From: Hyphomicrobiales bacterium
GTDB lineage: Bacteria; Pseudomonadota; Alphaproteobacteria; Rhizobiales; Devosiaceae
Direction: 5' to 3'
NCBI GenBank assembly: GCA_027066315.1
Contig: JAMONZ010000062.1
Location: 1-33,136 of the forward strand
Length of the DNA: 33,136 bases
A program made the translations under genes and the position numbers. This document shows positions 1 through 33,136 of this stretch, one piece after another (position 1 is the stretch's first letter; the number at the start of each line of letters is the position of its first letter). The notes beneath the pieces are model-generated. The model saw nothing but the letters and a program-made list of their open reading frames with translations, ran no database searches and had not been told where the DNA came from.

Positions 1-243
1 GGAGCAGGGCCAAAGGCTTTTGAATTGATAGATTTTTCAATTGAAAAAAACACTAACTTAGATGAAGCGATTGATGAAATTGTCAGACGCTTATCAATGC
101 AAATTAGCACCTATTTGTTGAGTGATAAAGTGCCAATGAGCGCAAGAATATATCCATCTGCAAAGCAAAATTTTATTGGTAATTACGAACATTTAGCTCG
201 CACAGGTGAATGGAGTTCAATTGATATGATTGAGGATGATTAA
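1..243 (+). CDS. addB: AddB C-terminus (partial), ATP-dependent helicase/nuclease subunit B
   Basis: The reading frame is open from the first base of the window, so this is the 3' end of a longer gene; about 80 residues are visible. AddB is the partner of AddA in the AddAB helicase-nuclease, which resects double-strand breaks for recombination. The visible tail ends with a motif resembling the usual alphaproteobacterial AddB ending (SARIYP, then NYEHLARTGEWS). The stop codon TAA overlaps the addA start by one base (TAATG), which indicates translational coupling. The catalytic nuclease residues lie upstream, outside the window. Identification rests on the tail motif plus the adjacent addA. Confidence 0.85.
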   Translation, partial: GAGPKAFELIDFSIEKNTNLDEAIDEIVRRLSMQISTYLLSDKVPMSARIYPSAKQNFIGNYEHLARTGEWSSIDMIEDD

Positions 244-3200
244 TGAGTGAGCGTAGCGCAACCCCAACCGCTGATATTATAAAAAGACAAAAAATAGCGG
301 CTAATCCGCTTTCCTCTGTTTGGGTGGAGGCCAACGCTGGCTCGGGTAAAACACATGTGTTGGTTGAACGGGTTTTACGACTTTTACTAGAAAAAGTTCC
401 GCCGCAAAACATCTTATGTCTTACTTATACAAATGCAGCAGCTGCTGAAATGCGTATTAGAATATCAAAAAAACTAGCCAGCTGGACATTGATGAGTGAT
501 GAAGAGTTAATAATTGAATTAACTGAGCTGACCCTTAAAAAGATTGATATAAAAACTCTAAAAACTGCCCGAATATTATTTGCAACTGCACTTGAAACCC
601 CGGGGGGGTTAAAGGTGAATACTATTCATGCTTTTTGTGAAAGCGTTTTGCATCGTTTCTCGCTTGAGGCAAAAGTACCACTTAATTTTTCTGTGATGGA
701 GCAGAGCGAAAGAGATGATTTAATTGATAATGCTTATCAAAAAGTTTTTGCAAAAGCTCTGCAAAACAGGGGTAAAAATATTGCGTCAGTAAAATGGCTG
801 TTTGCTAATTTGAGCGATCATCAAATTAGTGAGGCAATAAAATCTGCTATAAGCGATTCATCTTTATTGAGCGAAGTTTTAGGTGATAAACAAGGGGCAA
901 AACAGCGTCTAAAAGATCTAGTTGGAGATGAGGCTGCTAGTGTTAAAGAATTAACAGAGCAGCTTGTTAGCGAAACTTTTTTAACCAAAGAAATTCTAGT
1001 AACACTTGTTAATGAACTTAATGGCGATCCAACTGGCAATCGAAGATTTGTAGATTTATTATCTCGTATTAATATAAATAATATTGAGTTAAGCGATTTA
1101 GAAAGAGCATTTCTTACTGCCAAGGGCGAAAGAAAAAAAAGCCTTTTACTGAAAAAAGAAAAACAAGCCTTTCCTGATATTTCAAATATTATTGAAGCAG
1201 AAGCGCAAAGAATTAATGATTTAAAAGGGCGAATAAAACGCATTTTACTTATTGAACGCTCAAGCGCATTCATTGATGTCTTGGGGGAAATTTTTGAAAA
1301 TTATAACAAGCAAAAAATCAACCGCTCTATGCTTGATTTTGATGATTTGATTGAGCGAGTGGTTTATTTATTTACAACTGGGGCAGAAATGGATTGGGTG
1401 CTTTATAAGCTCGATGCAAATATTTCTCATATTCTAGTTGATGAAAGTCAGGACACAAATTCACAGCAATGGGTAATTGTTAAAAAACTTTGCGAAGAAT
1501 TTTTTGTAGGTTCTTCAAGCCAAGATTGCAAACGTACATTATTTGCGGTGGGTGATAAAAAACAATCAATTTTTTCTTTTCAAGGCGCAAAGCCATCATT
1601 ATTTGGCCAGAGCGGAATTGAAATAAAGTTAAAGGCAAAAGCGGCTAAAAAACCATTTACTCAAGTTGAATTAAAGGCATCATTTCGCACTTTGCCAAAT
1701 ATTTTAAAAGCAATTGATTTAGTTTGCAAACAAGATGGCATAAGCAATTCGCTGCTCGCAGGAGATCATGAAATTACCCATGAAAGCGCAAGAGATGATA
1801 AGGGAGGGGTTATCACCTTATGGCCGCCAATTAAGCAACAAGATGTAATATTACCCCCTGATCGTTGGCCGCTTGAAAAAGACGCTATGGAAGTGCGAAA
1901 TGCAGCTAGGATTGTTGCAACAAACATTGTTGAGAATATTGAAAGCTGGATAAAAAACAAACGCCCACTAGGCCAGCGAGGTCGTGCTGTACGAGCTGAT
2001 GACATTTTGATTTTGGTGCAGTCTCGCAAAGCATTATTTCAAGAAATAATCCGTGCCTTAAAAAATAAAAAAATAAAGACCCCCGGATCAGATAAAATTT
2101 CGCTCTCAAATCATATTGCAGTGCATGATCTTTTGGCACTGGCTGATATTTTACTTAACCCAGCTGATGATTTAAACTTGGCGGCGGTTTTACGCTCACC
2201 ATTATTTGATATTGATGAAGATGATCTTTTTGATCTTGCAGCTAATCGAGGAGAAATAAGCCTTTGGCAATCTTTAAAAATTTCAAAAAACAAAAAAGCA
2301 ATTAATGCTTATAAAATTTTAAAAAGTTGGCGTAATCGACTTGATTTTGATCGCCCTTATGAGTTTTTTGCCCAAATTTTATATTCATATGGGGGGTTGA
2401 AAAAATTCCATGCTCGGCTTGGCTTAGAGGTTGATGATGTGTTGAGCGAATTTTTAGATCTTGCTTTAGCCCATGAGCAAAAACCCCAACCATCAATAAT
2501 GGGGTTTTTAAATTTTATGCGAAATAGTGATATTTCGATAACTCGTGAGCTTGGCTCTAATAGTAATGGCGTTAGAATTATGACAATTCATGGCGCAAAA
2601 GGGCTTGAAGCTCCAATTGTAATTTTGGCTGATGCTGCAACAGGCGCAAATGTAACAAAATTTGGCAAGCCAATTAATTTTGCTAAAACTATAGACGGTT
2701 TAACTTTAGTCCATGGAGCAAAAAAAGATGATTTTTGTGAGAATACGGCTTATTTGCGCCAAGCAGATGCCGATAATGAAATGGCGGAATATTGGCGTAA
2801 ACTCTATGTGGCAATGACCAGAGCCGAAGACGAATTATATGTTACAGGCATTTTAACTAAAAAGGGCAAGATTGAAAAAACTTGGTATCATACTATTGCG
2901 CAAGCTCTAGAATCTCAGAGCGAGAAGTTTGAAATAGAGAATAGCGATGCAAGGGGGTTAATTTTCCCAAAAGAGCGGCCAAAACCTTTAGCAATAAAAA
3001 CTCAGCAAAAAGAACAAAAGAAAACATCTTTAGTTTTTGATCCAAAACTCACTTTTACTTCAGATGCAAAAATAATTATTAGACCATCGTTAGATCAGGA
3101 AAGTAAGGAGGAAAATAGCATTGCTTTGCATGCCAAAGATAATAGCATTGCTTTGCATGCCAAAGATAATAGCATTGCTTTGCATGCAAGAGAAAATAGC

Positions 3201-3728
3201 ATTGCTTTGCATGCAAAGGAAAAAGGCATTGCCTTGCATAGCCTGCTTGAGCATTTAGTGAAATATAAAAACGACAAGAGAAGAGAAGTTGGCCTGCAAG
3301 CCTTAAAAATTATTTTGCCTTTAAACAGTGATCTGCACGAAGAGCTAATAAACAAAGCGGTTCAAATACTTGGTGCGGAGCAGTTTAGCCATATATTTGG
3401 CTCAAACTCACGGGCTGAAGTTCCGTTTTTAATCAAAGCTCTAAAAAATGAAAAGCAAGTAATGATAGCAGGTAGAATTGATCGTTTGGTGATTGAGGAA
3501 AAGGAAATATTGCTAGTAGATTATAAGTCAGATGCAGACGTGCCAAAAAATGAAAAAGAAATACCAGCCCAATATACAACTCAATTAGGCCTATATTGGT
3601 TAGCTGGTAAAAAACTTTTCCCAAATCAAAAAGTTAAAGCCGCAATTTTATGGACTTCAGCTCAAAAATTGATGATTTTAAATGAAAATGATATAAAAAA
3701 AGCAGTTGCAAATTATAGCCTCTTGTAA
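243..3728 (+). CDS. addA: AddA, double-strand break repair helicase-nuclease
   Basis: A full-length 1161-residue UvrD/RecB-type helicase with a C-terminal RecB-family nuclease domain. In order: Walker A ANAGSGKT at about residues 30-37; the LTYTNAAAAEM motif; VNTIHAFCESVL; Walker B ILVDESQDT near residue 400; FAVGDKKQSIFSFQGAKPS; ASFRTLPNIL; MTIHGAKGLEAPIV; and YVAMTRAEDELY. The nuclease signature GRIDRL then LLVDYKSD lies near residues 1080-1098. With AddB it unwinds and degrades broken DNA ends and prepares the 3' end for RecA. An unusual feature is four near-identical 9-residue repeats (NSIALHAKD-type) at residues 958-993, immediately before the native KGIALHSLLEHL helix that opens the nuclease domain. 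The start overlaps the addB stop. Confidence 0.96.
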   Translation: MSERSATPTADIIKRQKIAANPLSSVWVEANAGSGKTHVLVERVLRLLLEKVPPQNILCLTYTNAAAAEMRIRISKKLASWTLMSDEELIIELTELTLKKIDIKTLKTARILFATALETPGGLKVNTIHAFCESVLHRFSLEAKVPLNFSVMEQSERDDLIDNAYQKVFAKALQNRGKNIASVKWLFANLSDHQISEAIKSAISDSSLLSEVLGDKQGAKQRLKDLVGDEAASVKELTEQLVSETFLTKEILVTLVNELNGDPTGNRRFVDLLSRININNIELSDLERAFLTAKGERKKSLLLKKEKQAFPDISNIIEAEAQRINDLKGRIKRILLIERSSAFIDVLGEIFENYNKQKINRSMLDFDDLIERVVYLFTTGAEMDWVLYKLDANISHILVDESQDTNSQQWVIVKKLCEEFFVGSSSQDCKRTLFAVGDKKQSIFSFQGAKPSLFGQSGIEIKLKAKAAKKPFTQVELKASFRTLPNILKAIDLVCKQDGISNSLLAGDHEITHESARDDKGGVITLWPPIKQQDVILPPDRWPLEKDAMEVRNAARIVATNIVENIESWIKNKRPLGQRGRAVRADDILILVQSRKALFQEIIRALKNKKIKTPGSDKISLSNHIAVHDLLALADILLNPADDLNLAAVLRSPLFDIDEDDLFDLAANRGEISLWQSLKISKNKKAINAYKILKSWRNRLDFDRPYEFFAQILYSYGGLKKFHARLGLEVDDVLSEFLDLALAHEQKPQPSIMGFLNFMRNSDISITRELGSNSNGVRIMTIHGAKGLEAPIVILADAATGANVTKFGKPINFAKTIDGLTLVHGAKKDDFCENTAYLRQADADNEMAEYWRKLYVAMTRAEDELYVTGILTKKGKIEKTWYHTIAQALESQSEKFEIENSDARGLIFPKERPKPLAIKTQQKEQKKTSLVFDPKLTFTSDAKIIIRPSLDQESKEENSIALHAKDNSIALHAKDNSIALHARENSIALHAKEKGIALHSLLEHLVKYKNDKRREVGLQALKIILPLNSDLHEELINKAVQILGAEQFSHIFGSNSRAEVPFLIKALKNEKQVMIAGRIDRLVIEEKEILLVDYKSDADVPKNEKEIPAQYTTQLGLYWLAGKKLFPNQKVKAAILWTSAQKLMILNENDIKKAVANYSLL
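3114..3245 (+). repeat. In-frame 27-base tandem repeat inside addA
   Basis: Four tandem 27-base units lie at 3114-3140, 3141-3167, 3168-3194 and 3195-3221. Each encodes NSIALHAKD or a close variant (NSIALHARE, NSIALHAKE). A fifth, diverged unit follows from 3222 and encodes KGIALHSLL, which belongs to the conserved start of the AddA nuclease domain. The first two units are identical; units 3 and 4 differ by a few bases. The array looks like expansion of the native segment, and the frame is kept throughout. Confidence 0.93.
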
Positions 3729-3747
3729 TATTAGTAACTGCTAATAT
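3728..3747 (+). terminator. Weak hairpin after addA
   Basis: A 7-base-pair stem (ATATTAG paired with CTAATAT) with a six-base loop begins at the last base of the addA stop codon. No T-run follows, so it is at best a weak terminator or an mRNA 3'-end stabiliser. The 75 bases after it, up to trxA, show no clear promoter by eye. Confidence 0.3.
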
Positions 3748-3822
3748 ATATAGGGCTTGAATAATACAAAATAACTCCTTAGCTGTTAAACACAAGATAT
3801 TAATTTAAGAAAGGCTTACATT

Positions 3823-4143
3823 ATGGCTCAAAAGGTTACAGACGCAGATTTTAAAAAAGAAGTTTTAGATTCAGAGATGCCAGTATTGGTTGATTTTTGG
3901 GCAGAATGGTGTGGTCCATGTAAGGCAATTGCTCCAATGCTTGACGAATTATCAATTGAGCTTTTAGGCAAAGTGAAAATTGTAAAATTAAATGTAGATG
4001 AAAACCCATCTACAATGGCGCAATATGGTGTTCGCTCAATTCCAACCATGATTATTTTTAAAAATGGCGAAGCAGTGGACATGAAAGTTGGCGCAGGGCC
4101 TAAGGCTTCAATGAGTCAATGGCTACAGGGTCACGCAAGTTAA
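3823..4143 (+). CDS. trxA: Thioredoxin
   Basis: A 106-residue single-domain thioredoxin, the normal length for TrxA. The redox-active WCGPCK motif has cysteines at residues 30 and 33, and the cis-proline loop is SIPTM. It acts in the cytoplasm as a general disulfide reductase, recharged by thioredoxin reductase. A purine-rich ribosome binding site (AGAAAGG) precedes the ATG. It follows addBA on the same strand after a 94-base gap; trxA next to addA is a common alphaproteobacterial arrangement. Confidence 0.97.
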
Positions 4144-4246
4144 AAAAACCTGTTGCACTTAGTTTCGCTTGCATCTATAAAGCAAAACTTGAACATGAGT
4201 GGTCCGGCTAATAGGCATGCCGTGGCGACTTTTCAAATGCTCTTTA

Positions 4247-4272
4247 GAGAAAGCTCGTATGAGGTTTTTCTC
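4247..4272 (+). promoter_or_regulatory. Leader hairpin upstream of rpmI
   Basis: In the 150-base leader of rpmI, GAGAAA at 4247-4252 pairs with TTTCTC at 4267-4272, and an inner CTC/GAG pair (4254-4256 with 4261-4263) closes a GTAT loop. The structure ends nine bases before the AAGGA ribosome binding site of rpmI. Such a position fits autogenous control of the rpmI-rplT operon by L20, which is known in other bacteria. No recognised leader family is claimed. Confidence 0.3.
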
Positions 4273-4293
4273 AAAATTATAAGGAAATGCAAA

Positions 4294-4491
4294 ATGCCAA
4301 AAATGAAGACTAAGTCAGGCGCGAAAAAACGCTTTAAATTGACTGCGTCAGGTAAAGTGAAAGCCGGCCCTGCTGGCAAACGTCACCGCCTAATGTCGCA
4401 TAATTCAAAATATATTCGTCAAAACCGTGGAACAGATATTCTTTGCGATGCCGATGCGCGCACCGTCAAAAAATATATGCCATACGGCTAA
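4294..4491 (+). CDS. rpmI: Ribosomal protein bL35
   Basis: A 65-residue basic protein of the usual bL35 length, starting [14 protein letters not shown] and ending KKYMPYG. It is a component of the large ribosomal subunit. The frame is open further upstream, but the start at 4294 is chosen because it gives the canonical N-terminus and has an AAGGA ribosome binding site at 4281-4285. It lies 31 bases before rplT, the standard rpmI-rplT order. Confidence 0.97.
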
Positions 4492-4522
4492 CTCTAACGC
4501 TTTTTAAGAAGGAGACTAAAAT

Positions 4523-4924
4523 ATGTCCCGTGTTAAAAGAGGCGTTACAGCACACGCCCGTCATAAAAAAGTTATCAAAGCGGCAAAAGGCTATTATGGC
4601 CGTCGCAAAAATACTATTCGTGTTGCCAAACAGGCAGTAGAAAAAGCAGGTCAATATGCATATCGCGATCGTCGTGTAAGAAAGCGTAATTTCCGCAGCT
4701 TGTGGATTCAGCGTATTAACGCTGGTGCTCGCATTCATGGAATTAATTATGGTCGATTTATCGATGGCCTTAATAAGTGTGGGATTGCAGTTGATCGTAA
4801 GGTTTTAGCGGATCTTGCAGTGCGTGAGCCAGAAGCATTTGGTGTTCTTGTTGCTAAAGCTAAAGCAGCACTTGGTTATCTTGAAGAGTTAGAAACAACG
4901 ACTCATTCACGCCTATCTGCTTAA
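4523..4924 (+). CDS. rplT: Ribosomal protein bL20
   Basis: A 133-residue protein with the bL20 N-terminus ([17 protein letters not shown]), the arginine-rich RNA-binding helix ([14 protein letters not shown]) and the conserved [16 protein letters not shown] segment. bL20 is an early assembly protein that binds 23S rRNA. A strong AAGGAG ribosome binding site precedes the ATG. It is about 13-15 residues longer than the E. coli protein through a C-terminal tail ([10 protein letters not shown]), common in alphaproteobacteria. In several bacteria L20 represses its own operon. Confidence 0.97.
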
Positions 4925-4957
4925 AAGCTCTTCCCTCCTTGTTGAGGTCAAAAATTT

Positions 4958-5004
4958 AGCCTTGCGCTTTCCTTTACTTAAAGGAAAAAGCGTGAGGCTT
5001 TTTT
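4958..5004 (+). terminator. Rho-independent terminator after rplT
   Basis: A long imperfect stem begins AGCCT at 4958 and returns as AGGCT at 4995-4999, with inner pairing of CGCTTT with AAAGCG and CTTT with AAAG around a short ACTT loop. It runs straight into six T residues (4999-5004). Placed 33 bases after the rplT stop, it should end the trxA/rpmI-rplT transcript before pheS. Confidence 0.85.
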
Positions 5005-5039
5005 ATTTTCATAAATAACAATGATAAATAGGTCTAAAA

Positions 5040-6167
5040 ATGTCCAATTCTGAGCTTGAAATTTTACAAGAAGAAATTATTGCTAAAATAAAAAATACAA
5101 ATGACCTTGTGGGGCTTGATGAGGTGCGAGTTCAAGCACTTGGTAAAAAGGGCTCGATTTCAGCAATGTTAGCAACGCTTGGCAAAATGAGCCAAGATGA
5201 GCGAAAAATTGCCGGCCCTAAAATAAACGGGCTAAAAAATGAAATTGCAAAGCTAATTGAAGCCCGCAATGTTGAGTTAAAAAAACAAGCACTTGAAAAA
5301 CGACTAAAAAGCGAGAAATTAGATATTAGCCTCCCGCTCTCACCTGCGCCAACTAGTACAGGCACTATTCACCCTGTTAGCCAAGTGATTGATGAAATTT
5401 CAGCAATTTTCTCGGACATGGGTTTTTCTATTGCCGAAGGGCCCGATATTGAAACTGATGAATTAAATTTCACAGCATTAAATTTCCCCCCAGATCACCC
5501 CGCTCGTGAAATGCACGATACTTTCTTTTTTGAGCCAGATGAAAATGGTGAACGAAAATTATTGCGTACCCATACTTCACCCGTGCAGGTTCGTGTGATG
5601 AAAAAGACAAATGAAAAGCCTCAGGCTGCTTGGGTAACAGAGCCAAAAGACCCACCAATTAGGGTTATTATGCCTGGTAGGACTTATCGCTGTGATAGCG
5701 ATCAAACCCATACTCCAATGTTCCATCAAGTCGAGGGGCTAGTGATTGATAAAACTTCTCATATTGGCAATTTACGCTGGGTTCTTGAAGAGTTTTTGAA
5801 AAGTTTCTTTGAGGTTGATGGAATTAAAACCCGTTTTCGCCCAAGTTTCTTTCCCTTCACCGAGCCATCAATGGAAGTTGACGTGCAATGCGATAGGAGT
5901 GGGGGTGAGATGAAAATTGGGCAAGGTGAGGACTGGCTAGAAATTTTAGGCTGTGGCATGGTTCACCCAAATGTAATAAAAATGGCAGGGCTAGATCCTG
6001 ATGTTTATCAAGGTTTTGCCTTTGGTATGGGGATAGATCGCCTAGCAATGCTAAAATATGGCATGGCAGATTTGCGGGCGTTTTTTGATGCTGACGTAAG
6101 ATGGCTAAAACATTATGGTTTTAGACCACTTGATATGCCGACTTTATTTGGGGGGTTGAGTTCGTGA
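5040..6167 (+). CDS. pheS: Phenylalanine-tRNA ligase alpha subunit
   Basis: A 375-residue class II aminoacyl-tRNA synthetase alpha chain. It has the N-terminal helical tRNA-binding arm (about 1-100), motif 2 ([21 protein letters not shown]) near residue 210, and motif 3 ([14 protein letters not shown]) near residue 330. With PheT it forms the alpha2-beta2 enzyme that charges tRNA-Phe. Between VQVRVM and PPIRVI there are about 16 extra residues relative to E. coli PheS, a variable loop. The ribosome binding site (GGTC) is weak. pheT follows after 246 bases filled with palindromic repeats. Confidence 0.97.
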
Positions 6168-6229
6168 TGTTTTCTTGTGCATTTATGCATCATTACTCTA
6201 TTTTCCCTTATCATTTTACTACCTCTTAC

Positions 6230-6254
6230 CGTCACTCCTGCGAAGGCAGGAATC
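6230..6254 (+). repeat. Short palindromic repeat, TCCTGC-gaag-GCAGGA type
   Basis: A six-base-pair hairpin, TCCTGC at 6236-6241 with GCAGGA at 6246-6251, inside the wider sequence CGTCACTCCTGCGAAGGCAG. It closely resembles the dispersed intergenic palindrome (CGTCATTCCCGCGAAAGCGGGAAT-like) seen in many proteobacterial genomes. It probably exists in many copies elsewhere in this genome, but only one is visible here. Confidence 0.7.
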
Positions 6255-6311
6255 CTGTCGAGCGTTTGGCATATAAATTAGCTAGTCTTCTTCAAAATTT
6301 CCTCTCCACCC

Positions 6312-6372
6312 TCACCCAGAGCTTGTCGAAGGGTGATAGCCACAATTTCATGGTTCGACAGGCTCACCATGA
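6312..6372 (+). repeat. Inverted pair of REP-like hairpins (pheS-pheT intergenic)
   Basis: Two hairpins in opposite orientation. The first is TCACCC at 6312-6317 with GGGTGA at 6331-6336, and its loop contains GCTTGTCGAA. The second is TCATGG at 6348-6353 with CCATGA at 6367-6372, and its loop contains TTCGACAGGC, nearly the reverse complement of the first loop. This is the arrangement of paired REP elements, and the GCTTGTCGAA core is a familiar dispersed repeat in alphaproteobacteria. They sit inside the pheST operon and may affect transcript stability. Confidence 0.7.
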
Positions 6373-6413
6373 GGACAGCGGCAAAACACAAATATCACAA
6401 CAGGCATAACAAC

Positions 6414-8837
6414 ATGAAATTCACAATCAATTGGCTCAAAACTCATCTTGATACTAAAGCCTCAAATGAAGAAATAATTGAAACTCTAACCATGATTGGC
6501 CTTGAGGTAGAAGAGGTAGAAGACCAAGCAAAATCACTTGAGCAATTCACTATTGCCAAGGTGGTTGAAGCAAAAAAACACCCCAATGCTGATAAACTCC
6601 AAGTGCTAATGGTGGACACGGGCAAAGGCGAGCCTGTTAAAGTTGTGTGCGGTGCGCCAAATGCCAAAACGGGCATGATGGGGGTTTTTGCAGCAACTGG
6701 AGCTTATATTCCGGGTGCTGACTTCACTCTAAAAAAAGGCATGATAAGAGGTGAAGAAAGCAATGGCATGATGTGTTCTGAAAAAGAATTACTGCTTTCT
6801 GATAATCATGAGGGAATTATTGAGTTGCCTAATGATGCACCATTGGGTGCAAAATATATCGATTATGCAAAAATTGATGGCGTAACAATTGATATTGCTA
6901 TCACGCCAAATCGTGGTGATTGCACAGGGGTTTATGGCATTGCTCGTGACTTAGCGGCTAGTGGGATTGGCAATCTTAAGGACACGCCAGTTGCCCCCAT
7001 TAAAGCAACAGCAGGCAAAACAACAATTCCGATTGAGTTGCATTTTGAAGATGAAAAAAACCCACCCTGCCCGCTTTTCGCTGGGCGTATGATTAAAAAT
7101 ATCAAAAATTGCACTTCCCCAGACTGGTTGCAAGACAGGCTTCGCTCAATTGGCTTGCGCCCAATAAATGCCTTGGTCGATATAACTAATTTTGTAACCT
7201 ATGATAGAGGTCGCCCATTACATGTTTTTGATGCCGACAAACTTAGCGGTACTCTTCATGCACGATATGGAAATAAGGGCGAAAAGCTATCAGCACTTGA
7301 TAATAAAACTTATGAAATTGATGAGGATTGTTGCGTTATCGCCGATGATAGCGGTGTGCTTGGGCTTGGTGGAATAATTGGTGGCACTAGCACATCTAGT
7401 GAGCTTAACACCACAAATGTGCTAGTTGAATGTGCTTGGTTTGAGCCAAAAAATATCGCCAAAACTGGTCGTAAATTGGGTATCATCACAGATGCCCGCT
7501 ATCGTTTTGAGCGTTATGTTGATCCAAGTTCTGTGCAATCAGGAGTTGAGCTAGCAACAAAACTTATACTTGAAATTTGTGGTGGTGAGGCGTGTGAAAC
7601 AACTATAATTGGTGAAAAATTCTCTGAAGAAAAAATCATCAACTTTCCAATTTCTGAAATTAAGCGATTAACAGGCTTAAATATCCAATTGGCAGAAATA
7701 AAAGTTATCTTAACACGACTTGGTTTTTGGCTTTCTGGTTCTGGTGATATTGTTAAAATCGCTGTGCCATCATGGCGGCCTGATGTAACAATAAAAGCAG
7801 ATATTGTTGAAGAAATAATGCGTATTGTTGGGGTAGATAAAGTGCCAGTAGAGCCATTACCCTCATTATCAGGCGTGGCGAGCAAAATGCTTACAAATAT
7901 TCAAAACCGTCGCCGTATGGCACGTCGTGTTTTGGCGGCTCGTGGCTTAAATGAAGCGATGAATTATTCATTCATTTCAAAAGAAGAGGCAATTCGTTTT
8001 GGCGGCGGTGATAAATCATTAAGATTAGCCAATGCTATTTCGCAAGATATGAGCGACATGCGTCCATCGCTTTTACCTGCTTTATTGGCCGCCGCAGGGC
8101 GAAATGCAAATCGAGGTTTTGCAGATATTGCAATGTTTGAGGTTGGTCAGATTTTTCTAACTGATGAAGCAAAGGGTCAACATACGTATGCCAGTGCAAT
8201 TCGTACAGGAATTGCCAACATAAACGGCGCAACTCGAGATTGGCGAAATGGTGTAAAAAAAGTTGATGTTTTTGATATTAAAGCAGATATGGCAGCACTT
8301 TTTGATGTTTTGGGGCAGGATATAAGCAAGGCGCAAATTGTTGCTGAACCAGCTATTTGGGCACATCCGGGGCGTGCTGGGCGTGTGCAGTTAGGGCCTA
8401 AAATAATTCTAGGCTGGTTTGGAGAAATTCACCCAGAATTGCTGCAAGATTTAGGGCTGCAAGGTCCAATTGTTGCCTTTGAAGTTGATCTTGATGCGCT
8501 ACCTGCTCAGAGAAAAAAAGCAACCAAGAGCAAGCCATCACTTATTTTGTCTGATTTGATGTCGCTAAAGCGTGACTTTGCATTTGTGCTTGATAAAGAC
8601 ATTGCAGCAATGAGTATTATTAAGGCTGCAAAAAACGCAAATAAATCACTTATCACAGAGGTTAATATTTTTGATGTATTTGAGGGTGAGCATGTAGGTG
8701 CAGGTAAAAAATCAGTGGCAATTGAAATCACTATTCAACCCAAGGTTAAAACACTTACTGATGAAGAAATTGAAGCAATTTCATCATCGGTTATTGGTGC
8801 AGTTCAAAAGGCAACGGGTGGTATTTTAAGGAGCTAA
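6414..8837 (+). CDS. pheT: Phenylalanine-tRNA ligase beta subunit
   Basis: An 807-residue full-length PheT. It shows the N-terminal EMAP/tRNA-binding domain (AKVVEAKKHPNADKL, about residue 45), the B3/B4 region (TPNRGDCTGVYGIARDL), the B5 region, the inactive synthetase-like core, and the C-terminal anticodon-binding FDX-ACB domain starting near SLKRDFAFVLD. The B3/B4 site edits mischarged Tyr-tRNA-Phe. The frame extends upstream through the repeat region, but ATG 6414 gives the canonical MKFTINWLK start. The ribosome binding site is weak. Its stop overlaps the convergent lptB stop by four bases. Confidence 0.97.
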   Translation: MKFTINWLKTHLDTKASNEEIIETLTMIGLEVEEVEDQAKSLEQFTIAKVVEAKKHPNADKLQVLMVDTGKGEPVKVVCGAPNAKTGMMGVFAATGAYIPGADFTLKKGMIRGEESNGMMCSEKELLLSDNHEGIIELPNDAPLGAKYIDYAKIDGVTIDIAITPNRGDCTGVYGIARDLAASGIGNLKDTPVAPIKATAGKTTIPIELHFEDEKNPPCPLFAGRMIKNIKNCTSPDWLQDRLRSIGLRPINALVDITNFVTYDRGRPLHVFDADKLSGTLHARYGNKGEKLSALDNKTYEIDEDCCVIADDSGVLGLGGIIGGTSTSSELNTTNVLVECAWFEPKNIAKTGRKLGIITDARYRFERYVDPSSVQSGVELATKLILEICGGEACETTIIGEKFSEEKIINFPISEIKRLTGLNIQLAEIKVILTRLGFWLSGSGDIVKIAVPSWRPDVTIKADIVEEIMRIVGVDKVPVEPLPSLSGVASKMLTNIQNRRRMARRVLAARGLNEAMNYSFISKEEAIRFGGGDKSLRLANAISQDMSDMRPSLLPALLAAAGRNANRGFADIAMFEVGQIFLTDEAKGQHTYASAIRTGIANINGATRDWRNGVKKVDVFDIKADMAALFDVLGQDISKAQIVAEPAIWAHPGRAGRVQLGPKIILGWFGEIHPELLQDLGLQGPIVAFEVDLDALPAQRKKATKSKPSLILSDLMSLKRDFAFVLDKDIAAMSIIKAAKNANKSLITEVNIFDVFEGEHVGAGKKSVAIEITIQPKVKTLTDEEIEAISSSVIGAVQKATGGILRS

Positions 8838-9577
8838 AGCGAAAAGTCTTCACCAAGGTAGACTTTTTTTGCATTCTCATCATTGGTGATAGTTTCTGGA
8901 GTGCCCTGTATCATCACCTTACCATCATTAATAAGATAGGCTCGATCAACAAGGCCAAGCGTTTCTCTTACTGAATGGTCGGTAATTAATACCCCAATGC
9001 CTTTTTTGGTTAATTGGCGAACAAGGTTTTGAATTTCTGCAACAGCAATTGGGTCAACGCCTGCAAAAGGCTCATCAAGCAACATAAATTTTGGATTTGT
9101 TGCCAATGCACGAGCAATTTCTACCCTGCGCCGCTCGCCCCCAGAAAGTGCTAATGCATCAGAGTTTGCAATGTGAGAAATTGAGAAGTCTTCTAATAAT
9201 TGCTCTAGTCTAGCTTTGCGCTCTTTTTTATCTCGAACATGACCCTCAAGTACTGCCATGATATTTTCTTTTGCACTAAGGCCTCTAAAAATTGAAGGTT
9301 CTTGCGGCAGATAGCCAATTCCAAGCCGTCCACGTTGAAATAGAGGCAGTTTGGTGCAATCGTGCCCATCAATAAAAACCTTGCCCTTATCGGGTTTTAC
9401 TAAGCCCATAATCATAGTAAAAACAGTGGTTTTACCCGCCCCGTTTGGCCCTAATAGACCAACGGTTTCACCACGTTTAACTGCAAGGGAAACGTTCCTA
9501 ACCACTTTTCTTTTCTTAAATGACTTGGCTAATCCATGCGCTATTAGCCAGCCTGTTTGATCTATTTCATTTGCCAA
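8834..9577 (-). CDS. lptB: LptB, lipopolysaccharide export ABC ATPase
   Basis: A 247-residue ABC ATPase with Walker A GPNGAGKTT, signature LSGGERRRVEIARAL, Walker B FMLLDEPFAGVDP and the H-loop TDHSVRE. LptB powers the LptBFGC inner-membrane complex that extracts LPS. It is the last gene of the rnd-lptC-lptA-lptB run. No in-frame ATG precedes the ABC domain, so a TTG start at 9577 is inferred; it is preceded by GAGG at a suitable distance in the 14-base gap after lptA. lptF and lptG are not in this window. Confidence 0.95.
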   Translation of the reverse strand: MANEIDQTGWLIAHGLAKSFKKRKVVRNVSLAVKRGETVGLLGPNGAGKTTVFTMIMGLVKPDKGKVFIDGHDCTKLPLFQRGRLGIGYLPQEPSIFRGLSAKENIMAVLEGHVRDKKERKARLEQLLEDFSISHIANSDALALSGGERRRVEIARALATNPKFMLLDEPFAGVDPIAVAEIQNLVRQLTKKGIGVLITDHSVRETLGLVDRAYLINDGKVMIQGTPETITNDENAKKVYLGEDFSL

Positions 9578-9591
9578 TTATAAACGCCTCG

Positions 9592-10062
9592 TCATTGTGA
9601 AAAAATTGCCGTCACCCTGCCACCATCCGATTGTGAGGGAAATTTTGATACACCAGTTGCAATATTCACTATTAATTCTTGCCCAGTGATAGTGCCACTT
9701 TCATTTATTACTATTACATTATCATAAAGAATAAGAATTTTTGTTTTAGGGTCATAAACCCCACGATCAGAAGTGGCTGTTTGGTCGGGTTGCTTAATTT
9801 TAACACTGCCAAGAGCAACAAAAGACTTGAGGTCAGAAGGCCCATCTTCACCATATGTAACTGTTACCTTATTAGCCCAAAGGGTAAAATTTGGCTGGGT
9901 GACAATAACATTGCCTTCAAAAACGGCATTTGAATCACTCTCATTCACCAAAAACTGATCTGAGGTAATTTTAACATCTTCTGCAAAAGCACCAGCAAAA
10001 AGGGAAATTATTATCCCTGCTAAAAGCAGTGGTTTAATAGCTATTTTGGTAAATAAATTCAT
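9592..10062 (-). CDS. lptA: LptA/OstA-family periplasmic LPS transport protein
   Basis: A 156-residue protein with a clear signal peptide: basic MNLFTKIAIK, a hydrophobic core, then the likely cleavage site GAFA-ED near residue 28. The rest matches an OstA/LptA beta-jellyroll domain (ITSDQFLVNESDSNAVFEGN, then VTQPNFTLWANKVTV). LptA forms the periplasmic bridge that carries LPS between LptC and LptD. It sits between lptC (12-base gap) and lptB (14-base gap), the standard operon order. Confidence 0.9.
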   Translation of the reverse strand: MNLFTKIAIKPLLLAGIIISLFAGAFAEDVKITSDQFLVNESDSNAVFEGNVIVTQPNFTLWANKVTVTYGEDGPSDLKSFVALGSVKIKQPDQTATSDRGVYDPKTKILILYDNVIVINESGTITGQELIVNIATGVSKFPSQSDGGRVTAIFSQ

Positions 10063-10074
10063 CTATTCATTCCA

Positions 10075-10689
10075 TTATTCTTCTTTTTTTATAATAAGGG
10101 TCACTTGAGTAAACTTGTAAGTTTGAGCGTTTATATCATAAATAAGCGTTTTTGAGTTTAATGTTGAGCCGTCAGAAAAAACAATTTCAGCACTATCCTT
10201 TGCATTAAGAATCTGTGTTTCCCAATCTATTATAACATTATTTAATTTTGAATTCATGCCACGGCTATCATGGACAATCATTTCATCTTTTACTTTTACG
10301 ACCTGTCCAACAATATCATAGTTAGCCTTTTTTGCTGTAGCAATAATGCTTAAATCATCAAGGCCCGTCATATCAAATTCAGCGTCGCTTAAGTCAAAAA
10401 CATCGCCATCACCAACAGCAGTGGTTGCCTTTTGAGCCGTAATTTTATATTTAGACCCATTTCCCATAGTGCCAGAATATTGTGGGGTTTCAAGGATAAT
10501 TAAATCTCGCTCTATTCTAATATTAGAAATATTATAATCATTACCAATGTTGGCAATATAAATTTTTATTACTAGCAAAGAGAGGATTATTAAGCCCACT
10601 AGAGGAACTAAAAACCGCATTATAGTTATAAAGCGATTGCGCCAAACAAGCCTATTGTAAAGAGAATTTTGTTTGATTTGCGTAACCAT
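10075..10689 (-). CDS. lptC: LptC, LPS export system inner-membrane protein
   Basis: A 204-residue protein with one N-terminal membrane segment (about residues 24-46, MRFLVPLVGLIILSLLVIKI) and a periplasmic LptC/jellyroll domain containing GTMGNGSKYKITAQKA and SKLNNVIIDWETQIL. LptC docks LPS from LptBFG onto LptA. Sequence similarity to E. coli LptC is usually low, so the assignment also rests on position directly upstream of lptA and lptB. The ribosome binding site is poor. Confidence 0.88.
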   Translation of the reverse strand: MVTQIKQNSLYNRLVWRNRFITIMRFLVPLVGLIILSLLVIKIYIANIGNDYNISNIRIERDLIILETPQYSGTMGNGSKYKITAQKATTAVGDGDVFDLSDAEFDMTGLDDLSIIATAKKANYDIVGQVVKVKDEMIVHDSRGMNSKLNNVIIDWETQILNAKDSAEIVFSDGSTLNSKTLIYDINAQTYKFTQVTLIIKKEE

Positions 10690-10725
10690 AATTAAACTTT
10701 ACTAATTTTAAAAACCTATCAAATT

Positions 10726-11340
10726 TTATTTATGAGCAAAAATATCGGTTTCTGCCCAACCCGCAAGATCAAGCTCAACACGGGTCTTTAAAAAGTCAAA
10801 AGAGCTTTGCGCCATTTTATCTCGCCCTTCTCTTATTAACATTCTATCAAGATGGCGTTTTATATCATGCAAATAAAGCACATCTGAGGCAGCATATTTT
10901 TGTTGCGCCACGCTTAAGTCATCTGCTCCCCAATCAGAACTTTGTTGAGCCTTTGACATATCAACACCAAGCAACTCTCGGGTTAAATCCTTTAACCCGT
11001 GCCTGTCGGTATAGGTGCGGGCAAGTTTTGAGGCGATTTTTGTACAATAAACGGGGCCAACCATTGTGCCAAACCGGTTTTGTAAGGCAGCTATATCAAA
11101 TCGAGCAAAGTGAAATATTTTTGTAACAGATTGATCGCTTAATAATTTTTGTATATTTGGAGCTGATGTCTGCCCTTTTTCAATCTGAACAATATCAGCA
11201 CTGCCATCACCGGGTGAAAGCTGCACAACACAAAGCCTATCTCTTAACGTTTGCAAACCCATTGTTTCGGTATCAATAGCCACAGCATTTTTATATGATG
11301 ATAAATCAGGTAAATCGCCTTTATGCATTCTAATTGTCAT
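10726..11340 (-). CDS. rnd: Ribonuclease D-like 3'-5' exonuclease (short form)
   Basis: A 204-residue DEDDy exonuclease: Asp23 and Glu25 in AIDTETMGL, Asp82 in FHFARFDIAAL, and Tyr149 with Asp153 in YAASDVLYL. The conserved RHGLKDLTRELLG segment is present. E. coli RNase D is nearly twice as long because of its two HRDC domains; those are absent here, as in the compact form found upstream of lptC in many alphaproteobacteria. It probably trims the 3' ends of structured RNA. AAGGG precedes the start. Confidence 0.9.
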   Translation of the reverse strand: MTIRMHKGDLPDLSSYKNAVAIDTETMGLQTLRDRLCVVQLSPGDGSADIVQIEKGQTSAPNIQKLLSDQSVTKIFHFARFDIAALQNRFGTMVGPVYCTKIASKLARTYTDRHGLKDLTRELLGVDMSKAQQSSDWGADDLSVAQQKYAASDVLYLHDIKRHLDRMLIREGRDKMAQSSFDFLKTRVELDLAGWAETDIFAHK

Positions 11341-11429
11341 TTTTTTGCCCTTGAAATTTAAAAAATATTAGATGATTGATGCCATAGCACAATGGTTATG
11401 AAAAGCTATTTAATCACTTAAATAAAAAT

Positions 11430-12704
11430 TTATTTCCCCTGATCTAGCTGCTCAAGCAAAGTCTGAATTTTTTCTACGTTTTTTAGATGGTTTTTTGACA
11501 TAGCAAAATTAAAACTTGTCTTTGTTCGCCCTGGTGCAAAAACACAAATATCAAGACCAGGGTTATGCGCACCACAATAAACAGGCTCAATAAAACTCTT
11601 CGTAAAATCTCCACTTAGTCGCTGAGGTGGAGTAAGAGATAAATTTAAATGATAGCCTGCAGAAAATCTGAAGGTTTTTGAAGAATAAATAAAGGGCAGA
11701 TATTTTTTTAAAAATCGATGAATGTTAAATATAGCATCAAGAAAATCTTGTGATGAATTTGGATTATTATTTTCTACATTTTTCAAAGATTTTTCGGCAG
11801 ATTGTGCGAAAGATATAAAATCTTTTTTCACCTTAAATTTAGCAACCATTGCATGAAATTTAAAAAAATCAGTATTTATCTTATAATCCCTTACACTATC
11901 CATATCTGCATAAACTATGGATATAGCCCTTTTAGAAAAGGCTTTGCCACCATCATTTAAAACAAATGCAACTGAGGAAAACATAAGTGTTCGTCGAGAA
12001 ATACCAAGTGATTTTGCAATGCGACGTAGCTTGGCATTATCAACCACAAATGATTTATTTGCTACATCATAGTTTTTTGATACTAAAATCTCTGCAGCTA
12101 ATACCTGCAATGGCGCAACAATGCTTGCAATGATTTTATAATATGTGCGAGTTAGAAATGATGCTTTTTTTAGCTTATCTTCACCTATCAATTCAGTTTT
12201 TTTTGAGCCTATTAATAGTGAGCTATCAGCCCCCTCTATCAAAGAATGGGTTGATAGAAATAAAATCATAGCATGGCGACCCTGATCGTCAGGTCCATTT
12301 TTTCTAATCACGGCTTTTATACGAAATAGGGGTAGGTTGGTATCGGTAAAAATTTCTTTTCCCTCAATATCCCACTTGTTTGGATATTCATTAAGCTCTG
12401 CTACAATTTTGTAAGAGCAAATTTTAGCTAAGATTTCTTCAGAGAAATCCACCCCATCGCCAACATTTTCAAACCCAGCTAATAATTGCGGGGCAAGAGT
12501 TACAAGTTGCTTTGCAAATCCTAAAAGGTTTGTATCTGTTATTTCTTCTTTTAAAAAAGTTGTAAAAAATACCGTATGACGAGCTTGATAATAATACCAC
12601 TGATTATCGGTGAAACCCTTTTGAGGATCATGCCAATTAAAGTTTCTAAAATTATTAGTTTTACAAGACTTCTCTAAAGTATTTTTAGCAATAATATTAT
12701 CCAA
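11430..12704 (-). CDS. Putative acyltransferase of the condensation/WS-DGAT-like superfamily
   Basis: A 424-residue protein that is not confidently identified. Two features suggest the CoA-dependent acyltransferase fold used by wax ester synthase/DGAT enzymes and NRPS condensation domains. One is THSLIEGADSSLL near residue 152, in the position and style of the HHxxxDG active-site motif but with the first His as Thr and Asp as Glu. The other is a C-terminal segment with the GLDICVFAPGRTKTSFNFAMS pattern, like the WS/DGAT tail. No signal peptide is visible. The start is a TTG with AGGGG seven bases upstream. It lies 107 bases downstream of the PilZ gene on the same strand, so a link to the secretion cluster is possible but unproven. 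Confidence 0.5.
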   Translation of the reverse strand: MDNIIAKNTLEKSCKTNNFRNFNWHDPQKGFTDNQWYYYQARHTVFFTTFLKEEITDTNLLGFAKQLVTLAPQLLAGFENVGDGVDFSEEILAKICSYKIVAELNEYPNKWDIEGKEIFTDTNLPLFRIKAVIRKNGPDDQGRHAMILFLSTHSLIEGADSSLLIGSKKTELIGEDKLKKASFLTRTYYKIIASIVAPLQVLAAEILVSKNYDVANKSFVVDNAKLRRIAKSLGISRRTLMFSSVAFVLNDGGKAFSKRAISIVYADMDSVRDYKINTDFFKFHAMVAKFKVKKDFISFAQSAEKSLKNVENNNPNSSQDFLDAIFNIHRFLKKYLPFIYSSKTFRFSAGYHLNLSLTPPQRLSGDFTKSFIEPVYCGAHNPGLDICVFAPGRTKTSFNFAMSKNHLKNVEKIQTLLEQLDQGK

Positions 12705-12811
12705 CGCATCACCCCTATTTGCTTAGAGGTTATTCTTAGCATATTCGTTATGTTTGATACTAGGTAATAAAATAAAAGCTAAAATAAGAGGCTTATGAGG
12801 GTTTTTGAGTT

Positions 12812-13213
12812 TTAGTTTTTTGCTTTATAATTGCGAGTAATGTAGGCAATTTCAGTTGCGCTTATTTCATCGAGTAATTGAATACCATAACCATCAGCAC
12901 GTGAAGCACGAATAATTCCAGTTACATTTATATCGTCAAGGATAATAGAAATGCGCTCAGAATTACGATTAAGCAAGAATAAAGATGCAGGTCGAAAGCG
13001 AACTCCTCCTTGTGAAACCTCAGCGATTATACCCTCAATTTCTTGCGAATTTTCGTGTAAAATCATCGTTGCAACAGCAAAAACACTATGCCGCTCAAAT
13101 GCTCTTTTATGAGCGTTTTTTTCTTGATCTTTTACTAATTGTTTTTGTAACTGCTCAGCATGTTTTTTATTTGTAGTGGTTTTTTCTTCTTCATGATTGT
13201 GATTTAATTGCAT
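12812..13213 (-). CDS. PilZ-domain protein
   Basis: A 133-residue soluble protein: a charged, probably helical N-terminus (residues 1-36) followed by a PilZ domain. The c-di-GMP-binding arginine motif RAFER is at 37-41, and the second motif reads EVSQGG (65-70) against the usual D/NxSxxG, so the first residue is changed. Family knowledge says such domains bind cyclic di-GMP and alter the output of partner proteins. It starts 11 bases after the MotA-like gene with a good AGAGGT ribosome binding site, which places it in the same operon and suggests it senses c-di-GMP for that channel or the exporter. Confidence 0.8.
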   Translation of the reverse strand: MQLNHNHEEEKTTTNKKHAEQLQKQLVKDQEKNAHKRAFERHSVFAVATMILHENSQEIEGIIAEVSQGGVRFRPASLFLLNRNSERISIILDDINVTGIIRASRADGYGIQLLDEISATEIAYITRNYKAKN

Positions 13214-13224
13214 GATGTCTACCT

Positions 13225-14622
13225 CTAGCCTTTATTATTTTTTTGAGCAGTTAATGGCATATGCATAAGATCATCTTTATTTGAGCCAATAACGTCTTTA
13301 TTCATGTCTTTTAGATTAGAGTGAAGTGAGGCCATATCTCCATCGGCAAGAGAAGATTTTATTTCTTCAAGTAAATCGTAGGCGTCTTCATTTGTCTGAG
13401 CTTCTTGATTGTCAAGTTCCATTGGCTGGGCTACTTCAAAACGAGATAATTGTCTATCAAGCTCCTTGAGCTTATTGGACATATGGTCATCACGCAATTC
13501 AAGTGAGCGGGCAAGTTTGTTGGTTGATTGTAATATTTCATCTTTTATATCATGATTGGCTGATACTAAATTAACTGTGTCGATTGTCTTTGCCATAGCA
13601 GTTCCAAGCATTTGTCCTTGTTCATGCACTTGGCGCGATGCACCTATTAGCTCATCAATTGCTCGGTGCTGGGTGCGAGAGTTTTCACTTAAAGCATTTA
13701 CAGATTCTGTTAGTCTATTGATTTTATCATTATGCCTTTTATTTGATGCTACAGAAATTCGTGCCGCACGCATAACTAAAGAGAGGCGTTTTTCTTCAAG
13801 CATTGCACCTTGACTATTATTTCCTGAGTTTGCAGTTTCGCTGTTGCTCCCTGGCTCAATCTCAACAATTGAAGAAAACCAATCTTCAATATTTGATACA
13901 AATTCAGAAAATCCCATTGCAGAAAAACGAACCATTAATGAAAGTACCAAAGAAGTTACTAGCCCAAATAAAGATGATGAAAAACCAACTGCCATGCCCT
14001 GTAGTGGAATTTGCAATTTATTCATCAATACAGCAATTGCCTCTGTTGGATCGCCAGAACTTAAATCAAGTGCTGCAAGAATATCGCCAACCGATGCAAG
14101 AGTTAACATTAGACCTAGAAATGTGCCGATCAAACCGAGCAAAACCAAAATACCAGAAACATATTGAGTAAGACTTTTACGATCTGACAGCTTCATATCA
14201 ATCGCATCAATTAATGTGTGCATGGTCGCTGGGGAAAGATTTATATTTTTATTCCTTGCCAATTCTTCACTCATAAGAGAAAAAGTAGGACCTAACACAT
14301 CTGGTTTTTCAAAAACGGTTGCCATTTCTTTGCAACGATAATGTTTCCACATTTTATCACTCTGAATGCCACGTTTAGCTACCATCGCATCAGAATAAGC
14401 CTCTTGCAAAGATTGCAGTGCCAAACCTTCATTGCGTAAAGTGAGAACAGAGCGGTAGACTAAAACAACACCAAAGAAAAACACACCAAAAATAGTAAGG
14501 TTAAGCACTACATTTGATGAAACTGATGTGATAATAAAATCGATTTGCCAAATAGATAAAGCAAGCACAACCCCAAAGACCACGCTCATTCTTATCAATG
14601 GAGTATGAACAAATTTCTTCAT
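13225..14622 (-). CDS. MotA/TolQ/ExbB-like proton channel protein
   Basis: A 465-residue membrane protein. Hydrophobic segments lie at about 12-30, 37-56, 157-178 and 205-232. The last two form the MotA/ExbB core (GLIGTFLGLMLTL, then GMAVGFSSSLFGLVTSLVLSL), the family signature. Residues 270-465 form a long polar, probably coiled-coil cytoplasmic tail. MotA/ExbB proteins make the pentameric shell of proton-driven motors with a MotB/ExbD-type partner. The partner gene lies just upstream, after 105 bases, and a PilZ gene just downstream. The function is inferred from family and context; it is not a flagellar MotA by context. Confidence 0.8.
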   Translation of the reverse strand: MKKFVHTPLIRMSVVFGVVLALSIWQIDFIITSVSSNVVLNLTIFGVFFFGVVLVYRSVLTLRNEGLALQSLQEAYSDAMVAKRGIQSDKMWKHYRCKEMATVFEKPDVLGPTFSLMSEELARNKNINLSPATMHTLIDAIDMKLSDRKSLTQYVSGILVLLGLIGTFLGLMLTLASVGDILAALDLSSGDPTEAIAVLMNKLQIPLQGMAVGFSSSLFGLVTSLVLSLMVRFSAMGFSEFVSNIEDWFSSIVEIEPGSNSETANSGNNSQGAMLEEKRLSLVMRAARISVASNKRHNDKINRLTESVNALSENSRTQHRAIDELIGASRQVHEQGQMLGTAMAKTIDTVNLVSANHDIKDEILQSTNKLARSLELRDDHMSNKLKELDRQLSRFEVAQPMELDNQEAQTNEDAYDLLEEIKSSLADGDMASLHSNLKDMNKDVIGSNKDDLMHMPLTAQKNNKG

Positions 14623-14727
14623 TAATTATTATCCGCCCTAGTCATTAGCTGGCCTCTTAAGTTATTCTAGTTAACAATTTGACAGCAAAGCCTGCCAATT
14701 TCGTTAATATTTACAAAAAAATTACCA

Positions 14728-15417
14728 TTATTTTACAAAAACTCTTACACTATTATAATCTTCTTCATTTTGAGCTGGGCGCACATTCACGGTTATATTG
14801 TCGCCAAGTATTTCATTCATTACAAGCACATTTCTAACCGATAAAAGCCTAAAATAGGCTTTACGTTTTGCTTGTGATAGAGCGGGGCTATTGGGGTTAT
14901 AAAATGACCAGATGGTAACTTTTTGTCCCTCAAGTATACTTATATGCTCTATCAAAAATTCTGAAACTTCTAAATTTGCCTCTTCATTTAATTCAACACC
15001 CCTGCCCTCAAATAAAACTGTTAGAATTGATTGAGCTGAGGTAACAACAATTATGTTTTCTTCTGGGTCTAATTCAGCTCTCTCTTCGGTTGCAACCACC
15101 ACCTTTTTTTCATCTACCACTGCACGAGACTGGATTTTAAGAGTGTTGTTTGTTTCAACCTCTAGAGTTTGTTTAACCTCCTCACTCTCATTGGGTGCAA
15201 CCACACCAATTGTTTGCACGCTTTCTACAGGAGTTAATATGGGTGGAGGTGCATCAACAATTTCAGCAACGATGACTGTTTTTTCAATCATTTGAGTAAT
15301 AACAAAAATCACAATAACCAAAATTATCATCAACAGGGTAACAACCATAACAATAGTTGAAAGCGCATCAACAAATCCGGGCCAATAATTTTCTTCTTCT
15401 TCTTGCCTTTTAGCCAT
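14728..15417 (-). CDS. MotB/OmpA-like partner of the proton channel
   Basis: A 229-residue protein with a short acidic N-terminus, one membrane helix (about 16-42) and a periplasmic part. The helix opens with YWPGFVDALSTIVMVV; Asp17 sits where MotB-type proteins carry the essential proton-binding aspartate. The C-terminal third (ILTVLFEGRGVELNEEA, then a region ending VRVFVK) resembles an OmpA-like peptidoglycan-binding fold but is diverged. It starts three bases after the ABC exporter stop, so it is co-transcribed with the exporter. With the MotA-like gene it should form an ion-driven complex anchored to peptidoglycan. Confidence 0.72.
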   Translation of the reverse strand: MAKRQEEEENYWPGFVDALSTIVMVVTLLMIILVIVIFVITQMIEKTVIVAEIVDAPPPILTPVESVQTIGVVAPNESEEVKQTLEVETNNTLKIQSRAVVDEKKVVVATEERAELDPEENIIVVTSAQSILTVLFEGRGVELNEEANLEVSEFLIEHISILEGQKVTIWSFYNPNSPALSQAKRKAYFRLLSVRNVLVMNEILGDNITVNVRPAQNEEDYNSVRVFVK

Positions 15418-15420
15418 TTA

Positions 15421-17781
15421 TTAACTCGCCTTTTTCAAAGAAGATAAAACTTGATCTTTTGGGCCATCAGCCATAACACGGCCATTGTCCATCCAGATAA
15501 TACGATCAACAAGTTTTAATAATTGCATGCGATGGGTAGCAATAAGCACAGTTTTACCTGCTAAAAATGTGGGCAATTCCTTAATAAGTCTATCCTCTGC
15601 ACTATTATCCATTGCCGACGTTGGCTCATCAAAAAGTAATACGCTGGGGTTTTGTAAAATGGCACGAGCCAAACCAACTGCTTGCCTTTCTCCACCAGAA
15701 AGATGCTCGCCACGAGGCCCTACATTTAAATTATATCCCTGTGGGTGATTTTTAGTAAATTGCGCAACGCCTGATAGGTTTACAGCCAACTCAAAACGTT
15801 CATCATCGATATTGCTAGCTCCAGCGCATATATTTGCTCTAATACTATCATTCATCAAAACCGTATCTTGGCTCATAAAGCCAATTGATTGTCGCAACAT
15901 AAAGGGTGACATTTGACGGCTGTCAGCATTATCAAGCATTATTGCGCCAGTTTGCGGCAAATAAAATCTTGGTATTAATTTTAAAAGAGTACTTTTGCCA
16001 CCACCATTTCGTCCTATGATGCCAATTTTTTCGCCAGCCTTTATATCAATACTTACCTCAGTTAAACTTTGACGCTCCGCCCCCAAATAAGAAAAACCAA
16101 CCTTATTGAAAGAAATATTACCTTTAAACCTAACCTCTGAGCGATTATTTTCATCACCACCAAATTCTTCTTTTTCATCAAGGAAAGCAAAAACATTATC
16201 AATTGAGCCTTGGATATTTGAAAATTGCCCCAGTTGTGAAATGAGCTGTGAAACAGGTGAAATTATCCGCCCAACTAATAAGGTAGCGGCGGCTAAATTA
16301 CCAAGTGTCATTGCGCCCGCATTGACCGAAACAGCACCAGCCGCAATAGTTAAAACAATTGTCATCTGAGTAATATTCATCACAAACTGATTCGCTATAG
16401 CCATTGATTGGCGGCTTTTGTGCGAAAGATATGCGCTGGCATCAGTTTTCCTTGCCCAGCGATTTAATAATTCATGCTCTGATCTAGTGGCTTTTGATGT
16501 TGCAAGAGTAGCGCAAGTTTCAATAGCCTGATCTTGCACTTCAACTCGTGCGCTATGCGTATCTTGCGCAAGTTTTTTTGCTTTAGCATTTCCCCAAATA
16601 ACAGTGCCAATGATAACAGCAATACCCAATATTGGTACAAGTACCACAGGGCCTGTTAATATAAAAACTAGGCCTAACATAATCAAAACAAAAGGCAGAT
16701 CTGCAAGAACTGCTGTTATTACCGCAGGGGTTAATAAGGCTGCATGGTCAAGCTCGGGCAGCATAGTAAAAAAGCCCTTTGACATTTGCTGACCTTTTTC
16801 AAGCTCAACACTTACCAACTTTCGATAAATAGATGACTGAAGCCTAAGAGCAGCTTTGACACCTATTGCTTCTTGCAAATTTATCCTTGCTGAACGAAGC
16901 CCAACATCAATACTAAGTGCTAACACTACCCCAATTGTTAATGCAATTAAGGTTTCAAACGCTCCATGAGGAACAACTCGATCATAAACAATGGTGATAA
17001 AAAGTGGCAAAACAACAAGCAAGCTATTGCTAAGACCTGCCGCTACTAACATTCTTTTAAAGTCTTTTTTACTACCCTTTAGAGAAATAGCAGCCAAGCG
17101 AGCAATGCGAGAATAGGTAGACTTAATAACATTATCATTATTAGAATTTATATTTGCAGCCTTTAATGCGGGGATTTTTAAATCATTTGCTTTAAAAGAT
17201 TTTGATTTTATTGACTCGTAAACACTAACCCAATTGCCACTGGCCTGATTGAAAAAACTATTTAGGTCAATGTTTATTCTGCCATGTTTGCCTATACAAG
17301 TAATGGCTGTTTCACTCATCGCTAGAATAACAACTGCACTGCCATCTTTTAACTCGGCAATAAAGGGAGTTTTTGCTTGAGCTAGTTCTTTAGCCTTGAC
17401 TTGATGTACATTAATTTCAGCACCCAATTCACTTGCCAGCGCAAAAATTGCCTCTTCACTAGGCTGCTCACCAAACCTTGCGCTAAGTGCTTCTTTTGAT
17501 GGAGCGGCAGAACCAAGCCATGAGGTGGCAAGAGTCAAAAGAGCGTAAGGAAATGAAATTCCATTTAAACTTATTGCTTTTTGAGCTGTTGTATTTTTAG
17601 CAGGGCGAGATTTAGAAGAAAAAGCATCGCTTAAACGTGAACGCATATTATTAAGATTGCTTTGATTAGCATGGGTTTGCGCATCATTTTTAGTAGTTTT
17701 TCCTACAAAAGCACTGCCATTCCCAAATTGTTTGTTTGGAGAATTAGCTATATTTGGGCTATTTGTCGGTATTTTGGACAA
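15421..17781 (-). CDS. Type I secretion ABC exporter with inactive C39-like domain
   Basis: A 786-residue permease-ATPase. A low-complexity N-terminus (about 1-70) precedes a C39-peptidase-like domain (about 75-190) that lacks the catalytic Cys. Six membrane helices (about 235-500) follow, then the nucleotide-binding domain with Walker A GRNGGGKST, signature LSGGERQAVGLARA and Walker B SVLLFDEPTSA. The domain plan is that of LapB/LssB-type exporters, which move RTX or adhesin-like proteins out in one step using an HlyD adaptor and a TolC-type porin. The hlyD-like gene is divergent 131 bases away. No secreted substrate and no TolC homologue are in the window. Confidence 0.9.
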   Translation of the reverse strand: MSKIPTNSPNIANSPNKQFGNGSAFVGKTTKNDAQTHANQSNLNNMRSRLSDAFSSKSRPAKNTTAQKAISLNGISFPYALLTLATSWLGSAAPSKEALSARFGEQPSEEAIFALASELGAEINVHQVKAKELAQAKTPFIAELKDGSAVVILAMSETAITCIGKHGRINIDLNSFFNQASGNWVSVYESIKSKSFKANDLKIPALKAANINSNNDNVIKSTYSRIARLAAISLKGSKKDFKRMLVAAGLSNSLLVVLPLFITIVYDRVVPHGAFETLIALTIGVVLALSIDVGLRSARINLQEAIGVKAALRLQSSIYRKLVSVELEKGQQMSKGFFTMLPELDHAALLTPAVITAVLADLPFVLIMLGLVFILTGPVVLVPILGIAVIIGTVIWGNAKAKKLAQDTHSARVEVQDQAIETCATLATSKATRSEHELLNRWARKTDASAYLSHKSRQSMAIANQFVMNITQMTIVLTIAAGAVSVNAGAMTLGNLAAATLLVGRIISPVSQLISQLGQFSNIQGSIDNVFAFLDEKEEFGGDENNRSEVRFKGNISFNKVGFSYLGAERQSLTEVSIDIKAGEKIGIIGRNGGGKSTLLKLIPRFYLPQTGAIMLDNADSRQMSPFMLRQSIGFMSQDTVLMNDSIRANICAGASNIDDERFELAVNLSGVAQFTKNHPQGYNLNVGPRGEHLSGGERQAVGLARAILQNPSVLLFDEPTSAMDNSAEDRLIKELPTFLAGKTVLIATHRMQLLKLVDRIIWMDNGRVMADGPKDQVLSSLKKAS

Positions 17782-17878
17782 TTTAAGGTGCTCTTTATTT
17801 AAAAATCGTTGTTTTTTATGTTTAGGGGCTGTGCGTAAATATCTGGTTAAGGTTAATGCTATCTAATGATTGGTAAGT

Positions 17879-17898
17879 TTTATTAACCATTTAATAAA
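17879..17898 (+). promoter_or_regulatory. Perfect inverted repeat upstream of the HlyD gene
   Basis: TTTATTAA at 17879-17886 is followed by CCAT and its exact reverse complement TTAATAAA at 17891-17898. It ends 14 bases before the GTG start of the adaptor gene and touches the AAAGG ribosome binding site. It lies in the 131-base divergent region between exporter and adaptor, so it could be an operator for both genes or an RNA hairpin masking the adaptor start. No regulator is identified. Confidence 0.4.
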
Positions 17899-17912
17899 GG
17901 TTAGGCACAAAA

Positions 17913-19295
17913 GTGCAGTTATCTACCTCACCAAACTTAAAAAATAATCCCAGCAATTTGGGGCAAGGCAACAGCCAACAGTTGAACCAAAGGCAGGATT
18001 TTGCTTCTGAACCCATTGGTGTTTTTTCTCGCCGAAGTGATGCAATTGGCAAAAAAGCAAATGATAGGTTTTTAAAAGTAGTTGGTTTTGGGTTTTTAGC
18101 TTTTTTCATCTGGGCGGCAACTACTTCATTAAACGAGGTAACTCGTGGATCGGGCCGAATTGTTCCACTTGAGCAAAATCGTAATATTCAGCATATGGAG
18201 GGCGGAATTATTACTGATATTATGGTTGTTGAGGGAGCAAGAGTAAAAGCTGGCGATGTATTAGTAAGTATAAAAAACAGCTTCTCAATTGCTGAATTAG
18301 AACAAAATAAACTTGAGTTGGCATTCCAGCGCATCAAATTAGCACGACTAAGTGCAGAAGCAAAAGGTGATAGCCTTTTCATTACTCCTAACGATATGAT
18401 AAAATCTAACCCTGAAATTGTTGAACAAGAATTAAAGATTTTTGATAGCCGACGTGCGTCACGCCAAGAGCAAATGTTAATTTTTAAAGACCAAGCCTTG
18501 CAAAAACGCCTAACCCTTTCTGAGCGTCGTCAAAGATTAGAAAATAAACGCAAAGAATATCAACTCTTGCTTGAAACAGTAAAAAACTTTCGAGGCCTAG
18601 AAAAATCAGGTGCTGTTTCTCGAAACGAGCTATTGCGTCAAGAATCATCTTTGCAACAATTAGTAACTCAGCTTAATGACCTTGAGTTCCAAATTCCAAA
18701 GGTTGAATCGGAATTAAAAGAAGCATTGCGCCGGCAGAACGAAGTAGAGCTACGCTTTCGCTCAGAAGCAGAAAGTGAATCTGCACTAGCGGCGGTGAAT
18801 ATTGCAAAACTAAACGAAACTATTTCAGCAATGCAAGATCGCTCAATAAGAACAAATGTCATTGCGCCAATTGATGGGCGTATCAATAGGTTGTTAGTTT
18901 CAACCATTGGTGGTGTAGTGCAACCAGGGCAGGCTTTGGCAACTATTGTGCCAGATGATTTATCCATAGCAATTGATGCCCGCCTTTCACCCAAAGATCG
19001 TGCTAGTGTTTGGCCTGGGTTAGAGGCAGTATTAAAAATCAGTGCCTATGATTACACAATCTATGGCGGCCTAAAGGGTGAAGTGATAGAAATTTCACCC
19101 GATGCGTTAATTGATGAAAAAGGCAACCCATATTTTAGGGTGCGAGTGCGGGCAGATGCTTCTGGTTTTGGCGAAAGTAATCCAATTGTTCCTGGTATGA
19201 CGGCCGAGGTAAATATCCTTACTGGCAAACACTCAGTGCTAGATTATCTACTACGCCCAGTACGCCGCTTAAAAGAAAATGCTTTGCAGCAATAA
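17913..19295 (+). CDS. HlyD-family type I secretion periplasmic adaptor
   Basis: A 460-residue membrane fusion protein: polar cytoplasmic N-terminus (1-52), a single membrane helix (about 53-72), an N-terminal lipoyl half-motif (GSGRIVPLEQNRNIQHMEGG, then VVEGARVKAGDVLV), a long coiled-coil hairpin (about 130-290), the second lipoyl half (RTNVIAPIDGRINRL) and a beta-barrel tail with GMTAEVNILTGKHSVLDYLL, typical of T1SS HlyD/PrtE/LapC proteins. It bridges the ABC exporter and a TolC-type outer-membrane channel. The start is GTG, since an in-frame stop lies just upstream; AAAGG is 12 bases before it. It converges on lepA with a three-base gap. Confidence 0.92.
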   Translation: MQLSTSPNLKNNPSNLGQGNSQQLNQRQDFASEPIGVFSRRSDAIGKKANDRFLKVVGFGFLAFFIWAATTSLNEVTRGSGRIVPLEQNRNIQHMEGGIITDIMVVEGARVKAGDVLVSIKNSFSIAELEQNKLELAFQRIKLARLSAEAKGDSLFITPNDMIKSNPEIVEQELKIFDSRRASRQEQMLIFKDQALQKRLTLSERRQRLENKRKEYQLLLETVKNFRGLEKSGAVSRNELLRQESSLQQLVTQLNDLEFQIPKVESELKEALRRQNEVELRFRSEAESESALAAVNIAKLNETISAMQDRSIRTNVIAPIDGRINRLLVSTIGGVVQPGQALATIVPDDLSIAIDARLSPKDRASVWPGLEAVLKISAYDYTIYGGLKGEVIEISPDALIDEKGNPYFRVRVRADASGFGESNPIVPGMTAEVNILTGKHSVLDYLLRPVRRLKENALQQ

Positions 19296-19298
19296 ATC

Positions 19299-21101
19299 TT
19301 AATCACTCATTTTCAACGCTTTAATAAACGCCTCTTGTGGGATTTCTACCTTGCCAAATTGACGCATTTTTTTCTTGCCTGCTTTTTGCTTGTCCAAAAG
19401 TTTGCGTTTGCGGCTAACATCACCACCATAACATTTTGCGGTTACGTCTTTACGCAACGCTGAAATTGTTTCACGGGCAATTACCTTGCCACCAATCGCT
19501 GCTTGGATTGGAATTTTAAACAAATGGTTTGGAATTAATTCTTTTAGCTTCTCGCACATTATGCGTCCACGAGCTTCAGCAACGCCTCGATGCACTAACA
19601 TAGAAAGTGCGTCCACAGGTTCGGCGTTGACCAAAACATTTAGACGCACCAAATCGCCCTCACGATAATTATCTAAACTATAGTCAAAAGAGGCATAGCC
19701 ACGTGAGATAGATTTTAGCCTATCATAAAAATCAAATACAACTTCATTTAGTGGAATATCATATTCAACCATTGCACGAGAGCCAACATAAGTAAGATTA
19801 GTTTGAATACCTCGCCTATCCTGACAAAGTTTAAGGATTGATCCTAAATGCTCATCTGGGGTGAGAATGGTTGCTTTAATCCATGGCTCACGAATTTCAG
19901 AAATTTTTGTAACCTCTGGCATATCAGCAGGGTTATGTAATTTAATTTCATCGCCATTGTTCATTTTCATTTCATACACAACCGATGGGGCAGTAGCGAT
20001 TAGATCAAGATTAAATTCACGACTTAGCCGCTCTTGAATAATCTCAAGATGAAGCAGCCCTAAAAAACCACAACGAAAACCAAAACCAAGAGCCGCAGAA
20101 GTTTCCATTTCATAAGAAAAACTTGCATCATTTAGGCGCAATCTACCCATTGCGGCACGTAAATCTTCAAAATCATTGGCATCAACTGGAAAAAGGCCAC
20201 AAAAAACCACAGGTTGCGCTGGGCGAAAGCCTGTTAAAGCCTCATCACATGGAGTTTTAGCATCAGTAATTGTATCACCAACATTCGTATCAGCCACTTC
20301 TTTAATTGAAGCTGTAAAAAAGCCAATTTCACCTGGACCTAATTCGTCTTTTTGCACTAATTTTGGCGTAAACACCCCAACCCGATCAAGGTCATATGTT
20401 GCACTAGTTGCCATCATGCGAACTTTTTGACCTTTTTTGATAATGCCATCAATCACTCGAACAAGCACAACAACGCCAAGATATGCATCATACCAACTAT
20501 CAACCAACATCGCCTTTAATGGTGCATCAATATCACCTTCAGGCGGCGGTAATTTCGTAACAATCGCCTCAAGCACATCTTCAATGCCAAGCCCTGTTTT
20601 AGCAGAAATTTCAACCGCTTCTGAAGCATCAAGCCCAATGACATCTTCAATTTGTGCCTTTACTCGTTCTGGCTCAGCGGCAGGAAGGTCAATCTTATTA
20701 AGCACTGGCACAATTTCATGATCGACCTCAATTGCCTGATAAACATTGGCCAAAGTTTGCGCCTCAACCCCTTGTGCTGCATCAACTACCAAAAGCGAGC
20801 CTTCGCAAGCCGCAAGCGAGCGGTTTACCTCATAAGCAAAATCCACATGACCAGGGGTGTCGATTAGGTTTAGAATATATGTCTGCCCATCATGGGCAAT
20901 ATATTCAAGCCTTACGGTTTGCGCCTTAATGGTAATGCCACGCTCTTTTTCAATATCCATACTATCGAGAACCTGCTCGCTCATCTCTCGCTCGCTTAAC
21001 CCCCCCGTTAATTGAATAAGGCGGTCAGCAAGGGTAGATTTACCGTGATCGATATGGGCAACAATTGAAAAGTTGCGAATATTTTTAATTTTCTTTTTCA
21101 T
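19299..21101 (-). CDS. lepA: Elongation factor 4 (LepA)
   Basis: A translational GTPase with G1 [10 protein letters not shown]3 DTPGH, G4 NKID and G5 SAKTG, followed by the LepA-specific C-terminal region ([24 protein letters not shown]). It binds ribosomes and promotes correct translocation or initiation under stress; its exact role is still debated. The frame is open to 21155 with earlier ATGs at 21155 and 21134. The start at 21101 ([20 protein letters not shown]) is chosen because it gives the usual length of about 600 residues; none of the three has a clear ribosome binding site. Confidence 0.95.
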
Positions 21102-21228
21102 AATGATTGCGCTGATAGCAGGTTTGGAGGTCATCGCAAAGAGAATTGACTTCATCTTTTAAAAAATAACATAAAATTTGCCACATTTATGTTATTTAAT
21201 AAGATATATTATATTTGAAAAAGATAAA

Positions 21229-22053
21229 ATGGGCATCATGAGTGAATTACCCAAATTACCAGAGGCTAAATTTGTTAAAAATGGTGATTATACCAGCGCA
21301 TATTTTGTGCTTGGTGATGAGGGGGCTGAGCCGTTGGTTTTATGCCATGGATTGGCAGCAAGCGGGCTGCAATTTGTAAATGATGCACATTTTTTTGCAA
21401 AAAAAGGCTTTAGGGTTATTGTGCCCGATTTGCGAGGTTTGGGTCGCTCAATAACTCCTAGTGATCGCAAGGTAAGCGATTTTTCAATTTCTAATTTAGC
21501 AAGTGATTTAATTGCAATCCTTGATAAGGAAAAAATAAAAACAACAAATTGGGTTGGAAATAGTTTGGGAGGAATTTTAGCTCTCTCTATTATTGGCTCA
21601 AATAAAAACAGGCTTAAAAGCCTTATATCATTTGGCACGGCTTATTCTCTTAATGTGCCAAGAGCTTCTATTCCAATTTTACAATTTAGTTCTGATGCTG
21701 TTGGCAAAGAAATTTCGGCACAATTAGGTGCAAGAGCCACAAGCCCTGATAAAGATGCACAATTGGTAATTTATGCCATGTTGCGAGATGTTGATATGTG
21801 GGTGGTTATTGCTATTGCAACTTATGTGCGAAATTATGACTTTATTCCAAATGCCCTTAGTTTTGAAAAACCAATGTTAATGATACGTGGCTCACGAGAT
21901 TTCCCTGTCAATCAAGCATTAAAGCCAACTCTTGATGCAATGAAAAATAAAGAAAATTTTACTCTAATTGATGTTAAAAAGGCAGGCCATTGTGCAAATC
22001 TTGACCAGCCAGAGAAAGTTCAAGAAATCATTTTAGAGTTTCTAACTTCTTGA
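21229..22053 (+). CDS. Alpha/beta hydrolase (paralogue 1)
   Basis: A 274-residue alpha/beta hydrolase with the oxyanion segment LCHGLAASG, the nucleophile elbow GNSLGG (Ser112), a probable acid Asp224 in IRGSRDFP and His254 in KAGHCANLDQP. The fold covers esterases, lipases, haloalkane dehalogenases and C-C hydrolases, and the substrate cannot be read from the sequence. No signal peptide is seen, so it is probably cytoplasmic. A TTG at 21178 is also in frame, but ATG 21229 (or 21238) gives a start like that of its relatives. The next gene is a clear paralogue. Confidence 0.85.
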   Translation: MGIMSELPKLPEAKFVKNGDYTSAYFVLGDEGAEPLVLCHGLAASGLQFVNDAHFFAKKGFRVIVPDLRGLGRSITPSDRKVSDFSISNLASDLIAILDKEKIKTTNWVGNSLGGILALSIIGSNKNRLKSLISFGTAYSLNVPRASIPILQFSSDAVGKEISAQLGARATSPDKDAQLVIYAMLRDVDMWVVIAIATYVRNYDFIPNALSFEKPMLMIRGSRDFPVNQALKPTLDAMKNKENFTLIDVKKAGHCANLDQPEKVQEIILEFLTS

Positions 22054-22084
22054 CTTTTGATTTGTTAATTAGAATAGTTATTCC

Positions 22085-23083
22085 ATGAGTTTATTATCAA
22101 AACCAGACTATCTCTCTTTACCAATTCCAAAACTCCCTCCCTCTCGTTTTGCCTCAGCAGGATATTATACTAGTGCTTATTTTGTAATTGAATCAAAAAT
22201 TCCTCTCCCTGCAGATGATGGATTTATTTATGAGGATGTCGAAAAATTTGATCCAGAAAATGAGCCAGATTATTTTTTAGAATTTGGATACCCAGAGCCA
22301 GAGCCGCCTAAAAAGAAAGAAGATATAGAGCAAAAAACTATTATTCTATGTCATGGATTAGCAACAAGCGGATTGCAATTTGTTGAAGATGCTCATTTTT
22401 TTGCTAATCATGGCTTTAGGGTTATCGTTCCTGATTTAAGAGGGCATGGACGATCAATAATTCCTAAGAAAAATCTAATGAAAAAGGAAGATTTTACAAT
22501 AAAACAAATGGCTAATGACTTGATCGCAATTCTTGATAAGGAGCAGGTTAAACAAGTTCATTGGGTTGGGCATTCGTTGGGGGGAATTTTAGCTCTATCA
22601 ATTATGGAGGAGCGCAAAGATTTAATAAAAGATTTAGTGGTGTTCGGCACTAGTTTTTCATTTGAAAAACTATCGTCTTTAGTTAATCTTGTGCAGGTAG
22701 GAAGTAAATTTTTATCACGTAATAATCAAAGTCAATTTCTTGCAGGCCTGCTTTCTAAAAAACCAAAAACTAGAGCATTAGCCTATCAAATGTTTAAAGA
22801 GGCAAGAAGAGATGTTATATTCCCAATTGCACGAAATTTAAGCAATCTTGATATAGTTGATAATGCTCTTAGTTTTGATAGTGCAATTTTGATGTTGCAT
22901 GGAGAATGGGATATTTTTACCAAAAAAGCGCAAAGAATAACTCTTTTAGAAATGATAGGAAATACCAAGTTTTTTTATAAAACTATTAAAGATGCAGGCC
23001 ATTTAACTAATCTGGATCAACCACAAATAGTGCGTGAAGCTATTTTAGATTTTGTTGGTGGAGGTTGGGTTTTTTTCGACTAA
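22085..23083 (+). CDS. Alpha/beta hydrolase (paralogue 2, with acidic insertion)
   Basis: A 332-residue alpha/beta hydrolase, clearly paralogous to the preceding gene: both share YTSAYFV, CHGLA-SGLQFV-DAHFFA, GFRVIVPDLRG and WVG-SLGGILALS. The triad is Ser164 in GHSLGG, Asp276 in LHGEWDIF and His306 in DAGHLTNLDQP. Between YTSAYFV and TIILCHG it carries about 45 extra residues rich in Asp, Glu and Pro (about 37-83), a likely disordered surface loop that paralogue 1 lacks. It lies 31 bases after paralogue 1 and is probably co-transcribed. The substrate is unknown. Confidence 0.85.
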   Translation: MSLLSKPDYLSLPIPKLPPSRFASAGYYTSAYFVIESKIPLPADDGFIYEDVEKFDPENEPDYFLEFGYPEPEPPKKKEDIEQKTIILCHGLATSGLQFVEDAHFFANHGFRVIVPDLRGHGRSIIPKKNLMKKEDFTIKQMANDLIAILDKEQVKQVHWVGHSLGGILALSIMEERKDLIKDLVVFGTSFSFEKLSSLVNLVQVGSKFLSRNNQSQFLAGLLSKKPKTRALAYQMFKEARRDVIFPIARNLSNLDIVDNALSFDSAILMLHGEWDIFTKKAQRITLLEMIGNTKFFYKTIKDAGHLTNLDQPQIVREAILDFVGGGWVFFD

Positions 23084-23089
23084 TTAAAT

Positions 23090-23290
23090 CTAATAATCAG
23101 TGAGTTTTTTATTGCGTGAATAGGGCTGCTCTTTCACTTCTTTTGTTACCGCTTGCGCACAGCGTAAACCATGCCAACCATCAGTATATTTGGGTTCGCC
23201 ATAAAGCTCCCAGCCATCACTAAGTGCTTTTGTGACCTTGTGACAAAAATCTGCATCATCTTTACCTGTTAAAAATCGATATATCTGCAT
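23090..23290 (-). CDS. DUF1737 domain protein
   Basis: A 66-residue protein whose whole length fits DUF1737: YRFLTGKDDADFCHKV, then DGWELYGEPKYT and RCAQAVTKEV. The family is small and of unknown function, common in proteobacteria. A strong AAGGAG ribosome binding site precedes the ATG. It sits 14 bases downstream of the XRE regulator, probably the last gene of that run, and faces the hydrolase gene with a six-base gap. Confidence 0.85.
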   Translation of the reverse strand: MQIYRFLTGKDDADFCHKVTKALSDGWELYGEPKYTDGWHGLRCAQAVTKEVKEQPYSRNKKLTDY

Positions 23291-23304
23291 AGTGAAGCTC
23301 TCCT

Positions 23305-23667
23305 TTATCCTTTTGAGCGTCTTATAATCTCTTGATATAAAAAGAATAAATCTTTTTTTGAGAGATTGCGGATTTCTTTTGCTAGTCGATTGCTAAGCTC
23401 AGTTGCCTCTGGTTCAAGACCTGCGGTGTTAATGGTAATTTTAGGGTCAGAAATCTCAGCTAACTGTTGTAACTCATCGGCTTCGTCCCAAATTATATTA
23501 AAATAACTAATGATGCGCTGTAATAAAAACCATGTTGGCTTGCCACGCTTTCCATGCTCAAGAGCTGAAAGATACGCACTTGAAACATTTATGCCTTTGG
23601 CCATTTCTTTTAGGCTGATGTTTTTAGCATTTCTAAGTGAGCGTAATTTTGCACCTAATGGGGTCAT
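23305..23667 (-). CDS. XRE-family helix-turn-helix regulator
   Basis: A 120-residue DNA-binding protein. Residues about 5-62 form a Cro/CI-type HTH (LRSLRNAKNISLKEMAKGIN, then VSSAYLSALEHGKRGKP). The remaining 55 residues are helical with no recognised ligand-binding domain. Its ATG overlaps the stop of the Smr gene by four bases, so it is translationally coupled to it. This Smr-XRE order recurs in alphaproteobacteria. Its targets are unknown. Confidence 0.88.
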   Translation of the reverse strand: MTPLGAKLRSLRNAKNISLKEMAKGINVSSAYLSALEHGKRGKPTWFLLQRIISYFNIIWDEADELQQLAEISDPKITINTAGLEPEATELSNRLAKEIRNLSKKDLFFLYQEIIRRSKG

Positions 23668-24254
23668 TTTTTTTGCCTTCTTAGTCGGACATAAAAAGCC
23701 CCATCACCACCATGCGCTTGGGCTGCAACTTCGTACCCCATAACTATTTGTGATAAACTAGCTCCCTTGAGCCAGATAGGAAGCATTGTCCGTAAAATTC
23801 CTTTGTTTGAGCTTAGCCCGTAAATTTGATTTTCATTTGTTTTTTTACCCTTGCCAGTTATTACTAAAACTGTCCGACTTTGGCGAGAATAGGCGACCGA
23901 TAAAAACCTCACCAATGCGCTTTGGGCTTCATCTTGGCGTAAATCATGTAAATCTATGGTTGCATCAATTGCAATTTTACCACGTGCTAAACGACGGTGC
24001 AATCGTGGCTCAATACTTGAACTTGATATTTTGGGTGAAGAAAAAACAGGCGTATAAGAGGGAGTCCAGCCTTTGTATTTTTTTTCACTAATTTTATTTT
24101 TTGGGAGCTTTTTCTCAGTTTGAATATTAAGTAAAAGCCCTTTGTTTTTATCAAAGGAGCTTTTTTTTAATGGGCTTATTGAGCTAGTAACCTTTGACCA
24201 CAAATGCCAATCCTCTAGAAAAGGAATTGTTGTTGTCTTTTTTTTACTGCCCAT
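23664..24254 (-). CDS. Smr-domain (MutS2 C-terminal-like) protein
   Basis: A 196-residue protein with a basic, poorly conserved N-terminal half and a C-terminal Smr domain (about 92-192): TIDLHDLRQDEAQSAL, then VLVITGKGKK and the closing GGDGAFYVRLRRQKK. Smr domains are associated with nicking or cleaving DNA or RNA; no cellular role is established for this subgroup. The start at ATG 24254 is chosen; a TTG one codon upstream is equally well placed for the AAGG ribosome binding site. It is preceded, after only 12 bases, by the Tim44-like gene. Confidence 0.87.
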   Translation of the reverse strand: MGSKKKTTTIPFLEDWHLWSKVTSSISPLKKSSFDKNKGLLLNIQTEKKLPKNKISEKKYKGWTPSYTPVFSSPKISSSSIEPRLHRRLARGKIAIDATIDLHDLRQDEAQSALVRFLSVAYSRQSRTVLVITGKGKKTNENQIYGLSSNKGILRTMLPIWLKGASLSQIVMGYEVAAQAHGGDGAFYVRLRRQKK

Positions 24255-24266
24255 CAAACAATGACC

Positions 24267-25013
24267 TTAGTCTAATTGGTCGGTAGTTACCAATTTCCAA
24301 TTAGGATCATTTGATGCTGTATTTCTTGCAAATGTCCAGCTATCGGCAATGCTAGCAATTTGATCGGCATTGCCTTCAACCAAATTCCCCTCACTATCAC
24401 GAGTTGCAGATACTACTTCAGCTAGGAAATTAATGGTGATTAAGGAGGTGCGTTTTTCTATTTCAGCACCACCAAACTCAACTTTTGGCAAGCCAACAAA
24501 TGTAAAATCAACCTTATATCCATCTGCTTCACGTTGAGAAATTGCACTTACAAAACCATCATAAACATCTTTAGCAAGTAAATTTTTAAGTGTTTTTTTA
24601 TCTCCCAAAGCAAAAGAAGTAACAATCATCTCATAGGCTGACTTTGCCCCTTCAAGAAAATCTTTAGGCATAAATCCATCATCAAGTTTTGCAATGTCTT
24701 TAAGGCCTTGTGCAAGTTTCTTATCGCCATTTGTAAATTTTTCAATCTGTGCATCAAGTTTAAGCATACGCTTTTGGGTAAAAATATCTGCCTCACTTGG
24801 ATCATTCTCTGGGTGAAGAGTTACGATATTATCATCATTATTTGCTATTGGTTTTTTAGCTTTTTTGTCAGTATCAACAATACGCTTTGATGCTGGTTTT
24901 TCATTGCCAGTTCTTGTGCCAAGTACTGAGCGTAAACGTAATAATACAAAAATAGCAATAGCAAGGAAAATTAGGGTAGGCAGATCAAAAAAATCATTCA
25001 TGAGCTTCTTCAA
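24267..25013 (-). CDS. Tim44-like domain protein (TimA type)
   Basis: A 248-residue protein with an N-terminal membrane segment (about 9-27, FFDLPTLIFLAIAIFVLLRL), a charged linker and a C-terminal Tim44/mL45-like domain (about 105-245) with GFMPKDFLEGAKSAYEMIV and SDSWTFARNTASNDPNWKLV. The alphaproteobacterial relatives are considered the origin of mitochondrial Tim44. It is divergent from fxsA across 135 bases, as in other alphaproteobacteria. Confidence 0.88.
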   Translation of the reverse strand: MKKLMNDFFDLPTLIFLAIAIFVLLRLRSVLGTRTGNEKPASKRIVDTDKKAKKPIANNDDNIVTLHPENDPSEADIFTQKRMLKLDAQIEKFTNGDKKLAQGLKDIAKLDDGFMPKDFLEGAKSAYEMIVTSFALGDKKTLKNLLAKDVYDGFVSAISQREADGYKVDFTFVGLPKVEFGGAEIEKRTSLITINFLAEVVSATRDSEGNLVEGNADQIASIADSWTFARNTASNDPNWKLVTTDQLD

Positions 25014-25148
25014 ACATTTCTTTTTAAGTTAGGTTAGATTTTATCGAGCATTTAAGGCTCGCAAATTATTATTTAAGACCTATATATAAAAAGCCAGACA
25101 AAAACTAGTTAACTTTTATTAGATAGACATTTTAGGAGTAAAATACAA

Positions 25149-25628
25149 TTGGGACGAATATTATTCATTATATTTTTAATTGTGCCAATCATTGAAATTG
25201 GCCTTTTTATTATGTTGGGCGAGGCAATAGGTCTTTGGCCAACGCTGTTAGGCGTTATAGCTACCGCCTTAATTGGCTCAATGGTAATTCGCTTGCAAGG
25301 AAGTTCTTTAATTGAAGAAATTCGCACAACATCTGCCTCTGGTATTATGCCAGCCAAGCAATTAGCCTCTGGCATGATGATAGGCATAGCTGGTGCTTTA
25401 TTGCTCACCCCTGGGTATTTTACCGATACAATTGGCTTTTTGCTTCTTGTGCCAAAAATCCGCAACCTGATTTATGAGGAGATAAAAAAGCGAATATCTG
25501 TTGTTGCAACAAGTTCTAGCTTTGAAGCAGGTTTTGGCGCAAATCAAAATGAAAGAGAAATGCCGCAAAAGAGAAAGCTCGATGAAGATATTGTTGACCT
25601 TGATCCTAAAAACTGGCGCAATGATTAG
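25149..25628 (+). CDS. fxsA: FxsA family membrane protein
   Basis: A 159-residue protein with the FxsA core: an N-terminal hydrophobic stretch (LFIIFLIVPIIEIGLFIMLG), a second (LWPTLLGVIATALIGSMVI) and a third around MMIGIAGALLLTPGYFTD, the family's typical GxLLLxPGxxTD motif. In E. coli overproduced FxsA relieves phage T7 exclusion by F-plasmid PifA; its normal role is unclear. It starts at TTG 25149 with AGGAG ten bases upstream. A short hairpin (CGAGC with GCTCG, 25045-25061) lies in the shared divergent region. Confidence 0.9.
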   Translation: MGRILFIIFLIVPIIEIGLFIMLGEAIGLWPTLLGVIATALIGSMVIRLQGSSLIEEIRTTSASGIMPAKQLASGMMIGIAGALLLTPGYFTDTIGFLLLVPKIRNLIYEEIKKRISVVATSSSFEAGFGANQNEREMPQKRKLDEDIVDLDPKNWRND

Positions 25629-25677
25629 TTTTGTCAAAGGATTAATAATAATTACAAGGCGGGCAGTATGACAAAGT

Positions 25678-26301
25678 TTAATTATCTTTTTCAAGCAGGA
25701 TAATATCATGAAATGATTCAAATTCTGGCTCTGGCATTTCAAGGATAAGAGAAGTTATGTCTTTATCAATTGCGTTTAGACAACCAACCTGATTGCGACT
25801 TTTATCTTGGCCATATAATTTGTAAATTTTTTCATATCCATAGTTTAAAGCACCGCTATAGGATAATCCTTCACCCGCTGGCACTAACACGCCCATGAAA
25901 TTTTGCGAGCCTGTGGTTTTTTTAATTACAAGCGCATTTTCTTCTGAGAAAATTTCACATTTGAACCATTTATAAATAATTATTTCACTCAAGCCGCCAA
26001 GTTTAATCGTGCGACAATTATATTTACCAGCAAGATCATTAGGGTTTTCAATTTGTAAAAATCCATTTCCATACAGGTTGGCAACATATTCTCGATCTTG
26101 CTTATTTGTTGACTTTAGGGCGGCACTAAGCCCTTTTATACGGCTTTGGTTTAACCCAATAAGCCGCTCTAAATCATTTTCTTCAAGTTCTGGCCAAGCA
26201 GGAATAATGCCACATGCACCTTGGTCGGCATAAGAATTGGACGATAAAACAACAAAAATCATGGCCAGAGCCGATAAGAATTTTATTTTTTCTCTACCCA
26301 T
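25678..26301 (-). CDS. DUF4893-like exported protein
   Basis: A 207-residue protein with an N-terminal signal peptide (basic MGREKIK, hydrophobic core, SYA-DQ near residue 26). The mature part resembles DUF4893 proteins: Leu/Arg-rich helices, then NDLAGKYNCRTIKLGG, KWFKCEIF, KTTGSQNFMGVLVP and EMPEPEFESFHDIILLE. The function is unknown and it is probably periplasmic. It has an AAGGA ribosome binding site and lies 15 bases after leuC. The family call is from memory of its motif pattern and is moderately sure. Confidence 0.65.
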   Translation of the reverse strand: MGREKIKFLSALAMIFVVLSSNSYADQGACGIIPAWPELEENDLERLIGLNQSRIKGLSAALKSTNKQDREYVANLYGNGFLQIENPNDLAGKYNCRTIKLGGLSEIIIYKWFKCEIFSEENALVIKKTTGSQNFMGVLVPAGEGLSYSGALNYGYEKIYKLYGQDKSRNQVGCLNAIDKDITSLILEMPEPEFESFHDIILLEKDN

Positions 26302-26316
26302 TTTTATTCCTTAATT

Positions 26317-27723
26317 TTATTCCCACTCACGAATATCAACAAAATGTCCAGCAATTGCAGCCGCTGCCGCCATAGCAGGAGAAACTAAATGGGTGCGCCC
26401 TTTAAATCCTTGCCGCCCCTCAAAGTTACGATTTGAGGTAGAAGCACAACGCTCATAAGGTTTTAACTTATCATCATTCATTGCCAAACACATAGAGCAA
26501 CCTGGTTCACGCCAGTCAAATCCAGCATCTATAAAAATCTTATCTAAGCCCTCGGCCTCGGCCATTGCCTTGACAAGCCCAGAGCCAGGCACAATCATTG
26601 CACTAACATGATCTGAAACTTTTTTGCCTTTAATCACTGCCGCCGCAGATCTAAAATCTTCAATCCGTCCATTGGTGCAAGAGCCAATAAAGACCCGATC
26701 TATTTTTATATCAGAAATTTTTGTTCCAGCTTCTAAGCCCATATATTCAAGCGCACGAAGTTTTGAAGCACGGGTATTTTCGTTTTCAATCTTCATTGGA
26801 TCAGGCACAACTCCAGTGATTGAAACAATATCCTCTGGTGAGCTGCCCCAAGTTACAATTGGCGGTAAAGAATTTGCATCAAGTATTATTTCTTTATCAA
26901 AAACTGCTCCCTCATCGCTATATAATTCTTGCCATTGTGCAACGGCCTTATCATAATCCGCACCCTTTGGAGTTAATGGGCGACCCTTTACATATTCAAA
27001 GGTTTTTGTATCAGGTGCAATAAGCCCAGCACGTGCGCCGCCCTCAATTGTCATATTACAAACGGTCATGCGCTCTTCCATTGAAAGTGCCTCAATGGCC
27101 TCACCAGCAAATTCAACAACATAGCCAGTGCCACCAGCCGTGCCTATTTCACCAATGATTGCCATAATAATATCTTTTGCGCTTACGCCATCATTTAATG
27201 CACCATTTACAATCACCCGCATATTTTTAGCTTTTGATTGAATAAGAGTTTGAGTTGCTAACACATGTTCAACTTCTGAAGTTCCAATGCCATGCGCTAA
27301 AGAGCCAAACGCCCCATGGGTTGAGGTGTGGCTATCACCACAAACTATTGTCATGCCAGGAAGAGTAAAACCCTGTTCTGGCCCAATGATATGCACAACA
27401 CCTTGACGCTTATCTAATTCATTAAAATATGTAACATCAAAATCTGCAGCATTTTTTGCCAATGTTTCAACTTGTAGCGCACTTTGAGGGTCAGAAATTC
27501 CCTTTGATCTATCACTAGTTGGTACATTATGATCGACCACTGCAAGAGTACGACTTGGCGCACGCACTTTACGATTGTTAAGGCGTAATCCCTCAAATGC
27601 TTGTGGGCTAGTAACTTCATGCACAAGGTGACGATCAATATATAATAAAGACGATCCATCATCATTATTGGTTATAAGATGGTTGTCCCAAATTTTATCA
27701 TAAAGCGTTTTTTTGATAGCCAT
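26317..27723 (-). CDS. leuC: 3-isopropylmalate dehydratase large subunit
   Basis: A 468-residue aconitase-family enzyme with the signature [25 protein letters not shown] split over residues about 129-153, and iron-sulfur ligands Cys349 (GSCTNGR), Cys409 and Cys412 (GCSMC). With LeuD it interconverts 2- and 3-isopropylmalate in leucine biosynthesis. leuD is not in the window, so the two subunits are encoded apart. It lies 70 bases downstream of the arginine kinase gene on the same strand. Confidence 0.97.
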
Positions 27724-27793
27724 TTTATTTATCCAAGTTTTGATGAAAATTATTTAATTGTTCTTAGAATCTTATGCATAAATTGGTCAAGTT

Positions 27794-28888
27794 TTATTGC
27801 TTATTTTCTAATTGCCATAATGATTTTGCCCCATTAAACAATCGCTCCATAATTTGCCTCTCATTTACCCCCAAGCGAGCCGAAGGTGAAATATCAACCG
27901 TGCCACTTGCATCAGCATCAGAGTGTTCGCCCAAAACCCCTCGTACCGCTAAGCCAAGATTTTCTGCCTCAGATTTTACCTTTTCAAGCTCCTCTCCATT
28001 CTTTGTGAGGTTGGGTAATTTCATATGTAAACTCGCTCGCATAGAAGCACCGATATTTGACGGGCAAGAAGCAAGATTGCCATATTTTTCTGAAGAGGAA
28101 AATGCGGGGAGTATTTCGCCTAATATTTTTACTCCCTCAGATAGTTTTTTAAACATGCCATTAAGATCGCCACCTTTTTGCATACACATGATGCGAAGAT
28201 GATCTTCTTCACCCACCCAAACAATAAAATCCTCCTCACGAGAAATATACATGCCCCTTCCATGCGACCAGTCACCACTAATGCCTGCAGAATTTAAATA
28301 AGCATCTTTGCTCATGTCTTTGAACATTTGATGAGCATCAACATATCGTTGATATTCTTTTGCTGAAACTTCAAATGGCGAATTTGGCGAAATAGAAATA
28401 TATTTCCCGCCAAAACCGCTATGTTTGCCTAATTCCACAAATGCTTTTATCGCTAATTTTTCAAAATCAAGCCTTTGTTGTTTACTCATCGCAGCAGGCA
28501 AAGGAAAGCCCTCTACATTTCTTGCAACCCGTACTCGCATCGATACTTCAGCCAAAACTTCATCAATATTGCTAAGGTTGCAGTTAGTCTTATCAACATC
28601 CCAATCACTTTTATGACTAATTTTAATATCTGGTGAAATTTTATGGTAATCACGAATGATTAAATCAAGATATGGCGCAAATGTAGCATAGTCGTCTGCT
28701 TCATTAGCATATATCCCCATTTGGCTATCAGGGTTTTCCAATCCAGAAGCCATCATTTTTTCAAGCCTGTTTTTTTGGCTTTCATCTAATGATGAAAAAT
28801 ATTGTTCATCAAAATATTTTGCCATCAAATTTTGTGGGTTTGATTTTTTTATAGTGTTTATCTTTTTAAATATTTGTGTTTGTGACAT
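27794..28888 (-). CDS. Arginine kinase (ATP:guanido phosphotransferase)
   Basis: A 364-residue, two-domain guanidino kinase of the length of animal arginine kinases. It has a short specificity loop (SQMGIYANEADDY, about 55-67) like the SGVGIYAPDAEAY of arginine kinases, nucleotide-binding arginines 118, 120 and 123, a catalytic Glu in GEEDHLRIMCMQ (226-237), the reactive Cys275 in CPSNIG, and Glu321 in GEHSDA. The C-terminal SPSARLGVNE matches the family's RLG motif. This is the full kinase, not the McsB protein-arginine kinase, which lacks the N-terminal domain. It probably buffers ATP as phosphoarginine. It follows the yjbR-like gene by two bases. Confidence 0.92.
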   Translation of the reverse strand: MSQTQIFKKINTIKKSNPQNLMAKYFDEQYFSSLDESQKNRLEKMMASGLENPDSQMGIYANEADDYATFAPYLDLIIRDYHKISPDIKISHKSDWDVDKTNCNLSNIDEVLAEVSMRVRVARNVEGFPLPAAMSKQQRLDFEKLAIKAFVELGKHSGFGGKYISISPNSPFEVSAKEYQRYVDAHQMFKDMSKDAYLNSAGISGDWSHGRGMYISREEDFIVWVGEEDHLRIMCMQKGGDLNGMFKKLSEGVKILGEILPAFSSSEKYGNLASCPSNIGASMRASLHMKLPNLTKNGEELEKVKSEAENLGLAVRGVLGEHSDADASGTVDISPSARLGVNERQIMERLFNGAKSLWQLENKQ

Positions 28889-28890
28889 AT

Positions 28891-29265
28891 TTATTCGCCC
28901 CCTATAAAGCCTAATTCAATTTGTTTTTTCTTAGTAAGTTTTTTAGAAATTATTTTATGCGCTTCAATAATATAGGCCTTTATTTCATCTTGTGAAAGTT
29001 CAGAATGTGGTGATACAGCTACCCATTTTGCTCGTGCTAGATATTTTGCTTTTTTTATACCTTCTAAAGTGGGTAACATCTCAAAACTTATATCAGAACA
29101 TTTAAAAGCTATTTGCCATTCATCTTCTTCATTCCAAATAGAATAAAGTGCAAAAATCTTCCCGCCAATATTACCTACTGAGGAATTCCCCCACTGATGA
29201 ACTATCTCAGTTGATTTAAGGCTTAAAAGAAATTTCTCAAAATCGTCTCTTAAAAATAAATTCAT
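28891..29265 (-). CDS. MmcQ/YjbR family protein
   Basis: A 124-residue protein with the MmcQ/YjbR pattern: HQWGNSSVGNIGGKIFALYS, AFKCSDISFEML, KAKYLARAKWVAVSP and a helical C-terminus beginning SQDEIKAYIIEAH. The fold is CyaY-like and is often annotated as DNA-binding; its role is not known. Its start codon directly abuts the stop of the upstream membrane-protein gene, and its end is two bases from the arginine kinase start, so the three are probably one transcript. Confidence 0.85.
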   Translation of the reverse strand: MNLFLRDDFEKFLLSLKSTEIVHQWGNSSVGNIGGKIFALYSIWNEEDEWQIAFKCSDISFEMLPTLEGIKKAKYLARAKWVAVSPHSELSQDEIKAYIIEAHKIISKKLTKKKQIELGFIGGE

Positions 29266-29622
29266 TTATTTTTGGCTCTTTGGTTTTGGTGCAAAACTTG
29301 AAAGAAAAAACCAGCCAACACCAACAAAAAGGACACCTAGCACAAGTAGACCAAGCCAAGTGGGCATATCTAAAACATAGACCATTGCAGGATCCCATAA
29401 AGGAGGAAAAATTTTACGTTCAATAATAGCCTGAAGAAGTGGCAGGCTAGCTGTGTCAAATATGTTTACAAATGGATCGTTTTGATACCATGCTTGGCCA
29501 AGTTTTAGCGATAATAAGTCTTGCGCCCTTACTATTATTGCAATTAAAAACCCAAATGCTATTATGCCGATTAACACAAGAGCTGTTGCTAAAAGTCGAA
29601 TGATAAATGCAATTAAACCCAT
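29266..29622 (-). CDS. Small two-helix membrane protein, unknown
   Basis: A 118-residue protein with hydrophobic segments at about 5-32 (FIIRLLATALVLIGIIAFGFLIAII) and 88-110 (LGLLVLGVLFVGVGWFFL), separated by a polar loop of about 55 residues, and a basic tail. The positive-inside rule suggests both ends are cytoplasmic. No family is recognised. It has a GGAG ribosome binding site and is sandwiched between another small membrane protein and the yjbR-like gene. Confidence 0.7.
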   Translation of the reverse strand: MGLIAFIIRLLATALVLIGIIAFGFLIAIIVRAQDLLSLKLGQAWYQNDPFVNIFDTASLPLLQAIIERKIFPPLWDPAMVYVLDMPTWLGLLVLGVLFVGVGWFFLSSFAPKPKSQK

Positions 29623-29650
29623 AACTTATTTTCTCCTATGGCTAAAATAT

Positions 29651-29974
29651 TTATCTCCAGCCTGACTTAATAAAAGCCGATGTTTTCTTTTTTCGCCCCA
29701 ATAACAACAATATTATACCCAGTAAACTCAAGATAATCCATGCAGGAAAATTAAAAATAAATTGGGCAATATATTGTGCTGAAATAATATCAAATAAATC
29801 AAGAATATAATTAGAAAAGCCACTCCAACTTGCCTTATGCAAACCTTGCCAAGTTTGCGCAAAAGAAGAAAGACTAATAGTTAGACTTGTAATTGAAATA
29901 GCAATATCTTTAACCACTAAGATTAACGCTAGCCCCAAAGTCCAAGTTCCCAATACTCGCAATAAAAATTTCAT
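29651..29974 (-). CDS. Small two-helix membrane protein, unknown
   Basis: A 107-residue protein with hydrophobic segments at about 6-34 and 72-92 (PAWIILSLLGIILLLLG) and a strongly basic end (GRKKKTSAFIKSGWR). Its topology matches that of the next gene, with a similar-sized loop between helices, so the two may be partners or distant paralogues. No family is recognised. It appears to be the first gene of the run that reaches leuC; the 5' region shows no clear ribosome binding site. Confidence 0.65.
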   Translation of the reverse strand: MKFLLRVLGTWTLGLALILVVKDIAISITSLTISLSSFAQTWQGLHKASWSGFSNYILDLFDIISAQYIAQFIFNFPAWIILSLLGIILLLLGRKKKTSAFIKSGWR

Positions 29975-30120
29975 TTTTTGTTTATTTCAAATCAGAGGCA
30001 AACAATCAACAACAATCATGATTTTAGAATATTTTATAAGGGGCTTATTTTATAAGGGGCTTGCAGAATTTTTATTTTAGAGTTAGGTCATTTTACTAAG
30101 TTGCTATGCTAAAGGATTTA

Positions 30121-30220
30121 AAAATAAGGAGAGGTGGCCGAATGGTCGAAGGCGCACCTTATTTTTGGCTCAAGTGCCAAAAATACTCTTTTAATGAGCG
30201 TACGCTTATCTTCGGCCACT
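30121..30220 (+). repeat. Nested and competing inverted repeats around the tRNA-Ser fragment
   Basis: Three inverted repeats overlap here. AAAAATAAGG (30121-30130) is the exact reverse complement of CCTTATTTTT (30158-30167). TATTTTTGGC (30161-30170) pairs exactly with GCCAAAAATA (30177-30186) over a six-base loop. GTGGCCGAA (30135-30143), inside the tRNA fragment, pairs exactly with TTCGGCCAC (30212-30220). The first two share bases, so only one can form at a time. Confidence 0.85.
30129..30158 (+). pseudogene. Partial tRNA-Ser copy (5' 30 bases)
   Basis: These 30 bases match the first 30 bases of the intact tRNA-Ser at 30250 with one difference (A for G at position 15). The match stops at the start of the anticodon stem; no anticodon loop or T-arm follows, so it cannot make a tRNA. 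It lies 121 bases upstream of the intact gene in the same orientation and is embedded in several inverted repeats. Confidence 0.85.
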
Positions 30221-30249
30221 CTTAGGTAATGCTAAGGGTTTATAACAAT

Positions 30250-30339
30250 GGAGAGGTGGCCGAGTGGTCGAAGGCGCACGCTTGGAAAGCGTGTAGGCAA
30301 GCAATTGTCTCCAGGGTTCGAATCCCTGTCTCTCCGCCA
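30250..30339 (+). tRNA. tRNA-Ser (GGA anticodon)
   Basis: A complete class II tRNA including an encoded CCA end. The acceptor stem GGAGAGG pairs with TCTCTCC (one G-T), the D-arm region is present, and the anticodon stem CACGC/GCGTG encloses TTGGAAA with anticodon GGA, reading UCC and UCU serine codons. A long variable arm follows, then the T-arm CAGGGTTCGAATCCCTG and discriminator G. Its 3' end is the putative attachment site for the insert that follows. Confidence 0.97.
30324..30339 (+). repeat. Putative attL: tRNA-Ser 3' end
   Basis: The last 16 bases of the tRNA gene (CCCTGTCTCTCCGCCA) recur at 32110-32125 as CCCTTCCTCTCCGCCA, with 14 of 16 bases identical and the last ten exact. Repeats of a tRNA 3' end flanking an insert are the usual trace of integrase-mediated insertion. 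The copy is short and imperfect, so this is a candidate only. Confidence 0.5.
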
Positions 30340-30776
30340 ATTTGCATTTTTCCATATAAAGACCTCTAACACCTTGAATTGTTAGACGGTTTTGGGTTCG
30401 AAGTCCTTAGTAATTACAGTATGTAATCCATTCGAGAAATACCAATCTTAGCGCAGTTCTTTTTATGGTCAGTTAACCTGATTTTTATAGTTCTCAATGG
30501 CTTGCAATGAAATTAGCGGCGAGTTCGAATATTCTCCGAAGCCATGTGATGGTGCGGCAGGTTATACGGTAAAAAAATATAACATGCACTGCAAGCTGTG
30601 TTTTATATTACAAAACGCTTGGCAAGGGAAACGCTATGCGCTCCCGTTGCATCCCCTAGAATTTACCATGGGGAGAGATTACCCTAAAATTATACTTGGG
30701 CTTTGCAAGGGAAAGCTGCTTTAAGTTGACCCGCCCTTTGTACCTATGGCACGTTGTAGAAAATTAGGAAAAAGCT
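30340..30776 (+). other. Non-coding or unassigned stretch between tRNA-Ser and the ParB-like gene
   Basis: 437 bases without a convincing gene. A 75-codon open frame at 30497-30724 has no clear ribosome binding site and no recognised family. Visible structure: an inverted repeat TCTAAC (30365-30370) with GTTAGA (30381-30386); a T-arm-like GGGTTCGAAG near 30395; and a direct repeat of GCAAGGGAAA, once near 30621 and once near 30706, the first followed by the CGC-TAT-GCG mini-palindrome. The stretch reads like decayed mobile-element sequence, possibly with the promoter of the next gene at its end. Confidence 0.5.
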
Positions 30777-32078
30777 ATGCGATTAGAACAGATTAAAATT
30801 AGTGACTTACAGGTGAACCGAGCAAATGACCGTCATGGAGAACTTGAAAACGAAACAACTGCAATATCGTGGCTTTTCAATACACGCGAAACTCACATGA
30901 AAAACCTCGCGAAAGACATAGTTGATGAAGGGAGGATATTTGAACCACCGCTAGTGACGCCAGAAAATGATGCCTTTTTGGTTTTTGATGGAAATCGACG
31001 GGTGACATGTTTGAAACTGATTGAGAAGCCAGAAAAGGCTCCAACCGTTCAGTTGCAAGACTATTTTAAGTTATTGCGAAAAAAATGGAAGGGAGACTTC
31101 CCAAACACTATTCTTTGCCAAGTGGAAGAAAATCGCGATGATATAGATAGTATCCTTTATCGCCGACACACAGGAACACAAAACGGTGTAGGCCAATCCA
31201 ATTGGGATGACCGAATGAAAGATAATTTCGTAACTCGATCAGGAAAAGCTACGGGGTTCAATCTTGCCGATGAAATTGAACAGCGGTTGAAGGCTGCCGA
31301 ATTGCTTCCGAAAAAGAGAATCCCAAGATCTAATCTTAATCGATTTTTATCTTCCGAAGCTATTCGGAATCGAATTGGTATTAGTTGCAAGAATAAAGAA
31401 TTTAGTTACACACATAAGCCGGAAGTAGTTCTTGAAACTCTCCGAGATGTCGCAGAAGATTTTGCTAACGGGCGCGTTGTCCTTGGTGATATATGGGATA
31501 ATACTGGCAAGCTTTCTTACCTCGAAAGGTTAGAAGGCGGCGGAAAACTCCCAAGCGATGCGGATGTTCTAGATACAAATAGCAACAAATCACCTAGCAA
31601 ACCAAAAACAAAACCGAAGCCGAATGCAAAACCGAAGCCTACAAGGCGAACAAATCTTATCCCACAGAAAGAGTTTGGCATTCTGTGGACAGGCAAGCAA
31701 CAACGACACCATGCAATTTGGGAAGAACTTCAATTCCACTTGAATACCAAAAAACATCCAAATGCGGTGTCAGTGTTATTTCGAGTGCTTTTAGAGCTAT
31801 CCATTGATTATTACGTGGATGAACACAGCATTCAAGTATATGCAAATGACAAGCTTGCGCGCCGTGTTGAAAAAGTTGGTGCATCACTTTTTAGCCACAA
31901 TAAAATTGATAAAAAACAATTGGATGCAACAAAGAAGTTTTCTCAAAACTATCAACTAATTTCGGCTGATACATTGAATAGATATGTTCATTCGCCAAGT
32001 TTTGCACCTTCACCAAAGGATTTGGAAGCCTTGTGGGACACATTGGCGGATTTGATTGTTGCATGCTTGAAGGGCTAG
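30777..32078 (+). CDS. ParB/Srx-fold N-terminal domain protein with C-terminal helical domain
   Basis: A 433-residue protein. Residues 1-90 have a ParB/sulfiredoxin-like pattern: IKISDLQVNRAND, a helix MKNLAKDIVDEGR, PPLV, and the box FDGNRRVTCLKLI at 70-82, equivalent to the ParB GxRR motif. A middle helical region (about 150-260) is followed by a Lys-Pro linker (about 273-293, repeated KPKP) and a separate C-terminal helical domain (about 300-433) with LFRVLLELSIDYYVDE and NRYVHSPSFAPSPKDLEALW, reminiscent of HEPN/abortive-infection C-terminal domains. No parA partner is adjacent, so chromosome segregation is unlikely. Related ParB-like proteins occur in restriction or defence islands; function here is inferred only. 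AGGAAAAAGCT precedes the ATG. Confidence 0.72.
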   Translation: MRLEQIKISDLQVNRANDRHGELENETTAISWLFNTRETHMKNLAKDIVDEGRIFEPPLVTPENDAFLVFDGNRRVTCLKLIEKPEKAPTVQLQDYFKLLRKKWKGDFPNTILCQVEENRDDIDSILYRRHTGTQNGVGQSNWDDRMKDNFVTRSGKATGFNLADEIEQRLKAAELLPKKRIPRSNLNRFLSSEAIRNRIGISCKNKEFSYTHKPEVVLETLRDVAEDFANGRVVLGDIWDNTGKLSYLERLEGGGKLPSDADVLDTNSNKSPSKPKTKPKPNAKPKPTRRTNLIPQKEFGILWTGKQQRHHAIWEELQFHLNTKKHPNAVSVLFRVLLELSIDYYVDEHSIQVYANDKLARRVEKVGASLFSHNKIDKKQLDATKKFSQNYQLISADTLNRYVHSPSFAPSPKDLEALWDTLADLIVACLKG

Positions 32079-32109
32079 CTTGAGAAAAGCAAATGGGTTT
32101 AGAGTTACA

Positions 32110-32125
32110 CCCTTCCTCTCCGCCA
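32110..32125 (+). repeat. Putative attR: degenerate copy of tRNA-Ser 3' end
   Basis: CCCTTCCTCTCCGCCA matches the tRNA-Ser 3' end at 14 of 16 positions and is exact over its last ten bases, CCA included. The bases just before (GGGTTTAGAGTTACACCC) can form a loose T-arm-like stem. It lies 31 bases after the ParB-like gene, giving an insert of about 1.8 kb. Confidence 0.5.
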
Positions 32126-32338
32126 TTTATAAAAATTCTGATACGAAAGATGCTGAAAAGCGTTTCACAGCCGCAAAGCAATTGGCGTAAGCTAGAAACT
32201 ATAGGTTTTTGCCATGAACAGGTAGCCATTTTACCGGCGAATGATCTTACCGAGCGAATTACCAGCACCTCTAAGCCAAAGGGACAATTAGATAGGGTAA
32301 AAGCAAGGGGCAAATCAGGAGTTAGCGTAATCCATATA

Positions 32339-32357
32339 AAAAACCACTATGGTTTTT
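32339..32357. terminator. Hairpin terminator candidate between convergent genes
   Basis: AAAAACCA at 32339-32346 and TGGTTTTT at 32350-32357 form a perfect eight-base-pair stem with a CTA loop. T-rich sequence follows on the plus strand and, by symmetry, on the minus strand. Its place between the plus-strand insert and the end of the minus-strand acyltransferase gene suits a bidirectional terminator, although the stem is AT-rich. Confidence 0.5.
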
Positions 32358-32392
32358 AATTTCTGTATCGGTTATTTGGGGCAGTCTCTTAT

Positions 32393-33061
32393 TTAAAGTG
32401 TTTTTTTAGCTGTTTTCATAACTTTTGCAGGAACACCATAAACTGTTGAAAAGGCAGGTACATCCTTTGTTACCACCGAACCCATTCCTACAATAGACCC
32501 CTCACCGATAACCAAAGGTTTCTCGTTCGTTCCTTGTATGATAATTGCTCCTGTTCCAATATAGGCGTGATCTTCTATTTTTACATTTCCATTACAATTA
32601 ACCTTAGGAGCAAAAGTTACAAAATCTCCAATCTCACAATCATGGGCGACATATGAATAAAAATTTGATTGAAAAAACTTTCCAATTTTGGCATTTGAGG
32701 AAACGATTGAATAAGCACATATAATTGCGCCTTCATCAATCTCAGAATTATCATATATTGTCGTTTTTTTAGCTATTAAGGAAATTGGTTTTGCGCCTCC
32801 CTCTATCATTCTTTTGCTAATAGCTTCTCTTGCCTTAGAGTTTGCTATGGCTATGGTAAAATATTTATCAGACTTATCTGACAGGAACTGTTCTTCTGAA
32901 ATAATCTTGTGCCCCATCATCATATCGTTTTGAGGATCACTCGTTACAAAAAATATTTGCTCCTGTTCTAGCTTAGGGAATGATTCTAATAAAATAGGCA
33001 TAATATCTCTTGCAAAGCTACCAGCACCAACAATAGCATATATTTTTTTCATCTTATCCAT
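32393..33061 (-). CDS. NeuD/PglD-like sugar O-acyltransferase
   Basis: A 222-residue protein with an N-terminal PglD-type nucleotide-sugar-binding domain (YAIVGAGSFARDI, about 7-19, then FTIAIANSKAR) and a C-terminal left-handed beta-helix of hexapeptide repeats (about 95-205: IDEGAIICAYSIVSSNAKIG, VKIEDHAYIGTGAIIIQG, VIGEGSIVGMGSVVTKDVPA), ending YGVPAKVMK. His155, in YVAHDCEIGDF, lies where the family has its catalytic His. Such enzymes acetylate amino-sugars for surface glycans. The start may instead be ATG 33052. No glycan partner gene is visible; upstream lies outside the window. Confidence 0.85.
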   Translation of the reverse strand: MDKMKKIYAIVGAGSFARDIMPILLESFPKLEQEQIFFVTSDPQNDMMMGHKIISEEQFLSDKSDKYFTIAIANSKAREAISKRMIEGGAKPISLIAKKTTIYDNSEIDEGAIICAYSIVSSNAKIGKFFQSNFYSYVAHDCEIGDFVTFAPKVNCNGNVKIEDHAYIGTGAIIIQGTNEKPLVIGEGSIVGMGSVVTKDVPAFSTVYGVPAKVMKTAKKTL

Positions 33062-33136
33062 GTGATAATTTTTCTACTTAAATTTTAATAATTATTTTGG
33101 GACTGCTCCAAAAAACGTATAAAAATATTATAAGGA

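Follow-up and report, generated by a model that had tools for sequence, protein, structure and literature searches.

The 33,136-nucleotide stretch of DNA analysed here (the window), from a Hyphomicrobiales bacterium, probably holds a methyltransferase-independent defence gene of the PD-Lambda-5_A family on a 1.8-kb unit that would be moved wholly in trans. The unit consisted, in order, of a tRNA 3′ end, a recombinase tail, an oriT-like module, the defence-family gene and a copy of the tRNA 3′ end. The gene was its sole intact gene. From the sequence, the boundaries could be placed at 30340–32125 with fairly high confidence, comprising the gene and about 437 bp upstream. tRNA-Ser(GGA) flanked the unit on the left and a copy of the tRNA-Ser 3′ end on the right. 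The features are listed in Table 1.

Table 1. Features in and next to the integrated unit, with positions in the window
Feature	Position	Strand	Evidence
tRNA-Ser(GGA), integration target, forming the left core with its 3′ end	30250..30339	+	ARAGORN, Rfam tRNA model
Remnant of the C-terminus of a large serine recombinase, with stop codons	30340..30532	-	tblastn, blastn
oriT-like module: covarying palindrome, then CTTGGCAAGGG-hairpin-CCCGTTGCATCC	30590..30660	+	20 aligned blastn-hit loci
PD-Lambda-5_A family gene, 433 aa	30777..32078	+	PADLOC PDLC03998 E 5.6e-83; PHROG 9592 E 2.2e-53; purifying selection
N-terminal ParB/Srx-like domain, residues 1–137, GNRR box 72–75	30777..31187	+	VIA, Foldseek
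C-terminal HEPN-like helical domain, residues 304–433	31686..32075	+	VIA, column counts
Right tRNA-Ser 3′-end copy (attR-like), CCCTTCCTCTCCGCCA	32110..32125	+	direct repeat D4
Remnant of a tyrosine integrase, immediately beyond the unit	32149..32343	+	blastn to open integrase ORFs of L066, L067

Family assignment and conservation

The gene was an intact open reading frame on translation. The profile search recommended in a first-pass annotation of the window gave no credible match in Pfam, and NCBIfam gave none either; in PADLOC it succeeded. All 25 PADLOC models that matched the protein were PD-Lambda-5_A models, and the best covered residues 1–429 of 433. PHROG 9592, which was also matched, is of unknown function, and a ParB-like phage family was matched weakly (E 1.6e-4). 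The sequences of solved structures gave no match, and the viral contigs contained one distant relative and no close one. By these matches the protein can be assigned to the PD-Lambda-5_A family with high confidence. PD-Lambda-5_A is reportedly the ParB-like component of the PD-λ-5 system. The first-pass annotation had regarded the pairing of domains as undescribed; the whole-length match identifies it as one already described. The defence role that it had proposed is probable through family membership, and the window's gene likely has defence activity.

PD-λ-5 came from a functional screen in E. coli (Vassallo et al. 2022). It affected all but one of the panel phages and protected against T-even phages more strongly than against λvir (PMC9519451). 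PD-Lambda-5 tends to be encoded by prophages, and the prophage of its discovery was P2-like (PMC10482375). Judged by their titles, the PMC papers listed for PD-λ-5 do not deal with its mechanism.

The open reading frame and the motifs quoted in the first-pass annotation were real. GNRR was at residues 72–75 and PPLV at residues 57–60, and the C-terminal part contained LELSIDYYVDE and YVHSPSFAPSPKDL. Residues G72, N73, R74 and R75, together with H405 and S406, did not vary in any of the 33 aligned rows, one of which was the window's own. Compared with its nearest homologue, in L007 (protein identity 92%), the gene had a dN/dS of 0.07 at a dS of 0.55; for the piece in L031 the values were 0.047 and 0.68. 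Six homologue comparisons gave dN/dS of 0.05–0.10; dS was saturated for L009 and L011, which therefore have no ratio. The gene is under purifying selection. A conserved TTGACC..TATGGC block upstream (30726–30750) was considered as a promoter; its 13-base spacing is non-canonical, and no claim is made for it.

Absence of the methyltransferase partner

The second PADLOC component, PD-Lambda-5_B, is a D12-class N6-adenine methyltransferase (PF02086). Neighbours of the distant A homologues L004 and L039 matched PDLC04018 (2.9e-111 and 1e-113) as well as PF02086. In the window, none of the nine flanking proteins scanned with PADLOC matched PD-Lambda-5_B, and tblastn with two PD-Lambda-5_B proteins found none. 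PF02086 had no match in the window's genome, which is 98.7% complete. The partner methyltransferase is absent, and this is held with high confidence.

When 50 A proteins were arranged in a tree, PD-Lambda-5_B stood beside none of the 37 rows of the window's set and beside 9 of the 13 rows outside it; neighbours were counted over 1.5–6 kb per side, or less at contig ends. The partner-present and partner-absent rows were separated on the tree by a single change, and none of 500 shuffles was equally low. The depth of the split is uncertain because the branch separating the 37 rows (support 93/72) falls outside the well-supported group and several outside branches are long. At least one of two proteins, HEPN_Cthe2314 and T5orf172/GIY-YIG, adjoined 14 of the 37 methyltransferase-less rows; neither was present in the window. 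The two recurred as a pair beside methyltransferase-less PD-Lambda-5_A genes (L035 7302–8539 and similar loci), and the pair may be a separate defence module.

The protein belongs to the A family but lies in a clade without the methyltransferase; therefore, the locus differs from the published PD-λ-5 system. The A protein is matched over its whole length, and both have a mobile-element setting. PD-λ-5 has an adjacent methyltransferase, whereas the window has none, no member of the D12 class was found in its genome, and its A protein falls in a clade of its own. The settings also differ in kind, a P2-like prophage for E. coli PD-λ-5 (PMC10482375) and a tRNA unit for the window gene. The whole methyltransferase-less clade would presumably escape defence finders whose rules ask for A together with B. 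The clade also raises the question of how phage is told from self without a mark on the host DNA.

Domain structure

The whole-protein model was built from 28 aligned rows (pLDDT 76.9, pTM 0.51). Its longest low-confidence stretch (268–288) fell inside the Lys-Pro linker at about 268–290. The predicted N-terminal domain clearly had the ParB/Srx fold. VIA aligned it with ParB 7bnr_A at Z 9.6 over 94 residues (rmsd 2.4). Nucleotide-bound ParB proteins were the best matches, and Noc, KorB and sulfiredoxin ranked lower. The best Foldseek E was 3.7e-3, with none at 0.001 or below. The ParB/Srx-type domain of the first-pass annotation was thus borne out by the model and by the invariant GNRR box.

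The C-terminal domain resembled HEPN folds more weakly. In the whole model, the VIA matches were 2q00 (Z 8.1), which we take to be a HEPN structure, sacsin HEPN (Z 8.0), the C-terminal part of AbiA (Z 7.9) and the MntA-HepT type 7bxo (Z 7.8). Folded alone from 30 rows (pLDDT 83.0), the domain gave a top 15 of VIA rows at Z 4.5–6.3, low values for helical bundles, and the next rows were at 4.2 or less. Nine of these 15 rows were titled HEPN or HepT, and the remaining six are presumably HEPN-type. No Foldseek E below 0.8 was obtained for the lone domain. The predicted domain can be called HEPN-like only weakly.

The usual catalytic motif of HEPN RNases is Rx4-6H. Five positions before H405, leucine was found in 32 of 33 rows and methionine in 1 of 33; R402, three positions before H405, was replaced by Lys or Met in 9 of 33 rows. 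The usual HEPN RNase motif is therefore lacking. The usual catalytic arginine is not conserved, and a "HEPN toxin" is therefore doubtful. For the HEPN/Abi C-terminal domain of the first-pass annotation, a likeness of fold was borne out, more weakly for the domain alone (Z 6.3). An abortive-infection RNase with the HEPN domain as toxin and the ParB-like domain as sensor is improbable on the state of this motif, although the fold likeness extends to MNT-HEPN toxins and the AbiA C-terminal part, H405 is invariant, and some homologues adjoin separate HEPN_Cthe2314 and GIY-YIG genes.

The ParB-like pocket probably serves as an NTP switch or as an enzyme. No nuclease domain beyond the ParB-like fold was found with Pfam, NCBIfam or VIA. 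ParB/Srx proteins of conflict systems have been proposed to act on nucleotides or as nucleases (PMC10853773, PMC12839542).

Like the window protein, the GmrSD-type type IV restriction enzymes (DUF262 and DUF1524) have a ParB/Srx-like domain with a D-G-(N/Q)-(R/Q)-R box and need no methyltransferase. The two differ in the C-terminal domain, which is DUF1524 in GmrSD and HEPN-like here. The likeness is one of description, not of alignment. It is doubtful that the gene by itself makes up a type IV-like restriction factor that attacks phage DNA carrying modifications and uses its ParB-like domain as an NTP-dependent enzyme, as GmrSD does. The absence of the methyltransferase from the clade agrees with it; so do the stronger protection by PD-λ-5 against T-even phages than against λvir (PMC9519451) and the NTP pocket formed by the related DGQQR box of GmrS (PMC10952713). 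However, no nuclease domain was found besides the ParB-like fold, and the T-even effect was measured on the published PD-λ-5, which has the methyltransferase.

A transcription or partition regulator outside defence is highly improbable for this protein. ParB, Noc and KorB were among the best matches of its N-terminal domain, and some homologues lay among metabolic genes (e.g. L002). Against this, no parA-like gene was seen on reading the listed ORFs of the window, the match to a defence family extends over the whole length, and some homologues have defence neighbours. In L012 the PD-Lambda-5_A gene was beside PDC-S46, and in L013 it was near type II RM genes. A defence gene remains the preferred assignment.

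Integration at tRNA-Ser(GGA)

The first-pass annotation had placed the gene in a candidate tRNA insert. This was confirmed. CTCTCCGCCA occurred in the window solely at 30330 and 32116, the first being the tRNA-Ser(GGA) end. Direct repeat D4 was 84% identical over 19 bases with a spacing of 1786, and the 16-mer of the right copy was identical to the 3′ ends of tRNA-Ser(GGA) in sister genome G001 and of the genome's own tRNA-Ser(GCT). G001 (L068) had the same tRNA-Ser(GGA) with other DNA behind it, without the insert of the window.

Related units were found elsewhere. A Rhodobacteraceae MAG (L007) aligned with window positions 30326–32081 at 82.9%, and its unit measured 1744 bp between similar ends. 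No tRNA was found in the L007 stretch, so the left core stands apart from any intact tRNA there. L031 had the left part directly behind tRNA-Val(CAC). L036, a contig of the same MAG, carried the rest of the gene, and CTCATCACCCACCAGTTC recurred at its right end. The gene was split between L031 and L036 at nearly the same place, with shared inverted ends, which reads as the insertion of an IS. In L030 the gene was behind tRNA-Met and broken inside (86% identity in the best segment). The L008 protein was 83% identical; its stretch contained no tRNA, no DNA match to the oriT region and no such unit. Therefore, the gene also occurs outside such units.

The tyrosine-integrase fragment adjoining the unit matched L066 and L067, whose integrases cluster with L070 938–2206, a Phage_integrase (PF00589). 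Sister genome G004 had a tyrosine-integrase gene behind the corresponding tRNA. The fragment reads as the remains of another tRNA-Ser element.

Two further observations were made near the ends. At 30112–30230 there was a partial second tRNA-Ser 5′ half (87% over 46 bases), followed by reverse-complement-like sequence; it was also present in sister genome G003 (L065), so it is probably older than the insert. The T-arm-like GTTCGAA occurred at the left end of the unit and near the recombinase truncation point (L007, L031, L036 and window 30394 and 30521); L007 and L036 had it at their right ends too. These repeats are possibly recombination sites, or due to chance.

Recombinase remnant

The remnant starts at about residue 444 of the L089 recombinase and runs on into the tRNA in antisense. 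In tblastn, the L089 protein matched 30532–30242 at 59% identity (E 8.4e-27), an E-value to which the tRNA-derived end contributes; against the end of this protein, tRNA-Ser genes by themselves score about 1e-8 to 1e-13. A separate DNA match outside the tRNA linked 30363–30529 to G033 (76%, E 3e-27). The L089 protein is complete, with Resolvase and Zn_ribbon_recom in Pfam, and its element adjoins tRNA-Ser(GGA) in a genome of the same family, the same genome as that of the G033 match. The L089 recombinase ORF (2768–4486) runs antisense through its tRNA-Ser, and the predicted C-terminus includes tRNA-derived residues.

The first residue of the remnant was the same in the window, L007 and L031. 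L007 and L031 were colinear with the window up to the gene, at 68–73% identity over about 392 aligned bases. The same truncation at two tRNA types, tRNA-Ser and tRNA-Val, suggests with moderate strength that the unit moved after the recombinase was lost; independent deletions in the window, L007 and L031 are less likely. Neither the resolvase domain (PF00239) nor the relaxase domain (PF03432) had a match in the window's genome, so movement by the route proposed here would need incoming helpers.

A tRNA island could instead have lost its recombinase and most of its cargo in place, leaving an immobile remnant, formerly mobilisable in cis, whose gene is kept for host defence. Such an origin is rather unlikely for the unit. 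It agrees with the stops that fill the recombinase tail, with the adjoining tyrosine-integrase remnant and with the absence of recombinase and relaxase matches from the genome. It is also favoured by the lack of right ends in the siblings searched, and CIMEs are a known outcome of this kind (PMC5704250). However, the same truncated left part, colinear to the gene, is found behind both tRNA-Ser and the tRNA-Val of L031 at a dS of 0.68, and the oriT-like module has been retained. Movement in trans is therefore preferred.

oriT-like module

The module consists of two hairpins between the remnant and the gene. Among 20 loci picked by blastn, the stems varied yet stayed complementary. The pattern CTTGRCAAGGGN{4,22}CCCGTTGYATCC occurred at 32 places in 29 of the 397 genomes of the order, and the reversed-pattern control gave 0 among the matches listed. 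The outer stem had a mean of 2.76 pairs in 42 distinct variable parts, uncorrected for relatedness, against 0.48 when shuffled (maximum 1.02 of 2000). The window's own hairpin had an outer stem of 1 pair beyond GGG/CCC and a degenerate right arm, which could be decay.

Ten distinct records of a plasmid collection were matched by two short module queries. In four of them, one alpha-, one beta- and one gammaproteobacterial and one from Desulfosarcina, the module preceded mobC, and the relaxase gene came next. The distance from module to mobC was 74 bases in Desulfosarcina, 37 in Nitrosospira, 59 in Methylomagnum and 549 in Frigidibacter, where a small ORF lay between. In 6 of the 10 records no mobC was listed just downstream. 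The Staphylococcus plasmid was matched weakly (E 0.2) and had mobC and the relaxase on the other side; the R. etli and Devosia plasmids had no listed mobC beside the module; Acidibrevibacterium gave two weak matches (E 0.2); and the Tritonibacter record was unannotated. The Devosia and Tritonibacter stretches also had a tRNA and a serine-recombinase match. Among 30 chromosomal pattern loci, 5 had a relaxase match, 5 a serine-recombinase match, of which the remnant in the window is one, and 4 a tRNA no more than 1.5 kb away. An 81-base oriT query had no match in 20,395 E. coli records.

The module can be identified as a putative oriT with fairly high confidence. A regulatory RNA or terminator was set aside as the general reading of the hairpin, which precedes mobC in four plasmids; such a role is possible for chromosomal copies. 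Rfam on 29600–33136 returned the tRNA and three matches below gathering scores, so the hairpin fits no known RNA family. The first-pass annotation had held that homologues clustering with partition or conjugation genes would speak against defence. No partition genes were seen by the homologues, and an oriT-like module lies in the unit; it fits transport of the gene better than a role in partition or conjugation.

Related loci and known mobile elements

Other loci joined a tRNA and the oriT to other cargo. At tRNA-Met, L090 had a BglII-type endonuclease with a D12 methylase and L153 an N6/Eco57I-type methylase; at tRNA-Thr, L154 had a single DUF5677 gene. L112 and L115 are short versions of L153 and L154, whose longer stretches were read as ORF lists. 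L090 gave no recombinase match, and in L112 and L115 the DNA up to 1.5 kb from the oriT gave none. L092, at tRNA-Arg, retained a recombinase remnant together with two genes that neither PADLOC nor Pfam matched. Larger relatives kept the serine-recombinase ORF, namely L089 (Pfam), L012 (tblastn), and L156 and L158 (by reading).

Twelve tRNA-bearing loci were searched for a repeat of the tRNA 3′ end of at least 9 bases, and the window alone was positive. None was found in the stretches of L030, L090, L091, L092, L112, L115, L089, L012, L130 or L133, so no right end could be assigned to the sibling units.

Elements that carry an oriT without a relaxase are named iOriT (PMC11389934), and the MGIs of the SXT family are an example of this type (PMC5704250). 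Like them, the unit is integrated in the chromosome, has an oriT (predicted here) and lacks a relaxase. In contrast to them, it has no integrase, measures 1.8 kb, holds a single intact gene and has an oriT of the MobC/MOBP plasmid type. CIMEs have lost the genes for integration and transfer and kept their att sites (PMC5704250). The unit shares with CIMEs the att-like repeats at a tRNA 3′ end and the lost integration and transfer genes, and has a recombinase remnant; unlike CIMEs, it has kept an oriT-like module and shows the same truncation at more than one tRNA type. The unit combines features of iOriT elements and CIMEs. No report of integrase-less or oriT-only tRNA defence units was found among the papers listed from the PMC literature, outside which many subscription papers lie.

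These loci may represent a class of minimal hitchhikers of about 1.3–3 kb, a tentative reading that we consider possible rather than probable. Each would combine a single defence cargo with a MobC/MOBP oriT and a tRNA-type att region and nothing else. Serine-recombinase islands and mobilisable plasmids would move it wholly in trans, much as transposases move MITEs, and the class would thereby supply bacterial chromosomes with defence genes one at a time. The candidate cargoes would be PD-Lambda-5_A in the window, the BglII-type RM pair of L090, the Eco57I-type methylase of L153 and the DUF5677 gene of L154. One passenger would then be a methyltransferase-independent branch of PD-λ-5. That no right ends were found for the siblings makes this class less probable.

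Proposed mechanism

We infer mobilisation of the unit in trans from its anatomy and from the occurrence of its recombinase-less left part behind both tRNA-Ser and tRNA-Val. A tRNA-directed serine recombinase of a helper would excise and insert the unit. A MobC/MOBP-type relaxase of the helper would nick the oriT and send the unit through the helper's mating pore. Small inserts beside tRNA genes house many defence genes, with nothing apparent to move them. Should a 70-bp oriT together with a tRNA att site suffice, such inserts would become predictable from sequence.

The PD-Lambda-5_A protein would work without the DNA methyltransferase of its family. Its ParB-like domain may bind a nucleotide in the DGNRR pocket and engage invading DNA or its breakdown products. 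The HEPN-like domain may dimerise and relay the signal to an effector step, either phage restriction or cell arrest. No methyltransferase marks self DNA, so self and non-self would be distinguished by a feature of the phage, e.g. modified DNA as in GmrSD. Modified phage DNA as the molecular trigger is a reasonable guess, of low confidence, prompted by the stronger effect of PD-λ-5 on T-even phages and by the likeness to GmrS.

Other observations in the window

A gene at 27794–28888 (- strand) resembled arginine kinase (ATP:guanido phosphotransferase); it was named by reading and had no PADLOC match. To our knowledge, arginine kinase is rare in bacteria. A helicase-like ORF at 243–3728 (+ strand), AddA-like by reading, contained tandem peptide repeats of the ENSIALHAKD type near its C-terminal part. 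At 32799–33134, the end of an acyltransferase-like gene was repeated at 98–99% on contig end G000:C82 (L072) of the same genome, which is either a duplication or an assembly overlap.
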